Assembly (NCBI RefSeq): GCF_900103835.1
Contig: NZ_FNID01000015.1
Location: 1 to 64,000, forward strand
DNA length: 64,000 nucleotides
Direction of reading: 5' to 3'
DNA from: Acetanaerobacterium elongatum
Lineage (GTDB): Bacteria; Bacillota; Clostridia; Oscillospirales; Ruminococcaceae
The notes beneath the pieces are model-generated. The model was not told where the DNA came from, searched no databases, and saw nothing but the letters and a program-made list of their open reading frames with translations. A program made the position numbers and the translations under genes. Below, piece by piece: positions 1 through 64,000 of this stretch; positions within the stretch are counted from its first letter, which is position 1, and each line of letters opens with the position of its first letter.

Positions 1-554
1 AGCGAAGGAAGCGTTAAGAGGACAAAGCAGCATTTTGCTGACTAAAAACATGAAGGATTCTGTTTCTGAAGCGGAAGAAATTACGATAACCATAGCATAT
101 TGCCGATCTCATCATAGGTGATGGACTGCCCGTTGTAGGCCGTCAGCTTATCCTTCCAGTTGCTGTCGCCGTAGGTGTAATTGATAGTATCGGTGGCGTT
201 CGCAGGCTCCACCGCCGGGTCGGTATACGCATACGTTGCTTTACTCTGAATGTTACCACTGACATCGTAGGCGTAAACGATGGTTTCATCCTGCCACAGG
301 TTGTCCTCTCTGGTCAGCTGGCTTAACGCATCGTAGTGGTAGGTGGCCTTCAGATTACCGTTTTCGCTGATGGTCTCGATGTTCCCCAGTTTGTCGTAGG
401 TATAGCTGAGTGTGCTACCGCCGTTGTTAATGCTGGAGAGCAGGGTAGTCGTTTTGCTGTCGGATACATCCTCATAACTATAGCCTACCGCATAGTTATT
501 CGCCCCGTTGATGGTCTTGTTGGTTAATCTCGCAAGAGAATCGTAAGCATATGA

Positions 555-967
<413 letters not shown>

Positions 968-1105
968 GTATTCATACCCCCATGTTGGTTTGGGGATAAA
1001 GATATTAACTTTTGTGATTGAGGATACGTGAGCACACTGCTTGCGCTCCCAAGTGAGCTACATCACCACAAAAAGAATTATTATACTGAGGTAGTACATT
1101 CGTTA

Positions 1106-1135
1106 CAAGCGCTCTCCCAGCTGAGCTATACCCCC
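1106..1135 (-). pseudogene. Truncated tRNA-Ala copy (5' half)
   Basis: The minus strand reads GGGGGTATAGCTCAGCTGGG followed by AGAGCGCTTG, matching the acceptor 5' strand and D arm of tRNA-Ala, and then diverges. No anticodon stem, T arm or CCA follows. It is a near-copy of the first 31 nt of the intact tRNA at 937-967 (three differences and one gap). It sits directly downstream of a consensus promoter, so it was probably the first tRNA of a small tRNA operon and lost its 3' half. A further D-arm-like stretch (GTAGCTCACTTGGGAGCGC) lies near 1045-1063. Confidence 0.65.
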
Positions 1136-1156
1136 GTGTCTCATGCGACGTTAATT

Positions 1157-1185
1157 ATTATACTAAATACAATTAACTTCGTCAA
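1157..1185 (-). promoter_or_regulatory. Sigma-A promoter of the tRNA unit
   Basis: On the minus strand the sequence is TTGACG, a 17-base spacer, then TATAAT (-35 at 1180-1185, -10 at 1157-1162). Transcription would start near 1150 and run through the truncated tRNA into tRNA-Ala(GGC). The match is one base from full consensus, as expected for a stable-RNA promoter. Confidence 0.75.
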
Positions 1186-1196
1186 TAGTTTTATTA

Positions 1197-1238
1197 TAAA
1201 AAAATTCAGGCCCTCAAACTACTGTCGAGGGCCTGAAG
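1197..1238 (-). terminator. Rho-independent terminator of the UMF1 transporter gene
   Basis: An 11-bp perfect stem (1206-1216 with 1228-1238, core CAGGCCCTC/GAGGGCCTG) is followed on the minus strand by eight T residues (1198-1205). It lies just past the stop of the transporter gene at 1251. Confidence 0.88.
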
Positions 1239-1250
1239 AGGATATAAATA

Positions 1251-2498
1251 TTATTCCGGTTTGATGAAATCAACAGTATCATTCTTTGGAATTAATGAAA
1301 GGAATATAAAGCCTATAATAAACAGCACAATCAAGGCTAAAACACCATACTTCGATGCCTTAAAGATAAAAGCGGAAGCCGATAAAATCAGTGGCCCGAA
1401 AAAATCCGCAAACTTACCGAAGATATCAAAGAAGCCGAAATATTCATTCGATTCTTCCTTAGGAATCAGCTTGCCGAAGTAGGAACGAGAGAGAGACTGT
1501 ACACCGCCCTGCGCAAGCCCAACGGCAACGGCAAGCACCCAAAACTCCCATTGCTGATCTAGCTGGAAGCCAAACAGGCAGATAGCAATATACCAGACGA
1601 TATATATTTTAATCATTTTCATAGCGCCAAATTTTGTGCCGAGTTTTCCGGCAAGAATTGCAAACGGGAAGGCTACGAACTGGGTAAGCAGTAGCGCCAG
1701 AATCATACTGGTACTGTCAATGCCAACCTCACCGCCATAGGTGGTAGCCATTGAAATGATGGTGTAAACGCCGTCTATGTAGAAGAAATATGCCACAATA
1801 AAGTAAAGCAGGATTCTTTCTTTTACAATCTTTTTTAAGGTAGCGCCAAGGCGCGAGAAGGCGTGTGTAATCTTATCCTGGCGGTTTTCCAGAAAAAAGA
1901 CCTGCTTAACATTCTTCAGAAGCGGAATGGTTAAAAGCCCCCACCAAAGCACGGCGAATAGAAACGAGATCTGCGTTGCCATACCGGTTGACATTCCGAA
2001 CGGTTTTAAGAAGATAACTGCAATACCGGCTATGAAGGGAATACAGCTGCCGATATATCCCCACGCATAGCCTGCAGCGGAGATATAATCAATACGTTCA
2101 TCGTTGGTAACATCGGTGAGCATGGAGTCATAAAAAACATTGCAGGCCGTATAGCCTACTCTGGCAAGCACAAACACCAGCAGGTATGCAACCCAGTCTG
2201 AGGTAACCGAAAGTGATAGCCCGCCGATTAACCCGATAACAAGAAAGAGGATAAACATCTTCTTCTTCATACCCTTGTAATCCGCAATTGCACCTAGAAT
2301 AGGTGATAGAATAGCCATGATGGCTATGGCTATCGAGGTTACAATTCCCCAGATACCGGTTGCGGTTGAAGGGTCTGCTCCAGAGTTCTCCACCAACGAC
2401 CTAAAGTAGATGGGAATTGTGGTAGATATTATCATGGTAAATGCCGAATTTGCCACGTCATATAATACCCAGCTTTTCTCCGCTTTCGACAGTTTCAT
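1251..2498 (-). CDS. UMF1-family (Atg22-like) MFS transporter
   Basis: The protein has 415 residues and about 12 hydrophobic membrane segments over its whole length. The N-terminal motif SWVLYDVANSAF and the early DYKGMKKK cytoplasmic loop are typical of the UMF1/Atg22 branch of the major facilitator superfamily, whose eukaryotic members export amino acids from vacuoles. Bacterial substrates are largely unknown. A later loop (QSLSRSYFGKLIP, about residues 335-347) is also characteristic. The length is normal for bacterial members. It stands alone on the minus strand with its own terminator and a GGAGCGGG-type ribosome binding site upstream of the ATG. The family assignment is firm; the substrate cannot be told. 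Confidence 0.85.
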   Translation of the reverse strand: MKLSKAEKSWVLYDVANSAFTMIISTTIPIYFRSLVENSGADPSTATGIWGIVTSIAIAIMAILSPILGAIADYKGMKKKMFILFLVIGLIGGLSLSVTSDWVAYLLVFVLARVGYTACNVFYDSMLTDVTNDERIDYISAAGYAWGYIGSCIPFIAGIAVIFLKPFGMSTGMATQISFLFAVLWWGLLTIPLLKNVKQVFFLENRQDKITHAFSRLGATLKKIVKERILLYFIVAYFFYIDGVYTIISMATTYGGEVGIDSTSMILALLLTQFVAFPFAILAGKLGTKFGAMKMIKIYIVWYIAICLFGFQLDQQWEFWVLAVAVGLAQGGVQSLSRSYFGKLIPKEESNEYFGFFDIFGKFADFFGPLILSASAFIFKASKYGVLALIVLFIIGFIFLSLIPKNDTVDFIKPE

Positions 2499-2666
2499 TG
2501 TTTTCCCGCTCCAATCCTAAGACTAAAATCTTGTTTTAGGCGCTGCTAACTTAATTTATGCTAAGTGTAACATATTTTAGGTTATGTCACAATGAATTTT
2601 GTTAAATAAGACGTAAAGCGGTGGTAAAAAACATCTATAGTTGGGTTATGTATTTAATACAGATGG

Positions 2667-2888
2667 TTATAGCTTAAAATCCTCCGCGGAGTATTGCGGA
2701 AGCGTTAGTATTCTTTTGGGCTTACGTTTCAGCGGGTCATACTCAAAACGTTTACAGCTTCCAGTTAGAACAGATGCCTGTTTTTTGCGGCAGCTGTGTA
2801 AGGTGACGTTTTCTGCGATATTGTAGTAAATGCAGTATTCGCAGGAGGGTTCAATTTCTTTCCCAAAATACAACATTTTCAAAAGCAC
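2667..2888 (-). CDS. Small conserved Cys-motif protein
   Basis: This 73-residue protein has four cysteines (CEYC at about 16-19, then CRKK and CKRF) and the tail motif FEYDPLKRKPKR...YSAEDFKL. Short proteins of this shape (C-x2-C...C...CxxFxYDPLKR...F.L) occur widely in Clostridia and have no assigned function. The cysteines suggest a single zinc or metal site. It starts 41 bases after the stop of the YlbJ-like membrane protein and on the same strand, so the two are probably cotranscribed. No signal peptide is seen. Confidence 0.7.
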   Translation of the reverse strand: MLLKMLYFGKEIEPSCEYCIYYNIAENVTLHSCRKKQASVLTGSCKRFEYDPLKRKPKRILTLPQYSAEDFKL

Positions 2889-2929
2889 ATCCCCAATCTT
2901 TTCTTAACTCAATATTATTATACCAAAAA

Positions 2930-4051
2930 TTAGAGAATTGGTCTATCTTTTTTAAATAGTATGAGTGCGATGCACAGTACCAAAAGTACACCGGCGGCTA
3001 AAGGGGGGCCAGAAAGGCCGTAAGCAGTCAAAGGGCTTTCCGGAGTAAATGAAAAGACTGCTATTGCTCCGGGGAATAACGCCTGTAACCCGGCTGCAAT
3101 CAGGCAGGATAATGGTATGTGCACAAATCTTGATAGAATATACGGCCTCATGCTGACTTTCAATCCATTAAAGAAGGCTGTTACTTGGCAAATAACAGAT
3201 AAACCACCAAAGGAACAGAGCGCGCAGGCCAATATAACGGCTGAGCTCCCAGAAATGGCGGCAGTTGAAGCACACCCCAACGTTACCTCAAAGACGCCGG
3301 TAAATACAGCCATACCCCATGAGCGTAGGTCCAATGGTAGAAAAGTATAGATTCCGGCGGCTAGCGGCAGCTCTTTTAAAAGTGCAAGTATTGCAGAAAA
3401 AATCACCACAAAACCGCAGATGCTTAGAATACCCAGTGCAGATCCGGTTACAGCTTCCACGAATGCTTCGGCCAGTGGAGCAGTTGTATTGGTATAACTG
3501 TCTAAAAGCACCTTTTTTTCTGCTCCTTTCATTTTAATACCTGAGAATATTGCGATAATAATGCTTGCGATTGTCTGGGCGGCAAAGATAATCACTCCGG
3601 TGTAAGGGTTGCCGAACATCTTTGTTCCTACGGCAGTTATTAAAAACGCAGGCCCCGCATTTACGCAAAAGCAGAGCATTCGGGCGGCGGTTTTAGCATC
3701 CAGACGTTTATCCCGGCACAGAGCAGCGATTGAACGGGCCCCGATGGGGTAGCCTCCAATCAAGCTTAATAGAATAATAGTGCCTGTATATTTGGGCAGA
3801 TGCAGAATTTTAGCGGTAAAAAAGGATAGTGGCCTTGATAATGTGTCAGATAACCTACTGTTTATTAAAAACGAGCAAAGAACCATAAACGGAAAAAGGG
3901 AAGGAATTACGGCGTTAACGCAGGCCGCGAGCCCTTCCTTTACCCCGGAAATGACGGCGGTACTGTTTAGAAAATAGAGCAGTGCAAGAACAGTAACAAA
4001 TACAGAAAGAATAACTGCCTTTTTCAAGCCGGTTTTATTCATACCCTCCAT
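2930..4051 (-). CDS. YlbJ-like sporulation integral membrane protein
   Basis: The protein has 373 residues and 8-10 hydrophobic segments. It carries a nucleoside-recognition (Gate) type motif, LIGGYPIGARSIAALCRDKR (about 95-114), followed by CFCVNAGPAFLI. These are features of the YlbJ group of Firmicutes membrane proteins, made under sporulation control in Bacillus and needed for spore resistance in some species. The ATG at 4051 is preceded by GGGGG at 7-base spacing. A second in-frame ATG three codons later has an ill-spaced GGAGG. The gene diverges from the sporulation genes yqfC-yqfD. The YlbJ label rests on motif and context; the transported or bound molecule is unknown. Confidence 0.65.
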   Translation of the reverse strand: MEGMNKTGLKKAVILSVFVTVLALLYFLNSTAVISGVKEGLAACVNAVIPSLFPFMVLCSFLINSRLSDTLSRPLSFFTAKILHLPKYTGTIILLSLIGGYPIGARSIAALCRDKRLDAKTAARMLCFCVNAGPAFLITAVGTKMFGNPYTGVIIFAAQTIASIIIAIFSGIKMKGAEKKVLLDSYTNTTAPLAEAFVEAVTGSALGILSICGFVVIFSAILALLKELPLAAGIYTFLPLDLRSWGMAVFTGVFEVTLGCASTAAISGSSAVILACALCSFGGLSVICQVTAFFNGLKVSMRPYILSRFVHIPLSCLIAAGLQALFPGAIAVFSFTPESPLTAYGLSGPPLAAGVLLVLCIALILFKKDRPIL

Positions 4052-4196
4052 TACACAACCCCCAATTGACGTCAGTTATTCCATATATATGGATAGTTTG
4101 ATTATAAAATTAGCCATTCTTCAATATATATTTAATGTTGTATAAATTATATTGTGCGCCTTTCGGGCGTCGCTGAAGGAAGGCTTGGTTTTATAT

Positions 4197-4511
4197 ATGA
4201 CGCGAAGGGAAAGAGAAGCCGAGAAAAGGAGTAAAAGGGAGATTGCGCAAAGAGGGGCTGTTAAGGTTGCCAAAATGCTCCAGTTTCCTGAAACGGCGTT
4301 GTCAAAATCCGCCCAGATGGAGATTATGGGAAACCGTGAGATAACCTTAGACGGCTCGCAGGGCGTTTTGGAATACAGTGAGGATTGTATTAAAATCAAT
4401 GCGGGCCGAATGGTACTGAAATTTTCCGGTAGAGGGCTCACCTTGAAATGCCTTTCGGGGGAATCACTCGCGATAGAAGGCTTTTTAACAGGAATTGAGT
4501 TTCTCACCTAG
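4197..4511 (+). CDS. yqfC: Sporulation protein YqfC (YabP/YqfC family)
   Basis: I place the start at the ATG at 4197 (MTRREREAEKRSKRE), after AAGGAAGG. The open frame extends further upstream but with residues unlike the family. The resulting 104-residue protein has a basic N-terminus and the beta-rich YabP/YqfC core (EIMGNREITLDGSQGVLEYS...INAGRMVLKFSGRGLTLKCL). In Bacillus yqfC is expressed in the mother cell under sigma-E and lies beside yqfD, as it does here. Its role in spore formation is not known in detail. A second member of the family, yabP, is at 56307. Confidence 0.88.
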   Translation: MTRREREAEKRSKREIAQRGAVKVAKMLQFPETALSKSAQMEIMGNREITLDGSQGVLEYSEDCIKINAGRMVLKFSGRGLTLKCLSGESLAIEGFLTGIEFLT

Positions 4512-4546
4512 TTGGCAGACGGGATATAAAGAGAGGGGCGCCGCCT

Positions 4547-5734
4547 TTGTTTATCGTAAAATTAGTCAGATGGCTAAAGGGATACGTTTCTTTTACGGTC
4601 ATCGGTGCATTTGCGGAACGGTTTCTAAACCTTGTAACCCGTGCCGGAATCAGTATATGGAATATCAGCAGAAAAGATGAGGTACTAACTGCCTGTACTG
4701 TTGCAAAAGATTATAAGCGGTTAAGAACCCCGGCAAAGAAATCCGGCGTAAGGCTGCGGCTGAACAACCGTTTTGGTCTTCCGTTTCGCGCCAGAAAATA
4801 CCGTAAACGAGCAGGATTATTGCTGGGGGTTGCCATATTCATCGGCTTTATCATGCTCATGTCACAGTTTATCTGGTCGGTAGAGGTTGTTGGCAATGTA
4901 GAGGTGTCGAGGTTTGAAATCTTAAAAGCACTTGAGGTTGAAGGCATAAAGGTTGGCGGGTATAAAAACAATATTGATATACCTGCAGCCAAGCAAAGGC
5001 TTTTGCTTGCACTTGACGATCTTTCGTGGCTAACAATCAATCTCAGCGGAACAACCGCGGTTGTAGAGGTGAAGGAGCGTACCAAAGAGCCGAAGATGGA
5101 ACCGGTTGATATACCATGCAATATCGTTGCGGCAAGATCTGGGCAGATACTTAAAATGGAAGTGTATGACGGGGAGTCTATGGTTAAAAAGGGTGATGTG
5201 GTTAAGGCCGGGGATATCCTGGTAAGCGGAATAATCGAGGATAAATCTGGAAACAATACGATTAAGCACGCAGGCGCTAAGGTAATTGCACAGGTTCAGG
5301 AGCACCGCGAATATGATGTTCCGCTGGTTACCGAGGTCACGCGGTATACCGGAAAAGAGAGAACGAAACGACTGCTTTCGTTTTTAAATACCGACATACC
5401 CATCTGGTTTTGCGGTAGTACCGAGTTTGATTATCGGCTGGAAACCGCCAAGGATACACTTTCGCTGTTTGGTATAGAGCTTCCCGTAATCTATAAAGAA
5501 GAGCGTTATCGGGAAGTAATCAGTAAAAAAGTGCCTGTAACCGAAGAAAAGGCAAAAGGCGCAGTTTTGCTGCTTGTAAAAAAGTTTGAAAAAGACGAAC
5601 TGAAGGATGCAGAGATAATATCTCGTATTATTGATGTTAAGAAGATGAATAACAGGTATCTGGTAAAGGTGGATATGGTGGCAAATGTTGATATAGCAAA
5701 AGAGCAAGAAATTCTGGTACAAAATTTAGAATAA
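4547..5734 (+). CDS. yqfD: Sporulation membrane protein YqfD
   Basis: This 395-residue protein has one strong membrane segment near residues 89-110 (RKRAGLLLGVAIFIGFIMLM), preceded by a basic cytoplasmic part. It is followed by a large outer domain with a POTRA-like start (VVGNVEVSRFEILKALEVEG) and a later lipoyl-like region (DGESMVKKGDVVKAGDILVS). This is the YqfD family, a sigma-E controlled sporulation protein of unknown mechanism. The chosen start is TTG at 4547 with GAGAGGGG eight bases upstream. It follows yqfC by 35 bases and is almost certainly in the same operon. Confidence 0.9.
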   Translation: MFIVKLVRWLKGYVSFTVIGAFAERFLNLVTRAGISIWNISRKDEVLTACTVAKDYKRLRTPAKKSGVRLRLNNRFGLPFRARKYRKRAGLLLGVAIFIGFIMLMSQFIWSVEVVGNVEVSRFEILKALEVEGIKVGGYKNNIDIPAAKQRLLLALDDLSWLTINLSGTTAVVEVKERTKEPKMEPVDIPCNIVAARSGQILKMEVYDGESMVKKGDVVKAGDILVSGIIEDKSGNNTIKHAGAKVIAQVQEHREYDVPLVTEVTRYTGKERTKRLLSFLNTDIPIWFCGSTEFDYRLETAKDTLSLFGIELPVIYKEERYREVISKKVPVTEEKAKGAVLLLVKKFEKDELKDAEIISRIIDVKKMNNRYLVKVDMVANVDIAKEQEILVQNLE

Positions 5735-5760
5735 TATTGCTGTTTTTTTAAGGAAAATTA

Positions 5761-5769
5761 TGATATAAT
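5761..5769 (+). promoter_or_regulatory. Extended -10 promoter candidate before phoH
   Basis: TGATATAAT at 5761-5769 is an extended -10 (TGnTATAAT) with no good -35 at the normal distance. It sits about 120 bases before phoH and after a 158-base gap from yqfD. It would allow vegetative transcription of the phoH-ybeY-dgkA-era part separately from the sporulation genes. Confidence 0.45.
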
Positions 5770-5892
5770 TCTTTAGAATGTAGGTTGTTCAAATATTAAA
5801 TCATTTTTTAATACATATTTTTGCAGCGAAACGAATTAAAGCGAACACAATAAAGGTATCGGAAAAAGCTAAAGAAACGGAGCATTGCCTTG

Positions 5893-6864
5893 ATGATTGA
5901 ACAGGTAATTAATATTGACAGGCTGGAGCATACCTTTGCCCTTTTCGGAAGTTTCGATTCTAATATAAAGATTATTGAACAGGAATATGGTGTCAGCGTT
6001 GTTAACCGCGAGAATGAGATAAAGGTAAGCGGTGAGCCCGACAGCGTGATGTATGCGTCGCGTGTAATTGATGGTCTGCTGACGCTTTTAAGCCGGGGTG
6101 AAACAATCAACGAGCAGAATCTCCGTTATGTGATTTCGCTGGTCAGTGAAGGGAACGAAGACCAGATCAGCTCGCTGGCTGCCGATGATAATGTTTGTAT
6201 TACTGCCAAAGGCCGACAGATTAAAGGTAAGACACTGGGCCAAAAGCAGTATATAGATTTAATGAAGAAGAATATAATTGTATTCAGCATAGGCCCGGCG
6301 GGAACAGGTAAAACCTATCTTGCTGTAGCCATGGCTGTTCGCGCTTTTCGCGCGCATGAGGTAAACCGGATTATACTTACTCGTCCTGCGGTGGAGGCGG
6401 GTGAGAAGCTGGGTTTTCTGCCCGGTGATCTTCAAACAAAGGTTGACCCTTATCTGCGCCCATTGTATGATGCACTGTTCGATATGCTGGGAGCTGAGAA
6501 TTATCAAAAATATGTTGAACGCGGCAATATCGAGGTGGCACCGCTTGCGTATATGAGAGGGCGAACCCTTGATGATTCGTTTATTATACTGGATGAAGCG
6601 CAGAATACTACGCCGGAGCAGATGAAGATGTTTTTAACCAGACTGGGTGTAAACTCTAAGGCGGTAGTTACCGGTGACATAACGCAGATTGACCTCCCCG
6701 AAGAAAAACGTTCGGGCCTGATCGAAGCAAGCAAGATCTTAAAGGACGTGGAAGATATAGGAATGATATATCTTACTCAAAAGGATGTAGTTCGGCATGT
6801 GCTGGTGCAAAGGATTATCCGTGCGTATGAAAAGTATTATGATGAAAAGAAGCATGTAAGATAA
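5893..6864 (+). CDS. phoH: PhoH family ATPase/nuclease-like protein
   Basis: The ATG at 5893 is used, with CGGAG upstream. The product has 323 residues. An N-terminal KH-like part (about 1-100) precedes the PhoH P-loop domain. Walker A is GPAGTGKTY near residue 134 and Walker B is FIILDEAQN near 230, followed by the TTPEQMKMFLTRLG motif and the arginine-bearing VTGDITQIDLP. PhoH proteins bind ATP and are linked to RNA metabolism. In Firmicutes the gene sits beside ybeY, as here. The protein is of normal length and complete. The exact substrate is unsettled for the family. Confidence 0.92.
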   Translation: MIEQVINIDRLEHTFALFGSFDSNIKIIEQEYGVSVVNRENEIKVSGEPDSVMYASRVIDGLLTLLSRGETINEQNLRYVISLVSEGNEDQISSLAADDNVCITAKGRQIKGKTLGQKQYIDLMKKNIIVFSIGPAGTGKTYLAVAMAVRAFRAHEVNRIILTRPAVEAGEKLGFLPGDLQTKVDPYLRPLYDALFDMLGAENYQKYVERGNIEVAPLAYMRGRTLDDSFIILDEAQNTTPEQMKMFLTRLGVNSKAVVTGDITQIDLPEEKRSGLIEASKILKDVEDIGMIYLTQKDVVRHVLVQRIIRAYEKYYDEKKHVR

Positions 6865-6946
6865 AATACGAGATTCTTTACAGGTAAGGAATACCGAATA
6901 GTTGAATGGCGATAGTTTGGTATTGCCAGAAAGGAAAGGTAAAACA

Positions 6947-7453
6947 ATGGAGAGAATTAAAGCATTAATATCCAACCGACAAAAAAAGATAAAGATTCCT
7001 ACCGGTATTCGGCTGCTAATCAGGCGTTGCTGTCATGCGGTGCTGGAGCAGGAAAACATGAGCGGGAACTATGAGGTGAGTGTCAGCTTTGTGGATAACG
7101 AGAATATCCAAAGCTTGAACAGTCAGTACCGGCAAAAGGACATGCCTACCGACGTACTGTCGTTTCCGCTTGGTGAAAACGGCATATATGATATGAATCA
7201 GGAAACCGGTGCATATATGCTTGGCGATATCGTGATCTCAATGGAGAAAGCCGTTGAGCAGGCAGAGATGTACGGGCATTCCTTGCGGCGCGAGGTGGCA
7301 TATCTTACTGTACACTCTATGCTGCACCTGATTGGGTACGACCATGAGGATGGCGGCATGGAACTGGTGCGGATGCGCGAGAAGGAAGAAGCTGTACTTA
7401 CCAGCCTTGGGCTGCCCAGAGGCGAAAGCTACGTTTTAACCGATGAAAAATAA
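6947..7453 (+). CDS. ybeY: rRNA maturation endoribonuclease YbeY
   Basis: The start chosen is the ATG at 6947, with AAGGAAAGG at good spacing; upstream codons in frame are not family-like. The 168-residue protein carries the metal-binding signature HSMLHLIGYDHE (H-x3-H-x5-H), which coordinates zinc in YbeY, and the upstream MPTDVLSFPLGE motif. YbeY takes part in 16S rRNA 3' maturation and ribosome quality control. The gene follows phoH by 82 bases. In Bacillus pgpH (yqfF) occupies this gap, but here it is missing. The last 11 bases overlap dgkA. Confidence 0.93.
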   Translation: MERIKALISNRQKKIKIPTGIRLLIRRCCHAVLEQENMSGNYEVSVSFVDNENIQSLNSQYRQKDMPTDVLSFPLGENGIYDMNQETGAYMLGDIVISMEKAVEQAEMYGHSLRREVAYLTVHSMLHLIGYDHEDGGMELVRMREKEEAVLTSLGLPRGESYVLTDEK

Positions 7454-7979
7454 TGAACGTGGGTTAAAAGGGTTTGTTAAAAGCTTTCAATATGCAATAA
7501 CGGGTATCATAAGCAGTATAGTAAGCGAGCGAAATATCCGTATTCATCTTGTGGTAACACTATATATACTCTATTTTTCACGCTTTTACAGTCTAAGCCG
7601 TGCGGAGTATATTCTGCTCATTCTCACTATCTGTTTTGTAATAGCCACCGAAATGCTCAACACAGCTATCGAAACAGTGGTAGACCTTGTTACCGATGCC
7701 TATGCAAGACTTGCCAAGATTGCGAAGGATGTAGCGGCAGGTGCGGTTTTGGTGGCTGCATTTTCGGCGGTGGTTGTGGGTGTCATTCTGTTTTTTGACA
7801 TTGGTATCATACAAAACATCTTATTGTATTTTGCTGCCAGTTGGGTGAGAGTTGTGCTACTGCTGCTTTCTGTAGCTGTTGCAATACTGTTTATTGTTAA
7901 GGCAGGCAGATGGGCCAATAAGGCTGAGAGTTCTAACAACTTAAATTACGGAGGAAAAGATGCTCAAAACCAAAAGTGA
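7443..7979 (+). CDS. dgkA: Diacylglycerol/undecaprenol kinase (DgkA family)
   Basis: The protein has 178 residues. The DgkA core (about residues 10-125) has three membrane helices and the conserved ATEMLNTAIETVVDL motif, whose glutamates bind the nucleotide and catalyse transfer. In Gram-positive bacteria the enzyme mainly phosphorylates undecaprenol for envelope synthesis. The C-terminus is extended by a fourth hydrophobic helix (ILLYFAASWVRVVLLLLSVA), which is longer than the usual 120-130 residue form. It overlaps ybeY by 11 bases and era by 20, so translation is coupled. Confidence 0.88.
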   Translation: MKNNERGLKGFVKSFQYAITGIISSIVSERNIRIHLVVTLYILYFSRFYSLSRAEYILLILTICFVIATEMLNTAIETVVDLVTDAYARLAKIAKDVAAGAVLVAAFSAVVVGVILFFDIGIIQNILLYFAASWVRVVLLLLSVAVAILFIVKAGRWANKAESSNNLNYGGKDAQNQK

Positions 7980-8853
7980 GTTTGTAGCAATAGTCGGCAA
8001 ACCCAACGCGGGGAAATCCTCGCTGTTAAACAGTATGATTGGCGAGAAGATTGCCATTGTAAGTAATAAGCCGCAAACAACAAGAACAAGGATTACCGGG
8101 GTACTTACCAAGGAATCCACGCAGTTTGTATTTATCGATACCCCCGGCCTGCATAAGCCGAAAACAAAGCTGGACGAGTATATGGTAAAACAGGTGGACG
8201 ATTCGGTTGCCGATGTGGATACCGCGGTTTTAGTGGTTGATTTTCAGGGTGAACCCGCAAAGGCGGAGCTGGAGTTGATAGACAGCTTTAAATCGTTGCA
8301 TATTCCCGCACTGCTCGTTATCAATAAAATCGATACCTTAGCGCAAAAGGAACAGATTATTCAACGAATCGATCAGTACCGCAGCTTGTTTGAGTTTGAA
8401 AGCGTCATCCCCTTATCGGCGAAAACCGGCGAGGGGGTTGAAATCCTTTTGAAAGAGCTGGATAAGCTTGCGCAGGAAGGGCCGCATTTCTTCCCGGGTG
8501 ATACCATGACCGATCAACCCGAGCGTGTTATTGCTGCCGAGATTATTCGCGAAAAGCTGCTGCGCAATCTTTCAGACGAGGTACCGCACGGCACGGCGGT
8601 AGAGATCGAATCCATGAAGGAACGCGAAGGAGCCGATATCATTGATATTGATGCGGTTATCTACTGCGAAAAGGAATCGCATAAGGGCATTATTATCGGT
8701 AAGGGCGGCGCGATGTTAAAAAAGGTTGCAACCCAAGCCAGAAAAGAACTGGAAGATTTTCTGGACATAAAAGTTAATTTAAAGACCTGGGTAAAGGTTA
8801 AGGATGATTGGCGCAACAAGGAAAGCGCCGTTCGTTCACTAGGTTACAACTAA
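7960..8853 (+). CDS. era: GTPase Era
   Basis: This is a 297-residue protein with all GTPase boxes: G1 GKPNAGKS (13-20), G2 TTRTRITG (40-47), G3 DTPG (60-63), G4 NKID (122-125) and G5 SAKTG. A KH RNA-binding domain follows with GKGGAMLKK near 248-256. Era binds 16S rRNA near the 3' end and helps 30S assembly, fitting its neighbour ybeY. The ATG is preceded by GGAGG at good spacing and lies inside the dgkA 3' end. cdd, often between dgkA and era, is absent. Confidence 0.97.
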   Translation: MLKTKSEFVAIVGKPNAGKSSLLNSMIGEKIAIVSNKPQTTRTRITGVLTKESTQFVFIDTPGLHKPKTKLDEYMVKQVDDSVADVDTAVLVVDFQGEPAKAELELIDSFKSLHIPALLVINKIDTLAQKEQIIQRIDQYRSLFEFESVIPLSAKTGEGVEILLKELDKLAQEGPHFFPGDTMTDQPERVIAAEIIREKLLRNLSDEVPHGTAVEIESMKEREGADIIDIDAVIYCEKESHKGIIIGKGGAMLKKVATQARKELEDFLDIKVNLKTWVKVKDDWRNKESAVRSLGYN

Positions 8854-9016
8854 GCCCGCAAGACCGATTTTGCAGCAGCTTAGTAAGAATATGGTCTACA
8901 TTGCCGCACATATAAACCCCGCTCAGGGCAACAATCTTAATACACCGCTGTGAAGAGAGCTGATTCGTCAACCCTTTGAACAAAACGGTGATTGTTGATT
9001 ATATGGAGGGGTTATT

Positions 9017-9169
9017 GTGGACAGGGAAGCTCTGTGGAGAATTTTTGAAGACACCGGCAGCGTAGAGGCTTATCTTCTTTATAAGGATAATCAATTTCTT
9101 CAAGGTTTGGCCGAAAGCGAGGAACCCCAGGATGCAGATATGTACCGAGGGAGTGGTGCTAAAGGTTAG
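9017..9169 (+). CDS. yqzL: YqzL-like small protein
   Basis: This short frame encodes 50 residues beginning with GTG at 9017, with GGAGGGG upstream. The product, MDREALWRIFEDTGSVEAYL and onward, has the WRIFEDTGSVEAYLLYK core typical of YqzL, a small conserved Firmicutes protein of unknown function always found between era and recO. Its position here is exactly that. The 3' end overlaps the recO start by 38 bases in another frame. The family match is by eye from the core motif and synteny. Confidence 0.8.
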   Translation: MDREALWRIFEDTGSVEAYLLYKDNQFLQGLAESEEPQDADMYRGSGAKG

Positions 9170-9905
9170 GGACGTTGACGAAGCCGACCGAGTGCTCACC
9201 ATTCTTACGCGTGACAGAGGCGTTATTACCGCGTTTGCCAACGGCGCCAAACGGCTTAAAAGCAAACTGATGGCGGCAACACAAACGTTTAACTATTCGG
9301 GATTCCAGCTGTATAAGGGTAAAGACCACTATACGGTAGACTCAGCAGAAACACTAAACGTTTTTTATGGCATTCGAAATGATATAGACAGTCTATCACT
9401 GGCCGGATATCTTTGTGAGCTTACCCAATGCCTCGCCCCGGAGGAGGACGAGGCAGAGGGTTATTTGCGTTTGCTGTTAAACTCAATGCATTTTTTAAAC
9501 ACCGGTACCCGTTCGGTTCGGTTTATTAAGCCGTTATATGAGCTTCGCATTCTTTCACTTGCCGGATACATGCCTAATTTGGTTTGCTGTGAAAGCTGTT
9601 CCTGCTATGAGGCTGCCCAAATGTATTTTCTACTAAGAAGCGCCAAGCTTTTATGTGCCGACTGTGCGAAGTCGGCCATTACCGAGCCTTATATGCTGCT
9701 GCCGCCCGCAGTATTAACCGCCATGCGTTATATTATCTACAGCGAGTTTAATAAGCTTTTTAACTTTACGCTGGCAGATGAGAGCTTAAGCCAGTTGGCT
9801 AGGGTTTGTGAGGCCTATCTGCTTTGCCAGGTAGGGCATGGGTTTAAATCGCTGGACTTCTTAAATTCACTTTCCCCTGCAAATGAAGGGGAAGCTATAG
9901 TTTGA
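9132..9905 (+). CDS. recO: DNA repair protein RecO
   Basis: The protein has 257 residues. The N-terminal OB fold is visible as TEGVVLKVRDVDEADRVLTILTRDRG, followed by GAKRLKSKL. The C-terminal helical part carries a Cys4 zinc motif (CCESCSC... and CADC). RecO loads RecA onto SSB-coated DNA in the RecFOR recombination pathway. The ATG at 9132 lies inside yqzL, and a CCAGG stretch rather than a strong ribosome binding site precedes it, suggesting coupling to yqzL translation. Length is normal. Confidence 0.93.
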   Translation: MQICTEGVVLKVRDVDEADRVLTILTRDRGVITAFANGAKRLKSKLMAATQTFNYSGFQLYKGKDHYTVDSAETLNVFYGIRNDIDSLSLAGYLCELTQCLAPEEDEAEGYLRLLLNSMHFLNTGTRSVRFIKPLYELRILSLAGYMPNLVCCESCSCYEAAQMYFLLRSAKLLCADCAKSAITEPYMLLPPAVLTAMRYIIYSEFNKLFNFTLADESLSQLARVCEAYLLCQVGHGFKSLDFLNSLSPANEGEAIV

Positions 9906-9924
9906 ATAAACGAAAGGAATTATC

Positions 9925-12306
9925 ATGCCTGATTTTGAAAGACATTATAGGGCATTGGAACTGCCTAAGATACTCACCCTGCTTGCCGAACAGGCAAGCT
10001 GTAAGGATACATACGGCTTAGCTTTGGAGATAAAGCCGTCATCCGATTATAATACCGTTAATGCCGAGCTTGATAAAGCTAACGACGCGTATATGCTGTT
10101 GCAGCGCTTTGGAGCACCGACGTTATCCGGTGTGGCAAACCCCAAGGGGATGCTCAGGCGAGCCGGCGCCGGAGCGGTACTTTCTATGGGGGAATTACTC
10201 TCAATCGCCGAGGTGCTGCGCTGCATCCGGTCGCTAACCGAATGGAAGAAGCGATGCGAAGGTATTTCAACAACGCTTGATTTTCTGTTTGAATCATTAG
10301 TCCCCAATAAAAAGCTGGAGGAAAAGATTTTCACCTCAATCCTTTCAGAGGATGAGATGGATGATAACGCAAGCCCTGAGCTCGCCGAGCTTCGCAGAAA
10401 GATTAAAGGCGCAGGTATGCGTGTGCGTGAACAGCTCGAGGGAATGGTGCGTTCGCAGACCTACCAGAAGTATCTTCAGGAGGCTATTGTAACAATTCGT
10501 GATGGGCGGTTTGTACTGCCGGTTCGTGTGGAATATCGCAACGAGGTAAAGGGGCTGGTGCACGATACCTCTTCCAGCGGCGCTACCCTGTTTATTGAGC
10601 CCATGGCTGTGGTGGAGGCTAACAATGAAATCCGTGTACTTCAAACTAAAGAAAAGGCGGAGATTGAGCGTATATTGGCACAGCTTAGCGCTGAGTGCGC
10701 CGAATATGCCGATGCAACCTGTGGCAGCTATGACTGCTTAATTGATATTGATCTGTATTTTTCCAAGGCAAGGCTTGCAGACCGTATGCGCGCAACAAGG
10801 CCGAACCTTTCAGCTAACGGTGTAATTGAGCTTAAAAAGGCACGCCACCCGCTGATTGACCGTGAAAAGGTTATACCTACCGATATTCGTCTTGGGCAGC
10901 AGTTTGATGCCTTAGTGGTTACTGGCCCCAATACCGGCGGTAAAACCGTTACACTGAAGACCATAGGGCTGTTTACGCTTATGGCGATGTGTGGGTTGCT
11001 GTTGCCCTGTGCCGAGGGCAGTACCATTGGTCTGTATGAAAAGGTGCTTGCCGACATCGGGGATGAGCAGAGCATTGAACAAAGCCTTTCTACCTTTTCA
11101 TCTCATATGACAAATATCATTGCTATCCTGCAGGCGGCGGATGAACACACGCTGGTGCTGCTGGATGAGCTTGGTGCGGGTACCGACCCGGTTGAGGGAG
11201 CGGCACTGGCTATCTCGATTCTCGACCATCTGCGCTGGGCCAAATGCCGGGTAGCCGCTACCACGCATTATGCCGAATTAAAGGTTTATGCGCTTGAGAC
11301 CCAGCGGGTAGAGAATGCCTGCTGCGAGTTTGATGTAGAGACCCTGCGCCCCACCTATAAGCTGCTCATCGGTGTGCCCGGGCGCTCCAACGCGTTTGCC
11401 ATTTCGCAGCGTCTGGGGCTGGACGGTTCTATAATCGATAGAGCGCGTGCGATGGTTTCCAGCGAAAACACTCGTTTCGAGGATGTGGTATCCGGTCTGG
11501 AGCAAACCCGCCAGCAGCTTGAAAAGGAAAAGGAGCTTGCGCAGCGCCAGCGCTGGGATGCTGAGACTGCAAATGCTGAGATACAAAATCACAAGAAAAA
11601 GCTTGAGCTAGAAAAGGAAAAAGAACTGGAACGGGCACGCCGGGAAGCCAGAAATATTGTTGAACGTGTGCGGTATGAAGCCCAGCAGCTGATTGATGAG
11701 CTGACGGAGCTAAAAAAGCAGAAGGATAACGAGGCGTTTACGCGCATGGCTGCCGAGGCAAAGGCACAATTCAATTCAAAGGTTTCCAAGCTGCAGGCAA
11801 CGGCTGATCCTGTTATTACGAAGAAGGACGAAAACTATGTACTGCCCCGCGCGTTAAAGGTGGGGGATACAGTATTACTGATGGATGTTGATCAGGAGGG
11901 AACGGTTGTTCGTCTACCCGATAAGGATGGCATGGTGGCAGTAGAGGCGGGCATCCTGAAAACCAAAACCCCGCTTGCCAACCTCAAACTGGTGGAAGGC
12001 AAGCGTAAGCGCACAGAGCAGCCCGATGCAAGGCGTAACGTAAGGAGCACCGTGCAGATGCAGGCCAAAACCGAGGTGGATCTGCGTGGCATGAATTTGG
12101 AAGAAGCGCTTATGGAGCTTGACCGTTTCATTGATGAATGCGTACTGCTGCATTTAGAGGTTATCTCTATTATCCATGGCAAAGGCACCGGCGTACTTCG
12201 TAAGGGCGTACAGGCACACCTGAAAACTCACCCCAATATTGAATCGTATCGTTTGGGTGTTTATGGTGAAGGCGAGTCTGGCGTAACAATTGCAACATTA
12301 AAATAA
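9925..12306 (+). CDS. mutS2: Endonuclease MutS2
   Basis: The protein has 793 residues. A MutS-like core holds Walker A GPNTGGKT (about 334-341) and Walker B LVLLDELGAGTDP, with a long charged coiled-coil (about 515-610). A C-terminal Smr nuclease domain has VDLRGMNLEEAL and IIHGKGTGVLRKGV. MutS2 lacks the mismatch-recognition domain. It acts in recombination control and, in Bacillus, in rescue of collided ribosomes. Start ATG follows GAAAGGAA. It is the last gene of the unit and is followed by a strong hairpin terminator. Confidence 0.96.
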   Translation: MPDFERHYRALELPKILTLLAEQASCKDTYGLALEIKPSSDYNTVNAELDKANDAYMLLQRFGAPTLSGVANPKGMLRRAGAGAVLSMGELLSIAEVLRCIRSLTEWKKRCEGISTTLDFLFESLVPNKKLEEKIFTSILSEDEMDDNASPELAELRRKIKGAGMRVREQLEGMVRSQTYQKYLQEAIVTIRDGRFVLPVRVEYRNEVKGLVHDTSSSGATLFIEPMAVVEANNEIRVLQTKEKAEIERILAQLSAECAEYADATCGSYDCLIDIDLYFSKARLADRMRATRPNLSANGVIELKKARHPLIDREKVIPTDIRLGQQFDALVVTGPNTGGKTVTLKTIGLFTLMAMCGLLLPCAEGSTIGLYEKVLADIGDEQSIEQSLSTFSSHMTNIIAILQAADEHTLVLLDELGAGTDPVEGAALAISILDHLRWAKCRVAATTHYAELKVYALETQRVENACCEFDVETLRPTYKLLIGVPGRSNAFAISQRLGLDGSIIDRARAMVSSENTRFEDVVSGLEQTRQQLEKEKELAQRQRWDAETANAEIQNHKKKLELEKEKELERARREARNIVERVRYEAQQLIDELTELKKQKDNEAFTRMAAEAKAQFNSKVSKLQATADPVITKKDENYVLPRALKVGDTVLLMDVDQEGTVVRLPDKDGMVAVEAGILKTKTPLANLKLVEGKRKRTEQPDARRNVRSTVQMQAKTEVDLRGMNLEEALMELDRFIDECVLLHLEVISIIHGKGTGVLRKGVQAHLKTHPNIESYRLGVYGEGESGVTIATLK

Positions 12307-12395
12307 TCGATCTTATAGAGCTTCCTGATAAACCATTGAATGTATATGTAATCTCAAACAATCACAAGTATAATTGGTATTTACTGTAATGCTAT

Positions 12396-12433
12396 AAAAA
12401 TCAGTGCCCATGTAAATTCATGGGCGCTGATTT
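12396..12433. terminator. Bidirectional terminator after mutS2
   Basis: A 15-bp nearly perfect stem (12398-12412 with 12419-12433, core ATCAGTGCCCATG) with a 6-base loop is flanked by A-rich and T-rich ends. It can terminate mutS2 on the plus strand and limit read-through from the minus-strand gene at 12542. Confidence 0.8.
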
Positions 12434-12541
12434 TTATGTGGTTCTGTTTTGTTAGGCTCCATTCTACGTTCGATGCCGGAGTTTACACAAAATGCGCGAT
12501 ACACCCCTGCATCAGCTTAGTAGAACGAAATCACTTTCTTT

Positions 12542-12955
12542 TCAGGTTACCTTTATAAAATGATTCCCGCATTTGGGGCAGGATATCTCGATCTTTCCTT
12601 TACCTCTTGGCACCCGCAGCTTTTGCCTGCAGGTCTTACAGATAAAGTAGCGGTAGTACTTGCGATTGGCAAACTGCTGCCGCTTTGTTGTAAACCAACC
12701 CTTTATGCGGTTTCTAAATGATAAGTACTTTATATTCTCTGCCGTACGCTTTGGAATATTGCGGGAAAGCACACGGAAGAAAGCCAGTACCAAAACCGCA
12801 AACCCCACCCAGTAGATGATATGCGTTCTTAACAGAATATCTAAAAACATCAGTATAAATGCAAGGATATTCAGGTCGCGCGAAAGTAGATCCACCCCGT
12901 TTCGGCCATACATCCATTGTTGTAAACGGTAGCGCAGCTGCGAGAAAAACCCCAT
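12542..12955 (-). CDS. Membrane protein with C-terminal zinc ribbon
   Basis: The start is placed at the ATG at 12955, with AAGGAG ten bases upstream; an open frame continues upstream without support. The 137-residue product has a basic N-terminus, two hydrophobic helices (about 32-48 and 50-66, AFILMFLDILL and IIYWVGFAVLVLAFF) and a basic linker. It ends with a C-x2-C...C-x2-C zinc ribbon (CKTC...CPKCGNHF). Proteins of this layout are common in Clostridia and have no known function. It is the last of five small minus-strand genes and converges with mutS2. Confidence 0.75.
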   Translation of the reverse strand: MGFFSQLRYRLQQWMYGRNGVDLLSRDLNILAFILMFLDILLRTHIIYWVGFAVLVLAFFRVLSRNIPKRTAENIKYLSFRNRIKGWFTTKRQQFANRKYYRYFICKTCRQKLRVPRGKGKIEISCPKCGNHFIKVT

Positions 12956-13042
12956 TGTATCTATGCTCCTTGTTAACATTCTATTTATATTACCATACAT
13001 AATAATTATTAACGGCTTAAATATTACTTGTGAAAAGAATGC

Positions 13043-13077
13043 AAACAAAAAAACACGCCCCCCAAAGGGACGTGTTT
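13043..13077 (-). terminator. Terminator of the double zinc-ribbon gene
   Basis: On the minus strand an 11-bp stem (13051-13061 with 13067-13077, AAACACGTCCC against GGGGCGTGTTT) is followed by a T-rich run through 13043. It ends the gene at 13097. Confidence 0.82.
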
Positions 13078-13096
13078 GTAAGTGCGGTGTTAAGGG

Positions 13097-13369
13097 TTAT
13101 CTCTGGCTCGAGAAGCAATCGCTGCAGTAAACAGGACGATCGTTTCTGGGCTGGAAGGGAACCTTGCAGGTTTTCCCGCAGGAAGCGCATACAGCGTCGA
13201 ACATTTCGCGCTGGGGCCTTCCGTTATTCTTACGGGCATCGCGGCAGCTCTTGCAGCGCTGAGGCTCATTGGTAAAGCCTTTCTCCTCGTAAAAATCCTG
13301 CTCGCTTGCTGTGAACACGAACTCGTTGCCACAGTCTTTACATACCAGTGTTTTGTCTTGATGGTTCAA
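13097..13369 (-). CDS. Double zinc-ribbon protein
   Basis: The product has 90 residues. Two CxxC zinc modules are visible: CKDCGNEF...RCKSCR in the N-terminal half (the 'probable zinc-ribbon' type with FTASEQDFYEEKGFTNEP between) and CASCGKTCKVPFQPRNDRPVYCSDC with the C-terminal SSQR tail. Proteins of this two-module architecture are frequent in Clostridia and usually small and cytoplasmic. Nucleic-acid or protein binding is likely but unproven. The start is TTG at 13369 with AGAGGT at correct spacing. It has its own terminator. Confidence 0.82.
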   Translation of the reverse strand: MNHQDKTLVCKDCGNEFVFTASEQDFYEEKGFTNEPQRCKSCRDARKNNGRPQREMFDAVCASCGKTCKVPFQPRNDRPVYCSDCFSSQR

Positions 13370-13496
13370 TGGAAATACCTCTTTTTTTTATTATGACGGA
13401 TATACTCCGCATTAACACTTAGTATACAGCATAATAATCAAATTGTCAAATTTTTATATTCGGAAATTTCATCCTTTTTAGATTATTTACAATTGA

Positions 13497-13525
13497 AAGC
13501 AGCAAGGCCTAAGCTTTGCTGCTTT
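13497..13525. terminator. Hairpin after the proline-run gene
   Basis: A 10-bp perfect stem AAAGCAGCAA/TTGCTGCTTT closes an inner loop. It lies 20 bases past the stop of the proline-run gene on the minus strand, but the T tract is weak (TTTCAATT). It may terminate or protect the short mRNA. Confidence 0.45.
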
Positions 13526-13545
13526 AAGTAGTAATTGCTTAGATT

Positions 13546-13767
13546 TTATCGCGGTCTCCACGGTGGGGGAGGCGGGGGAGGAGGTGGCGGTCCCGGAGGC
13601 CACGGGGGTCTTGGAGGCGGGGGCGGGGGTGGAGGCCCGGGAGGAAACGGAGGACGCGGTGGACAATTGGGGCACTGCCACATCCATGGCCATCTGGGCC
13701 TTGGGTACCAGCGCCGACGTCGCCAGCGGATATCTGAGCACTCGCCATGGTCACGCATTTCAGGCAT
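13546..13767 (-). CDS. Proline-run microprotein (PPII-forming, unknown function)
   Basis: This 73-residue frame has an ideal ribosome binding site, AAGGAG, eight bases before the ATG at 13767. The N-terminal part is charged, then Trp/Arg-rich with a CPNC pair. The second half is almost only proline, with runs of 8 and 10 consecutive prolines broken by Gly, Arg and Trp, ending PPWRPR. All four proline codons are mixed within the runs, so the peptide, not the DNA repeat, seems to be conserved. Such runs would need EF-P to translate and would form a rigid polyproline II rod. No signal peptide is visible. The opposite strand reads as Gly-rich but has no ribosome binding site. I do not recognise a family. 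Confidence 0.6.
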   Translation of the reverse strand: MPEMRDHGECSDIRWRRRRWYPRPRWPWMWQCPNCPPRPPFPPGPPPPPPPPRPPWPPGPPPPPPPPPPWRPR

Positions 13768-13842
13768 ATTATCATCTCCTTTTGATGCATCATATGCCTA
13801 AAAAACCTAGATTGTTACAAAACTTGCCTGAGTGTTTGCTGT

Positions 13843-13995
13843 TTATAGCTCAGCCTTAAAATGCTCTGCAATCTGCATTAGTTCCCCCAGTGTTGAGATT
13901 TCAACACCCGATTCCAAAATTTTATTCTTAACCTGAATGGGCAGCGACTCGAAATACTCCCGAAAACCGGGGATATTCTCGTCATATACGGTCAT
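13843..13995 (-). CDS. Small acidic protein (50 residues)
   Basis: A short frame encodes MTVYDENIPGFREYFESLP, then QVKNKILESGVEISTLGEL and a final MQIAEHFKAEL. It starts at the ATG at 13995 with AAGGA about 12 bases upstream. It is predicted helical, acidic and cytoplasmic. It lies 33 bases downstream of the next small gene (14029-14232) on the same strand, and both have the regular helical look of small Clostridial proteins of unknown function. The coding call rests on composition, ribosome binding site and packing. Confidence 0.6.
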   Translation of the reverse strand: MTVYDENIPGFREYFESLPIQVKNKILESGVEISTLGELMQIAEHFKAEL

Positions 13996-14028
13996 TCCAA
14001 GCTCACGTCCTTATCTTAATATTTTTTC

Positions 14029-14232
14029 CTAGTAAAAGGCCGATGGGTTTTGCGCAAGCTGCGCTATATACTGCTTCATCTCGCTTTTAGACCGTATTGT
14101 TTTTGTGCGATCAATAACCCTTTGCTGCTGCTCTTTGGTAAGGGAGCCAAAATGGTTCAGTGCCTCGGTGTTCTGTGCAAGTGCCATACCAAAGCCAAGC
14201 GGCAGGCCCCGTTTATCCTCTGCGTCTAACAT
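14029..14232 (-). CDS. Small conserved helical protein (67 residues)
   Basis: The product contains LPLGFGMALAQNTEALNHFG, then SLTKEQQQRVIDRTKTIRSK and EMKQYIAQLAQN. This pattern (GFGMALAQN..A...F..L....Q..V...A..I.SK.EM) is familiar from short Clostridial proteins of unknown function. It is all-helical and cytoplasmic. The ATG at 14232 is preceded by AAAGGA at a rather long 13 bases. It heads a run of five small minus-strand genes. About 230 bases upstream, to the divergent gene at 14465, contain no other frame I can support. Confidence 0.7.
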   Translation of the reverse strand: MLDAEDKRGLPLGFGMALAQNTEALNHFGSLTKEQQQRVIDRTKTIRSKSEMKQYIAQLAQNPSAFY

Positions 14233-14464
14233 ATCGTATCAACAATCCTTTCAATGTTTAATCAAATTTAGTATTACCAAGGCAAATACGGTCATACCCA
14301 ACAAACAGTTAAATGATATGGATATAGCGGTTCAAATTACCGTTAGCAAATGGGGTTGAATCCGTAAAAGCTTGAGATACTAATCCGGTAATCATTTTTA
14401 AGGAATAAAGGGAGAAGTAGCTGAAAAATAGACTTTCATGTTCCCGAAAGGCAGGATTTTAACA

Positions 14465-14881
14465 ATGAAGCTCTTTTTTAAGGAATTCTATCTGTTTTGC
14501 TTTGGTGCGGTGGCCTATGGGCTAATCGAGATCATGTTCCGCGGCAATACGCACTGGACGATGTTAATTGTCGGTGGTTTGTGTTTTGTGCTGATTGGAG
14601 CTGTTAACGAGGTCTTTCCGTATGAGATAGCGCTTACCAGCCAGATGCTGATTTCGGCAGTAATTATCACAGCATTGGAGTTTGTATCCGGTACGGTGAT
14701 TAACGATTGGTTTCGGCTTGGGGTGTGGAACTACAGCGACATGCCTTATAATGTTAACGGGCAGATATGCTTGGTATTCTTCTGCGCGTGGTTCTTCCTC
14801 TCGCTTGTGGGGATTGTACTGGATGATTATATGCGCTATAAGCTGTTTGGCGAGGAACGTCCTCATTATAAACTCCTGTAA
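14465..14881 (+). CDS. Putative ABC-transporter type IV membrane protein
   Basis: The ATG at 14465 is chosen (MKLFFKEFYLF), with AAAGGCAGG upstream. The 138-residue protein has four hydrophobic segments and ends in a conserved cytoplasmic tail (DDYMRYKLFGEERP). Features such as EVFPYEI, FVSGTVIND and RLGVWNYSDMPYNVNGQICL fit the 'putative ABC-transporter type IV' family of small Firmicutes membrane proteins, whose actual role is unknown. No ATPase gene is nearby. It is followed by a hairpin shared with the convergent gene at 14944. Confidence 0.75.
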   Translation: MKLFFKEFYLFCFGAVAYGLIEIMFRGNTHWTMLIVGGLCFVLIGAVNEVFPYEIALTSQMLISAVIITALEFVSGTVINDWFRLGVWNYSDMPYNVNGQICLVFFCAWFFLSLVGIVLDDYMRYKLFGEERPHYKLL

Positions 14882-14888
14882 GAAAACA

Positions 14889-14917
14889 AGGCCTCCCTGT
14901 TCCTGGCAGGGAGGCCT
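14889..14917. terminator. Terminator between convergent genes
   Basis: An 11-bp perfect stem AGGCCTCCCTG/CAGGGAGGCCT with a 7-base loop lies between convergent genes. The minus-strand side is followed by TTGTTTTCTT, so it mainly serves the gene at 14944-15534. Confidence 0.75.
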
Positions 14918-14943
14918 ATTGATATTCATCGATATATTTTTAG

Positions 14944-15534
14944 TTAAGTCGTGGCTTCCGGCCTTTTTGGCTTAGCCGTAAACAGTTCGGCGGTAAAGCG
15001 GTTACGGTTTACCGCCTTCCACAGCAGCCAAGAGATGTAGAAATCAATACTGCTGTGGATAATGGTACCGACCCCAACCAACAGGATGACGGCAACCACA
15101 AAGCCTTTGGCATAATAGCCCTTGGCCATGGTATTGCTGAAGTAGAAGGGTATTACCACGAGCACCTCAAAGCCCGCGTGAATAAGCGCCATTACAAAGT
15201 TAAAGGCAAGGTTTGATTTAACGCTCAGCAGGGTGTATGGGTGCCTTTTCAGCCATAAAGCGCCGATGGTAACAAAGATTACCTGGCTCAACGCACGCAG
15301 CACCACAACAATGGGGAACCCGCCGAGGAAAAAGCCTAGCGTAGTGCCAAGCGACACTGATACCGCTACAGCGGGAGATATAAACATTGCGATAAAAACC
15401 GCAACATGGCTGGCCAGCGTAAACGAGGCCGGCTCAAGGATTAGTCTTACCGGGGAAAACATCGGGATAACGATACCGATGGCGCAGAGCAGTGCTGCAA
15501 TCACCATCCGGTACAAGCGCATGTGACTGTTCAT
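14944..15534 (-). CDS. ECF transporter S component, NiaX-like (niacin)
   Basis: This 196-residue protein has about six membrane segments. The N-terminal pattern AIGIVIPMFSPVRLILEPAS then FTLASHVAVFIAMFISPAVA and LGTTLGFFLGGFPIVVVLRA is what I remember from the NiaX-type S components of energy-coupling factor transporters, which bind niacin in Gram-positive bacteria. The energising EcfA/EcfT genes are not in the window, as expected for a group II system. No riboswitch is evident in the short upstream region. The S-component call is likely; niacin specificity is from memory of the family. Confidence 0.55.
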   Translation of the reverse strand: MNSHMRLYRMVIAALLCAIGIVIPMFSPVRLILEPASFTLASHVAVFIAMFISPAVAVSVSLGTTLGFFLGGFPIVVVLRALSQVIFVTIGALWLKRHPYTLLSVKSNLAFNFVMALIHAGFEVLVVIPFYFSNTMAKGYYAKGFVVAVILLVGVGTIIHSSIDFYISWLLWKAVNRNRFTAELFTAKPKRPEATT

Positions 15535-15749
15535 ACTTCATCCAATCCGCCGCTGTGCAGCCGGCCCGATAGTTTATTTTGCAACGCACAGGTTTGCTAA
15601 ACGTTCTTCCTGTAAACTACAGGGTATATTATTACACGTATTCTACCATGTTAGGTTATGAAACGCAAGCTTTAGCCGCCTGCGCATTTTATTGTTGGCA
15701 GGCATGTACTTCATTATTAGCGCATATGCTTGTACTGGAGGTGGCGGTT

Positions 15750-16433
15750 GTGAAAAAACAAAATGTAACGGTAGATAAAATCATCCTAGAGGGTGAATTA
15801 ACCTACAAGGACGTTAAGGTGCTGCATTACAAGATTGAATACCCAAAGTTTACGGGTATCTTTTTTCAGCGTATGCTTGGGGAACTGAACCTGCTTTACA
15901 AGGCTCGGGCGATTACCTTTCAACAAACCTGCGTACAGCAGCTATTATGCGAAGCAAGTAAACAATATGATGAAGCGGTGTCAAACGGCTATCCGTTTCA
16001 TATGTTTGAGGCCTACATAGTTTTTGAGGTAACCTATAATTGTGACTGCACGATTAGTCTTTACTTTGATAAGTATGAATATAAAGGCGGCGCCCACGGT
16101 GCAACTGTCAGAAGCTCCGATACATGGAGCCTGAGCAAGGAGTGCTGCCTGTTGCTGTGCGATATGTTTCCCTCATCGGTAAGCTATAAAGCCTACGCAA
16201 TGCAGGCCATTAACAATCAAATAGCCGAGCAGATAGAGCAGGGAACCGGCTTCTATTTTGATGATTACCAAAGGCTGGTTGCACGCTATTTCAACCAGCG
16301 CAGCTTCTACCTCACCATGGAGGGGGTAGCCGTTTATTATCAGCAGTACGAGATTGCCCCTTATGCCTCGGGTATACCGGTATTTATACTTCCCTATGAA
16401 CTTGGCTGTGTGCTGCGCCCTCAGTGCAGGTAA
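15750..16433 (+). CDS. DUF3298 domain protein (RsiV-like C-terminal domain)
   Basis: I choose GTG at 15750 (VKKQNVTVDKIILEGEL), preceded by GGAGGTGG. The frame is open back to 15579, but those residues look unrelated. The 228-residue product has an N-terminal DUF4163-like part and a DUF3298 core with YKGGAHGATVRSSDTWSLSK. This pairing is known from anti-sigma factor RsiV and PdaC outer domains, where it binds lysozyme or cell wall. Unlike those, no signal peptide or membrane anchor is visible from the chosen start, so it is predicted to be cytoplasmic. It is followed at once by repeat copy A. Confidence 0.7.
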   Translation: MKKQNVTVDKIILEGELTYKDVKVLHYKIEYPKFTGIFFQRMLGELNLLYKARAITFQQTCVQQLLCEASKQYDEAVSNGYPFHMFEAYIVFEVTYNCDCTISLYFDKYEYKGGAHGATVRSSDTWSLSKECCLLLCDMFPSSVSYKAYAMQAINNQIAEQIEQGTGFYFDDYQRLVARYFNQRSFYLTMEGVAVYYQQYEIAPYASGIPVFILPYELGCVLRPQCR

Positions 16434-16492
16434 TACTAGTCTCTCGTTATAACCTTACTTAGAAATCTCGCATAAGCCCATAAATATAAGCT
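16431..16492 (-). repeat. Dispersed intergenic repeat, copy A
   Basis: This ~62-bp segment, read on the minus strand, aligns with copies at 52701-52765 (plus) and 60161-60226 (minus). The shared landmarks are an AGCTT...ATTTATGGGCTT stretch and a terminal GAGAGACTAGTATTA. A and B agree at roughly four of five positions. It begins immediately at the stop codon of the DUF3298 gene and ends just before the promoter at 16510. Confidence 0.7.
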
Positions 16493-16509
16493 GATACATC
16501 CATGCGGGG

Positions 16510-16537
16510 TTGCAATAATCTCCTAATATGGTATAAT
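16510..16537 (+). promoter_or_regulatory. Sigma-A promoter of the flavin reductase gene
   Basis: TTGCAA (16510-16515), a 16-base spacer and TATAAT (16532-16537) lie 36 bases before the start codon at 16573. Confidence 0.65.
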
Positions 16538-16572
16538 TAAAATATAATTATGCAACAGAAGGGAGACCCTCA

Positions 16573-17160
16573 ATGAGTAAAGTGGTTTGGAAACCGGGCA
16601 CCCTGCTTGCACCGGTGCCTCCGGCGATGGTATCCTGCGGTACCATGCAGTCGCCAAACGTTTTAACCATAGCATGGACAGGTATTATCAATTCCGACCC
16701 GGCCATGACCTATATCTCGGTGCGGCCCACACGTTATTCTTACAACCTGATAAAGGAATCCGGCGAATTTGTAGTCAACCTCACTACTGCCGATCTGGTG
16801 CGTGCGGCGGATTATTGCGGGGTTAAGAGCGGTGCAAACACCGATAAGTTTAAGGATATGAAGCTGACAGCCGCCCCTGCCTCTATGGTTTCGGCGCCGC
16901 TGGTTGCCGAAAGCCCCGTGAGCCTTGAGTGTCGCGTAACCGAAATAAAGGAGCTTGGCAGCCATCATATGTTTCTAGCTGAGATTCTGTGTGTGGATGT
17001 AGACGAGCAGTATATCGACGAGCAGGGCAAGCTGATGCTGCATAAATGTGGGCTGGCCGCCTTTTCTCACGGCGAATACTTTGCGCTTGGCAAACGGCTG
17101 GGCAAATTCGGATATACCGTTCGCAAAAAGCCTTCATCCGGTAAGCCGAAGAATAGATAG
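16573..17160 (+). CDS. Flavin reductase family (FMN-binding split barrel) protein
   Basis: The 195-residue protein shows the flavin-reductase pattern: N-terminal PVPPAMVSCG, TIAWTGIINSDPAMTYISVRPTRYSYNLI (FMN phosphate binding) and FVVNLTTADLVRAADYCGVKSG. Members bind FMN and reduce it or other electron carriers with NAD(P)H, or act as flavoredoxins. The substrate partner is not evident. Start ATG follows GAAGGGAG. It has its own promoter and a hairpin terminator, so it is a single-gene unit. Confidence 0.88.
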   Translation: MSKVVWKPGTLLAPVPPAMVSCGTMQSPNVLTIAWTGIINSDPAMTYISVRPTRYSYNLIKESGEFVVNLTTADLVRAADYCGVKSGANTDKFKDMKLTAAPASMVSAPLVAESPVSLECRVTEIKELGSHHMFLAEILCVDVDEQYIDEQGKLMLHKCGLAAFSHGEYFALGKRLGKFGYTVRKKPSSGKPKNR

Positions 17161-17179
17161 ATATCAATATATAAATTTA

Positions 17180-17219
17180 AAGAACAGGCACGAAACCAAA
17201 CGGCTTCGTGCCTGTTCTT
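17180..17219. terminator. Bidirectional terminator
   Basis: A 15-bp perfect stem (17180-17194 with 17205-17219, AAGAACAGGCACGAA) sits between the convergent flavin reductase and GNAT genes. A-rich and T-rich flanks suit either strand. Confidence 0.82.
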
Positions 17220-17259
17220 AACATAATAAGTATCTCTGCTGAAACAGAACTATTTACTC

Positions 17260-18078
17260 CTAATCCGGTATCTCCTCTACTATAGAACTACCGGCAGTAC
17301 AATCACCATTCAGCCACTGCCAGCGCTCGTTTAAACGCAGCCTTCCGTCCGGCAGAAGCTGCGGCCTGCTCAGGCATTTACCCATCCTAAGCCGCCCCTG
17401 GTGGTTTATGTGCTGGTATGTAAAGCTTAAACCGCCGTTTTGCACTTTCCCAATTAATAAGCCCTTGCTGATTTCGCCGCCGGAATACTCCGCCCAAACG
17501 GTATCATCGTTCTGATGATAGCGAAATATTGTTTTTTGCGAGACCTCACCATTCTCGCTGTTCTCAACCGCAAGAAAGGTACGTCCATCATACGAAAACT
17601 CTTCTGGAGAAGCCTCTGCAAAGGGAAGAAGTTTTTGCATAGCCGGGTAGCATAATACCCGGTTATGAGCAGCAACAATCTGCAGATTTTCAGTGGTGAT
17701 ATAGCCACGCTTTAAATATAACCCCATCGCGGGCTGCGATGCGTCTAAAATTGCGGCAGGATAATCCTTCGCAATCATTCCTTCCAGATAATCCATTAGA
17801 TATGTGCCGTATCCTTTACCTTGGTGTTCGGGAAGCACAAAAACGCGCGTGATATGATTTTTATCCAAGCTGCCCGTACCAACAATTTTTTGATTATCGG
17901 TAACTAAATAAGTTTTGCCGTTTTGAAGATCGATTAAGATGTTTTCCTCTCTATGGTGGTTTAAAAAGAATTCAACCACCTCGCCGGGATAATACCTCGG
18001 GTAAACCGCTTGAATGGTGTGCGTTACTATCCCATGAACGATTCGCAGGTCACCTGAAGAAGCCGGCTGAATATTCAT
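17260..18078 (-). CDS. GNAT acetyltransferase fused to an acetylglutamate-synthase-like domain
   Basis: The protein has 272 residues. Residues about 1-145 form a GNAT domain with the acetyl-CoA motif VLPEHQGKGYGTYLMDYLE and the downstream GLYLKRGY. From about 160 a second beta-rich domain begins (DGRTFLAVENSENGEVSQKT...QHINHQGRLRMGKCLSRP...LNERWQWLNGD...SSIVEE), which matches small proteins often annotated as 'n-acetylglutamate synthase', a label of doubtful accuracy. The two are usually separate genes. The start overlaps the flippase stop by 4 bases (ATGA), so translation is coupled. The acceptor substrate is unknown. Confidence 0.78.
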   Translation of the reverse strand: MNIQPASSGDLRIVHGIVTHTIQAVYPRYYPGEVVEFFLNHHREENILIDLQNGKTYLVTDNQKIVGTGSLDKNHITRVFVLPEHQGKGYGTYLMDYLEGMIAKDYPAAILDASQPAMGLYLKRGYITTENLQIVAAHNRVLCYPAMQKLLPFAEASPEEFSYDGRTFLAVENSENGEVSQKTIFRYHQNDDTVWAEYSGGEISKGLLIGKVQNGGLSFTYQHINHQGRLRMGKCLSRPQLLPDGRLRLNERWQWLNGDCTAGSSIVEEIPD

Positions 18079-19478
18079 GCTGTGTGCTTCCTTCTCTCGA
18101 ATAGCTTAAACAGTGCTGTAATGAGGGTTTTGGCATTCACCAGCAAGACAATAACAGTCAACGCAATCTCAAACACAATCCAATACTTTATCTGCAGAAT
18201 AATAATAACAGCCTGTAGTATTAGTATCGTTGTGCTTATAATCAGGCGAGCCCAACTTACGTCCACTTTTAAATATTTACGAGAGTGAATACAACGGAAG
18301 ACAAATACGACAAAATAGCTGGCAAAGGTAGCAAACGATGCTCCATTGGCACCGAATTTTGGAATCAATATAATATTCAATACTACATTCAGGGCGGCCC
18401 CGGAAAAGGTAGTAATCATAGTCATGACATTGCGCTTTTCAGCCATGTAAATGCTTGCAAAGAAGGATCCAAAGCAGTTGAATACGATTGCTACAATCAA
18501 GTAGGGTACATAAATCCAAGAATCGAAGAAGTTCTTGCTAACAAGTATTCTGGTAATGGGCTGTATCAGCAAAATTAAAGCAGACCCAGCCACAAATAGT
18601 AACGACTGGTAGGCATCGAATACGGTCGTGTAGAATCTTGCTCTTACCCTTTCATCGGTCTCTGTAAAGGCAGAAAGCTGCCAGGCCTGCATGAAGAAAG
18701 TTGAGACCACAACCAGTAGATTTGGAATGGTGTAGGAAGTGGTATAGAGACCGTTTATTGCTGAACCGACAATGCCAGTTACAAAGTACTGGTCGGAAAG
18801 GCTGATTATCCAAAAGAACACGGTGTTTGGAATTAGGGGCAGCGAATACAAAAGCATCGATTTCCATAGCTGTTTATCCAGCTTTTTAATCTTGAAGTAC
18901 CGCCAAAGTTCCGCAATCCAGATAAGAAATACCGCAGAAAGAAAATCGGCGAGAATGGTAGACAACACATAACCGACTATACCAAGCTTGAATACAATAA
19001 GACCTAACAAAGTAAAAACAAAATACATCAATGTGTTGAGGACACCGTCAAACGCATATAACCGCACATAGCCCTTCGCGCGGACAAACTGTGCGCAGAC
19101 ACCATTTAAGGAGGAGGCAAGTACATAGAGATAAAGAAGAACGGTATATCCCTTGGTAAAAGGGAGCAAATCCATCAGCGGGTAGAACATTAAAAAGACG
19201 GCGAAACCAGCCAAGACAGTTAAAATACCGGCGGAGAATACATCCGACTTATGTGTTTTGCTTTCAAGGGCAAAACGAATTACCGCCTCACCGATACATA
19301 CGGCGGTGATCGGTATAATAAAGTTAGCGGTGTTAGATACCAATCTGGCCGTGCTCATCTCTTCAGGGGCAAGAATATGCGTGGTGATTGGCATGAGCAG
19401 AAACATCAGTATCTTGGTACCCAGTTGACCTATCGCAAATATTAAGGTGTTGGAAAGCAGCTTTTTGTATTGATTCAT
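18075..19478 (-). CDS. Polysaccharide flippase (Wzx/MVF type)
   Basis: This is a 467-residue protein with about 14 hydrophobic segments. The N-terminal SNTLIFAIGQLGTKILMFLL and LMPITTHILAPEEMSTA are typical of the polysaccharide-exporter branch of the MOP superfamily, which flips lipid-linked sugars across the membrane. No glycosyltransferase cluster is around it, so the glycan is unknown. It is followed with a 4-base overlap by the GNAT fusion gene, which might modify the same product. The start codon follows GGGAAA..., a weak ribosome binding site. Confidence 0.82.
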   Translation of the reverse strand: MNQYKKLLSNTLIFAIGQLGTKILMFLLMPITTHILAPEEMSTARLVSNTANFIIPITAVCIGEAVIRFALESKTHKSDVFSAGILTVLAGFAVFLMFYPLMDLLPFTKGYTVLLYLYVLASSLNGVCAQFVRAKGYVRLYAFDGVLNTLMYFVFTLLGLIVFKLGIVGYVLSTILADFLSAVFLIWIAELWRYFKIKKLDKQLWKSMLLYSLPLIPNTVFFWIISLSDQYFVTGIVGSAINGLYTTSYTIPNLLVVVSTFFMQAWQLSAFTETDERVRARFYTTVFDAYQSLLFVAGSALILLIQPITRILVSKNFFDSWIYVPYLIVAIVFNCFGSFFASIYMAEKRNVMTMITTFSGAALNVVLNIILIPKFGANGASFATFASYFVVFVFRCIHSRKYLKVDVSWARLIISTTILILQAVIIILQIKYWIVFEIALTVIVLLVNAKTLITALFKLFERRKHTA

Positions 19479-19628
19479 CGTCGATATTTCCCTACGCTGT
19501 ATTCTTAGGCCGATTTATCACCTAGCCTAGATTCATGAAGTATCCGTTCCCAAAGAGGGTAAACATACAAAGTCATTATATCATGCCAAGTTTTTAGAAT
19601 ATACTACGAATATGTAAATATTCTCCGT

Positions 19629-21068
19629 TTATGCACACAATTTATCAAGAATGGAGAGAATCAGCTGCCATATCCGTCTGCACGAGTCCAAATCCAGCCG
19701 CTCATTGGGCGTATGCACCTCAGCAATATTCGGCCCGATTGCCAGAATATCAAGCGACGGCTGCTTTGCCTTGAATAATCCGCATTCCAGGCCCGCATGA
19801 ATGGCATTGAGCCTAAGCTCCTTGCTAAAAAGCTCACGGTAACTTTTTGAGGCAAGCTCCCGCAGATGAGAATGTGCGTCATAAGCCCATCCGGGGTAAT
19901 CGCCCGAATGGGAAGCACTAAAGCCAAGTGCACCCGCTGTTTGCTCTATACTTGCAACAATTTCATGTTTTTTATCCTCAACAACGCTGCGGGTAAGAAA
20001 GATGCACTCCACACAGTTTTCAGTAGTATGAATAGAGGCAAAGTTGGTGGAGCTTTCAATAAAATTCTCTTCTCCCCGAGCAAGTACGCCGTGGGGGACT
20101 GCATTCATAAGCATCAATATATTATTGGAGGCTTCAGCGGTCAGCATCTCCGTTGTACTGCACGGTTTAACCGAAAGGGCGAAGCCGCTGTCGTCACTGT
20201 GCAGTGTTTTTGCAATGGAAAGCCTTACATCCTCAACAATCTTCATAATTTCACTCAAGGCGGCACTGGCAGCTATTACGGCGCAGCATTCGCGTGGGAT
20301 AGCATTATCCATATTGCCGCCATCAACTCGAATCAGGCGTAAAGGAAAACGCTCTGCTACACATGAAAGCACCTGTGCCATCAGCTTGTTGGCATTCGCG
20401 CGTCCTTTGTCGATATCCATACCTGAATGGCCGCCTGCAAGCCCGCCCAGGCTGATTGCCATACAGTTGCCCTTAACAGGCTCAAAGTTCACCGCTCTTT
20501 TTAAGTGTGTGCGTATACCCCCGCAGCAGCTTACGGTTGCAATGCCTTCATCCTCTGCGTCCAGATTGATCATATACTGTGCCGTAACCTGCCTCTTATC
20601 CAGCTCGGCGGCACCGGTTAGCCCGGTTTCCTCCATTACGGTGAAGATACACTCAAGCGCGGGGTGTTTGATACTTTCGTCATCCAGCAGGGCCAGCATC
20701 ATGGCAACCGCGATGCCGTTATCCGCCCCCAGCGTGGTGCCCTTGGCAAAGAGCTTACCGTCCTTCACTGCAAGCTTCAGCGGGTCGCGCGAAAAATCGT
20801 GCACTGTACCTATATTCTTTTCGCATACCATGTCGATGTGCCCCTGAAACGCTATGGCCGGAAGTCCATCAAATCCCTCGGAGGCAGGCTTGCGGATGAC
20901 AACATTACAGATGGCGTCCTGATAATACTCATACCCGTGAGCCTTTGCGAAGCTTACCAGGTAGTCGCTGATTTCCTTCTCATTACCAGAGGAACGCGGG
21001 ATTGCGCTGATCTCCTCAAAAAAATGAAAGACCTTTTCGGGCTCATAGCCCTTAATAATATAATTCAT
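19629..21068 (-). CDS. pepD: Aminoacyl-histidine dipeptidase PepD (M20)
   Basis: The 479-residue protein has M20 peptidase motifs in order: GHIDMVCEK (first metal His/Asp, about 75), LGADNGIAVAM (bridging Asp), and MEETGLTGA (catalytic and metal Glu pair). The C-terminal HAGLECGLF and the dimerisation lid between are present. PepD releases amino acids from X-His dipeptides in the cytoplasm, using zinc. Length is normal. The start ATG has AAGGAG upstream. It is probably a single gene, with the ApgM gene reading in behind it on the same strand. Confidence 0.92.
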   Translation of the reverse strand: MNYIIKGYEPEKVFHFFEEISAIPRSSGNEKEISDYLVSFAKAHGYEYYQDAICNVVIRKPASEGFDGLPAIAFQGHIDMVCEKNIGTVHDFSRDPLKLAVKDGKLFAKGTTLGADNGIAVAMMLALLDDESIKHPALECIFTVMEETGLTGAAELDKRQVTAQYMINLDAEDEGIATVSCCGGIRTHLKRAVNFEPVKGNCMAISLGGLAGGHSGMDIDKGRANANKLMAQVLSCVAERFPLRLIRVDGGNMDNAIPRECCAVIAASAALSEIMKIVEDVRLSIAKTLHSDDSGFALSVKPCSTTEMLTAEASNNILMLMNAVPHGVLARGEENFIESSTNFASIHTTENCVECIFLTRSVVEDKKHEIVASIEQTAGALGFSASHSGDYPGWAYDAHSHLRELASKSYRELFSKELRLNAIHAGLECGLFKAKQPSLDILAIGPNIAEVHTPNERLDLDSCRRIWQLILSILDKLCA

Positions 21069-21128
21069 GATAAGTGTACTCCTTACTGTAATGTCATCAA
21101 TATAATGGTTAAAACATATCGTTGCCCC

Positions 21129-21157
21129 CGCCGTTACAAGCGAGGGCAGCCATTTTA
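21129..21157 (-). terminator. Possible terminator of the ApgM gene
   Basis: The minus strand can fold TGCCCTCGC against GCGGGGGCA with a 7-base loop and one wobble pair, lying about 40 bases past the stop. The T tract is poor. Confidence 0.4.
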
Positions 21158-21195
21158 TATTAGGTTATGCTTTTTATATGCAAGTATTCCGCAAC

Positions 21196-22401
21196 TCATT
21201 TTTTATCCAAAAACCTGTCCATCTGCAGATATCCGGTGTCAAAATAAACCTTTGTATCCGCAGCGGACTGTTCGCTGAAATTCACCACGCCGCTTTCCTT
21301 CTCCGAGCGCTTATGGTAGATGAGGTACGGCACGGGGATACCCACATGGGTGCGAAGGGCAAGCGGTGTAGCATGGTCGGGCAGAATCATTACCTTGTAA
21401 TCGTCGTAGGTGTTCAGCGCCTCCAGCACAGGAGCAAGAATGCGCTTATCGATATACTCAATCGCCTTTACCTTATTCTGAATCTCGGCACGGTGCCCGC
21501 ACTCATCGGGAGCCTCCACATGCAGGTATACAAAGTCCTGCCCGCGTTTGAATGCGTCAATGCAGGCCTGAGCCTTTCCTTCAAAGTTGGTGTCGATATA
21601 GCCGGTGGCGCCCGCCACATCAATTACCTCAAGGCTTGCCAGCCTGCCGATACCTTTAATCAGGTCAACCGCCGAGATTACCGAGCCCTTCAGGCCGTAT
21701 TTCTTCTGAAAGTCCTCCAGCGGCTTCTTCTTACCGCTGCCCCATAGCCATATGCTGTTTGCCGGGCGGTGGCCGTTAGCCATGCGTTTGAGGTTTACCG
21801 GGTGATTCTTTAAAAGCTCGTAGCTCTTTTGGGTGAGCTCAAGAAATTGTTCGTTCTGGGGCAGGTAGTCAGTAATCTTCTGGGTTGTGATATCATGCGG
21901 CGGGGTAAGCGCGCCTATCTTATCGGGGCCGTTTTTCCACACCAGACAGTGGCGGTAGCTTACACCGGTGTAAAACGAGAATACCTCGTCGCCTAACTGC
22001 TCCTGCAGATACTTTATAAGGATATCTGCCTCGGCAGTGGAGATATCGTCGGCGCAGTAGTCTACCATTGTTTTCTGCGCAAAATCAGGCTCATCCGAAA
22101 GCGTAACAAGGTTGCAGCGCGTAGCAACGTCATCATTGCTTAAATCAACCCCAATGTTTGCAGCCTCCAGCGGTGAACGCCCGGAGTAGTATTTAAACGG
22201 GTCGTATCCCAGCACCGAAAGGTTGGCAACATCACTGCCGGGTTTTAAGCCCTCGGCTACCGTATTCAGAAGCCCAACCTCCGCACGGGAGGCCAAACGG
22301 TTCATCAGCGGCTTGTCAGCTGCCTCCATGGGGGTTTTTCCGCCCAGCTCATTCACTGCATAGTCCGACATACCATCGCAAAGCAAAACCAGATACTTCA
22401 T
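21196..22401 (-). CDS. Cofactor-independent phosphoglycerate mutase, archaeal (ApgM) type
   Basis: The ATG at 22401 is used (MKYLVLLCDGMSDYAV), with AAAGGA upstream. The 401-residue protein has the alkaline-phosphatase-superfamily start DGMSD and the ApgM blocks LGGKTPMEAADKP, GSDVANLSVLGYDP and YSGRSPLEAANIGV. Late metal ligands are in VHVEAPDECGHR and ILPDHATPLALRTH. ApgM interconverts 3- and 2-phosphoglycerate with manganese. In Clostridia related proteins sometimes act as phosphonate or homoserine-kinase-like enzymes, so an alternative substrate cannot be excluded. Confidence 0.87.
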   Translation of the reverse strand: MKYLVLLCDGMSDYAVNELGGKTPMEAADKPLMNRLASRAEVGLLNTVAEGLKPGSDVANLSVLGYDPFKYYSGRSPLEAANIGVDLSNDDVATRCNLVTLSDEPDFAQKTMVDYCADDISTAEADILIKYLQEQLGDEVFSFYTGVSYRHCLVWKNGPDKIGALTPPHDITTQKITDYLPQNEQFLELTQKSYELLKNHPVNLKRMANGHRPANSIWLWGSGKKKPLEDFQKKYGLKGSVISAVDLIKGIGRLASLEVIDVAGATGYIDTNFEGKAQACIDAFKRGQDFVYLHVEAPDECGHRAEIQNKVKAIEYIDKRILAPVLEALNTYDDYKVMILPDHATPLALRTHVGIPVPYLIYHKRSEKESGVVNFSEQSAADTKVYFDTGYLQMDRFLDKK

Positions 22402-22679
22402 GTAAAGACACAAATCCTTTCTATATGTAAACAAAGGCTTATGTATTGTTGTATATCCTCTGTGAAAAACTTAACGGTATTATTATACGCTTGCTTATCG
22501 GCTTTTTGCAACAGTTTTTGCCGTATCCCTGTAAAAAACGCCATGTGCTGAACGCAAAACCACATTAGTATGGAATTGTTCACGGCTTGCAGTTGAATCA
22601 ATCGATGTAAAACGACAGGATAATTGTTGCCAAATAGATTATACTATCAATAGGAAATATATGGAAATGAAGTGTGCTT

Positions 22680-23891
22680 ATGAAGAAGGTTATCAAAAGA
22701 CTAGCGTCATTAGCTACTGTGATGGTTCTGCAGTTTTCTCTTACTTCCTTAAATATGCCTTTGCTTTCTGCCACAGCCTTGAATATTGCAACAGAAGAGC
22801 AGTTGGCAGAAACCCTGGAAAACGCCCTGGATGGTGACACGATTACTTTTATTTCAAATATTACACTAACCCAAGAGCTCATAATCAATAAAGCTGTTAC
22901 CATAGACACAAGGGATTACCGCCTTACTGTTTCGGCAGCAAAGCTCATCTGTAATGCGGGTACGATAAAAGGGAGCAGGTCGCCGGTAAACGTTGCCTCC
23001 GGTGGCTGTCTGGAGCTTAACAGCGGAGCGGTTGTTACCGCCGAAAAGGGCGATGCTGTTTACTCTGTCGGCGGTATCGTACATATTAACGGTGGTACTG
23101 TAAACGGAGCAGTCAGTTACAATCAGGGTTCCGATATAACCATAAAGGGGGGATCAATTACAAACGGATTGCATTTAAATCGGTTTGATTCATTTAAATT
23201 CACCGGTGGTATTATTAACAACGGTATAAAGGCACAAAACGGAACAATTACTTTCGACGGAGGCGCCGTAAAAGGCGAAGAATACGGTGTTTGGGCTGAA
23301 GATGGTTTGATTTTGAATATAACAAGCGGTTCCATCAATGTAAACCAAGGCATCGGTATAGAGCTGCTCAAGGGCGCCGAAGCCGATGTTAAGGGAGGCG
23401 CGGTTAATGCGAGATACGGGGTTGTGCTGCATGATGGTTCAAAAATTGCGGTTGTCACCTCATACAGCAGTATAAGTGGTGTCTATGATAATAGTTTTAA
23501 TATGTTGGTTTCCCCGCAGTCTCCCATAATCAATACAAAAATCGGCTCTACCCAAGACGTTCAGATCAGCTGCTTGGATGGCTTTAACTTAAACATAAAT
23601 CAGGATACACCATCTTCACTTTTTGCCCAAAAGAACGGGAGAAATACCTTTACTGTTACTCCGTCAATGGCTGGCAGCTTTCTGCTTTTGCTTAGCAATA
23701 CTTCTCAGGGTGATTTTTCTGTTCTTTTAGGGGTTCCGGTAATCGTAAAAAGGAACTCAGCCGATTCCTCATCGTCTTCGGAATTTGATTTGGATTTAAG
23801 CAACAATTTTTATCAGGATGCTTGGAAGATGATACAGGAGGAGTTTCGGTTTACGCCACGGCCAACCATTCCGGAAACGGGTGCCGGTTAA
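22680..23891 (+). CDS. Secreted beta-helix (pectate-lyase-like) protein
   Basis: The start is taken as ATG at 22680; a GTG two codons upstream is possible. The product has 403 residues. A signal peptide (MKKVIKRLASLATVMVLQFS...LLSATA) is followed by ATEEQLAETLENALDGDTITF, the usual opening of right-handed beta-helix proteins. Regular short rungs come next (GGIVHINGGTVNGAVSYNQG, GGSITNG, GGIINNGIK, GGAVKGEEYGV). After about 270 there is a separate beta domain and a Ser-rich linker before the C-terminus. No catalytic residues or sortase/SLH anchor are evident. It probably binds cell-surface or external glycans. Confidence 0.72.
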   Translation: MKKVIKRLASLATVMVLQFSLTSLNMPLLSATALNIATEEQLAETLENALDGDTITFISNITLTQELIINKAVTIDTRDYRLTVSAAKLICNAGTIKGSRSPVNVASGGCLELNSGAVVTAEKGDAVYSVGGIVHINGGTVNGAVSYNQGSDITIKGGSITNGLHLNRFDSFKFTGGIINNGIKAQNGTITFDGGAVKGEEYGVWAEDGLILNITSGSINVNQGIGIELLKGAEADVKGGAVNARYGVVLHDGSKIAVVTSYSSISGVYDNSFNMLVSPQSPIINTKIGSTQDVQISCLDGFNLNINQDTPSSLFAQKNGRNTFTVTPSMAGSFLLLLSNTSQGDFSVLLGVPVIVKRNSADSSSSSEFDLDLSNNFYQDAWKMIQEEFRFTPRPTIPETGAG

Positions 23892-23901
23892 GATTTATAT
23901 T

Positions 23902-23936
23902 AAGGCCTTAACAGAGATAACCTTTGTTAAGGCCTT
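23902..23936 (+). terminator. Terminator of the beta-helix gene
   Basis: A 12-bp perfect stem AAGGCCTTAACA/TGTTAAGGCCTT with an 11-base loop runs into TTTTGATTG. It lies 10 bases past the stop codon and directly before the next promoter. Confidence 0.83.
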
Positions 23937-23940
23937 TTGA

Positions 23941-23969
23941 TTGAAAATGTTAGTTGTAATGAGTATAAT
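23941..23969 (+). promoter_or_regulatory. Sigma-A promoter of the epimerase gene
   Basis: TTGAAA (23941-23946), a 17-base spacer and TATAAT (23964-23969). It lies 53 bases before the start codon at 24023. Confidence 0.78.
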
Positions 23970-24022
23970 TATTTTATAATTTGAAAGGCTTTTAACAATA
24001 AAAAATTTATAGGGAGAAGCAT

Positions 24023-25048
24023 ATGAAAGCACTGTTTATCGGTGGTACCGGCACAATCAGTACGGCTATATCAAGTCAGCTTATTCAAAATGGCTGTGAG
24101 CTTTACCTGCTTAACCGCGGCAATCGAAATAATTTGCTGCCGGACGGCGCGAAAGAGCTTAAAGCGGATATTAACGATGAACAGGCCGTAGCCGCGCTTA
24201 TTAAAGGCTTAAGCTTTGATGTGGTTGCCGATTTTATCGCGTTTGTCCCGTCGCAGCTGGAGCGCGATTACCGTCTTTTTAAGGATAAAACCAGACAGTT
24301 TATCTTCATCAGCTCCGCCTCCGCCTACCAGAAGCCGCTCTCTGATTACTGTATTACCGAGGGAACCCCGCTGGCAAACCCTTACTGGGCTTATTCCCGC
24401 AATAAGATTGCCTGCGAGGAGTTTTTGCTTAGGCTGTACCGTGATAAGGGCTTCCCAATTACTATTGTAAGGCCAAGCCATACCTACGACGAGCGTTCAA
24501 TTCCCCTCGGCGTGCATGGCAGCAAGGGCAGCTGGCCGGTTGCAAAGCGTATGCTGGAGGGTAAGCCTGTGATTATACATGGCGACGGCACCTCGCTTTG
24601 GACGATGACGCACAGCAGCGATTTCGCAAGGGCCTTTATCGGGCTGATGGGCAATATCCATGCACTCGGCGAAACGGTGCAGATTACCTCTGACGAAACC
24701 GTTACATGGAACCAGATTTATGAAAGCATCGCAACTGCGCTGGGTGTAAAGCTGAATGCAGTGCATGTGGCCTCCGATTTCCTTGCGGCCTGCGGGATGT
24801 TAATCGGTGTAGATTACGGCGGGGCGTTGCTGGGCGACAAAGCCAATTCGGTGGTGTTTAATAACGCTAAGCTTAAGCGTTTTGTTCCCGGGTTTACCGC
24901 TACTGTACGGTTTGACGAGGGCATCCGCCAGACGGTGGACTTTATCCTTTCTCACCCTGAATACCAAACCGACGACCCGGAGTTTGATGCATGGTGCGAT
25001 AAGGTCGTTGTCGCTCAGCAACAGGCTTTAAAAGCGGTGTTCGGCTGA
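24023..25048 (+). CDS. NAD-dependent epimerase/dehydratase family (atypical SDR)
   Basis: The protein has 341 residues. The Rossmann motif GGTGTIS is at residues 7-13, the SDR serine block FISSASAYQKPL near 95, and YSRNK (Tyr-x3-Lys) near 129-133. HTYDERSIPLG and DGTSLWTMTHSSDFARAF are typical of epimerase-like extended SDRs. Some close relatives bind mRNA in chloroplasts, while bacterial ones act on unknown sugars. It has its own promoter and terminator and an AGGGAGAAG ribosome binding site. The specific substrate cannot be told. Confidence 0.85.
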   Translation: MKALFIGGTGTISTAISSQLIQNGCELYLLNRGNRNNLLPDGAKELKADINDEQAVAALIKGLSFDVVADFIAFVPSQLERDYRLFKDKTRQFIFISSASAYQKPLSDYCITEGTPLANPYWAYSRNKIACEEFLLRLYRDKGFPITIVRPSHTYDERSIPLGVHGSKGSWPVAKRMLEGKPVIIHGDGTSLWTMTHSSDFARAFIGLMGNIHALGETVQITSDETVTWNQIYESIATALGVKLNAVHVASDFLAACGMLIGVDYGGALLGDKANSVVFNNAKLKRFVPGFTATVRFDEGIRQTVDFILSHPEYQTDDPEFDAWCDKVVVAQQQALKAVFG

Positions 25049-25066
25049 AATTCATTATAATAAAAT

Positions 25067-25103
25067 TGCGCCTGCCCTTGCAGTACATGCCAGGGCAGGC
25101 GCA
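25067..25103. terminator. Bidirectional terminator
   Basis: A 12-bp perfect stem TGCGCCTGCCCT/AGGGCAGGCGCA is flanked by TTATGTTTTTA on the plus side and AATTTTATTATAA on the minus side. It serves the convergent epimerase and M23 peptidase genes. Confidence 0.87.
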
Positions 25104-25111
25104 TTATGTTT

Positions 25112-26185
25112 TTATGGTGTGGCGAATTGCGGTATCTTACCGTTTAATGCCTCCACCGACGGATCTATAAACGCATATTTGCGATAGTACTCCTTAGTAT
25201 CATCGTTCCGTTCAACGGGCGATTTGTGGTGCTCCAGAAAGCTAACCAACTGATAGGTGTCAATCCAGATTTCATTTGCGCCTTCAGCCTGAGACGGGTC
25301 AAAGATCAGCTGCATCCCAAAGTGCAGATGCGGTACGTTCATCCCATTGACATTCTCGGTATTGGAATAACCGGTCATGCCAAGGTAGCCAATCACATCG
25401 CCCGCTTTTACCACCGCCCCCTTTTTCAGGTCGGCGTGGTAGGGACGGTTCTTGCGCATATGGGCATAGTAGTAAAAACGTTTGCCGTCAAAGCTTCGGA
25501 TTCCTACGCGCCAGCCTCCGAATCGGTTCCAGCCCATCTCCTCCACCACTCCGGATTCCACCGCGATAATCGGCGTTCCGATACTACCCATCAGGTCGTG
25601 TCCCAGATGGTTGCGGCGAAAGCCATAGTTGCGGGGGTTGCCAAAATCGTCATAATGTGCAAAGCTGTAGCCATACGCAATGGGGGAGTAGGCCTTTAAG
25701 CCGTATTTTTCCTCATATTCCACCGTCCCCTTTTCAAGGGATTCGGTAGTTTGTATCTTATAATTGCCCACAAGGTTATCCAGCACCGCGCCATAGGCCT
25801 CTCGATAATAGTCGTAATACTTCATATCCTTGGTAAGCTCCAACATGGGAGTACCTGCCTGCAGCTTCTCTACAACAGTATCAAGATCGCTGCTTTTAAA
25901 TCGCTTAAAGTTGCCGCCGTATTTGGCTGCAAGGTAGGCGATTAAATCTACCCAGTCTAGTTTTACGCCAGCTTTCTGGCTGTCAATATCCAACTTCATC
26001 GTCTGTTCCATCACCTCTTCGGTGACGGTAAAGTCTACCCACTTGATGAACTTGCAGTTTTCGGTGTTTGCGGGCACGGCAGGTGAATAAAACAGGATGC
26101 AGGCTAGGTTTACGAGAATGGCCGCGCAAATCAATACAACAGCCACCCAAAACCACGGGATCTTTCGCTTAAGCATAAAGCGCAT
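25112..26185 (-). CDS. Membrane-anchored M23 family metallopeptidase
   Basis: The ATG at 26185 is taken; GTG codons just upstream are alternatives. The protein has one N-terminal membrane segment (PWFWVAVVLICAAILVNLAC), an unassigned middle region, and a peptidase M23 domain with zinc ligands in LGHDLMG (HxxxD type, about 200-206) and HLHFG (about 290-294). GYSNTENVNG is the usual loop. M23 enzymes cut peptidoglycan cross-bridges. In sporulating Clostridia similar anchored forms act in engulfment or the SpoIIQ channel, but this protein is not clearly SpoIIQ. It is a single gene. Confidence 0.83.
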   Translation of the reverse strand: MRFMLKRKIPWFWVAVVLICAAILVNLACILFYSPAVPANTENCKFIKWVDFTVTEEVMEQTMKLDIDSQKAGVKLDWVDLIAYLAAKYGGNFKRFKSSDLDTVVEKLQAGTPMLELTKDMKYYDYYREAYGAVLDNLVGNYKIQTTESLEKGTVEYEEKYGLKAYSPIAYGYSFAHYDDFGNPRNYGFRRNHLGHDLMGSIGTPIIAVESGVVEEMGWNRFGGWRVGIRSFDGKRFYYYAHMRKNRPYHADLKKGAVVKAGDVIGYLGMTGYSNTENVNGMNVPHLHFGMQLIFDPSQAEGANEIWIDTYQLVSFLEHHKSPVERNDDTKEYYRKYAFIDPSVEALNGKIPQFATP

Positions 26186-26263
26186 CACCACTTTTGTTTT
26201 CTTAATCCAAAGTATGATTATGAAATAAGATTTAGAAGCGGCAACACTATGCAGCAGAGAAGT

Positions 26264-26995
26264 TTACTGTATTCCCAAAAATACCTTAGCCCGTTCAAAA
26301 TCCTCTTGCAGCCGTATGCTGTACCCGAATTTTTTACCGTCTGCCCGTGCAAACGAGATGGCATAGGTATATGGCAGGGCTTTTGCTGATTGCAGCTCTT
26401 CCAGCTTCATCAGGCGTTTGGCTCGTCCCTGTTTCAGCACCTCTTCGAATGGCAGGGAGGAGACCATCCGGTTCAGCCCGTTAATAATATCCTCATATGC
26501 GCTCATCCATTGCCATTTGCCCATGTCTGTTCCTCCTATAATCTTATCCACCCCCTGAAGCGGAACAGTCAAAGCCCAAATTGCTTTGTTCGTAATAATC
26601 AGCGCATTTTCTGGGGCTATAACCTTAGGGGCACCCATTACACCATTGCTTCGTGCAGCCCCAAACCGCTTAACCGCAGGAATGGTGGCTGTAAGCACCT
26701 CGTCAGCCTCCAGCTCTAATGTATCAAGCTCCGGCTGCTTCGTCTCATCCAGCCGCACATCAGAATTCCTAATCAGTGAGATTACGTCCAGTATTATCAA
26801 TAAAGGTGCAATCGCTATGATTACCGCACCGATATACCAGGGAATACCCAAGCAGATAAACAGAATACCCGTTGCTGCGATTACTACGGCAAAGCAGGCG
26901 GTTTTCAGCAGCCTTAACCCCGTACCCGCAGCGGAAACCTGCTTTGTATTTTTAGCAAGCACATTGGCAGAACTATTCGTTAGATTGGTGTTCAA
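26264..26995 (-). CDS. Membrane protein of unknown function, possible PH-like domain
   Basis: This 243-residue protein starts at TTG 26995 with AAGGAGG ten bases upstream. It has two close membrane segments (about 28-47 and 50-68), then a soluble region with beta-strand repeats (VLTATIPAVKRFG, ALIITNKAIWALTVPLQG, YTYAISFARADGKKFGYSIR). The strand-rich pattern with 'ITNKAIWALTVPL' resembles bacterial PH domains, which bind lipids or partners at the membrane. That is an inference from secondary structure only. No family name is recognised and no neighbour suggests a role. Confidence 0.6.
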   Translation of the reverse strand: MNTNLTNSSANVLAKNTKQVSAAGTGLRLLKTACFAVVIAATGILFICLGIPWYIGAVIIAIAPLLIILDVISLIRNSDVRLDETKQPELDTLELEADEVLTATIPAVKRFGAARSNGVMGAPKVIAPENALIITNKAIWALTVPLQGVDKIIGGTDMGKWQWMSAYEDIINGLNRMVSSLPFEEVLKQGRAKRLMKLEELQSAKALPYTYAISFARADGKKFGYSIRLQEDFERAKVFLGIQ

Positions 26996-27310
26996 GCATG
27001 TCAGCCTCCTTTATGCTTTCGCGATTAACCTCCACTTTACTTACCTAATAGTAATGCCACTTCCCATATAAAATCAACAGAAAAATGTCAAATAATCCCA
27101 TTCATGCGGCGCTGATCTTTAATCCGGACTGTAATGGAATATTGTCTTATATCCAAAAAATGCTAACGATTTAATTGCAATATATCTGCCGAAAGCATTG
27201 TGGTTAGGATGTAATATTACCGCTTATCCGTTGTATCTCCCGAAAAGGAAAGGTATGAAATGCCGTTTGGATGCGCCCCGGTTTTTTGCACTTGTAAAAC
27301 CGAACATAGT
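26996..27310. other. Intergenic stretch without a supported gene
   Basis: About 310 bases up to the promoter at 27311 contain only very short frames without ribosome binding sites. No clear hairpin or repeat was found. It probably holds divergent regulatory sequence for the arabinoxylan genes, but no operator motif stands out. Confidence 0.4.
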
Positions 27311-27339
27311 TTGACTATTAATTATCGTTATGGTACAAT
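27311..27339 (+). promoter_or_regulatory. Sigma-A promoter of the esterase-GH43/GH51 operon
   Basis: TTGACT (27311-27316), a 17-base spacer and TACAAT (27334-27339). The leader to the start codon at 27448 is about 100 bases long. There is one mismatch to consensus in each box. Confidence 0.78.
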
Positions 27340-27447
27340 TAGGAATATAATATGCCATTGTTTTATTCTAAGTTTACACATGCAATGATGAATTAAAAAT
27401 AAACGATTATCTCTGCTTTTATAATTCTGATAAAGGAAGCGATAGGA

Positions 27448-29577
27448 ATGGCTTTAGCTAAAGTGGATTTTTTTTCAAATTCTCTGCAACGGACGGTTAA
27501 TTTTAATATTCTGCTGCCCGATGACTTGACAACCTGTAAAGCCTTGTATCTTCTCCACGGATATTGCGGCAGCAATATGGATTGGCTTATTAACAGCCCT
27601 GTAAGTGAACTATCCTCAAAGTACAATCTTGCCGTGATCCTGCCTTCCGGTGAAAACAGCTTCTATCTGGATGCAAAAGGTACGGGCAAAGCGTTTAGTC
27701 AATACATCGGTGTTGAACTGGTGGACTACACGCGGAATGTTTTCGGCCTTTCTTCCTCGCGTGATGATACCTTTATCGGCGGCTTATCCATGGGCGGCTT
27801 CGGTGCGCTGCTTAATGCGCTTAAATACCCCGATACCTTCGGCAAAGTTTTCGCTTTATCATCTGCGCTAATAGTACATACCATCAGTAATATGAAGGAA
27901 GACACCCCATGTCCGCACAAAATGGCAGATTACGATTATTATCATTCCGTTTTTGGAGATCTGAGCAAGCTGGAAAGTAGTGCAAATAATCCGGAATATT
28001 TAGCTGAAGAATTAGTAAAGGCCGGGAAAACACTACCTCAAATCTATATGTCTTGCGGAACGGAGGATTTTCTAATCAATGAAAATCGCATGTTTAAAGC
28101 GTTTTTGGATGCCCATGGTATTCCGGTTACATATGTAGAAGGAACGGGAGTTCATGACTGGCATTATTGGAGTAAAGCTTTAGAGCCAAGTATACAATGG
28201 CTGTTGAATGATCCTATAAAAAAACAATGCGTTAACCCATACCTTCCGTCATGGGAGTATATCCCAGACGCCGAGCCTTATGTTTTTAACGGAAGAGTTT
28301 ATGTTTACGGCTCGCATGACCGTTTTAACGGCCAGGTTTTCTGCTTAAACGATTACGCGTGCTGGTCTGCGCCTGTCGACGATTTAGGTGCTTGGCGGTA
28401 CGAAGGGATAATTTATAAAAAAACCGATGACCCATTAAACCCCGACGGTAGAATGTGCCTTTACGCTCCGGATGTTACTGTCGGACCTGACGGGCGCTAT
28501 TACCTATACTATGTACTCGATAAGGTTTCGGTTGTATCGGTGGCGGTATGCGATTCCCCCGCTGGGAAATATGAATTTTACGGCTATGTGCATTATGCCG
28601 ACGGAACACGGCTGGGTGAGCGTGAGGGTGACGAACCTCAATTTGACCCCGGCGTTTTGACGGAAGGAACTACTACATATTTATATACCGGGTTTTGCTC
28701 AGCCGGAGACAAGACCAGAACAGGTGCGATGGCAACCGTGCTTGGTCCGGATATGCTTACAATTACGGAAGAACCAGTTTTTATTGCTCCCGGAAGCTGT
28801 TATGGCAAAGGAACATCTTTTGAAGGGCATGAATATTTTGAGGCAGCTTCCATACGAAAATATAAAGACACCTATTATTTTATATATTCATCTGTCGCCA
28901 TGAATGAATTGTGCTACGCTACAAGCAAGTATCCCACAAAAGGCTTCCGATACGGCGGCATCATTGTAAGTAACTGTGACTCAGATAAGCGTACTTATCC
29001 CGGCGGTAACAATCACGGCAGTATAGTGGAGATTATGGGCGATTGGTATGTCTTTTACCACAGGCAAACAAATGGAACGTGGTTTTCCCGTCAAGGCTGC
29101 ATGGAACGTATTGCAATAAATGCTGACGGAACAATCAGGCAGGTGGAAATGACGTCTCTGGGGGGCAGTAAATGCCCCTTTACCGGGCATGGTGAGTACC
29201 CCGCATACATAGCCTGCAATTTGTTTCGCTGCGATGGTTCGCAGGAGCAGCTTCCGAAGATAACGCAGGATGGCAGAGATGGTGATAAGGAACAAGGCTA
29301 TGTCGCCAGCATCACAGATTCAGTTACTGTGGGTTTCAAATATTTTGATTGCGTTGGAGTACAAACAGTCAAAATAAAAGTCAGAGGATATTGTGACGGC
29401 TTTTTTGAAGTGCGAACGTCTTTAAACACCAAGCCCTTGGGCAGTATTCCTGTCGAGTTTACCAACGTATGGACAGAATTCTCCGCCGATATAGCAATCC
29501 CTAACGGGGTTAATGCCTTGTATTTTACGTATGTTGGAAACGGCGTTGCGAGCTTAGCATCATTTAGTTTAGCATAA
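27448..29577 (+). CDS. Esterase-GH43 glycosidase fusion (feruloyl/acetyl esterase plus arabinofuranosidase/xylosidase)
   Basis: A 709-residue, two-enzyme protein without signal peptide. Residues about 1-260 are an esterase-D-type alpha/beta hydrolase with oxyanion loop HGYCGS (37-42), nucleophile Ser114 in GLSMGG and a late catalytic His near 235 (GVHDWHYW). From about 265 a GH43 five-bladed propeller begins, with likely catalytic Asp near 274 (IPDAEP), pKa-modulating Asp in YAPDV (about 343) and acid Glu in YFEAAS (about 466). The last ~120 residues look like a CBM6-type beta domain. It would remove ester groups and then arabinose or xylose from imported oligosaccharides. The downstream GH51 supports this. 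Confidence 0.83.
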   Translation: MALAKVDFFSNSLQRTVNFNILLPDDLTTCKALYLLHGYCGSNMDWLINSPVSELSSKYNLAVILPSGENSFYLDAKGTGKAFSQYIGVELVDYTRNVFGLSSSRDDTFIGGLSMGGFGALLNALKYPDTFGKVFALSSALIVHTISNMKEDTPCPHKMADYDYYHSVFGDLSKLESSANNPEYLAEELVKAGKTLPQIYMSCGTEDFLINENRMFKAFLDAHGIPVTYVEGTGVHDWHYWSKALEPSIQWLLNDPIKKQCVNPYLPSWEYIPDAEPYVFNGRVYVYGSHDRFNGQVFCLNDYACWSAPVDDLGAWRYEGIIYKKTDDPLNPDGRMCLYAPDVTVGPDGRYYLYYVLDKVSVVSVAVCDSPAGKYEFYGYVHYADGTRLGEREGDEPQFDPGVLTEGTTTYLYTGFCSAGDKTRTGAMATVLGPDMLTITEEPVFIAPGSCYGKGTSFEGHEYFEAASIRKYKDTYYFIYSSVAMNELCYATSKYPTKGFRYGGIIVSNCDSDKRTYPGGNNHGSIVEIMGDWYVFYHRQTNGTWFSRQGCMERIAINADGTIRQVEMTSLGGSKCPFTGHGEYPAYIACNLFRCDGSQEQLPKITQDGRDGDKEQGYVASITDSVTVGFKYFDCVGVQTVKIKVRGYCDGFFEVRTSLNTKPLGSIPVEFTNVWTEFSADIAIPNGVNALYFTYVGNGVASLASFSLA

Positions 29578-29732
29578 CGAGTGGCAGGAACTGAAATGTG
29601 TGATATAAGCTTTGAGTTATTCTACAATGGCTGTGGTGCCATCCGGTAACCAAACTTATTTAAGACATCAAATGCTCTGTTGTATGTGACTGTACGTTTT
29701 ACGACTATGAATTGTATTTCATGGAGGGTATT

Positions 29733-31205
29733 ATGAGTAAAGTTATTATCAACCCAAACAAAAAAGGTGCTAAGATTAACCGAGAAATATACGGGCATTT
29801 TTCAGAACATCTGGGAAGGTGTATTTATAACGGCATATATGTTGGGGAAGGGTCAAATATCCCAAATGTTAATGGGCTGCGTACCGATATTGTAAAGGCG
29901 CTTAAAAAGATTAAAATTCCTGTGCTTCGTTGGCCTGGCGGTTGCTTTGCTGACGAGTATCATTGGAAGGACGGGATTGGCCCGAAGAATGCGCGCAAAA
30001 AAATGGTAAATACCCACTGGGGCGGTGTGACCGAAGATAACTCGTTTGGTACGCATGAGTTTTTGAATTTATGCGAGCAACTTGGCTGCGAGCCGTATAT
30101 TAACGGCAATGTGGGAAGCGGAACAGTGCAGGAAATGAGCGAGTGGGTAGAATACATGACGTTCGGCGGGATTTCGCCGATGTCTGATTTACGCGCTGCA
30201 AACGGGCATGAGAAGCCGTGGAAGGTTAAGTATTTCGCTGTGGGTAACGAGAATTGGGGGTGCGGCGGCAATATGCGCCCCGAATATTATGCAGACGAGT
30301 ACAGGCGATATCAGACCTATATACGTAACTATGACGGCAACAAGGTCTATAAGGTAGCTTGTGGGCCGGATACGGCAAACTACAAATGGACAGATGTTTT
30401 AATGTCGGCAGCGGGGAAGTTCATGGACGGGCTGTCGCTGCATTATTATACAGTCCCCGGCACATGGGAGAAAAAGGGCTCGGCAACCGATTTCTCGGTG
30501 CAGGAATACTATACAACGCTTAAGAAAACCTTATATATGGATGAGCTCATACAAAACCATAGCCGTATCATGGACGTATACGACCCTGACAAGAAAGTCG
30601 GGCTTATCGTTGATGAATGGGGTACATGGTATGACGTAGAACCGGGTACAAACCCCGGCTTCCTGTATCAGCAGAACACGATGCGCGACGCGCTTGTGGC
30701 GGCGATAAACCTTAATATTTTCAATAATCACTGCGACAGGGTAGCGATGGCAAACATCGCGCAGATGATAAATGTTTTACAGGCCGTGATATTGACCGAT
30801 GGTGAGAAGATGCTACTAACCCCAACCTACCACGTTTTTGATCTTTATAAAATACACCAAGACGCAACTCTTCTGGAAAGTTATGTCGAATCCTCGCTCA
30901 TCGGCACGGATGGGGCGATGGTGCCAGATCTGCACGTTTCCGCATCCGAAGATTCCAACGGCAGGATCAACATTACGCTTGTCAACCTTTCGCACAACCA
31001 AAGCCGTCATATCGACTTGGATATACAAGGTACAAACGGCAAGCCGGTATCAGCGCATATTCTTACTGGGGAACCCAACGCCCACAACAGCTTTTTTGCT
31101 CCCGATAAAGTTAAAAACGAGGATTTCAAAGACATATCTGCCACAAATACGGGCTTCGCCTTTACAATAGAAAGAAGCACTGTGTTAAGCGTTACTATTG
31201 GATGA
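29733..31205 (+). CDS. Alpha-L-arabinofuranosidase, GH51
   Basis: The ATG at 29733 is chosen, with GGAGGGT upstream; an earlier in-frame ATG lacks this. The 490-residue protein has the GH51 landmarks: the N-terminal [39 protein letters not shown], acid/base Glu in VGNENWG (about 173), and nucleophile Glu in VDEWGTWYD (about 295). There is no signal peptide, so it acts in the cytoplasm, releasing L-arabinose from arabino-oligosaccharides with retention. It is 155 bases after the esterase-GH43 gene and the two most likely share a transcript. Confidence 0.95.
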
Positions 31206-31215
31206 AGGTATAAGC

Positions 31216-31461
31216 ATGGGAAAAAAGTGTTTACGCTGCAACGAAACTATTTTTGATGAAAGTAGTTTTGCAGAGCAATTAAAGGAATATGTAGAAGCAA
31301 TACCCGAAGAAATAAGAACGCCGCCGGTTGAATACTCCCGGCGGCTAAACTTATGTCACAGCTGTGATAATCTTATAGGGGGGATATGTTCCGCTTGCGG
31401 ATGCTTTGTAGAGATGCGCGCGGCAAAAGAAATTATGTACTGCCCCTATAATAGGTGGTAA
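31216..31461 (+). CDS. DUF6171 Cys-rich protein
   Basis: The ATG at 31216 follows GATGAAGG. The 81-residue protein has CLRC at the start, then SRRLNLCHSCDNLIGGICSA, CGCFVEMRAA and the terminal CPYNRW. These are the signatures of DUF6171, small Clostridial proteins with about nine cysteines, likely metal-binding and of unknown role. It begins 10 bases after the GH51 stop. Its stop is only two bases from that of the convergent ABC permease gene, with no terminator between. Linkage to arabinose use is probably positional. Confidence 0.78.
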   Translation: MGKKCLRCNETIFDESSFAEQLKEYVEAIPEEIRTPPVEYSRRLNLCHSCDNLIGGICSACGCFVEMRAAKEIMYCPYNRW

Positions 31462-31463
31462 CA

Positions 31464-32378
31464 CTACTCTTTTACACCGCCGATAGTTAACCCAACAACG
31501 AAATAACGCTGCAAGAACGGATACACGCACAAAATAGGCACTGCGGCTACCATTGTAATTGCGGCCCGCAAAGCTAAGGGTGTTGTTACCTGACCGCCCG
31601 TACCTGCTATCGCCTGGGCGCCCGCCATACCGCCTTTAGCCACAGTAGAGTTCATAGCACTCGCAAGCAGCTTTTGCAGCTCGTATTGCAGTGTTGAAAG
31701 GTTTTGAGCTCTGGATGCATAAAGCAACGTGTCCAGCCAACTGTTCCAACTGCCCACCGCTACAAACAGCGCAATAACCGCCAATGTTGGCTTACACAAA
31801 GGCATTACGATTCTCCACCAGATGCAAAATTCACCCGCACCGTCCAGCTTGGCGGATTCGATAAATGATTCCGGTATTGTCTTCATATAAGTGCGTATAA
31901 CAATAAAGTTAAAAGCACTTATAATACTAGGCACCCAATACGCCTGAAAAGTATTTATTAAGTTTAAATCCTTAATGAGCAAGTAGTTTGGAATAAGTCC
32001 CGCGTCAAAATACATGGTCAGGATTATAAGAATTGTTATAGGCTTTCTGAAAATGTATTCGCGGCGGCTAAGTGAATAAGACAAAAGAGATGTAAATATA
32101 ATGTTTGTAAATGTTACAACCAGCATTTTGGCTACGCTAACGAAAAACGCATTGTATATTGTGTGCATTTTCAATACAATTTCGTAATTCTTAAGCGAAA
32201 ACATCCTTGGCCAGATATAAATGCCGCCTTTAACCGCATCTAACCCGTCATTTAATGATATTGCAAGTGTATTCAGCAAAGGATATATCATCAATACGGA
32301 AAGCAGTATAAGAATGAGCGTGTTAATCGTTGTAAATGTAACATTTTCAAAAGTCAATGTTTTTCTTTTGGATTTCAT
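31464..32378 (-). CDS. Carbohydrate ABC transporter permease (LplC/YtcP type)
   Basis: The protein has 304 residues and six membrane segments. The binding-protein-dependent transport inner-membrane motif (EAA loop) is present as ESAKLDGAGEFCIWWRIVMP. The C-terminal half has the conserved QRYFVVGLTIGGVKE ending of LplC-type CUT1 permeases. It pairs with the LplB-like permease 14 bases upstream and the lipoprotein binding subunit. The ATPase is not encoded here, as is usual for CUT1 systems sharing MsmX. Ribosome binding site AGGAGGGAG. Confidence 0.92.
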   Translation of the reverse strand: MKSKRKTLTFENVTFTTINTLILILLSVLMIYPLLNTLAISLNDGLDAVKGGIYIWPRMFSLKNYEIVLKMHTIYNAFFVSVAKMLVVTFTNIIFTSLLSYSLSRREYIFRKPITILIILTMYFDAGLIPNYLLIKDLNLINTFQAYWVPSIISAFNFIVIRTYMKTIPESFIESAKLDGAGEFCIWWRIVMPLCKPTLAVIALFVAVGSWNSWLDTLLYASRAQNLSTLQYELQKLLASAMNSTVAKGGMAGAQAIAGTGGQVTTPLALRAAITMVAAVPILCVYPFLQRYFVVGLTIGGVKE

Positions 32379-32392
32379 GTTTACGCTCCCTC

Positions 32393-33379
32393 CTATACTA
32401 GTGTTTCTTGACCAAGACGACCTGATACAAAATTGGAAAGCCCGACTACGACAAGCCCCACAGCCGTCTTGAATATACCCGCAACAACGGCAAGGTTGTA
32501 GTTGCCCAGCTGATAACCGTATCTCATAACAAATACATCAATTGTTTCAGCCCTTTCAACAACAACACCGTTGCCCAGGAAGTACGGTAGTTCAAAGCCT
32601 GTCTGTAAAATGTACCCCGTAGACATAACGAGCAGTATTACAATTGTCGGTCGGATACCGGGCAGGGTAACGTTCCAAATCTTACTATATCGTCCCGCTC
32701 CGTCTATTTCGGCAGCTTCGTAAAGCGTCGGGTCAATTGCCGTCATAGCCGCGACATAAAGAATTGTATTCCATCCAAGCTCCTTCCAGAGGTTGCTGCC
32801 CGCCACTATACCCCAAAAATAGTCTGGCTTGGATAGGAAAAGTATCGGTTCTTTAATGAGGTGCAACGCCATAAGGGTAGAGTTTATAAAACCACCCGAA
32901 GACGGCAGCGACAAGGCTACCGAAACCAGCCCCGTTACAATAATCCAGCTGAGGAAGTGGGGCATATATGTAATGTTTTGCACCACACGCTTGAAAGCAG
33001 TATTCTTTACCTCGTTGAGCATTAACGAAAGCACTATGGCAAAAACGGTACTCAGTATAAGTGTCAACAAGCTCTGCCCAAGGGTGTTAATAATGTCACG
33101 GATAAAACGATCTCCCATTAGCCCTGTAAATAACTTCTTAAAGTTGTCAAGACCAACCCACTGCTGTTTGAATATATTGCGTATCTGGGGCTTGTAATTT
33201 TGAAATGCAATTAGCCAACCATATATAGGCACATAAGCAAACAGAATCTTATAAAGCAAAATGGGTACACTCATTAAAATGAGCCCACGCTGCGCTATAA
33301 TCTTTGCGCCTAGCTTATTTTTCTTTTTTACTATAGTTACGTCCAAATCGTTATTCTTTTTTACAGCAATTTCGGCCAA
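32393..33379 (-). CDS. Carbohydrate ABC transporter permease (LplB/YteP type)
   Basis: The protein has 328 residues and six membrane segments. The EAA loop is EAAEIDGAGRYSKIWNVTLP. The periplasmic-side YIPIYGWLIAFQNYKP-like sequence (AYVPIYGWLIAFQNYKPQI) is a strong mark of the LplB/YteP group. It forms the channel with the LplC-like partner. The start is TTG at 33379 with GGAGGAATT upstream. A strong hairpin between this gene and the binding-protein gene probably lowers its expression relative to the latter. Confidence 0.92.
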   Translation of the reverse strand: MAEIAVKKNNDLDVTIVKKKNKLGAKIIAQRGLILMSVPILLYKILFAYVPIYGWLIAFQNYKPQIRNIFKQQWVGLDNFKKLFTGLMGDRFIRDIINTLGQSLLTLILSTVFAIVLSLMLNEVKNTAFKRVVQNITYMPHFLSWIIVTGLVSVALSLPSSGGFINSTLMALHLIKEPILFLSKPDYFWGIVAGSNLWKELGWNTILYVAAMTAIDPTLYEAAEIDGAGRYSKIWNVTLPGIRPTIVILLVMSTGYILQTGFELPYFLGNGVVVERAETIDVFVMRYGYQLGNYNLAVVAGIFKTAVGLVVVGLSNFVSGRLGQETLV

Positions 33380-33394
33380 ACCAATTCCTCCAAA

Positions 33395-33417
33395 GGGGGG
33401 GCATTACCTGCCCCCCC
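33395..33417 (-). terminator. Intercistronic G7/C7 hairpin
   Basis: Seven G (33395-33401) and seven C (33411-33417) form a perfect stem with a 9-base loop between the binding-protein gene and the first permease gene. No T tract follows. It is the classic position for a hairpin that stabilises the 5' part of the mRNA or attenuates read-through, so that binding protein is made in excess. Confidence 0.7.
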
Positions 33418-33441
33418 AATATTATTATGGTCTATTAAGCA

Positions 33442-35163
33442 TTATTGCCAGTTCTTAACACGCTCTTGGATACCAGCGTTAATGGCATCCTCATACGCTT
33501 TCACATTAACCTTATGGATAGCGTCTACATATTCTGTCCAGTTCTTTTCAAAACTATCGGTAGAGCCCATAATAATCTTTGGCAGATACTGCACATTAGC
33601 ATCTGTAAGCTGCTGATTGATTTGGTTAACTTCATCAGATAGTGCAATATTCCAGCAAGGATAGTATGCGGGATTATCCTTTGGCTGATTCATAAACTGA
33701 CGCCATGTTTGCTTGTTGTAGCTCTTAAGGAAGTCCTGATCGTATTTAAGCAACGAATCAAAGAACTCTCTTGGCTGGTCATCAGGACTGAAAGCATTGC
33801 CGTCATCGAACGACCCGTTGTGCTTAGGCAGTACATCGCGAAGAGCCATTAGACGGTTGCTTGCACGCCAAGTTACGTTATTGTAATTGTCGCGCTGCTG
33901 CTGTGTACGATAGAATTTACCGTCTTTGTCAACCATATAGTCTTCGCCTTCGATGCCCCAAGAGATAATTTTCTGCCACTTATCAGTAAGCATAGTATCC
34001 AGGAATGCAAGTGCAACTTCCGGCTGCTTGCAGGTAACGGAAACGCCAAAGCCTTGATTGATGTTCATAACATCGCGGTCCATATACCAAGGCTGCACAC
34101 CTTCATAAGTAGGCATACAGGCAACCCATGTAAGCTCCGGTTTGCCGGCTGCTACAAGCGCGTCATTCGCTGTACCAAAGTCCCAGCGCTGATCATGCAT
34201 GCCAAGCACGCGCCCGGTAGCCAACTTTGCTAAATACTGATCAAAAGTTTGGGTAAACGATTCAGAGTCGATAACGCCTTTAGCGTACTCCTTATTCAAA
34301 ACCTGGAAATAATCTTTTGCTATTTGCTTATCCGCAAAAATGGTTGCTACATTTTTGTCGTCAACAATAACACCGCCATTATTCGGGTATCCCGCAAGGA
34401 ACTGAGGCGGATTAGTTAAGCCCCATTCATGTCCTGTTGCTGCAAGAACTTCAAATCCGATTGTAGGTTGGCCTTCAGTTTTCGGGTTTTTAGCCATAAA
34501 ATTCTCAATCAGCCCGAAGTATTTCTCCAGTGTCATGTTGCTAAGATCAGGATAGCCCGCATCGACTAATACACGCTTTTGAATCCAAAAGCCTGTGCCC
34601 CAGTGTGTTCCGCCCTGGATTTCGCCAAAGAAGCGGTTGTAATTGGGGAATATGTATAAACCCTTTTCTACCGCAGTACCGATGTAACTCATTCTTTTAA
34701 CGTACGGTTCAACATATTCGGAAAGCTTCGGGTAATTGCCCGTTGCCAAGTAATCGTCAAGTTTACGCAATGCGCCGGCTTCCAACAGACGTAATTTAAG
34801 GTCTGTCGTACCAACGAGGTCAGGATAATCGCCGCCGGCAATCATAACGCCAATTGCTTGGTCAACGTTGTCCGGAGTAACTATTTGATATTCGATTGTG
34901 ACACCAAGCTCATCTTTAATGAGTTTTGTAATCTTGTTATCTGGTGCTGGTGCAGTTTCTTGTGTGGTAATCCATGCCGTAAGTGTTACAGGCTTATCCG
35001 GTGACAAAACTACCTTGTTGCTGCTTTCGGTGCTACTTGTCGCATTGCTGCCAGAATCCTCGCTGCTTGAAGATGGGACGCTTGCTGGGCTGTTGGAACA
35101 TGCTGACATTGCAATCAACATGCACACTGCCATGGTGCCGGCTAGAATTTTCTTGAGTTTCAT
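33442..35163 (-). CDS. Extracellular sugar-binding lipoprotein (LplA type)
   Basis: The protein has 573 residues. It has a lipoprotein signal peptide with lipobox LIAMSAC (lipidated Cys22), then a Ser-rich linker. The LplA-type binding fold follows with TAWITTQETAPAPDNKITKL, VMIAGGDYPDL and a WKxE-like acidic cleft. Large size (over 500 residues) is typical of oligosaccharide binders in this group. The start follows AAGGAGG at 8 bases. With the permeases it forms an importer, and the adjacent cytoplasmic arabinofuranosidases suggest arabino-xylo-oligosaccharides as ligand. Confidence 0.92.
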   Translation of the reverse strand: MKLKKILAGTMAVCMLIAMSACSNSPASVPSSSSEDSGSNATSSTESSNKVVLSPDKPVTLTAWITTQETAPAPDNKITKLIKDELGVTIEYQIVTPDNVDQAIGVMIAGGDYPDLVGTTDLKLRLLEAGALRKLDDYLATGNYPKLSEYVEPYVKRMSYIGTAVEKGLYIFPNYNRFFGEIQGGTHWGTGFWIQKRVLVDAGYPDLSNMTLEKYFGLIENFMAKNPKTEGQPTIGFEVLAATGHEWGLTNPPQFLAGYPNNGGVIVDDKNVATIFADKQIAKDYFQVLNKEYAKGVIDSESFTQTFDQYLAKLATGRVLGMHDQRWDFGTANDALVAAGKPELTWVACMPTYEGVQPWYMDRDVMNINQGFGVSVTCKQPEVALAFLDTMLTDKWQKIISWGIEGEDYMVDKDGKFYRTQQQRDNYNNVTWRASNRLMALRDVLPKHNGSFDDGNAFSPDDQPREFFDSLLKYDQDFLKSYNKQTWRQFMNQPKDNPAYYPCWNIALSDEVNQINQQLTDANVQYLPKIIMGSTDSFEKNWTEYVDAIHKVNVKAYEDAINAGIQERVKNWQ

Positions 35164-35269
35164 TAGAAAACCTCCTTATTTCTTTTATGTAAATTTATAA
35201 AACCGCATTAAAATGTTACCCGATATATAAAATACTAACATAACAAATAGTGGATGTCCATATTTACAC

Positions 35270-35290
35270 ACGCACGCACGCACGCACGCA
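35270..35290. repeat. Tandem ACGC microsatellite
   Basis: Five tandem ACGC units followed by AC-rich sequence to about 35318. It sits 105 bases upstream of the binding-lipoprotein start. Short tandem repeats like this are rare in this window and can vary in number. Confidence 0.8.
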
Positions 35291-35318
35291 ATACACACAA
35301 AATAACACACGTGCACAC

Positions 35319-36011
35319 CAATTATTTCGTGAATCATTCACAAATTTTATATCGCGGGAGGAATGGTATAAGGAGCAAAAAGTTTGCTGCTCACCCCAAT
35401 GCCCCACAAACCCACATAGTAGTGGGGTAAATCAAGGTTACTTACACAGGAAAACTCCTTTCAGTATCTATTGATTATAATTTAGTGATAGTAAGTTTCA
35501 TTTTATAAGCTGCAGGGTGTGTAAATCTATATTGATAAGTAGGGCCAACTTAAAAAACGTTCAAACCGGAACCAGGCCAATAGAATGCTGCTGAAACAGT
35601 ATAAATTGCCCTTGAAAAGCAGGCGCAAAAGCGCCCGCAAGCAGTGGAGATGTTCATGGCAAACACCTGTAAGGCCGCTTCGGTTTCGGCCGTTTCTTTC
35701 AGATATGCCATAGACTTTTTTACACAATAAGCATCATCGGGGGTTTCAACCGCCAGCTCCGAAGGGGGACAAAGGCAAAGTCGGTTTTCCGACGGACGAC
35801 AGCCTGCTGAAAATGCTGTGTCTGGCAATGGTTGATAAATGCTGCTATCGCTGTACTGATAGGTAAGGGAGTCGCTGCCGCTGTCTGAAAGCACTAATTT
35901 GATTATATAGTTGGCAGTTGCCCCTAATGTGCCCCAAGCATACCGTACAAGCAGCCCCGCATATAAAGAATCGTACAAGTGTGCGACTTCAAAACGGGGG
36001 AGCGGGTTTGG
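35319..36011. other. Long intergenic stretch, no supported gene
   Basis: About 690 bases lie between the ABC importer operon and the deacetylase gene. A small hairpin with CCCCAC/GTGGGG arms lies near 35410-35428. An open minus-strand frame (35550-36044, 164 codons) exists but has no ribosome binding site, an odd Cys/Ser-rich composition, and overlaps the deacetylase start. It may be decayed coding sequence. No known RNA fold was recognised. Confidence 0.4.
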
Positions 36012-36803
36012 GTGAAGCGTTATCTGATGATTACCAAAAAGCATCTGGCGGCAGGCATTTTAGCTTTGGCGGGATTAATCATCTTGGTGCTGATTGCGGG
36101 TCCGCTGGAGCACATCGCGGTGCCTGCGGCAAGCTACACCCCCGCATGGAGCTTTGACCGCGCACGGCAGCTGCCTATCTATGGGGTAGCCACCGAAAAG
36201 AAGCAGCTTGCCATTACCTTTAATGCCGCGTGGGAGGCAGACGACATTCCCGCTTTGCTGGCCCTTTTAAAGCAACAGGATGTGGTGAGTACCTTCTTTC
36301 TGGTAGGCCAGTGGGCCGAAAAGAACCCGCGGGAGGCAAAGCTGATTGCCGAGGCGGGGCATGAAATCGGAAATCATTCCTATGCACACCCCGATATGAC
36401 CAAGCTCACCGCTTCGCAGATAGAAGCCGACATCACTAAAGCGGATGCGGTAATCCAACAGGCTACAGGGGTTTTCCCCAAGTACTTCCGCGCCCCTTCG
36501 GGAAGCTATAACGATACAGTAATCGAGTTAGCAAAAAAACTCAACCATATTCCAGTGCAATGGACAATCGACAGTCTAGACTGGAAAAAACCCTCACCGG
36601 ATGAGATTGCCACCCGCGTATTGAAGGAAGCGGATAATGGTTCGATAATCCTGTTTCACACTGCAATAGAGAACACCCGCACTGCTCTGCCGGGAATCAT
36701 CGCCAGTCTGCGAAAGCAGGGCTACAGCTTTGTTAAGGTCAGCGAATTAATCTATACCGGTGACTATACCATTGATTATCAGGGTATTCAGCACACAAGG
36801 TAA
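36012..36803 (+). CDS. Polysaccharide deacetylase, PdaB-like
   Basis: GTG at 36012 is chosen (GGGGGAG upstream); ATG at 36027 is the alternative. The 263-residue protein has one N-terminal membrane anchor (HLAAGILALAGLIILVLIAG) and an extracytoplasmic NodB domain. Motifs are ITFNAAWEADD in place of the usual TFDDG, HSYAHPDM (HxxxH metal ligands), RAPSGSYND and a late LFHTA. Canonical members deacetylate peptidoglycan or chitin-like sugars. PdaB acts on spore cortex muramic acid. The first catalytic Asp is Asn here, which occurs in some sporulation members but may alter activity. Confidence 0.83.
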   Translation: MKRYLMITKKHLAAGILALAGLIILVLIAGPLEHIAVPAASYTPAWSFDRARQLPIYGVATEKKQLAITFNAAWEADDIPALLALLKQQDVVSTFFLVGQWAEKNPREAKLIAEAGHEIGNHSYAHPDMTKLTASQIEADITKADAVIQQATGVFPKYFRAPSGSYNDTVIELAKKLNHIPVQWTIDSLDWKKPSPDEIATRVLKEADNGSIILFHTAIENTRTALPGIIASLRKQGYSFVKVSELIYTGDYTIDYQGIQHTR

Positions 36804-36837
36804 GCTTATGGTCCCCTTTTTGTTTTGTAGCTTTTTA

Positions 36838-36846
36838 TGGTATAAT
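36838..36846 (+). promoter_or_regulatory. Extended -10 promoter for ispD
   Basis: TGGTATAAT at 36838-36846 is a perfect extended -10; the -35 is only loosely matched by T-rich sequence. It lies about 78 bases before ispD. Confidence 0.5.
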
Positions 36847-36923
36847 AACATTATTAATACGGTGCATTTCAACGCAAATACGGCACCCGACATTTTACAT
36901 ATAAGAAAGGCATGAAGCTTACG

Positions 36924-37634
36924 ATGAAGAAAAAGCAGCAGCCGTTTATTTCGGCGGTAATTGTTGCGGCAGGCAGTTCCTCCCGAATGGGGGAGGGGGT
37001 TAACAAGCAACTGCTTATGATAGGCGATATGCCGGTGGTAGCTAAAAGCATCCGGGCTTTTGAGCAGAACGAACTTGTCCGTGAGATTGTGGTTGTAACC
37101 AGAGGCGAGAATATTATGGATATTGCCGCGATGGCTCGGGAGTTTGGCTTTAACAAGGTTCGTGAGGTGGTTAGCGGCGGCGAAACGCGGCAGGAGTCGG
37201 TTGCCAAGGGGATTACCTGCACCTCTAAGGAGGCCGAATATTACCTTATCCACGACGGCGCACGCCCGCTGGTCTCTCAGCATACGATTAACGCCGTTAT
37301 TGCAGATGCGATGGAATATGGTGCCGCAACCGCAGGCGTGCCGGTAAAGGATACCATCAAGCGTGTGGACGCAAAAAGCATGGTGATCCAAACTCCCGAC
37401 CGCAGCGTGCTCTATATCACCCAAACCCCGCAGATGTTCCGTGCCGAGCCATATCGTCAGGCGTTAAGGCAGGCCGAGCAAAAAGGGTTAAGCTTTACCG
37501 ACGACTGCCAGCTGTTTGAACAGGCAGGCCACCCTGTGGCTATGTCCGCGGGCGATTATACAAACATTAAAATCACAACGCCGGAGGACATGCTGTTTGC
37601 ACAGATTCTTGTTACTGCCGCTGTTGATAATTAG
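36924..37634 (+). CDS. ispD: 2-C-methyl-D-erythritol 4-phosphate cytidylyltransferase IspD
   Basis: The second ATG (36924) is preferred, because GAAAGG abuts the first at 36912. The 236-residue protein has the nucleotide-binding start VIVAAGSSSRMGEGVNKQ, then GGETRQESVAKGI, LIHDGARPLVS and TDDCQLFEQAG, all standard for IspD. It couples CTP to MEP in the non-mevalonate isoprenoid pathway, in the cytoplasm. ispF follows 76 bases later, as in many Firmicutes. Length is normal. Confidence 0.95.
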   Translation: MKKKQQPFISAVIVAAGSSSRMGEGVNKQLLMIGDMPVVAKSIRAFEQNELVREIVVVTRGENIMDIAAMAREFGFNKVREVVSGGETRQESVAKGITCTSKEAEYYLIHDGARPLVSQHTINAVIADAMEYGAATAGVPVKDTIKRVDAKSMVIQTPDRSVLYITQTPQMFRAEPYRQALRQAEQKGLSFTDDCQLFEQAGHPVAMSAGDYTNIKITTPEDMLFAQILVTAAVDN

Positions 37635-37710
37635 AGCGCACCGATCATAATGACAGTCTAAGCTAAAAAAGTATTATGCAATGCAGCAAAATTAAAAAGG
37701 AGTGACACCT

Positions 37711-38187
37711 ATGTTTAGGATTGGCCACGGATATGATGTTCACCGACTGGTAAAGGACAGGCTGTTGATTATCGGCGGGGTAACTATTCCCTACGATAAA
37801 GGGCTGCTGGGCCACTCGGATGCGGACGTACTTACGCATGCTGTGATGGATGCCCTGCTCGGTGCGCTCGCGCTGGGTGACATCGGCAAGTATTTCCCCG
37901 ATACCGACCCCACCTATCAAGATGCCGACAGTATGAGGCTGCTGTGTAATGTTGCGTTGCTGATTGGGCGGGAGGGCTATCGTGTGGGTAATATTGATGC
38001 GACCGTTATCGCGCAGGCGCCCAAGCTCGCGAGGTATATTGAAGACATGCGGCTCAATATCGCACAGGCAGTCGGCTGCGACCTTTCCTGCGTCAGCATA
38101 AAGGCCACCACAGAGGAGGGTTTAGGTTTTACCGGTACGGGTGAAGGGTTGGCCGCCCATGCAGTGTGCCTATTAGAAACTGTTTAA
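37711..38187 (+). CDS. ispF: 2-C-methyl-D-erythritol 2,4-cyclodiphosphate synthase IspF
   Basis: The ATG at 37711 has AAAGGAG at 8 bases; the earlier GTG lies within that ribosome binding site. The 158-residue enzyme starts [11 protein letters not shown] (metal ligands Asp9 and His11). It has [21 protein letters not shown] and ends with [20 protein letters not shown], diagnostic for IspF. It cyclises CDP-ME 2-phosphate with loss of CMP. It is clustered with ispD, and together they form two consecutive late steps of the MEP pathway (ispE is elsewhere). Confidence 0.97.
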
Positions 38188-38351
38188 AATTATCTTGAAT
38201 TACTCCATAGCAAAATAGCCTGATTAGGCAGTATATCTACAGGAAGTTCATCAGAATCTATGTTCCAACTCCGGCTGTCCGGCATAAGATGAATTATGCG
38301 GTATACGTGTGTATCGTTTCATTTTTGTCCCGGATGAAGGAGTGTTAAGAT

Positions 38352-38570
38352 ATGGGGAACGGTGTAATTACCTTTTCAACCATCACCTATGCCATGAAGG
38401 CGCAAAGCCTGTTGCAGCGAAACGGTATTAAGGCAGATATTATAAAAACACAGGATAATCTGCTCAGAACCTGCCAATATCGGTTAAATGTACATTATGC
38501 CTTCGATAAAGCCGTGGGGTTGCTCGCCGGTGCGAATATCACCTATCTGATTGCGATAAATGGTGAATAG
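38352..38570 (+). CDS. DUF3343 (putative Se/S carrier-like) protein
   Basis: The 72-residue protein has FSTITYAMKAQSLLQRNGI, DIIKTQDNLLRTCQYRLNVH and a terminal YLIAING. This is the DUF3343 pattern of small proteins regularly coupled to cysteine-desulfurase-like genes and proposed to carry selenium or sulfur. A conserved Cys (Cys41 here) is in the middle. The ATG at 38352 is preceded by AAGGAGTG. Two bases separate its stop from the next start, so the two genes form a unit. The proposed carrier role is not proven. Confidence 0.8.
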   Translation: MGNGVITFSTITYAMKAQSLLQRNGIKADIIKTQDNLLRTCQYRLNVHYAFDKAVGLLAGANITYLIAINGE

Positions 38571-38572
38571 CC

Positions 38573-39712
38573 ATGATCTATTTTGATAATGCGGCTACCA
38601 CCATGCAAAAACCGGGTACGGTTTTAAAGGCTGTCGGGGAATGTGCCTCCTATTACGGCGCAAACCCCGGCCGGAGCGGGCATCGCCTCTCGATGCTTGC
38701 GGCACAGAAGGTTTACGAAACCCGCGAGCTTGCGGCAAAGCTGTTTGATGCAGAGCCTGAGAATGTAGTTTTCACTCAGAACTGTACACACGCGCTGAAT
38801 ATCGCCATAAAGGGCGTTATGGAGAGCGGCGGGCATGTTGTAATCTCCGATTTGGAGCACAACTCGGTGTTCCGCCCTGTGTACCGGCTTGCCAAAGCCG
38901 GGAAGATAACCTTTAGCATAGCGCGGGTATATGAGGCTGACTTTGCCGAAACGGTGCGTTCCTTCGAAAGCTGTCTTACTTCTCAAACGCGTATGATTGC
39001 CTGCACGGCAGGCTCCAACCTGTGCGGTATCATGCTGCCCTGCGACGGCCTTGCAGAGCTGTGCAGAAGGTATAATCTGCTACTGCTCCTCGACTGCGCC
39101 CAGACGGCCGGCGTTGTAAGGCAATCGCTTCAACAAGCCGATTTTTTATGTATGCCCGGGCATAAGGGGCTATATGGGCCAACCGGAACCGGTATGCTCA
39201 TCACCGATAAGGGTGAGATGCTCGAAACCATTATGGAGGGCGGTACCGGCAGCCAATCGTACTTAGCAGATCAGCCGCCCATCATGCCCGATAAGCTTGA
39301 ATCCGGCACGCTGAATACCTACGGTATTGCGGGCTTACGCGCGGGGCTGCACTTTGTAGATACATTTGGAATAGATAAGATATATAAACATGAGCTTGCC
39401 CTTACGCAGGCCCTTTACGACGGGCTAACCAAGATAAACGGCATTCGGTTGTATACCGAACGCCCGCAGGTAGCAACCCATCTGCCTGTGCTGTGCTTTA
39501 ATCTGGGAGAAAGCAGAAGCGAAACCGTAGTGGAAGAGCTGAGCAAGCGAGGGTTCGCCCTGCGGGGCGGCTACCACTGTGCACCTTTGGCACATAACAA
39601 GCTTAAAACGGGTGAAGCGGGCGCCGTTAGGGCGAGCTTTTCGCTGTTTAATACGCACGAGCAGGTGGAACGCTTCTTGTTTGAACTGAAAAGAATGAGG
39701 GAACAGGCTTAA
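38573..39712 (+). CDS. Aminotransferase class V / cysteine-desulfurase-like protein
   Basis: The 379-residue protein opens with YFDNAATTMQKP, as in NifS/SufS. The PLP lysine is in MPGHKGLYGPTG (about 198), the PLP-stacking His in EHNSV, and a catalytic-type Cys in GGYHCAPLAHNKLKTG (about 343). The group matches the 'CsdA-like' family seen beside DUF3343. It would remove sulfur from cysteine or selenium from selenocysteine. Neighbours suggest delivery to the DUF3343 carrier. No isc/suf scaffold is adjacent. Confidence 0.87.
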   Translation: MIYFDNAATTMQKPGTVLKAVGECASYYGANPGRSGHRLSMLAAQKVYETRELAAKLFDAEPENVVFTQNCTHALNIAIKGVMESGGHVVISDLEHNSVFRPVYRLAKAGKITFSIARVYEADFAETVRSFESCLTSQTRMIACTAGSNLCGIMLPCDGLAELCRRYNLLLLLDCAQTAGVVRQSLQQADFLCMPGHKGLYGPTGTGMLITDKGEMLETIMEGGTGSQSYLADQPPIMPDKLESGTLNTYGIAGLRAGLHFVDTFGIDKIYKHELALTQALYDGLTKINGIRLYTERPQVATHLPVLCFNLGESRSETVVEELSKRGFALRGGYHCAPLAHNKLKTGEAGAVRASFSLFNTHEQVERFLFELKRMREQA

Positions 39713-39764
39713 TTTTAAATGGAATTTTGTTAAATTACGAGGCGTTTTTTCTATACTTTCGGCA

Positions 39765-39792
39765 TTGAAATAGCCGGTAAATATGTTACAAT
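39765..39792 (+). promoter_or_regulatory. Sigma-A promoter of cdaA-cdaR
   Basis: TTGAAA (39765-39770), a 16-base spacer and TACAAT (39787-39792), about 60 bases before the cdaA start region. Confidence 0.65.
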
Positions 39793-39853
39793 ATATTTAG
39801 GTGTATTTTCAGGCTCAAAGCTTGTCCTGGCAGGTAAATGTTGTGCCTATACG

Positions 39854-40735
39854 GTGGTGGAGATAGTGATTGACTTTTTAAGTATATGGGATAAAATACT
39901 CAAAGGCCTTCAAACCATTCGGTTTCAAGACTTTCTTGATGTTGCCATCGTATCGTACCTTATCTATAAGGTTATTAAGCTTGTGCGCGATACCCGCGCA
40001 GAGCAGTTGGTAAAAGGCTTTGCGCTGCTGGCAATCGGCTATCTGCTCGTAGCGCAGCTGCAACTGACTGCGATGAGCTTTTTACTTAAAAATCTCCTTT
40101 CTCTTGGCGTAACCGCATTGGTGGTGGTGTTCCAGCCCGAGCTTCGCCGCGCGCTGGAGCAGGTGGGCAGAACGCGTATCGGGCTGAGTATGTTCACCCC
40201 CGGGGATGTAGACGCAGATGAGCAGGAACGCCGTTGGCGTACTGCTATTTCTGCAATCTGTGACAGTACAAGCTTTCTTTCGCGCCAGAAGATCGGTGCG
40301 CTGATTGTAATAGAAAAAGAGACCAAGCTGGGCGAGATAATAAAAACCGGAACGATTATTAATGCCGATCCAAGCGTGGAGCTTATTGGCAACGTTTTCT
40401 TTCCGAACTCTCCGCTTCATGACGGAGCCATGATTATCCGAGGCGGCAAGCTGTACGCAGCGGGCTGCTTTCTGCCGGTTTCCGAAAACCATACCATCAG
40501 TAAAACCCTGGGTACCCGTCACCGTGCGGCTTTGGGCATGAGCGAAAACTCCGATGCTGTCGTAATCATTGTTTCGGAGGAAACCGGTATCATCTCGGTG
40601 GCTGAGAACGGTAAGCTTACCCGTAATTTTGACAGTGAAACGTTAGCGGAACGGCTGGAAAAAACACTCTTTACCTCTAAGATCGCCGAGCTCGCCGAAA
40701 AGCGTCCATCCTTCTGGAAGGTGAAATCCAAATGA
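39854..40735 (+). CDS. cdaA: Diadenylate cyclase CdaA
   Basis: The product has up to 293 residues; GTG codons at 39854 and 39866 are both possible starts near GGTGGAG. Three N-terminal membrane segments precede a DAC domain with the catalytic LHDGAMII (DGA, about 190) and TRHRAALG (RHR, about 222). CdaA makes c-di-AMP from two ATP at the membrane. It is the housekeeping cyclase in Firmicutes, controlling potassium, osmolytes and wall homeostasis. cdaR follows with a 4-base overlap. In Bacillus glmM comes next, but not here. Confidence 0.95.
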   Translation: MVEIVIDFLSIWDKILKGLQTIRFQDFLDVAIVSYLIYKVIKLVRDTRAEQLVKGFALLAIGYLLVAQLQLTAMSFLLKNLLSLGVTALVVVFQPELRRALEQVGRTRIGLSMFTPGDVDADEQERRWRTAISAICDSTSFLSRQKIGALIVIEKETKLGEIIKTGTIINADPSVELIGNVFFPNSPLHDGAMIIRGGKLYAAGCFLPVSENHTISKTLGTRHRAALGMSENSDAVVIIVSEETGIISVAENGKLTRNFDSETLAERLEKTLFTSKIAELAEKRPSFWKVKSK

Positions 40736-41997
40736 AAAAGAACAAGTTTTCGTTTAAACGGCTTATCTATAACGACCGTATTCTTATGGTGATATCGGTT
40801 CTTTTAGGCATTATTGTATGGGTAATTATTGCTTGGATTGTAGAACCGACATTCAGCATGAGGGTGAATGGCATTCCCGTTACCTACGATAAAACCAGTT
40901 TGGATAAGCTTGGGTTAAGCGTTATTTCAGGTCAAAATGAAACAGTAAGTATTGAGGTTACCGGGAACCGAGCAACGGTTGGCGAGCTCACCCCCGATAA
41001 TTTTATTGCAAAAGCCTCTCTTGTAGGTGTTGATGCTCCGGGTACATACTCGGTTGAAGTGCAGGTAAGTAAGAAACTACAGAATACCGATTATGATATC
41101 CAGCAGCCTCAAACGCCTATTCTTGTTTCTGCCAAATTCGACCGCTATGTATCAAAAAAGATTTCCTTGGGTGTTGATCTTTCCAAACTTACTGTTCCAG
41201 ACGGTTATATTATGGAAGCATACTATATTACACCTACCGAGGTTACAATCTCGGGCCCGGAGGCCGAGGTTTCACGCGTAACCAGATGTATGGTGGAGCC
41301 GGAACTGCCTGAGACATTGAATAAAACCGACATTGAAAAAGGGCCGATTGTGCTCTATGACGCTTCAGGCAAGCGAATAGAGCTTGGAAACATGAAACTC
41401 GATAAGGATACCGCGGAAGTTACTATTCCGGTGCTTAAAAAGAAGGTGCTGCCTCTCCATGTGGGGTTCACGAATGTACCGGAGGGCTTCCCGATTTCTG
41501 ACTTGGATTATACGCTTTCGGTTAATGAAATAGAAATTGCGGGTCCTGCTGAAACAGTAGACACGCAATCTAGCATTAACATCGGTTATGTTTCCTTAAA
41601 AGAAATTGGGCCGGAATATGTAAAATTATTTGATTTAGACTTACCCCAAGGCTTTGCCAATATTCAGAATGTAACCGAAGTTATGGTTAAAATTGCGTCA
41701 TCCGGCTTTGAAGAACGCAAGTTCAATATCAAAAGCGCCAACATTCATTTTATCAACGAACCGGAAAACTATATGGTTAAGCTGGAATCCAGGGGTGTTA
41801 GTAACATCAAGCTGGTTGGCCCGCCGGATATACTGGATAAGATTACGGCCAACGATATTGTCGGAGAGATTGATCTTTCAGAAATTGATCTAAGTACAGG
41901 ATCGCATAAGGTGCCGGTACAGATATTCGTTCCTTCCCGTGGCACGGTATGGGCCTTTGGCGATTATTCAGCTGTTATCTCGGTAAAAGAAAAATAG
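40732..41997 (+). CDS. cdaR: CdaA regulator CdaR (YbbR-like domains)
   Basis: The 421-residue protein has one N-terminal membrane helix (ILMVISVLLGIIVWVIIAWI) and an outer part made of tandem YbbR repeats (about 50-125, 135-215, 220-305, 315-400), each with patterns such as ITPTEVTISGPEAEVSRV and LKLVGPPDILDKIT-like. CdaR binds CdaA in the membrane and tunes c-di-AMP synthesis. ATG overlaps the cdaA stop (ATGA), so they are coupled. A hairpin follows the gene. Confidence 0.92.
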   Translation: MKKNKFSFKRLIYNDRILMVISVLLGIIVWVIIAWIVEPTFSMRVNGIPVTYDKTSLDKLGLSVISGQNETVSIEVTGNRATVGELTPDNFIAKASLVGVDAPGTYSVEVQVSKKLQNTDYDIQQPQTPILVSAKFDRYVSKKISLGVDLSKLTVPDGYIMEAYYITPTEVTISGPEAEVSRVTRCMVEPELPETLNKTDIEKGPIVLYDASGKRIELGNMKLDKDTAEVTIPVLKKKVLPLHVGFTNVPEGFPISDLDYTLSVNEIEIAGPAETVDTQSSINIGYVSLKEIGPEYVKLFDLDLPQGFANIQNVTEVMVKIASSGFEERKFNIKSANIHFINEPENYMVKLESRGVSNIKLVGPPDILDKITANDIVGEIDLSEIDLSTGSHKVPVQIFVPSRGTVWAFGDYSAVISVKEK

Positions 41998-42006
41998 TTA
42001 AAATAC

Positions 42007-42035
42007 AAGGAGCTTGGTGATATGCCAAGCTCCTT
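42007..42035 (+). terminator. Hairpin after cdaR
   Basis: An 11-bp perfect stem AAGGAGCTTGG/CCAAGCTCCTT with a 7-base loop lies 10 bases past the cdaR stop. The T tract is poor (ATCCAATA), so termination may be partial. Confidence 0.6.
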
Positions 42036-42111
42036 ATCCAATACTCAGATGGGTACAATAAATCATAATAGGTACAATACCAGCTGAAATCAGCGGAGAA
42101 ACGGGGTAACC

Positions 42112-43701
42112 ATGGCCATCTTGGTTCCAAATATCAGCACAGGTTTAAACGAGCCCAAACAGGCAGCGATAACGCTCGCGCTTAAAAAGTTGGGGCTTAC
42201 CCAAAAGGATATTACACGCGCCTACATCGCAAAATCTTCGGTTGACGCACGCAAGCGTGAGCAGATACAGCTGGTGTACTCCATAGGGATAGAAGCACCC
42301 AATGAGGCGGCTATTCTTAAACGCGCCGGAAGCATTGGGGCTGTTATACGCATCAAAACGGCTCTTTCGCTGAAAACCGGCGAGCAGACTTTGGCTTACC
42401 CGCCGGTGGTTGCGGGCTTTGGCCCTGCGGGGATGTTCGCAGCACTTCTTCTTGCAAGGGCGGGCTTTCACCCGATTGTGCTTGAGCGCGGCGGGAGTGT
42501 GGACGAGCGTGTCAATGCCGTAAACGCCTTCTGGCAGGGTGGGGCACTGGATGTAAACACCAACGTGCAATTCGGCGAGGGGGGAGCGGGTACCTTCTCC
42601 GACGGTAAGCTCACCACCCGTATCAACGATGAGCGCTGCGATTTTGTACTGGATGAGTTCTGCCGCCACGGGGCGCCTGCCGACATCCTTGAAAAAGCGA
42701 AACCGCATATCGGCACCGATAAACTGCGCGGGGTGGTAAAGTCCATCCGGGAGGAGATTATTCGTCTGGGCGGCCAGGTGCTGTTTCACACCTGCCTCAC
42801 CGATATCACTGTAAAAGATGGCAGGCTCGTTTCGGTTACCGCAAACCATCAGGCAATCCCTTGCGAGACCCTGTTGTTATGCATCGGGCACAGTGCAAGG
42901 GATACTTTCTCCATGCTGCTGCAAAAGCAGGTTGCTATGCAGCCCAAGGCGTTTTCGGTGGGGGTTCGTATCGAGCAGCTGCAGCAAACCATCGACGAGG
43001 GCCTCTACGGGCGTTTTGCGGGGCATCCCGCGCTGCCAAAGGGAGAATATCAGCTCTCGCACCGCTTAAACGGCAGAGGAGTATACACCTTCTGCATGTG
43101 CCCCGGCGGCTTTGTGGTGCCCTCCTCCAGCGAGGAAAACGGGGTTGTAACAAACGGCATGAGCGAATATCTGCGTGACGGCATCAATGCAAATGCCGCT
43201 GTAGCGGTAGGGGTTGAACCTGCCGATTTCGGCGGAGGTATTTTGGATGGTATTGCATTTCAACGTCAGTTAGAATCTGCTGCTTTTCTGCACGGCGGCA
43301 AAAGCTACAAAGCCCCCGCCCAAACCGCGGGCAGGTTTTTAAACAGCCAGCCGGGGCTTGCGCTTGGCCGTATTCAACCAAGCTACGCCATCGGTGTAAC
43401 CGAAGCCGATTTCACCAAGATATTCCCCCCGTTTGTTTCCGATATGCTCAAGCTCGGCCTTGTCAATTTTAACGCAAAGCTCAAGGGCTTCGCATCACCG
43501 GACGCGGTACTTACCGGGGTGGAAACCCGCACCTCCTCACCGGTGCGCATCCTGCGTGATAATACCCTGCAATCGCAGGGGGTGCAGGGGCTTTACCCGT
43601 GCGGCGAGGGTGCCGGTTATGCGGGTGGCATTGTCAGTGCCGCGGTAGACGGTGTTCGGATAGCGCAGGCGGTAATGGAGCGGTTTAGACCCTTTGAATA
43701 A
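42112..43701 (+). CDS. FAD-dependent dehydrogenase/oxidoreductase
   Basis: The 529-residue protein has a small N-terminal domain (1-95) followed by a Rossmann FAD motif AGFGPAGMFAALLLARAG with the acidic end of the second strand, LERG. VQFGEGGAGTFSDGKLTTRI is the hallmark of this uncharacterised family of large FAD dehydrogenases in Firmicutes. The C-terminal LYPCGEGAGYAGGIVSAAVDGV closes the FAD site. Substrate is unknown. It is a single gene with GGAGAAACGGGG upstream of the ATG and a terminator shared with the convergent flavodoxin gene. Confidence 0.88.
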   Translation: MAILVPNISTGLNEPKQAAITLALKKLGLTQKDITRAYIAKSSVDARKREQIQLVYSIGIEAPNEAAILKRAGSIGAVIRIKTALSLKTGEQTLAYPPVVAGFGPAGMFAALLLARAGFHPIVLERGGSVDERVNAVNAFWQGGALDVNTNVQFGEGGAGTFSDGKLTTRINDERCDFVLDEFCRHGAPADILEKAKPHIGTDKLRGVVKSIREEIIRLGGQVLFHTCLTDITVKDGRLVSVTANHQAIPCETLLLCIGHSARDTFSMLLQKQVAMQPKAFSVGVRIEQLQQTIDEGLYGRFAGHPALPKGEYQLSHRLNGRGVYTFCMCPGGFVVPSSSEENGVVTNGMSEYLRDGINANAAVAVGVEPADFGGGILDGIAFQRQLESAAFLHGGKSYKAPAQTAGRFLNSQPGLALGRIQPSYAIGVTEADFTKIFPPFVSDMLKLGLVNFNAKLKGFASPDAVLTGVETRTSSPVRILRDNTLQSQGVQGLYPCGEGAGYAGGIVSAAVDGVRIAQAVMERFRPFE

Positions 43702-43718
43702 CTTATTTTTCATAAGAA

Positions 43719-43745
43719 AAGGACGGATTAACATCATCCGTCCTT
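43719..43745. terminator. Terminator between convergent genes
   Basis: A 10-bp perfect stem AAGGACGGAT/ATCCGTCCTT with a 7-base loop is followed by GCTGCTTTATTT. It lies between the FAD dehydrogenase and flavodoxin genes and, on the minus strand, is followed by TTTTCTTATG. Confidence 0.82.
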
Positions 43746-43751
43746 GCTGCT

Positions 43752-44279
43752 TTATTTAGCCAAGATCGCCTTCACCACTGGCTCAATATTCTTTTCTCTC
43801 GTAAAATCTACCGGCTGCGAATAGGCCGCAAGCATGCCCCGCGCATCTGCATCGGGGTTCTTAATGCTTTTTAGCTGTATCTTCCTTAGCGACATCAAGA
43901 ATTTATCAATGGGGCTTAATTTATTATAATTAAATCCGCCGCGCATCATAAAGAATTGAACCTGCTTTTGTTCTTCCGGGTTCAGATTGTGTTTCTTCAC
44001 CTCGTCAACCACCTCCGGACGTACCGGTGAGGCTCCCGAGGTAAATACGATCAGCCTTTTCCCTTTTAACTGATCAAGGTTCTTCTTAATCAGCCTAAAA
44101 CCGTTGATACCGCCGGCATAGAGGCCGCCGCCGTAGACAATCGTATCGTATTTCATAAGGTCGGTTATCTCAACGCCCTTGGCTTCCCTTAAATCGGCAC
44201 CAACCGCCTTGGCAATCCACTCGGCGTAGTTTTTTACAAAACCGGTCTTTGAGCGGTATACTACAATAATATTTGACAT
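43752..44279 (-). CDS. Flavodoxin domain protein
   Basis: The 175-residue protein begins with IIVVYRSKTGFVKNYAEWIA, the FMN phosphate-binding loop of flavodoxin-like proteins (S/T-x-T-G-x-T type, here SKTGFVKNYA). YDTIVYGGGLYAGGINGFRL is the second FMN loop, of the protoporphyrinogen-oxidase HemG-like class. It probably acts in electron transfer. The start follows GGGAGGG at good spacing. It is a single minus-strand gene; the partner is unknown. Confidence 0.82.
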   Translation of the reverse strand: MSNIIVVYRSKTGFVKNYAEWIAKAVGADLREAKGVEITDLMKYDTIVYGGGLYAGGINGFRLIKKNLDQLKGKRLIVFTSGASPVRPEVVDEVKKHNLNPEEQKQVQFFMMRGGFNYNKLSPIDKFLMSLRKIQLKSIKNPDADARGMLAAYSQPVDFTREKNIEPVVKAILAK

Positions 44280-44487
44280 AGTCTATCCCTCCCGCTGATG
44301 ATATTCGTATAAATTCTATTATACAATTAAAAGCGTAGAGTGTCTATCTCATCCCGATTAAATGCCCACGATTATCTTTAGCCAGTGCCGTCAAAAAAGG
44401 TTGAATAACGGTAGGCAAAATGATAGAATACAGAATAGACCGTTAACGGAAAAGCAAGCCAATGCAAACTTTATGGGGGAAAAAGCT

Positions 44488-46533
44488 TTGGGCTATAAAA
44501 AATGGGTGCTGCCGAATATAGATAAAAGCCTGAGTGCAAGGCTTGCCGCCGAACTTGGGGTCTTACCGGCGGTTGCTGATATTCTGGTGGCCCGCGGCAT
44601 AACCGAACCGAATCAGGCGCAGGCCTTTTTACATAACGACGCTGCACTTTCCAACCCGTTTTGCTTTAGGGATATGGATAAAGCCGTCGATAGAATCAAC
44701 GAAGCACTGGAAAACGATGAGCAAATAGCCGTCTACGGAGATTACGATGCCGACGGTGTTACCGCAACCGCGATTCTGGTGCTTTATCTGGAGTCAGCAG
44801 GGGCGAATGTTACATATTATATACCATCCCGCGAGGATGAGGGCTACGGCATGAACAAGGCCGCAGTCGCCAAGCTGCATAAACTGGGTGTCAATTTGAT
44901 TATCACTGTGGATAACGGCATCACCGCCAATGAAGAGATAGCCTACGCCTCCGAGCTTGGCATCGATGTGGTGGTAACCGACCATCATAAGCCAAAGGAT
45001 ATACTACCGAAAGCCTGCGCGGTGGTAGACCCCCATCGCAAAGACTGTGACAGCCCATTTAAAGATTACTGCGGCGCGGGGCTTGCCCTGATGCTAATCA
45101 CGGCGCTTTCGGGCGGCGATTTTGATGAGATGCTGGATTTCTGCGGCGACCTTGCGGCAGTGGGTACTATCGCGGATGTTGTGCCGCTGGTGGGCGAAAA
45201 CCGTATCCTCGCCTGTGAAGGGCTAAAACGCCTGCGAGACACCCAGAACATTGGCCTTGCGGCATTGATTGAGTGCTGCGGCTTAACCGATAAGCCTATC
45301 ACATCCGAGGTGGTTGCTTTCGCAATTGTTCCACGCATCAACGCGGCGGGCCGTTTGGGGCTTGCCGAGGTCGCACTCAGGCTGCTTCTAAGCGATGATT
45401 ACGAAGAAGCGATGGCACTTGCCCTTGAAATCAATAAAAATAACGCCCAGCGGCAGGAACTGGAGGCTGTCATCCTGCGCGATATCGGGCAGGAGCTTGC
45501 CAAACACCCCGAAAAGGCTGAACGGCGCGTAATCGTGCTGGCTAGCGAGGGGTGGCATCACGGTGTAACCGGTATCGTGGCGGCAAAGCTGGTGGAGCGC
45601 TACGCAAAGCCCTGCTTTTTAATCTCGATAGAGGGTGATACAGCCCGCGGATCCGGCAGGGGAGTGGCAGGCTACTCGATGTTTGAGGCACTGCTCTCGT
45701 GTGACGACCTGCTCTTGCGCTACGGAGGCCATACCGCGGCGGCTGGCCTTACGCTTGAAACCAAAAATATAGAGGCCTTTATACAGCGTATAGAGGATTA
45801 CAGCCGCAAGCAGTACCCCCTCATGCCGGTGCATTCTGTTAGCGCTGACAGGCTCTGTGAGCCCGACGAGGTAACAATCGAGGAACTGCGAATGCTTTCG
45901 GTATTTGAACCGTTTGGCTGTGGAAACGAGGCTGTCCGCTATTGCTTTACGGGTCTTACCATCACCGAGATTACTCCCTTGGGCGGCGGAAAGCACCTGC
46001 GTCTGCGGCTTTCCAAGGGCAAAAAAACGGTGTTCGGTGTATATTTTGGTATGACCGAGCAAAGCTTTCCCTATAAGGCAGGCGATACGGTGGATATCTT
46101 GGCAGCCTGCGATATCAACGAATATCAGGGTAGGCAGAGCGTTTCTATCAAGATACGCGATATCCGGGCGTCTTCGTTTAATCAGGATCAGTTCTTCCGC
46201 TCCCGCGAGCTGTATGAGCGCTACCGGGGGAAGGAAGAGATAATATCGACGGATATTGATGTAATTATTCCAACCAGGGATGATGTCGCAGTTATCTATC
46301 GTCAGCTCAGGGAACACGAGCGTTACCCGTGGGGCGCAGTGCAGCTTGCGGCAGCGTCGCTTTCCAACTACGGCAAAACCATGGTTGCCCTGCAGGCGCT
46401 TGAGGAGCTTGGGCTGATTTCTACAAACATTGATAACAATCAATATATAATCTCAATTGTCAAGGGCGCCCCCAAGGCTAACCTTGCCGATTCAAAATTT
46501 CTGCAAGGGTTAAGCACACAAAGGGAACGCTGA
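44488..46533 (+). CDS. recJ: Single-strand DNA exonuclease RecJ
   Basis: The frame is open from 44362, but family N-termini begin near KKWVLPNI. I take TTG at 44488 with GGGGG 8 bases upstream; ATG at 44473 is the alternative. The 681-residue enzyme has the DHH phosphoesterase motifs YGDYDADGVTATAIL and VVVTDHHKPK, then the DHHA1 block SGRGVAGYSMFEAL...GGHTAAAGL and an OB domain. A winged-helix-like C-terminus ends it. RecJ degrades 5' single strands in RecFOR recombination and repair. Next is rel; apt, usually between the two, is missing. Confidence 0.93.
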   Translation: MGYKKWVLPNIDKSLSARLAAELGVLPAVADILVARGITEPNQAQAFLHNDAALSNPFCFRDMDKAVDRINEALENDEQIAVYGDYDADGVTATAILVLYLESAGANVTYYIPSREDEGYGMNKAAVAKLHKLGVNLIITVDNGITANEEIAYASELGIDVVVTDHHKPKDILPKACAVVDPHRKDCDSPFKDYCGAGLALMLITALSGGDFDEMLDFCGDLAAVGTIADVVPLVGENRILACEGLKRLRDTQNIGLAALIECCGLTDKPITSEVVAFAIVPRINAAGRLGLAEVALRLLLSDDYEEAMALALEINKNNAQRQELEAVILRDIGQELAKHPEKAERRVIVLASEGWHHGVTGIVAAKLVERYAKPCFLISIEGDTARGSGRGVAGYSMFEALLSCDDLLLRYGGHTAAAGLTLETKNIEAFIQRIEDYSRKQYPLMPVHSVSADRLCEPDEVTIEELRMLSVFEPFGCGNEAVRYCFTGLTITEITPLGGGKHLRLRLSKGKKTVFGVYFGMTEQSFPYKAGDTVDILAACDINEYQGRQSVSIKIRDIRASSFNQDQFFRSRELYERYRGKEEIISTDIDVIIPTRDDVAVIYRQLREHERYPWGAVQLAAASLSNYGKTMVALQALEELGLISTNIDNNQYIISIVKGAPKANLADSKFLQGLSTQRER

Positions 46534-46588
46534 TTATTTAACGATTAATTCAGCGCACCCTAACACAATAACCGGGGGCAAGGGGCTG

Positions 46589-48760
46589 GTGACTGCGATG
46601 GACGATTATTTAAAAGAACTTCTGGACTTTATTGATAAAAATGAAAAGCAGTACGATAAGGCTTTAGTTACCAAGGCCTTTGAGGTTGCGCGTGATGCGC
46701 ATCAGGGCCAGAAGCGGAAAACAGGGGAAGAGTATATTATACACCCCGTGTGTGTAGCTAAGATACTGGTTGAGCTTGGTATGGATACCGAGTCACTGGT
46801 TGCGGCACTCCTGCACGATGTGGTAGAGGATACCGAAACCTCGCAGGAGGAGATTACCCGCCTGTTCGGGCGTGATATTTCACTATTGGTAAGCGGGGTA
46901 ACCAAGCTCGGCAGAATCCCGTATTCCTCGCGTGAGCAGCAGCAGGCCGAGAATATACGAAAAATGCTGCTCGCCATGAGCCAGGATATCCGTGTAATCA
47001 TTATTAAACTGGCTGACCGACTGCACAATATGCGCACCATCGATGCCATGCCCCCCCAAAAGCAGCGCGACAAGGCCCTTGAAACCATGGAGGTTTATGC
47101 CCCCATTGCACATCGCCTAGGTATCCGCGCTGTAAAAGAAGAGCTTGAAGACCTCTCACTCAAGCACCTAGACCCTGTTGCCTACAACGATATTGATAAG
47201 GCACTTGCCATCCACAAGGAGGAGCGCACTCAATTCTTGCAGAATATTATCGAGCGCATTCAGGAGCGCATGAAGACTGACAGCGTTCAAATCTATCTGG
47301 AGGGCCGCGTTAAAAGCATCTACGGCATCTACCGCAAGGTGTATATGCAGGGCAAGGCACTGGAGGAGATTTACGATATCTATGCGGTGCGCATCATTGT
47401 GGATACCGTTATCGAGTGCTACAACATCCTTGGCATCATGCACGATATGTTTACGCCCATCCCCAACCGTTTCAAGGACTATATATCCACCCCCAAGGCC
47501 AACATGTACCAGTCGCTGCACACAACGGTTATCGGCAAAGAGGGTGTTCCGTTTGAGATTCAAATCCGCACATGGGAGATGCACCACACCGCTGAATACG
47601 GCATCGCGGCGCATTGGAAGTACAAGGCCGGGCTGCAGGGCAAGGATAGGCTGGAGGAGCGCCTTGCGTGGATACGCAAGCTGCTGGAATCACAGACCGA
47701 CGACGTGGAGGAGATTGTCCGCACCATAAAAACCGATCTTTCTCCCGAGGACGTATTTGTGTTTACGCCCAAGGGGGATGTAAAAAGTCTGCCCGCAGGC
47801 TCTACGGTAATCGACTTTGCTTATGCTATACACAGCGCGGTGGGTAACCGTATGGTGGGCGCCAAGATTGACGGGCGCATGGTGTCTATCGACAGCGAGG
47901 TGAAAACCGGACAGATCGTTGACATTATCACCAGCAACGCGGTGGGGCGCGGCCCTAGCCGTGACTGGATTAAGATCGCAAAAACCAGCGAGGCAAAGAA
48001 CAAGATACGTGCATGGTTTAAAAAAGAGCGCCGCGAGGAGAATATTGAGGAGGGCAGGCAGGAGATTGAGCGTGAGTTTAAGCGCAACAATATCCGTGTG
48101 CCCGATGAAGCCTACGATACCTTCATGGAGGACCTTGCCAAGCGCCAGCATTATGCCTCTGTGGATGAATTCTACGCGGCTATCGGCTACGGCGGTATCA
48201 CCCTTTCAAAGATTATACCTCGCATCAAGGATGATTACCTCAAGGCATTCAGACCTGTGGAACCCATACAGACCATACCCAAGAAAACAGCGGCCAAAAC
48301 CGTCTCCAGTGGCGTTATCGTCGAGGAAATCGACGGCTGTTTGGTAAAGTTTGCGCAGTGCTGCAACCCGCTGCCGGGCGATGATATCATCGGCTTTGTA
48401 ACACGCGGCTACGGCGTTTCGGTGCATAAGCGCGACTGTGTGAACGTTGTAAACTCGCTTGAATCGGGCGACCAGCCCGAACGCTGGGTGAACGTGCAGT
48501 GGGCTGACGAGGTGAAGGAGACCTTTAAGTCCACCGTCGAGATTCTGGCGCATGACCGGCCGGGCATGATAGCCGACGTAACGGTTGCGCTTGCCAATAT
48601 GCACCTGCAGATACACGAACTCAACGCGCGCGAGCTGAAGGATGGCTATGTGGGCATTCATGTCACCATCGGCATCTCGGGCAAGGAGCACCTGCAGAAT
48701 ATTATAAACAACCTCACTCGTATCGACAGGGTGGTTTCGGTTACCCGTACCGGTAAGTGA
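46589..48760 (+). CDS. relA: Bifunctional (p)ppGpp synthetase/hydrolase Rel
   Basis: The 723-residue protein starts at GTG 46589; an ATG at 46598 is possible. An HD hydrolase domain (HPVCVAKIL..., [10 protein letters not shown] near 75) is followed by the RelA/SpoT synthetase ([45 protein letters not shown]), a TGS domain ([27 protein letters not shown]), a zinc-finger-like [12 protein letters not shown] and an ACT domain. It both makes and degrades the alarmone during starvation. Downstream dtd matches the Bacillus order. Confidence 0.97.
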
Positions 48761-48806
48761 TATATTTATATTTGTCTATATATTGGAAAGGACATACTAT
48801 CTAACA

Positions 48807-49259
48807 ATGAGAGCAGTAATACAGCGGGTTACCCAGGCTAGCGTTTCGATAGACGGCAAAATCTGCGGCGAGATATCACAGGGGCTTCTGCTGCTTTTGG
48901 GCGTTTACCAAACCGATACCGAGCAGGAGGCACAGCTGCTGGCCAGAAAGGCGGCGGAGCTGCGCATTTTTGAGGATGCGGCGGGAAAGATGAACCTTTC
49001 GCTTGCCGATGTAAACGGCGGTATGTTAATTGTCTCAAACTTCACCCTCTGTGCAGACGCAAGCCACGGCCGGCGGCCCTCGTTTATTGCCGCCGCGCGC
49101 CCCGAACAGGCGAAGCCACTCTATGAATACTTTGTAAACTTGGTACGGGAAAAGGGGATTACTCCGGTTCAAACGGGTGTATTCGGTGGTGAGATGAAGG
49201 TTTCACTGGTCAATGATGGGCCAATTACGATCCTGCTGGATACCGATGAATTAAAATAG
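48807..49259 (+). CDS. dtd: D-aminoacyl-tRNA deacylase Dtd
   Basis: ATG at 48807 gives 150 residues starting [18 protein letters not shown], a canonical DTD N-terminus. The substrate-checking loops are [12 protein letters not shown] and the Gly-cisPro motif [11 protein letters not shown]. The enzyme hydrolyses D-amino acids, and glycine mischarged on tRNA-Ala, from tRNAs. The ribosome binding site GGAAAGGA is unusually far (about 17 bases). It follows rel by 46 bases and is probably in its operon. Confidence 0.95.
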
Positions 49260-49296
49260 AAGTATATTTACGCCTGTAAATATATAGGATGAGAGC

Positions 49297-49965
49297 GTGG
49301 GAAGTATTTTGAAGCTGATAAAACTCAAGGTAGGGCCGATGGATAATAACTGCTATATCCTTGCTTCCGGGCAAGGGAACAGCCTTGTGATAGACCCCGG
49401 CGCAGAAGCAGATACGATTCTGCAGGCTGTTACAAGCAATCAACTCTCCCTGCGCTATATTCTGCTTACCCACGGCCATTTCGACCATATCGGGGCGGTA
49501 CGTGAGGTGCATCAGCAAACCGGCGCCGGTATTATCATCTCGCAGCAGGATGCCGAGATGCTTAGTGACCCGGAAAAGAACGTCGGTGCACGTTTTGCTC
49601 AGGATGATAATCGGTACAACCTTGCCGATATCCCAACCGAGCGGTTGGTGAATAACGGAGATATTATTACTCTGGATGAGATAAACGTAGAGGTTATTTC
49701 AACTCCGGGGCACACCAAGGGTTCGGTAGTGTTCAAGGTTGATGATATGCTGTTTACCGGCGACACCCTTTTTGCGGGTACCATCGGTATTGTCACCCAT
49801 TACGGCGGTAGCTTAGCCGAGGAGATTGCTTCGGTAAAGCGTTTAGCCGAAACCCTGGAGGGTGACTATGCGGTGTTCCCTGGCCACGAAAAAGAAACCA
49901 CACTGGAAACCGAACGCCGAACCAATCCTTATTTAGGAAATGTAAGCTATGACGATTGTTTTTAA
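49297..49965 (+). CDS. MBL-fold metallohydrolase (glyoxalase II-like)
   Basis: The 222-residue protein has the metallo-beta-lactamase signature THGHFDHIGAV (about 58-68, HxHxDH) and later metal ligands in STPGHTKGSVVF and FTGDTLF and PGHEKETTLETERRTNPYL. It is the short YqgX/GloB-like class that lacks the classical C-terminal helix domain. Possible role: thioester hydrolysis, such as lactoylglutathione or bacillithiol analogues. Start is GTG with GGATGAG upstream. Its 3' end overlaps hemZ by 17 bases. Confidence 0.88.
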   Translation: MGSILKLIKLKVGPMDNNCYILASGQGNSLVIDPGAEADTILQAVTSNQLSLRYILLTHGHFDHIGAVREVHQQTGAGIIISQQDAEMLSDPEKNVGARFAQDDNRYNLADIPTERLVNNGDIITLDEINVEVISTPGHTKGSVVFKVDDMLFTGDTLFAGTIGIVTHYGGSLAEEIASVKRLAETLEGDYAVFPGHEKETTLETERRTNPYLGNVSYDDCF

Positions 49966-51424
49966 AGGCCACGATTACGCTTATGAGGTAAGAAATGTCG
50001 CGCTGCTGTTCTTCCAAGGCGAACCCATCACCGAGGCCAGTGAACTGCCGGAGCAGGGGGATTACCTGTTTACCGAACTGCAAAGAGACGGTAGCTCCGC
50101 AAAGCTTACCCTAACTGTTAGGCTGAACGGTATCGTTCATTCCAGCTATGCAGAGGTTCCGCTGGATGTGCGGGCATTCGACAAGGAATGTGAACGTGTA
50201 TTCGGTATAATGATGTACAGGCTGCTGTCGCCGCTTACCGGGGTTACGCCTCAATGGGGGATACTTACCGGCATACGTCCCGTCACGCTGGTTCACAAGC
50301 TTAAGGCGCAGGGGCTTTCGGAACAGCAGATTGTAAAGCACTTTGAAGAGAGCTATCTGGTTTCGCCGCGCAAGGCGTCGCTTCTGCTGCGAACCGCGGG
50401 CAAGGAGGCGGCGATTATACAAACCTCTGCGCCCAATTCCTTCAGCCTGTATATCTCCATCCCTTTTTGCCCCACACGCTGCCACTACTGCTCGTTTGTC
50501 TCCCACGCTATTGAAAAATCGGCGGGGCTTATCGAGGCCTACCTGCCTAAACTGTGCGAAGAAATCGCCCTTACCGGTGAGATTGCTGGGGGGTTAAAGC
50601 TGCGGCTGGAAACGGTCTACATCGGCGGCGGAACCCCTACCACGCTGTCGGCACAGGGGCTTATCACATTGTTTGCCGCTATACGCAATGCGTTTGACCT
50701 TTCCACCCTGCGGGAGTATACGGTGGAGGCCGGCCGCCCGGATACCATTACCGAAGAGAAGCTTATCGCCATTCGTGAAAGCGAGGCCACCCGCATCAGC
50801 ATCAACCCGCAAACCTTTAACAACCATGTGCTTGAAGCCATCGGCAGACGACACACCGCGCAGCAAACCATCGATAGTTTCAACCTTGCGCGCAGGGTCG
50901 GCATAAACTGTATTAACATGGACCTGATTGCGGGCCTGCCTACCGATACCCTGGAGAGCTTTCAAAACTCTGTGGATACCTGCATCCGTCTTTCACCCGA
51001 GGATGTAACAGTGCATACACTTTCACTCAAGCGCTCTTCCAACCTCGCCTACAACAAGGCCGCGGAGCAGGGTGCGCGCGAGGGTATGGTTACCGCCATG
51101 ACCGACTATGCCGAAACCATGTTACAGGGTGCAGGCTATAACCCTTATTATCTATATCGTCAGCGCAACACACGCGAAAACCTTGAGAATACCGGTTTTG
51201 CCAAAGAGGGGTATGAGGGGCTTTATAACGTATTTATCATGGATGAGACGCATACTATTCTCGCCTGCGGGGCCGGTGGGGTAACCAAGCTGCGGGAACC
51301 CAGCGGCAGCCGCATAGAGCGAATTTTCAATTACAAATACCCGCACGAGTATATCAGCGGCTTTGACGAAATACTATCAAGAAAAAGACAGGTGGAGGAT
51401 TTTTATGACGGATGCGTTCTATGA
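49949..51424 (+). CDS. hemZ: Coproporphyrinogen dehydrogenase-like radical SAM protein HemZ
   Basis: The 491-residue protein has an N-terminal domain of about 165 residues and the radical-SAM cluster CPTRCHYCSF near 174-183. Further HemN/HemZ-class blocks are ETVYIGGGTPTTLSAQGL, RISINPQTFNNHVLEAIGRR and INMDLIAGLPTDT. HemZ is an oxygen-independent coproporphyrinogen oxidase homologue whose activity is doubted in several Firmicutes. No other haem genes are nearby. It overlaps the MBL gene and the following kinase gene, so the three are translationally linked. Confidence 0.92.
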   Translation: MTIVFKGHDYAYEVRNVALLFFQGEPITEASELPEQGDYLFTELQRDGSSAKLTLTVRLNGIVHSSYAEVPLDVRAFDKECERVFGIMMYRLLSPLTGVTPQWGILTGIRPVTLVHKLKAQGLSEQQIVKHFEESYLVSPRKASLLLRTAGKEAAIIQTSAPNSFSLYISIPFCPTRCHYCSFVSHAIEKSAGLIEAYLPKLCEEIALTGEIAGGLKLRLETVYIGGGTPTTLSAQGLITLFAAIRNAFDLSTLREYTVEAGRPDTITEEKLIAIRESEATRISINPQTFNNHVLEAIGRRHTAQQTIDSFNLARRVGINCINMDLIAGLPTDTLESFQNSVDTCIRLSPEDVTVHTLSLKRSSNLAYNKAAEQGAREGMVTAMTDYAETMLQGAGYNPYYLYRQRNTRENLENTGFAKEGYEGLYNVFIMDETHTILACGAGGVTKLREPSGSRIERIFNYKYPHEYISGFDEILSRKRQVEDFYDGCVL

Positions 51425-52349
51425 CTCACACTGCCGCGTACAGGCCGAAAAGATGAACGACCTTGCGGTTTCAGACCCTAAGCAGCTGGTGGCATTAAGC
51501 GAGCAGCGGTATGAGGCGCAGATACGCAATGTCTGCAGCTATATCTGCAACAATATGGAGCGTTCCCACATTGTACTGTTGGCGGGGCCCAGCGCCTCGG
51601 GTAAAACCACTACGGCGCACAAGTTCCGCAAGATGCTCAAGGAAGAGTTTTATGTAAACAGCTATGTGGTTTCGCTGGATGATTTCTATATCGACCAGTG
51701 CCGGCTGCCCACCCTTCCTGACGGAAGCAAAGACCTTGAAACGGTATATGCCCTTGACATTGACTGTATCCACCAATGCTTTGACCAGCTCACCAATACG
51801 CGCAGGGCAAGCCTTCCCACCTTTGATTTTCATACCGCTTCACGCTCCATCATTACAAACGATATTACGCTGGGCGACCACGAGATTTTGATTGTAGAGG
51901 GCATTCACGCGCTCAACCCGCTGATAACAGAGGGCTTGGACGCCTCAAAGTTCTTCCGCTTGTTTATCAGTGTAAAGGGTGAGTACAGCTTAAACAATGA
52001 GGTGGTGCTCACGCACGAGGACCTGCGTTTTATCCGCCGCTGTGTGCGCGATTACTACCACCGGGATTCCTCACTGGAGCGAACCACCGGAATGTGGGCC
52101 TCGGTGCGCGCGGGCGAAAAGAAGTATATCTCGCCTTATAAATGCTATGCCAACCTTACCATAGATTCATTGATTCTGTACGAACCGTGCATCTTCCACC
52201 ACTTTTTATGTCCGCTCATTGAGCAGATGGATCCTAAGTGTGATATCTACCCGCGCTTTGAAAGGCTTTATCACATTCTGCAGTACTTTGCCGAATTTGA
52301 TAGGCATTATGTTTCGGAGGATTCACTGCTGCGGGAATTCATAGATTAA
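51405..52349 (+). CDS. Uridine kinase-like nucleoside kinase
   Basis: ATG at 51405 follows GGAGG at 7 bases and overlaps hemZ by 20 bases. The 314-residue protein has a Walker A P-loop AGPSASGKTTTAHKF near 62, VSLDDFYID and EGIHALNPLIT, which are features of the phosphoribulokinase/uridine kinase family. Residues before the P-loop (1-55) form an extra N-terminal part seen in the Clostridial version, which often lacks the TGS domain. It likely phosphorylates uridine or a related nucleoside, but the substrate is unproven. Confidence 0.85.
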   Translation: MTDAFYDSHCRVQAEKMNDLAVSDPKQLVALSEQRYEAQIRNVCSYICNNMERSHIVLLAGPSASGKTTTAHKFRKMLKEEFYVNSYVVSLDDFYIDQCRLPTLPDGSKDLETVYALDIDCIHQCFDQLTNTRRASLPTFDFHTASRSIITNDITLGDHEILIVEGIHALNPLITEGLDASKFFRLFISVKGEYSLNNEVVLTHEDLRFIRRCVRDYYHRDSSLERTTGMWASVRAGEKKYISPYKCYANLTIDSLILYEPCIFHHFLCPLIEQMDPKCDIYPRFERLYHILQYFAEFDRHYVSEDSLLREFID

Positions 52350-52367
52350 GAAAGGAAGCATTTTATC

Positions 52368-52649
52368 ATGAGTACTTACGATGATTTTACTGCCACCGCG
52401 CAAACAATCTTTGATAATGCCTGCAGGGCAACCGGTGATTTTGTGAATACCTCCCGGCTGCGCATCGAGCGTATGAACCTCGGCGCCGAGCTGGAGCGCA
52501 GCTACGCAAAGCTTGGTAAGCTCAGCTACAACATGAATAAAAACGGCGTAACCGAAAGCGATGCCGTCAATGAGATTATTGCCCGCATTGACAGTCTGCT
52601 CAAGAAGATTGAAGATATTACCGGCCGCATCAACAGCATGCAGCAGTAA
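52368..52649 (+). CDS. Small coiled-coil protein
   Basis: The 93-residue product starts MSTYDDFTATAQTIFDNACRAT and continues VNTSRLRIERMNLGAELERSYAKLGK, ending IDSLLKKIEDITGRINSM. It is helical throughout with heptads in the last third. This shape is common among small Clostridial proteins, where a related family carries an additional zinc ribbon that is absent here. Start ATG follows AAAGGAAG. It lies 18 bases after the kinase gene, so it is probably in the same operon. Function unknown. Confidence 0.72.
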   Translation: MSTYDDFTATAQTIFDNACRATGDFVNTSRLRIERMNLGAELERSYAKLGKLSYNMNKNGVTESDAVNEIIARIDSLLKKIEDITGRINSMQQ

Positions 52650-52700
52650 ATTCCTGCCCATACTTATCACGATTATAAAACCTCAAAAAAATCGAGCAAA

Positions 52701-52765
52701 AAGCTTGAATTTATGGGCTTTTGCGAAGATTTTTTTGAAAGGTTTTAATGAGAGATTAGTATTAG
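52701..52765 (+). repeat. Dispersed intergenic repeat, copy B
   Basis: This copy matches copies A (16431-16492, minus) and C (60161-60226, minus). The landmarks are AGCTTGAATTTATGGGCTTT, an AAGATTTTTTT run and the near-invariant AGGTTTTAATGAGAGATTAG. The left edge can fold: the AAAAATCGAGCAAAAAGC stretch ending at 52704 pairs with the GCTTTTGCGAAGATTTTT stretch after 52716. It lies between two genes that do not overlap it. Confidence 0.72.
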
Positions 52766-52842
52766 CGTACACCTGTTTAAAAGAGGCTTCTTTTTGCCAT
52801 TTTGCCCGCATAGTAATATCTAGGCCGTACAGGCGTCAGCTT

Positions 52843-52895
52843 TGCCTGCACAGGTCTTAGGGCTGCTGTGCAGATTCAGCAGCCCAATGCAGGCA
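52843..52895 (+). promoter_or_regulatory. Nested hairpin in the leader of the SpoVB/YabM gene
   Basis: An outer stem TGCCTGCA/TGCAGGCA (52843-52850 with 52888-52895) encloses an inner stem GGCTGCTG/CAGCAGCC (52861-52868 with 52877-52884). The outer stem ends right before the AAAAGGTG ribosome binding site and there is no T tract, so a role in translation or mRNA stability is more likely than termination. Confidence 0.5.
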
Positions 52896-52906
52896 GAAAA
52901 GGTGTG

Positions 52907-54667
52907 ATGGATGTGACCGCTAGGCGAAAACAAAGCTTTTTACACGGTGCGCTGATTCTGACTGCCGCCACCGTGATTGTAAAGATCATCGGCGCGATAT
53001 TCAAAATCCCCCTCACACTGGTTCTGGGCGGGGAGGGTGCCGCGCATTTTTATACGGCCTACGATATCTTTAACCCCATCTCCGCAATAGCCATCGCAGG
53101 GCTGCCGATTGCAGTTTCAAAGCTTGTTTCCGAGAGTGTGGCGGGTGGCCGGTTTCGTGATGTGAGGCGTATCCGTAAAATATCGCTATATCTTTTCTTG
53201 GCAACCGGTACTGTCGGCTTTGTGGTTACCCTTATTTTTGCGCGGCCTTTTGCGGTATTGGTGGGCAACCCCAACGGAGCGGTTCCGGTTATGGCAATTG
53301 CCCCCGCGGTGCTGTTCCTTTGCCTGATGTCCTCCTACCGGGGCTATTACGAGGGGCTGCGCAATATGTACCCCACCGCTGTTTCTCAGATTACGGAGGC
53401 GTGTGCCAAGCTTATTTTAGGCTACTCGCTTTCCTTGTGGGTGCTGAAGCTTGGGCTTGAGGATTATACCAAAACCGGCACGGTTTTCGGCGTTGTGGTA
53501 CAATCCCTCGAACAGGCAAAAACCGCGGTGCTGCCATTTGCTGCGGCAGGCGGTATTCTGGGGGTTACCCTAAGCACGCTGTGCGGTTTTGTTTACCTGT
53601 TAATCCGGCATATCGGAAAAGGCGATGGCATTACGAGCACCGAGTTCGCTGCAGCTCCTGCGCCGAAAGCCACCGGAGAACTGTTAAAAAGCCTCATTCG
53701 AATCGGCATACCGGTTTGTTTGGGGGCGTTGGTGGTAAGCCTAACCTCCACCATCGACCTTGCTTCGGTAATGAACCGTCTGACATCTGCTGTGAACAAC
53801 AACCCAGAGCTTGTAATGGGCATGTACGCAGGCGTGCTGCCTCAGGATATGACCCTTGATCGTCTGCCGGCCTTCCTGTTTGGCACCTATAAGGGGCTTC
53901 CTATGACCATCTTTAATCTGGTGCCTGCCATCACCACAGCCTTCGGTATCAGCGTGCTGCCGGCCGTTTCGGCGGCGTGGGCGCGCAATAATACTAAAGA
54001 ACTGAAAAAGAATGTTGAATCAGCCCTGCGCGTAACCTCACTCGTTGCAATCCCTGCGGGCTGCGGCTTAATGGCACTGGCAGGGCCGGTGCTTACGCTG
54101 CTTTATAACTTTAAGGGCGATGGGCTTGCCAGCGAGGTTGCCATTTCAACCCCGATTCTATCGTTTATGGGCATTAGTGTAATCTTCGTTGCCATTACAA
54201 GCCCTGTGAATGCCATATTGCAGGCAATCGGCAGGGCCGATCTGCCGGTGAAGTTCCTGCTTGTAGGCGGGCTGATTAAGCTTGCCGTAAACTATTTTCT
54301 GGTGGCCATCCCCAGCGTCAATATCCTTGGAGCGCCGGTTGGCACGCTGCTGTGCTACCTGTTTATCGTCGTTGCCAGTATGATTGCCGTAAGCCGCCAA
54401 ACCCATATGGTTCCCAACCTGCTCAGCGTATTTGTAAAGCCTGTTATCGCAGGAGTTTTCTGCGGCGCGTCTGCCTGGGGCAGCTACGGGTTGCTTGTAC
54501 GTGCCTGCGATGCAAGGGTTTCCACGCTTATTTCCATTGCAATTGCGGCAATACTATATGTTATGGTGCTGTTTTTAATCCGTGGCATTAGTTTAGATGA
54601 CATTTTAATGCTCCCAAATGGAGAAAAAATTGCTAAAGTACTTGAAATGCACGGATTAATAGGGTAA
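52907..54667 (+). CDS. SpoVB/YabM-like lipid flippase (MOP superfamily)
   Basis: ATG at 52907 has AAAAGGTG upstream. The 586-residue protein has 14 hydrophobic segments and motifs typical of the SpoVB/YabM/MurJ-like branch: FKIPLTLVLGGEGAAHFYTA, NPISAIAIAGLPIAVSKLVS and YRGYYEGLRNMYPTAVSQI. SpoVB moves lipid-linked precursors in spore cortex synthesis. By gene order (followed by mazG, rqcP, yabP, yabQ, divIC) it corresponds to Bacillus yabM, which is in the same family. Which of the two functions it has cannot be told from sequence. Confidence 0.87.
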   Translation: MDVTARRKQSFLHGALILTAATVIVKIIGAIFKIPLTLVLGGEGAAHFYTAYDIFNPISAIAIAGLPIAVSKLVSESVAGGRFRDVRRIRKISLYLFLATGTVGFVVTLIFARPFAVLVGNPNGAVPVMAIAPAVLFLCLMSSYRGYYEGLRNMYPTAVSQITEACAKLILGYSLSLWVLKLGLEDYTKTGTVFGVVVQSLEQAKTAVLPFAAAGGILGVTLSTLCGFVYLLIRHIGKGDGITSTEFAAAPAPKATGELLKSLIRIGIPVCLGALVVSLTSTIDLASVMNRLTSAVNNNPELVMGMYAGVLPQDMTLDRLPAFLFGTYKGLPMTIFNLVPAITTAFGISVLPAVSAAWARNNTKELKKNVESALRVTSLVAIPAGCGLMALAGPVLTLLYNFKGDGLASEVAISTPILSFMGISVIFVAITSPVNAILQAIGRADLPVKFLLVGGLIKLAVNYFLVAIPSVNILGAPVGTLLCYLFIVVASMIAVSRQTHMVPNLLSVFVKPVIAGVFCGASAWGSYGLLVRACDARVSTLISIAIAAILYVMVLFLIRGISLDDILMLPNGEKIAKVLEMHGLIG

Positions 54668-54708
54668 TATATATATGTTTTAACACATGGAAATTGGAGA
54701 ATGGATTC

Positions 54709-55521
54709 GTGGAGTTTGAGTTTAAATCGAAATACGACGTAAACGATCTTCTTACGATTATGGACATTCTTCGCGGCGAAGATGGCTGCCCGTGGGATAA
54801 GGAACAAACACATTCAAGTATCCGTAAGAACTTCATTGAAGAGGTTTATGAGGTTTGCGAAGCCATCGATATGAACAATATTGCTCTGCTCCAAGAGGAA
54901 TTGGGCGATGTGCTTCTGCAGGTGGTTTTCCATTGCAGAATGGAAAAGGAGCTTGGAAACTTCGATTTCGACGATGTGGCCGATGGTATCTGCAAAAAGC
55001 TGATTATCCGTCACCCGCATATCTTTACCGAGAATGGTAATTGTAAAACCTCCAGCGAGGTTTTGGTAAACTGGGAAAACATTAAAAACTCCCAAAAAGG
55101 CATGAAGTCAAGAACAGAAAGTATGAAGGATGTGCCCCGTGTTCTGCCGGGGCTTATGCGCGCGCAGAAAGTTCAGGCGCGGGCGGCAAAAAGCGGGTTT
55201 GATTACCCCAACATCCAGTATGCCTTTTCTGATTTGGTGAGCGAGCTCTCAGAGCTGATGCGTGCGGTCAGCGATAACGATCAGGCCGCCGCTTCCGAAG
55301 AGCTTGGTGATTTAATCTTTTCATGTGTGAACTTATCGCGGTTCCTCACGCTTGATGCGGAAGAGGCGCTTACCGCCTCGACCGACAAGTTTATATGCAG
55401 GTTTTCGCAGGTAGAAGCACTTGCGGATGCTGAGCGCATCGACCTAAACCATGCGGATATATGTGAGCTGGACAGACTTTGGAAGAAAGCAAAGGATCTT
55501 AGCAAAGCCCAAAACACTTAA
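54709..55521 (+). CDS. mazG: Nucleoside triphosphate pyrophosphohydrolase MazG (YabN C-terminal part)
   Basis: GTG at 54709 follows TGGAG at 9 bases. The 270-residue protein has two MazG domains: DILRGEDGCPWDKEQTHSSI...EEVYEVCEAI...EELGDVLLQVVFHC, and a second weaker EELGDLIFSCVNLSRF. The EExxE...ExxD pattern binds magnesium. It hydrolyses NTPs to NMP and pyrophosphate, clearing abnormal nucleotides. Bacillus YabN has an additional N-terminal methylase domain, which is absent. It is 41 bases after the flippase. Confidence 0.93.
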   Translation: MEFEFKSKYDVNDLLTIMDILRGEDGCPWDKEQTHSSIRKNFIEEVYEVCEAIDMNNIALLQEELGDVLLQVVFHCRMEKELGNFDFDDVADGICKKLIIRHPHIFTENGNCKTSSEVLVNWENIKNSQKGMKSRTESMKDVPRVLPGLMRAQKVQARAAKSGFDYPNIQYAFSDLVSELSELMRAVSDNDQAAASEELGDLIFSCVNLSRFLTLDAEEALTASTDKFICRFSQVEALADAERIDLNHADICELDRLWKKAKDLSKAQNT

Positions 55522-55537
55522 TTCGGAGGGAAAGAGA

Positions 55538-55813
55538 ATGACGAAAACAGAGTTGATTAGTGCGGTTGCCGAGAAGGCAGGCATCTCTAAGAAGGATGCA
55601 GATAAGGCTGTAAATGCGGTATTTGATGCAGTAGCCGAGGCACTTGCCGGCGGCGACAAGGTTCAGATCGTAGGCTTTGGCTCTTTTGAAGTAAAGCCCC
55701 GCAGCCAGAGAGTAGGCCGCAACCCCAGAACCAAAGAGGAGATTGTTATCCCTGCTTCCAAGCTGCCTGTATTTAAGGCTGGCAAGTCTCTCAAAGAGCA
55801 GGTTGCAAAATAA
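55538..55813 (+). CDS. hup: DNA-binding protein HU
   Basis: ATG at 55538 follows CGGAGGGAAAG. The 91-residue protein is a standard HU: MTKTELISAVAEKAGISKKD, VQIVGFGSFEVKPRSQRVGR then NPRTKEEIVIPASKLPVFKA. HU is an abundant nucleoid protein that bends DNA. The arm proline is at NPRT (typical RNPRTGE). It lies 16 bases after mazG and is followed by a strong terminator. Its place between mazG and rqcP is common in Clostridia and absent in Bacillus. Confidence 0.97.
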   Translation: MTKTELISAVAEKAGISKKDADKAVNAVFDAVAEALAGGDKVQIVGFGSFEVKPRSQRVGRNPRTKEEIVIPASKLPVFKAGKSLKEQVAK

Positions 55814-55856
55814 GCTTGCTTTTGGGTTCATGTACAACTTTTAAGTTGCACAGTAC

Positions 55857-55892
55857 ACTGCGCATCGCCTTAAACGGTGCGCAGTTTTTTCT
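55857..55892 (+). terminator. Terminator after hup
   Basis: An 11-bp stem (55857-55867 with 55875-55885, ACTGCGCATCG with one wobble) is followed by six T and CTTAT. It separates hup from rqcP. Confidence 0.87.
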
Positions 55893-55925
55893 TATCCCGT
55901 TATATTTTTAAAAGGATGGTCAACC

Positions 55926-56168
55926 ATGCGTTTGGATAAATATCTTAAAATAACAAGGCTCATTAAACGCAGAACCATTGCCAACGAAGCGTGTGATGCC
56001 GGGCGCGTGCTGGTAAACGACAAGCCAGCCCGTGCGTCCTACGATGTAAAGGAAGGGGATATCGTTCAGATTAATCTGGGTGCAAAGCCGCTTAAAGTAC
56101 GTGTGCTCAAGGTAAGTGAGTATGCCACCAAGGACGATGCCTCCACCAACTACGAGGTGCTGCCCTGA
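55926..56168 (+). CDS. rqcP: S4-domain ribosome quality control protein RqcP
   Basis: The 80-residue protein is a single S4 RNA-binding domain: MRLDKYLKITRLIKRRTIAN, ACDAGRVLVNDKPARAS and VKEGDIVQINLG. It matches YabO, now RqcP, which binds peptidyl-tRNA-obstructed 50S subunits with RqcH during alanine-tailing. It precedes yabP and yabQ in Bacillus, as here. The ATG follows AAAAGGATGG. Length is normal; the Hsp15/HslR label is an alternative annotation for the same domain. Confidence 0.9.
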   Translation: MRLDKYLKITRLIKRRTIANEACDAGRVLVNDKPARASYDVKEGDIVQINLGAKPLKVRVLKVSEYATKDDASTNYEVLP

Positions 56169-56306
56169 ATCAAACCAGACCTCCCAAGCATATAATACAC
56201 CTTCCTATCATATCATTAAGTAATACCTGCCCCCAGGGCGTTGGTGTTACTTATTTTTTTGCAATTAAACAAGCTTTCCCATAAGCAGAAAGGCTGGTAA
56301 TAGGGC

Positions 56307-56588
56307 ATGGCTGAAGAGAAGAAAACCATAAAAATGCCGCACAATCTAATATTAGAGGGCAGGCGGGTACTAACGGTTTCGGGGGTAAACGACATCGACA
56401 GCTTTGACGAGCAGTCGGTAGTATTATTCACCGAGATGGGCGAGCTTACCGTCAAGGGCAGCAACCTGCATATCAACAAGCTGAATGTAGATACGGGAGA
56501 ATTGAATATCGACGGTGATATTCATACCATGATCTACACCGACGACGATCCCAAGCGCAGAAGCTTCTTTGAAAAGCTGTTCAAATAA
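56307..56588 (+). CDS. yabP: Sporulation protein YabP
   Basis: The 93-residue protein has the YabP/YqfC core: MPHNLILEGRRVLTVSGVND then IDSFDEQSVVLFTEMGELTVKG and LHINKLNVDTGELNIDGDI. YabP is a sigma-E-dependent protein needed for spore formation, with unknown biochemical role. It lies 138 bases after rqcP, in a gap with no clear hairpin; a separate sigma-E promoter is plausible. It is the second member of the family in the window (first at 4197). Confidence 0.9.
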   Translation: MAEEKKTIKMPHNLILEGRRVLTVSGVNDIDSFDEQSVVLFTEMGELTVKGSNLHINKLNVDTGELNIDGDIHTMIYTDDDPKRRSFFEKLFK

Positions 56589-56707
56589 TGCCGTCACGCT
56601 GGGGATAGTTGGTTTGCCTATTGAAGGAATGCCTTGCCGCAGCAGGGGAGTGCGGTAGCCTTTATGTTCAAAAACGGCAGGGCCAGGCAAAGGGGTGTTT
56701 AAACGGC

Positions 56708-57301
56708 GTGGAGGTTGTTGTATCGCATCAAACCGTTCTGTTTCTGCAGGCTTGCCTGCTGGGCTTTCTGCTGGGGATTTTTTACGAGATCTTCAGAATC
56801 CTGCGGCTGTTGATTCAAACGGGCCCGGTAGCTATTTTTGTGCAGGATATACTCTACTGGTCGGTTAGCGCACTTATTTCGTTTTTGTTTATCCTTGCGG
56901 TGAACTCGGGGCAACTTCGTATCTTCCTGTTGCTGGGCATCGTAATAGGAATGGTGGTATATTTTCTTACCCTCGGTGTACTTGTTATGAAGGCTTCCAA
57001 GGCTATTATAGCCTTCATTCATCGGGTAATGAGGTTTATCTACCGTAAGCTTGTTGCTCCGGTACAGCGTTTTATGGGCATTACCCGCCAAAAAGCGGAC
57101 CGTTTTGCAAAAAAAGTTGAATCTAAGAATAAAATAATCAAAAATAATATGAATTACAGCTTGAAACAATACCGTCTTTTATTGTATAATTTATTACACA
57201 CAACAAAATCTGAAAACATACACTATACCAAACAAAAACGAGGGATTGGCGAGTATGAAAAAAAGCGTGGAAAGAAAAGGAAAGATTCCTCTCATCATTA
57301 A
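56708..57301 (+). CDS. yabQ: Sporulation membrane protein YabQ
   Basis: The frame is open from 56609, but the family-like start is GTG at 56708 (VEVVVSHQTVLFLQACLLGF), with AAAGGGGTG upstream. The 197-residue protein has three to four membrane helices (to about residue 100) and a basic tail rich in Lys/Arg. The motif FLLGIFYEIFRILRLL is diagnostic of YabQ. In Bacillus it is sigma-E controlled and needed for cortex formation. Its 3' end overlaps divIC by 47 bases. Confidence 0.87.
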   Translation: MEVVVSHQTVLFLQACLLGFLLGIFYEIFRILRLLIQTGPVAIFVQDILYWSVSALISFLFILAVNSGQLRIFLLLGIVIGMVVYFLTLGVLVMKASKAIIAFIHRVMRFIYRKLVAPVQRFMGITRQKADRFAKKVESKNKIIKNNMNYSLKQYRLLLYNLLHTTKSENIHYTKQKRGIGEYEKKRGKKRKDSSHH

Positions 57302-57548
57302 GCTCATCATTGTAGCAATATGCGCGGTTTCAATCTTCTCTTCCATCCAGTTGGGTGTTACCATCTCTCAACAAAAGCATGAACTGGATCTCATCAATAA
57401 CCAGATTGCCGAACAGACGCTTCAAAACCGTGAGATCAGCCAGTTGATCACTTCTGCTGATGACGGCTACATGGAGCGCATGGCACGGGAAAAGTTGGGC
57501 TATGTTTACCCGCAGGAACAGGTGTATGTTGACGTTTCGGGTAATTAG
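57255..57548 (+). CDS. divIC: Septum formation initiator DivIC/FtsB-like
   Basis: ATG at 57255 is chosen, with GAGGGA upstream. The 97-residue protein has a short basic cytoplasmic N-terminus, one membrane helix (LIIVAICAVSIFSSIQLGVT) and a coiled coil (about 40-75, QQKHELDLINNQIAEQTLQN). The conserved end YMERMAREKLGYVYPQEQVY follows. DivIC works with FtsL and DivIB in the divisome. Overlap with yabQ and position before the S1 gene match Bacillus. Confidence 0.93.
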   Translation: MKKSVERKGKIPLIIKLIIVAICAVSIFSSIQLGVTISQQKHELDLINNQIAEQTLQNREISQLITSADDGYMERMAREKLGYVYPQEQVYVDVSGN

Positions 57549-57606
57549 AAGTGTTTTATAAATTTAATAGCTTTTCTATAATGATTAAGGAGGATAAACT
57601 TTTCGT

Positions 57607-58059
57607 ATGCAGCTTGAGGTAGGAAGTTTAGTAACCGGAAAGGTGACCAGTATTACCAAGTTCGGCGCTTTCATTGACCTGGGCGAGGGGAAGACAGGTA
57701 TGGTTCACATCTCTGAAATTGCGCCTACATATGTCAATGAAATCAGGGATCACCTAACCGAGGGGCAAGAGGTTAAGGTAAAGGTTCTTACCGTTGGGAC
57801 TGACGGCAAGATTGGCCTTTCCATCAAAAAGGCGATTGATAACCCTCCGCCCGCAGCACACAGCCCTCAAAAGCCTTTCAGGCGCGAGGGTGGTCGGGGC
57901 GGTGCTGACTTTGGCCGCCGTAATAACGAAAGCATGACCTTTGAGGATATGATGAACAAGTTCAAGCAGTCCAGCGACGAAAAGATGTACGACCTCAAGC
58001 GTAGCGTTGAATCCAAAAGAGGCTCCAGTGGTACTAAGCGCGGTGCCAAATTCGGCTGA
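57607..58059 (+). CDS. yabR: S1 RNA-binding domain protein YabR
   Basis: The 150-residue protein begins with an S1 domain (MQLEVGSLVTGKVTSITKFG, AFIDLGEGKTGMVHISEIA to VTVGTDGKIGLSIKKAI, about 1-75). The rest is a basic, Gly/Arg/Ser-rich, probably disordered tail (RREGGRGGADFGRRNN, ending GSSGTKRGAKFG). YabR binds RNA or ribosomes in Bacillus. It is 58 bases after divIC with AAGGAGG upstream. The last gene of the yab cluster. Confidence 0.9.
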   Translation: MQLEVGSLVTGKVTSITKFGAFIDLGEGKTGMVHISEIAPTYVNEIRDHLTEGQEVKVKVLTVGTDGKIGLSIKKAIDNPPPAAHSPQKPFRREGGRGGADFGRRNNESMTFEDMMNKFKQSSDEKMYDLKRSVESKRGSSGTKRGAKFG

Positions 58060-58203
58060 CAACCTATTCAAGTCTGATGATGCAGGCTGGTTTAGCCGCT
58101 TTTTAAAATAGGCCAAGCAGGTGTTGGTATTGGTTTAATCGGCCCATACCGGCACCTTTTCTCTTGTTTTTGCAAACCAACATGAAAGGGCAAGGTTCTT
58201 TAG

Positions 58204-59358
58204 ATGAATATTATCAACGCAAAAATCTATACCATGGAAGATAAAATCATTCCAAACGGCTACATTACCGTTGAGAACGGCAAAATCACTGCGGTGGGTG
58301 AAATGTCAGGCTTTGCGGTCACTTCCGCCGATATCTTGGATGTAAACGGCGCCGGGGTTTATCCGGGCTTTGTAGACGCCCACAGCCACCTTGGCATGTG
58401 GGAGGATGGGCTTGGCTTTGAGGGCGACGACGGCAACGAGGCTACCGACCCGTCTACTCCGCACCTCAGGGGTATCGATGCAGTCAACCCAATGGACCAC
58501 TGTTTTGAAGAGGCCTACCGAGCCGGTGTTACCACCGTGGTAACCGGCCCCGGCAGCTCCAACCCAGTGGCGGGGCAGCTGGCCGCTATAAAAACCTATG
58601 GAAACCGGATTGACGATCTCATTGTCAAGGAGCCGCTGGCCATTAAGTTTGCGTTGGGCGAAAACCCCAAGGGTATTTATCACGGCAAGAACGAGGCGCC
58701 CGAAACTCGTATGGCTACTGCTGCCATTATCCGTGAACAGCTTTATAAGGCGAAGAAGTATCTGGAGGATAAGCAAAAGGCTGCGGAGGATGAGGATTTT
58801 GATGAGCCGGATTATGATATCAAATGTGAGGCGTTGCTGCCGCTTTTGCGGGGCGAGATTAAGGCACACTTTCACGCCCATCGCGCCGATGATATCTTTA
58901 CCGCCATGCGGCTGGCCCGTGAGTTTAAGCTGAATTATGTGCTCATCCATTGCACCGAAGGGCACCTGATTGCCGACAAGCTCCGCGCCGAAGGGGCGGA
59001 TGCTGTGATCGGGCCGCTGCTTTGCGAGCGATCCAAGCCCGAGCTGCGCAACCTTACCCCCAAGACAGCCGCGGTGCTTCACAAGCAGGGCGTTTCCATT
59101 GCCATCTGCACCGACCATCCGGTAATCCCCATACAATACCTGCCCTTAACCGCGGGGCTTGCGGTTCGTGAGGGGTTACCCTACGAAGAGGCACTCAGGG
59201 CCATTACCATCAACCCCGCAAGAATCTGTGGGCTTGAGGAGCGTATTGGTTCGATTAAGCCGGGCAAGGACGCCGACCTTGTGGTATTTGAGGGTGATCC
59301 GCTCTCAGTTTATACCACGCCGAATATGGTCTTTATAAATGGTTTTAGGGTAATATAA
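58204..59358 (+). CDS. Imidazolonepropionase-like amidohydrolase
   Basis: The 384-residue protein has the amidohydrolase fold: N-terminal beta sandwich (AKIYTMEDKIIPNGYITVEN), metal site DAHSHLGMW (HxH), AHFHAHRADD, IHCTEGH and a late Asp in CTDHPVIP, then GSIKPGKDADLVVFEGDPL. A Lys-rich insertion (about 185-205, KYLEDKQKAAEDEDFDEPDY) is a feature of this clade. It is close to imidazolonepropionase and related hydrolases, but substrate is unknown. AAAGGGCAAGG upstream. It is a single gene. Confidence 0.88.
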   Translation: MNIINAKIYTMEDKIIPNGYITVENGKITAVGEMSGFAVTSADILDVNGAGVYPGFVDAHSHLGMWEDGLGFEGDDGNEATDPSTPHLRGIDAVNPMDHCFEEAYRAGVTTVVTGPGSSNPVAGQLAAIKTYGNRIDDLIVKEPLAIKFALGENPKGIYHGKNEAPETRMATAAIIREQLYKAKKYLEDKQKAAEDEDFDEPDYDIKCEALLPLLRGEIKAHFHAHRADDIFTAMRLAREFKLNYVLIHCTEGHLIADKLRAEGADAVIGPLLCERSKPELRNLTPKTAAVLHKQGVSIAICTDHPVIPIQYLPLTAGLAVREGLPYEEALRAITINPARICGLEERIGSIKPGKDADLVVFEGDPLSVYTTPNMVFINGFRVI

Positions 59359-59409
59359 ACGAAGTTCATTTATACATAAAAATAACTAAAATCATTCACA
59401 ACCCAACTC

Positions 59410-59438
59410 TTTACTTTCGAGTGTAAATGTGCTATTAT
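59410..59438 (+). promoter_or_regulatory. Sigma-A promoter of hpf
   Basis: TTTACT (59410-59415), a 17-base spacer and TATTAT (59433-59438), leaving an about 85-base leader before hpf. One mismatch in the -10 and two in the -35. Confidence 0.5.
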
Positions 59439-59530
59439 TAAACCATAGATTAGACACTTTAATCAAAAACAGCATAGCTTATCTTTAAAGATTTAGCTAT
59501 GATGTATAAATGGTTTAAGGGGATGTGTGT

Positions 59531-60070
59531 ATGAACATTACAATCAGAGGCCGTAAAATCAACCTGCGTGATTCCTTCAAAGAGAGGGCTGAAAAGAAGC
59601 TAAAAAAGTTTGACCGCTTCTTTGATAGTAATGCCGATGCCATTGTAACTGCCTCACTGGAGCGTGACCGTTTTACGGTCGAGATTACCATCAAATCACA
59701 GGGTATGCTCTACCGCTCCGAAAAAACCGCGGGAGACCTGATTGTGGCATTAGAGGCTGTTACCGATTCCCTGTTCCAGCAGATTGTTAAGAACAAAGCC
59801 AAGCTGGAAGCCAAGCTGCGTGACGATGCCTTTACCAAGCCCGATGAAAGCTACCTCTACGATTATGAGGAGGGCGATTCCGAGTATAAGATTGTGCGTA
59901 ATAAACGCTTTGTTGTAAACCACATGACGGTAGATGAGGCCATACTGCAGATGAACATGCTCGGCCACGAGTTCTTCATGTTCCGTAATGGCACTACCGA
60001 CGAAATCTGCGTGGTTTACCGCCGCAAGGATGGGAACTACGGCCTGCTTGAGCCGAACCCAGACCGATAA
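59531..60070 (+). CDS. hpf: Ribosome hibernation promoting factor, long form
   Basis: ATG at 59531 follows AAGGGGATG. The 179-residue protein has the S30AE/YfiA domain (MNITIRGRKINLRDSFKERA, KLKKFDRFF, about 1-100), a linker, and the C-terminal dimerisation domain (KRFVVNHMTVDEAILQMNML GHEFFMFRN, about 120-175). The long form pairs 70S ribosomes into 100S dimers in stationary phase. Length is typical for Firmicutes. It is a single gene with its own promoter. A charged linker is encoded between the two domains. Confidence 0.97.
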   Translation: MNITIRGRKINLRDSFKERAEKKLKKFDRFFDSNADAIVTASLERDRFTVEITIKSQGMLYRSEKTAGDLIVALEAVTDSLFQQIVKNKAKLEAKLRDDAFTKPDESYLYDYEEGDSEYKIVRNKRFVVNHMTVDEAILQMNMLGHEFFMFRNGTTDEICVVYRRKDGNYGLLEPNPDR

Positions 60071-60160
60071 ATTTAAGCCGAATTCATGCGAGGGAGCGAA
60101 AGCCCCCTCGCAATTTATGTTCAGGCGCTGCCGCATGGCGGGTATCCGTACGTGGCAGAA

Positions 60161-60226
60161 TGATACTAATCTCTCATTAAAACCTTTTTTAAAAATCCTC
60201 GTAAGAACCCACCTTAAATTAAAGCA
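60161..60226 (-). repeat. Dispersed intergenic repeat, copy C
   Basis: On the minus strand this 66-bp segment aligns with copy B. It has GCTTTAATTTAAGG, then AGGATTTTTAAAAAAGG and the identical TTTTAATGAGAGATTAGTAT. It is in the opposite orientation to copy B, in the gap between hpf and the RNA methyltransferase gene. Confidence 0.72.
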
Positions 60227-60311
60227 TTTTACTTGTTTTTTAGAGGCTTTATAATCAAGATAAGTATAAAAAAGAACACATATGCTTTGGCAGTTGAAAG
60301 GATAAAAACCC

Positions 60312-61430
60312 ATGAAACCATTTACCATCTCGTGCCCCTGCATCTTTGGCCTGGAGGGCATTCTGGCCGATGAAATCAAACGTTTCGGCGGGCAGAATGT
60401 AGCGGCTCAAAACGGCAGAGTGTTGTTTGAAGGCTCCGAAGAGGATGTTGCGCGCGCGAACCTCTATCTGCGTACCGCCGAACGAGTACTGATTGTGCTG
60501 GGCACCTTTCAGGCCAGCAGCTTTGAAGAGCTGTTTCAGGGTGTTTTACAGCTACCGCTGGAGGAGTTTATCGGTAAGAAGGATGCCTTTCCGGTAAAGG
60601 GATGGTCACTCAATTCTCAGCTGCATTCGGTCCCAGACTGTCAGGCAATCATCAAAAAAGCCGCGGTAAGGCGGCTGGAAGGCGTTTATCACCAGTCTTG
60701 GTTTGAAGAAACCGGCCCCATTCATCAAATACAGTTTTCCATCCTTAAAGACGAGGTTACCGTAATGCTGGATACGTCCGGCGCTGGGCTTCACAAGCGC
60801 GGCTACCGCAAGGATGCCACCGAAGCTCCCATCAAGGAAACCCTTGCGGCAGGCATTGCGAATCTTGCGCGTGTAAAAGGAAGCTCCACGGTATATGACC
60901 CGTTCTGCGGCTCGGGCACCTTCTTAATTGAGTCGGCTCTCTATGCGCTTAACATTGCGCCTGGTATTTCCCGCCATTTTACGGCAGAGGGTTGGGACTG
61001 TTTCAGCGCTGCTGTGTGGAAGCGGGAGCGTGAGCGCGCCATGGAGTCTATTGACCGCCACGCCTCCTTTGCCGCCTACGGCAGCGATATCCTGCCCGAT
61101 GCAGTAGCGCTGACCACCGGCAATGCCAAAAAGGCCGGTGTGATATCCCGCATTAAAGCTACGGTTGCAGATATTAAGGATTTTACTATTCCAACCGAAA
61201 GCGCTATTGTGCTTTGCAACCCGCCTTATGGCGAGCGTCTGCTGGATATTAAGCAGGCCGAGGAATTATACAAGGTTATGGGCCGCATGTTTGAGAAACG
61301 TCCGCGTACCAGTTATTATATCATCTCCCCCCACGAAGAGTTTGAGCGGCTGTTTGGCCGCCCCGCAGATAAGCGCCGTAAGCTATATAACGGCATGATT
61401 AAATGCCAGCTGTATATGTACTTTAAATAG
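60312..61430 (+). CDS. THUMP-domain class I SAM-dependent RNA methyltransferase
   Basis: The 372-residue protein starts with an N-terminal ferredoxin-like/THUMP part (CPCIFGLEGILADEIKRFGG), followed by a methyltransferase with DPFCGSGTFLIE (SAM motif) and the catalytic NPPYGERL near 304. This is the RlmL/YpsC class, methylating guanine N2 of 23S rRNA in Gram-negative relatives. The Gram-positive substrate is inferred. It lacks the second RlmK methyltransferase domain. It follows hpf across an about 240-base gap with repeat C and is closed by a strong terminator. Confidence 0.9.
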   Translation: MKPFTISCPCIFGLEGILADEIKRFGGQNVAAQNGRVLFEGSEEDVARANLYLRTAERVLIVLGTFQASSFEELFQGVLQLPLEEFIGKKDAFPVKGWSLNSQLHSVPDCQAIIKKAAVRRLEGVYHQSWFEETGPIHQIQFSILKDEVTVMLDTSGAGLHKRGYRKDATEAPIKETLAAGIANLARVKGSSTVYDPFCGSGTFLIESALYALNIAPGISRHFTAEGWDCFSAAVWKRERERAMESIDRHASFAAYGSDILPDAVALTTGNAKKAGVISRIKATVADIKDFTIPTESAIVLCNPPYGERLLDIKQAEELYKVMGRMFEKRPRTSYYIISPHEEFERLFGRPADKRRKLYNGMIKCQLYMYFK

Positions 61431-61442
61431 AACAACCTAAAA

Positions 61443-61480
61443 ACGCCCCGCAGCTGGCAGATACCAGCTGCGGGGCGTTC
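61443..61480. terminator. Strong bidirectional terminator
   Basis: A 16-bp perfect stem AACGCCCCGCAGCTGG/CCAGCTGCGGGGCGTT with a 6-base loop lies between the convergent methyltransferase and thioredoxin genes. The minus strand is followed by TTTTAGG. Confidence 0.87.
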
Positions 61481-61489
61481 ACATAGTTA

Positions 61490-61729
61490 TTATCTCAACT
61501 TTTCCAGTATATTGGCTATCTCTTTGGGCTTTAATACCTTTCCGTAAGAAACCACGCGCTCATCCACCACCAGCGCGGGGGTAGACATCACCCCATAGGC
61601 CGCAATATCCTTAAAATCGGTTACCTTAATAAGTTCTGCCTGCATGCCGAGCTGTTCCAAGGCAGCCTTGGTGTTTTCGGCCAGTGAAACACAGTTCTTG
61701 CACCCGGGGCCTAAAACCTTAATGGTCAT
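61490..61729 (-). CDS. Small thioredoxin-like protein (redox-active disulfide type)
   Basis: The 79-residue protein has the redox motif CKNC (residues 10-13, in GPGCKNCVSL), a thioredoxin-like fold with TPALVVDERVVSYGKVL and no signal peptide. It matches the TM0996/MTH895 'small redox-active disulfide protein 2' family. These often lie beside ArsR regulators and YraQ-type permeases, neither of which is here. ATG at 61729; a consensus promoter and a palindrome lie upstream. A cytoplasmic thiol-redox role is likely; target unknown. Confidence 0.87.
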   Translation of the reverse strand: MTIKVLGPGCKNCVSLAENTKAALEQLGMQAELIKVTDFKDIAAYGVMSTPALVVDERVVSYGKVLKPKEIANILEKLR

Positions 61730-61766
61730 ATCACATCATACTCCATTCTTAGTTTACAATTTATAC

Positions 61767-61786
61767 ATATAGAAAAAATTCTATAT
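61767..61786. promoter_or_regulatory. Palindrome (operator candidate) at the thioredoxin transcription start
   Basis: ATATAGAA and TTCTATAT arms separated by AAAA form a perfect 8-bp inverted repeat. It sits just downstream of the promoter -10 (61790-61795), where a bound dimeric repressor would block transcription. Confidence 0.5.
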
Positions 61787-61789
61787 ATT

Positions 61790-61818
61790 ATTATAAACAG
61801 CTTCTATACTATTGTCAA
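61790..61818 (-). promoter_or_regulatory. Consensus sigma-A promoter of the thioredoxin-like gene
   Basis: On the minus strand: TTGACA, exactly 17 bases, TATAAT (-35 at 61813-61818, -10 at 61790-61795). This is a full consensus match in both boxes and the strongest promoter in the window. Confidence 0.85.
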
Positions 61819-61857
61819 CCCGAAATATAGTGAAAGCCATGGTTTATTCAGGAACCA

Positions 61858-61886
61858 TTGCATAGAATCACTTGGGATGGTATAAT
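61858..61886 (+). promoter_or_regulatory. Sigma-A promoter of the PhzF-like gene
   Basis: TTGCAT (61858-61863), a 17-base spacer and TATAAT (61881-61886) on the plus strand, 42 bases before the ATG at 61929. It diverges from the thioredoxin promoter, 40 bases away. Confidence 0.7.
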
Positions 61887-61928
61887 CTGAAATCAATAGT
61901 AACAGCATTGCGGAAAGGAAGCATTCTT

Positions 61929-62807
61929 ATGAGAGAATACCCCTACAAAAAGGTAGACGCATTTACATCTGCCGGTTCTTTAGGCAACCCTGCGGCCTGC
62001 ATTTATCTAAAGGAGGATCAGCAGCTTACCCACGAAGAGATGCTTTCGATAGCAGTGGCCCATAAGTATTTCGTTTCCGAGATGGTATACTGCAGCGAGA
62101 CACCATCCGGCATTCATCTTACCTACTATTCCTCTGAGAGTGAGGTGCCCTTCTGCGGGCATGGAACCATCGCCTGTATGCATAGCTTAATTAAAAATTC
62201 ACCCCGGTTAATCCAAAAGCCGGAGATAGAGATACAGACAAACCTGCAGGGCAGCCTTACGGTATATAACCGTATTAAAGAGCAGGACGCGGTTTATATC
62301 ACAGCCCCTCAACCGGAGTACAGCGAGGTAGCCATATCTGCGGAGCTTGCGGCGGCAAGGCTCGGAATCCGCAAAGAGGAGCTAAACCCTCAGCTGCCCA
62401 TAAAGGTTGTCGGTGCGGGGATGAAAACACTCATTGTACCGATATTATCGCTGGCTACCGAGATTGCCATAACCCCCGATTTTGAACCGCTGAAGCAATT
62501 ATGTGAAGAAAATAAGATTGATATCGTACTTATATTTTCACTTGAAACCGCTGCACCCGAGTTTATAGCGCATACCCGCGTATTCCCGCCCAGATACGGT
62601 TATCTTGAAGATCCCGCCACCGGTTCGGGCAACAGTGCGTTCGGTTATTATATGCTTCGGCAGGGTCTTTGGAACGGTGAAGCCGCAGCTGTAGAGCAGG
62701 GTGCAGCGGGGGTAATTTATAACACCGTGCGGCTTGCAACGTTAAATAACCGGGTACTGTTCGGCGGCGGTGCTGCCGAGCGGATTTCGGGGGTTTATTA
62801 TCTCTAA
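61929..62807 (+). CDS. PhzF family isomerase-like protein
   Basis: ATG at 61929 follows AAGGAAG. The 292-residue protein has the PhzF landmarks: N-terminal VDAFTSAGSLGNPAA, the Glu-bearing YFVSEMVYC, SEVPFCGHGTIACMHSL and the late DPATGSGNSAFGYY. PhzF acts as an isomerase in phenazine synthesis. Most bacterial homologues, including lone ones in Firmicutes, have unknown substrates. No phenazine genes are nearby, so a general epimerase/isomerase call is safer. It has its own promoter. Confidence 0.88.
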   Translation: MREYPYKKVDAFTSAGSLGNPAACIYLKEDQQLTHEEMLSIAVAHKYFVSEMVYCSETPSGIHLTYYSSESEVPFCGHGTIACMHSLIKNSPRLIQKPEIEIQTNLQGSLTVYNRIKEQDAVYITAPQPEYSEVAISAELAAARLGIRKEELNPQLPIKVVGAGMKTLIVPILSLATEIAITPDFEPLKQLCEENKIDIVLIFSLETAAPEFIAHTRVFPPRYGYLEDPATGSGNSAFGYYMLRQGLWNGEAAAVEQGAAGVIYNTVRLATLNNRVLFGGGAAERISGVYYL

Positions 62808-62844
62808 TTTCAGCCTTGAAGACCTGCTAACTGTTTAGTTTATA

Positions 62845-63081
62845 TTATCTGTTACTCTCCACAAACCACCGGTTCTGTTCCAAAAACAAGTAGGCCTCCT
62901 TGCCTGCAATCCTACAGGTGTAGCGGATTCCCGCTCCACCTGTTTTTTGCGCCGCAGCGCGCCGGATATCCAGCACCCGGTCGATATAAAAGATATGGTC
63001 ATCCTCCCAGCGTATCGCTTGGGGAATAATTACTCCGTCACGGGTAAACGAGGCTGTCACGTCAACATAAACCTTTTTCAT
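62845..63081 (-). CDS. Small protein coupled to dinB
   Basis: The 78-residue product (MKKVYVDVTASFTRDGVIIP, then WEDDHIFYIDRVLDIRRAAA) ends with CRIAGKEAYLFLEQNRWFV. It overlaps the dinB stop by 4 bases (ATGA), so translation is coupled. Similar small proteins accompany DNA polymerase IV in Clostridia, with unassigned function; the strand-rich pattern could form a small barrel. A role in polymerase regulation is inferred only from the coupling. Confidence 0.75.
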   Translation of the reverse strand: MKKVYVDVTASFTRDGVIIPQAIRWEDDHIFYIDRVLDIRRAAAQKTGGAGIRYTCRIAGKEAYLFLEQNRWFVESNR

Positions 63082-64000
63082 AACAAATCGCCTCCGTACT
63101 CGTTAAAGACATCCTGCTCCTCTTTTCCGTCCAACCCAATCAGCTTTTTGTCACTTAAAAGAAGGGCACGCTGTATGCTGGTGTCGCCAAACCGGCTGCG
63201 CAAGGTATCCACCGTTTTTTCAATACATTCACGCTTTACCCTTTTCTCCTCATCCGTATAGATGTCGAGCTGCAGGCAGTCGTCATGGTACATCAGGTCG
63301 CAGGCCCGAACCCCGATGCTTCGGATAGGATTACACCAGTTGTAGTTTTTTTGTAATAATTCATAGGCCTTCAGGGCCAGTTCTCCCGAAAGGCAGCTTG
63401 GGTTTTCCAGTTTGCATTGGCGCTCAAATGAGTGAAGGTTTACATCCCGCACCGAAAGCACGACGGTCTTGGCGTAAAATCCCTGTGCGCGCATCCGTGT
63501 GCAAACGCTCTCCGCGAGCATGTAGATTACCAGCCGCACATCCTCGTTGTTCTTGATGTCGCGCGGCGTGGTGGTGCTGTTCCCGATGGATTTAATTTCC
63601 CTTGGTTGGTCGGTGATCCTGCGTACAGGGGAGGAGTCCAACCCATTGGCATAAGCATGGAGCATCAAGCCCCACTTGCCCAATATCCCTTCCAGAAGCT
63701 GTGGCTGTAGGCGGGCGATATCTCCGATGGTGTGTATGCCGTACCCCCCCAGCCTTTTGGCGGCGGCTCTGCCCACAAAAAGAAGGTCGGAAGCTGGCAG
63801 CGGCCAGACAATCTCCTTAAAATTATGTTCTGTTATCACCGTTACGGCATCGGGCTTTTTATAATCGCTGGCAAGCTTTGCAAACACCTTGTTAAAGCTA
63901 ACACCAATCGAAACAGTAATGCCAAGCTCCTCTTTAATGCGTTCGCGTATGGTTTGCGCGATCTCCTCACTGTTACCGAAGATGCCGCTGCCTGTAACAT
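63078..64000 (-). CDS. dinB: DNA polymerase IV (DinB), partial at the window edge
   Basis: The visible 307 residues are the C-terminal part of a Y-family polymerase, and the frame is open to the window edge, so the N-terminus is missing. Seen are EELGITVSIGVSFNKVFAKL (part of the palm), the helix-hairpin-helix thumb region (GGYGIHTIGDIARL) and the little-finger domain (SIGNSTTTPRDI...VYMLAESVC-like to the end). It performs error-prone translesion synthesis. It is followed by the coupled small gene at 62845. The catalytic acidic residues of palm motif I lie outside the window. Confidence 0.9.
   Translation of the reverse strand, partial: VTGSGIFGNSEEIAQTIRERIKEELGITVSIGVSFNKVFAKLASDYKKPDAVTVITEHNFKEIVWPLPASDLLFVGRAAAKRLGGYGIHTIGDIARLQPQLLEGILGKWGLMLHAYANGLDSSPVRRITDQPREIKSIGNSTTTPRDIKNNEDVRLVIYMLAESVCTRMRAQGFYAKTVVLSVRDVNLHSFERQCKLENPSCLSGELALKAYELLQKNYNWCNPIRSIGVRACDLMYHDDCLQLDIYTDEEKRVKRECIEKTVDTLRSRFGDTSIQRALLLSDKKLIGLDGKEEQDVFNEYGGDLL

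Follow-up and report, generated by a model that had tools for sequence, protein, structure and literature searches.

In the 64,000-nucleotide stretch of Acetanaerobacterium elongatum DNA analyzed here (the window), the proline-rich microprotein gene P0001 occupies positions 13546..13767 of the minus strand, exactly as first described. P0001 most likely encodes a genuine, lineage-specific protein of the spore surface, coat or exosporium, that the mother cell produces late in sporulation under the control of a sigma-K-type promoter. This assignment relies on the sequence in front of the gene and on the genes that share its promoter pattern elsewhere in the genome.

The open reading frame spans 73 codons and encodes MPEMRDHGECSDIRWRRRRWYPRPRWPWMWQCPNCPPRPPFPPGPPPPPPPPRPPWPPGPPPPPPPPPPWRPR, an 8.8 kDa protein rich in proline, arginine, and tryptophan with a pI of 11.5. 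Proline accounts for 34 of the 73 residues, alongside 12 Arg, 7 Trp, and 3 Cys, including a CPNC pair. The head of the protein (codons 1-35, 13663..13767) is Arg/Trp-rich with QCPNC at its end. The tail contains two imperfect copies of a 15-codon repeat, PPRPP[F/W]PPGPPPPPPPP: unit 1 at codons 36-50 (13618..13662, PPRPPFPPGPPPPPP) and unit 2 at codons 51-67 (13567..13617, PPRPPWPPGPPPPPPPP). It contains a run of eight prolines at codons 45-52 (13612..13635) and a run of ten at codons 60-69 (13561..13590), all of these segments being on the minus strand. Proline is encoded by all four codons (CCG 10, CCT 9, CCC 8, CCA 7). A Shine-Dalgarno sequence, AAGGAG, is read at 13776..13781 of the same strand with an 8-nt spacer to the ATG. 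The features reported in the first-pass annotation, namely the 73-codon frame, the ribosome binding site, the P8 and P10 runs, the CPNC pair, and the mixture of proline codons, are all present in the sequence.

The proline runs are far beyond chance. The longest CCN run elsewhere in the window is 4, and first-order Markov copies of the window contain runs of at most 5. In Markov copies with the composition of P0001 itself, a run of 10 was never seen in 2000 trials. Across the 2.9 Mb genome, CCN8 runs are found at three loci only. The GC content at the P0001 locus is 0.685, compared with 0.474 for the window.

A sigma-K-like promoter, AACA-N16-CATATGATG, is located at 13788..13816 of the minus strand, with the end of the -10 element 20 nt before the ATG of P0001. 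The sigma-K promoters of C. difficile have AC at -35 and a CATATAAT-like -10, and the sigma-K regulon of this species includes bclA1-3 and cotJB-type operons (PMC3789822). P0001 carries AC at -35 and CATANNAT at -10, and thus matches such promoters at the level of sequence. The leader from this element to P0001 would be only ∼13-15 nt, which counts against a spore role.

Pattern searches of the genome for AAC-N16/17-CATANNATG returned 12 matches, and the reversed control returned 17, so that the pattern as a whole shows no enrichment. Five of the 12 sites lie within 150 nt 5' of an ORF that starts behind a Shine-Dalgarno sequence on the correct strand, and the other seven have no such ORF. The spacing is the same at all five ORF-fronting sites, N17 after AAC, and the probability that five of nine N17 sites front ORFs by chance is ∼2e-4, assuming some 2700 genes. 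The ORFs behind the five sites are P0001, CotJA-CotJB, two BclA-like collagen genes, and a 42-aa Gly/Cys-rich peptide. The CotJA gene (PF11007, 2e-14) is followed by CotJB (PF12652, 1e-26) behind the shared pattern. One of the collagen proteins matches BclA_C at 4e-28, and the second matches it weakly at 3e-4. The 42-aa peptide, MCGNNGFGNNCCWWIIILVVLFCCCGDGFGCGNGCGNNGCGC (L273, G000:C23, 1338-1466, minus strand), has no Pfam match and is coat-like by composition only.

The B. subtilis-style canonical pattern, CATANNNTA, was rejected as a marker, as it failed to pick out spore genes here. A downstream ORF follows 24 of the 102 distinct CATANNNTA sites opened, and no recognizable coat gene is among them; the genes behind these sites include ones that we take, from their sequences, to be metG, hpf, asnB, typA, an aminotransferase gene, and arsR-like genes. 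The difference in coat-gene association, 4/4 for CATANNATG versus 0/24 for CATANNNTA, corresponds to a Fisher p of ∼5e-5, which is partly post hoc because the CATANNATG variant of the -10, with its ATG ending, was picked after P0001 and one BclA gene had been seen. Only three of the coat-type matches (cotJ, the second collagen gene, and the 42-aa peptide) played no part in selecting the variant. That coat genes here carry CATANNATG instead of the canonical CATANNNTA at -10 is odd and also counts against the spore reading; the final G of CATANNATG at the coat genes may be a preference of the species. The wider pattern mACm-N16-CATANNNTG adds one intergenic site, located before an Amidase_3/SH3_3 gene. 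Sigma-K-controlled mother-cell amidases are known in B. subtilis, for example CwlC. For the earlier proposal that P0001 is a ligand of WW/SH3-like folds, the analysis gave no evidence in either direction: the wider promoter set does include this SH3_3 amidase, but SH3 domains in bacteria are known to bind the cell wall.

The genome harbors further components of the sporulation machinery. SpoIVA is encoded with an E value of 4e-120. Within the window, YqfD scores above its curated cut-off, YqfC falls under the NCBIfam cut-off and over the Pfam one, and YlbJ falls under its curated cut-off. Together, the matches to SpoIVA, YqfD, CotJA/JB, and BclA_C indicate that the organism is an endospore-former.

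A second proline-run locus of the genome, on contig C73 (L214, G000:C73:13000-15400), contains an ORF from 1013 whose collagen-like product carries the C-terminal domain of BclA (PF18573, E 4e-28). Its N-terminus, IRRRPPPPPPCPPVPPCPPPPPPPPPPPPCPPCPPPSC, precedes GPT repeats and has an Arg-run and then two proline runs, of 6 and 12 residues, accompanied by CPxC pairs, the same layout as in P0001. The score of a local alignment between the two proteins, which is partly due to their run structure, was matched by only 8 of 1000 shuffles of P0001. P0001 resembles the BclA-type exosporium glycoproteins (BclA_C, PF18573) of the same genome in its promoter pattern and, for this one member, in an Arg-run and subsequent Pro-runs with CPxC pairs N-terminal to the collagen repeat. 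Unlike them, P0001 is a free-standing protein of 73 aa without collagen GXY repeats or a C-terminal globular domain, and neither the GXY repeat nor the BclA C-terminal domain was detected in it with Pfam or NCBIfam.

A reading that is given a small chance is that P0001 does not encode a protein and is a spurious frame within GC-rich sequence or opposite a poly-Gly stretch. The plus strand opposite P0001 does contain an 88-codon poly-Gly (GGN) frame, which starts at TTG without a Shine-Dalgarno sequence. The mixed codons had been taken in the first-pass annotation as evidence against simple slippage; the mixing of all four proline codons stands, but it cannot by itself decide between the strands, since poly-Gly with the same wobble positions is encoded on the other one. 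Over 17 aligned codons, the two copies of the tail repeat differ at 13 nucleotides, 11 of which are in third positions, and the F/W exchange is the only amino acid change. An arginine codon pair between the repeats, CGT/AGA, is synonymous in the minus frame only. This pattern lends modest support to a minus-strand protein, and the plus-strand poly-Gly ORF was ruled out on the basis of the absent Shine-Dalgarno sequence and a change between repeats that is non-synonymous where the minus frame is synonymous. Moreover, the minus-strand ORF has a clean Shine-Dalgarno sequence and a correctly placed promoter of the coat-gene type, and the proline tract sits in an intergenic gap instead of within another gene. 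Judged from these sequence features, P0001 is probably a real gene.

The homolog searches speak for a spurious frame. No homolog of P0001 was found in the 396 other genomes of the family (397 searched including its own), and no homolog of its head was found in the 393 other genomes of the order (394 searched including its own). There was no match in plasmids, viral contigs, or the PDB, and profile searches returned no Pfam or NCBIfam family. P0001 is an orphan among everything searched. Chance matches with E values of 0.001-0.02 were rejected, as those opened were in the wrong frame of other genes, antisense, or stop-bearing; one of them (L104), for instance, lies out of frame within a polynucleotide-phosphorylase-like gene. 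CCN8 runs occur in 147 of the 397 genomes of the family, and among the ∼70 CCN8 loci opened there, none encodes a short Pro/Trp/Arg protein started behind a Shine-Dalgarno sequence. Most of the runs with an assignable context lie antisense to glycine codons, for example those of the glycine loop of HflX and the G/F region of DnaJ, and the others belong to parts of larger proteins. In this family, HflX-like GTPases have eight or nine glycines in the loop, encoded by repetitive GGN codons (L144-L149, L155, L156, L232, L251, L253), and the antisense of this loop mimics polyproline ORFs. The first-pass annotation proposed that the lack of a homolog in close relatives would mark the ORF as spurious, and on that test taken singly P0001 would be discarded. 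The promoter evidence outweighs the absence of homologs because small spore-surface proteins are often lineage-specific.

It is likewise improbable that P0001 is a real but vegetative small protein, a Pro-rich ligand or spacer co-transcribed with its upstream neighbors. The neighbors are P0002 (50 aa, 13843..13995) and P0003 (67 aa, 14029..14232). All three genes share the minus strand, separated by 33 nt (P0003 to P0002) and 75 nt (P0002 to P0001), an arrangement that is consistent with co-transcription. However, the 75-nt gap contains the sigma-K-like element directly 5' of P0001, and the relatives of P0002 and P0003 elsewhere have no Pro-rich neighbor: a neighbor-anchored search found no such partner beside ∼100 P0003 loci and 29 P0002 loci. 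A functional link of either gene to P0001 would be hypothetical. P0002 and P0003 represent two conserved small-protein families of the taxon without a Pfam model, spread in the order and with a motif like YFxSLPxxVQ...ELxxxAExL. Members are often tandem paralogs, with four in a row at one locus (L190), and at another (L204) a P0002-like gene adjoins a P0003-like gene.

Directly after the P0001 stop, a 10-bp hairpin, AAAGCAGCAA...TTGCTGCTTT, is read from the sequence at 13496..13525 of the minus strand. It is possibly a terminator with a weak T tract, and it is absent from the list of the terminator scan. The downstream gene on the same strand, a zf_Tbcl zinc-finger gene (13097..13369), has its own promoter, TTGACA-N17-TATACT, at 13449-13421, beyond the P0001 stop and the hairpin. 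Judging from this element, the zf_Tbcl gene is a transcription unit separate from P0001.

The first-pass annotation suggested an EF-P sensor peptide. It is very improbable that P0001 acts as a leader peptide that senses EF-P or arrests ribosomes and thereby controls a gene downstream: it is a small Pro-containing ORF like the RAPP-like and MifM-type arrest leaders, and consecutive prolines stall ribosomes when EF-P is absent (PMC11990639), but no regulated gene follows it in the same transcript, the zf_Tbcl gene having its own -35/-10, the genome encodes EF-P, and a short stall motif would suffice where P0001 is an 8.8 kDa protein with two long proline runs in a repeated tail. The absence of an obvious gene to regulate, given the promoter-like site of the downstream gene, makes the leader-peptide role unlikely. 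Dependence on EF-P is distinct from a sensor function. Since EF-P is present, the proline runs should be translatable, and translation of P0001 is expected to depend on it.

Among known spore-surface proteins, CotJA/CotJB and other small mother-cell coat proteins resemble P0001 in size, promoter pattern, and spore-surface class, and share no sequence similarity with it. The nearest published parallel is the N-terminal linker of Ena1C from the endospore appendages of Bacillus. This linker contains conserved Pro and Cys with six consecutive prolines, and its authors propose that it is rigid and docks onto the spore coat (PMC12921279). In Ena1C, the proline linker is attached to a beta-sheet protein that forms rings; P0001 contains no domain of this type, and its proline runs comprise 8 and 10 residues. 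Small coat proteins restricted to one lineage are already known; P0001 would be a free-standing example with two long proline runs, and it has no relative in the searches.

As a late mother-cell product of a sigma-K-type promoter, P0001 would become part of the spore surface, either coat or exosporium. Its tail of two proline repeats would fold as a short, rigid polyproline-II rod, and the Arg/Trp-rich head with its CPNC pair may bind or disulfide-link the protein to other surface proteins. A plausible site is the layer in which the BclA-like collagen filaments are held by their Pro/Cys-rich N-termini. The earlier proposal of a real gene that acts as a rigid spacer gains indirect support from the coat-type promoter and from the BclA-like protein with proline runs, the geometry of the rod being a prediction. 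It is a doubtful further step that the free-standing polyproline rod anchors the collagen-like filaments by packing against, or disulfide-linking, the Pro/Cys-rich N-termini of the BclA-like proteins. If true, this anchoring scheme would differ from those of the BclA-BxpB and Ena1C types.

The analysis shows how promoter sharing can give an orphan low-complexity ORF a probable role where conservation tests would discard it. The proline- and cysteine-containing segments of P0001, of the BclA-like N-terminus in the same genome, and of the published Ena1C linker suggest that the combination of polyproline with cysteine is a structural solution used repeatedly at the spore surface. In B. subtilis, sporulation without EF-P falls to <2% of wild type, an effect ascribed mainly to Opp and DefB (PMC13055313). 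If such segments do recur at the spore surface here, the late stages of spore assembly in this lineage would require EF-P, in addition to the part it is known to play in B. subtilis sporulation.
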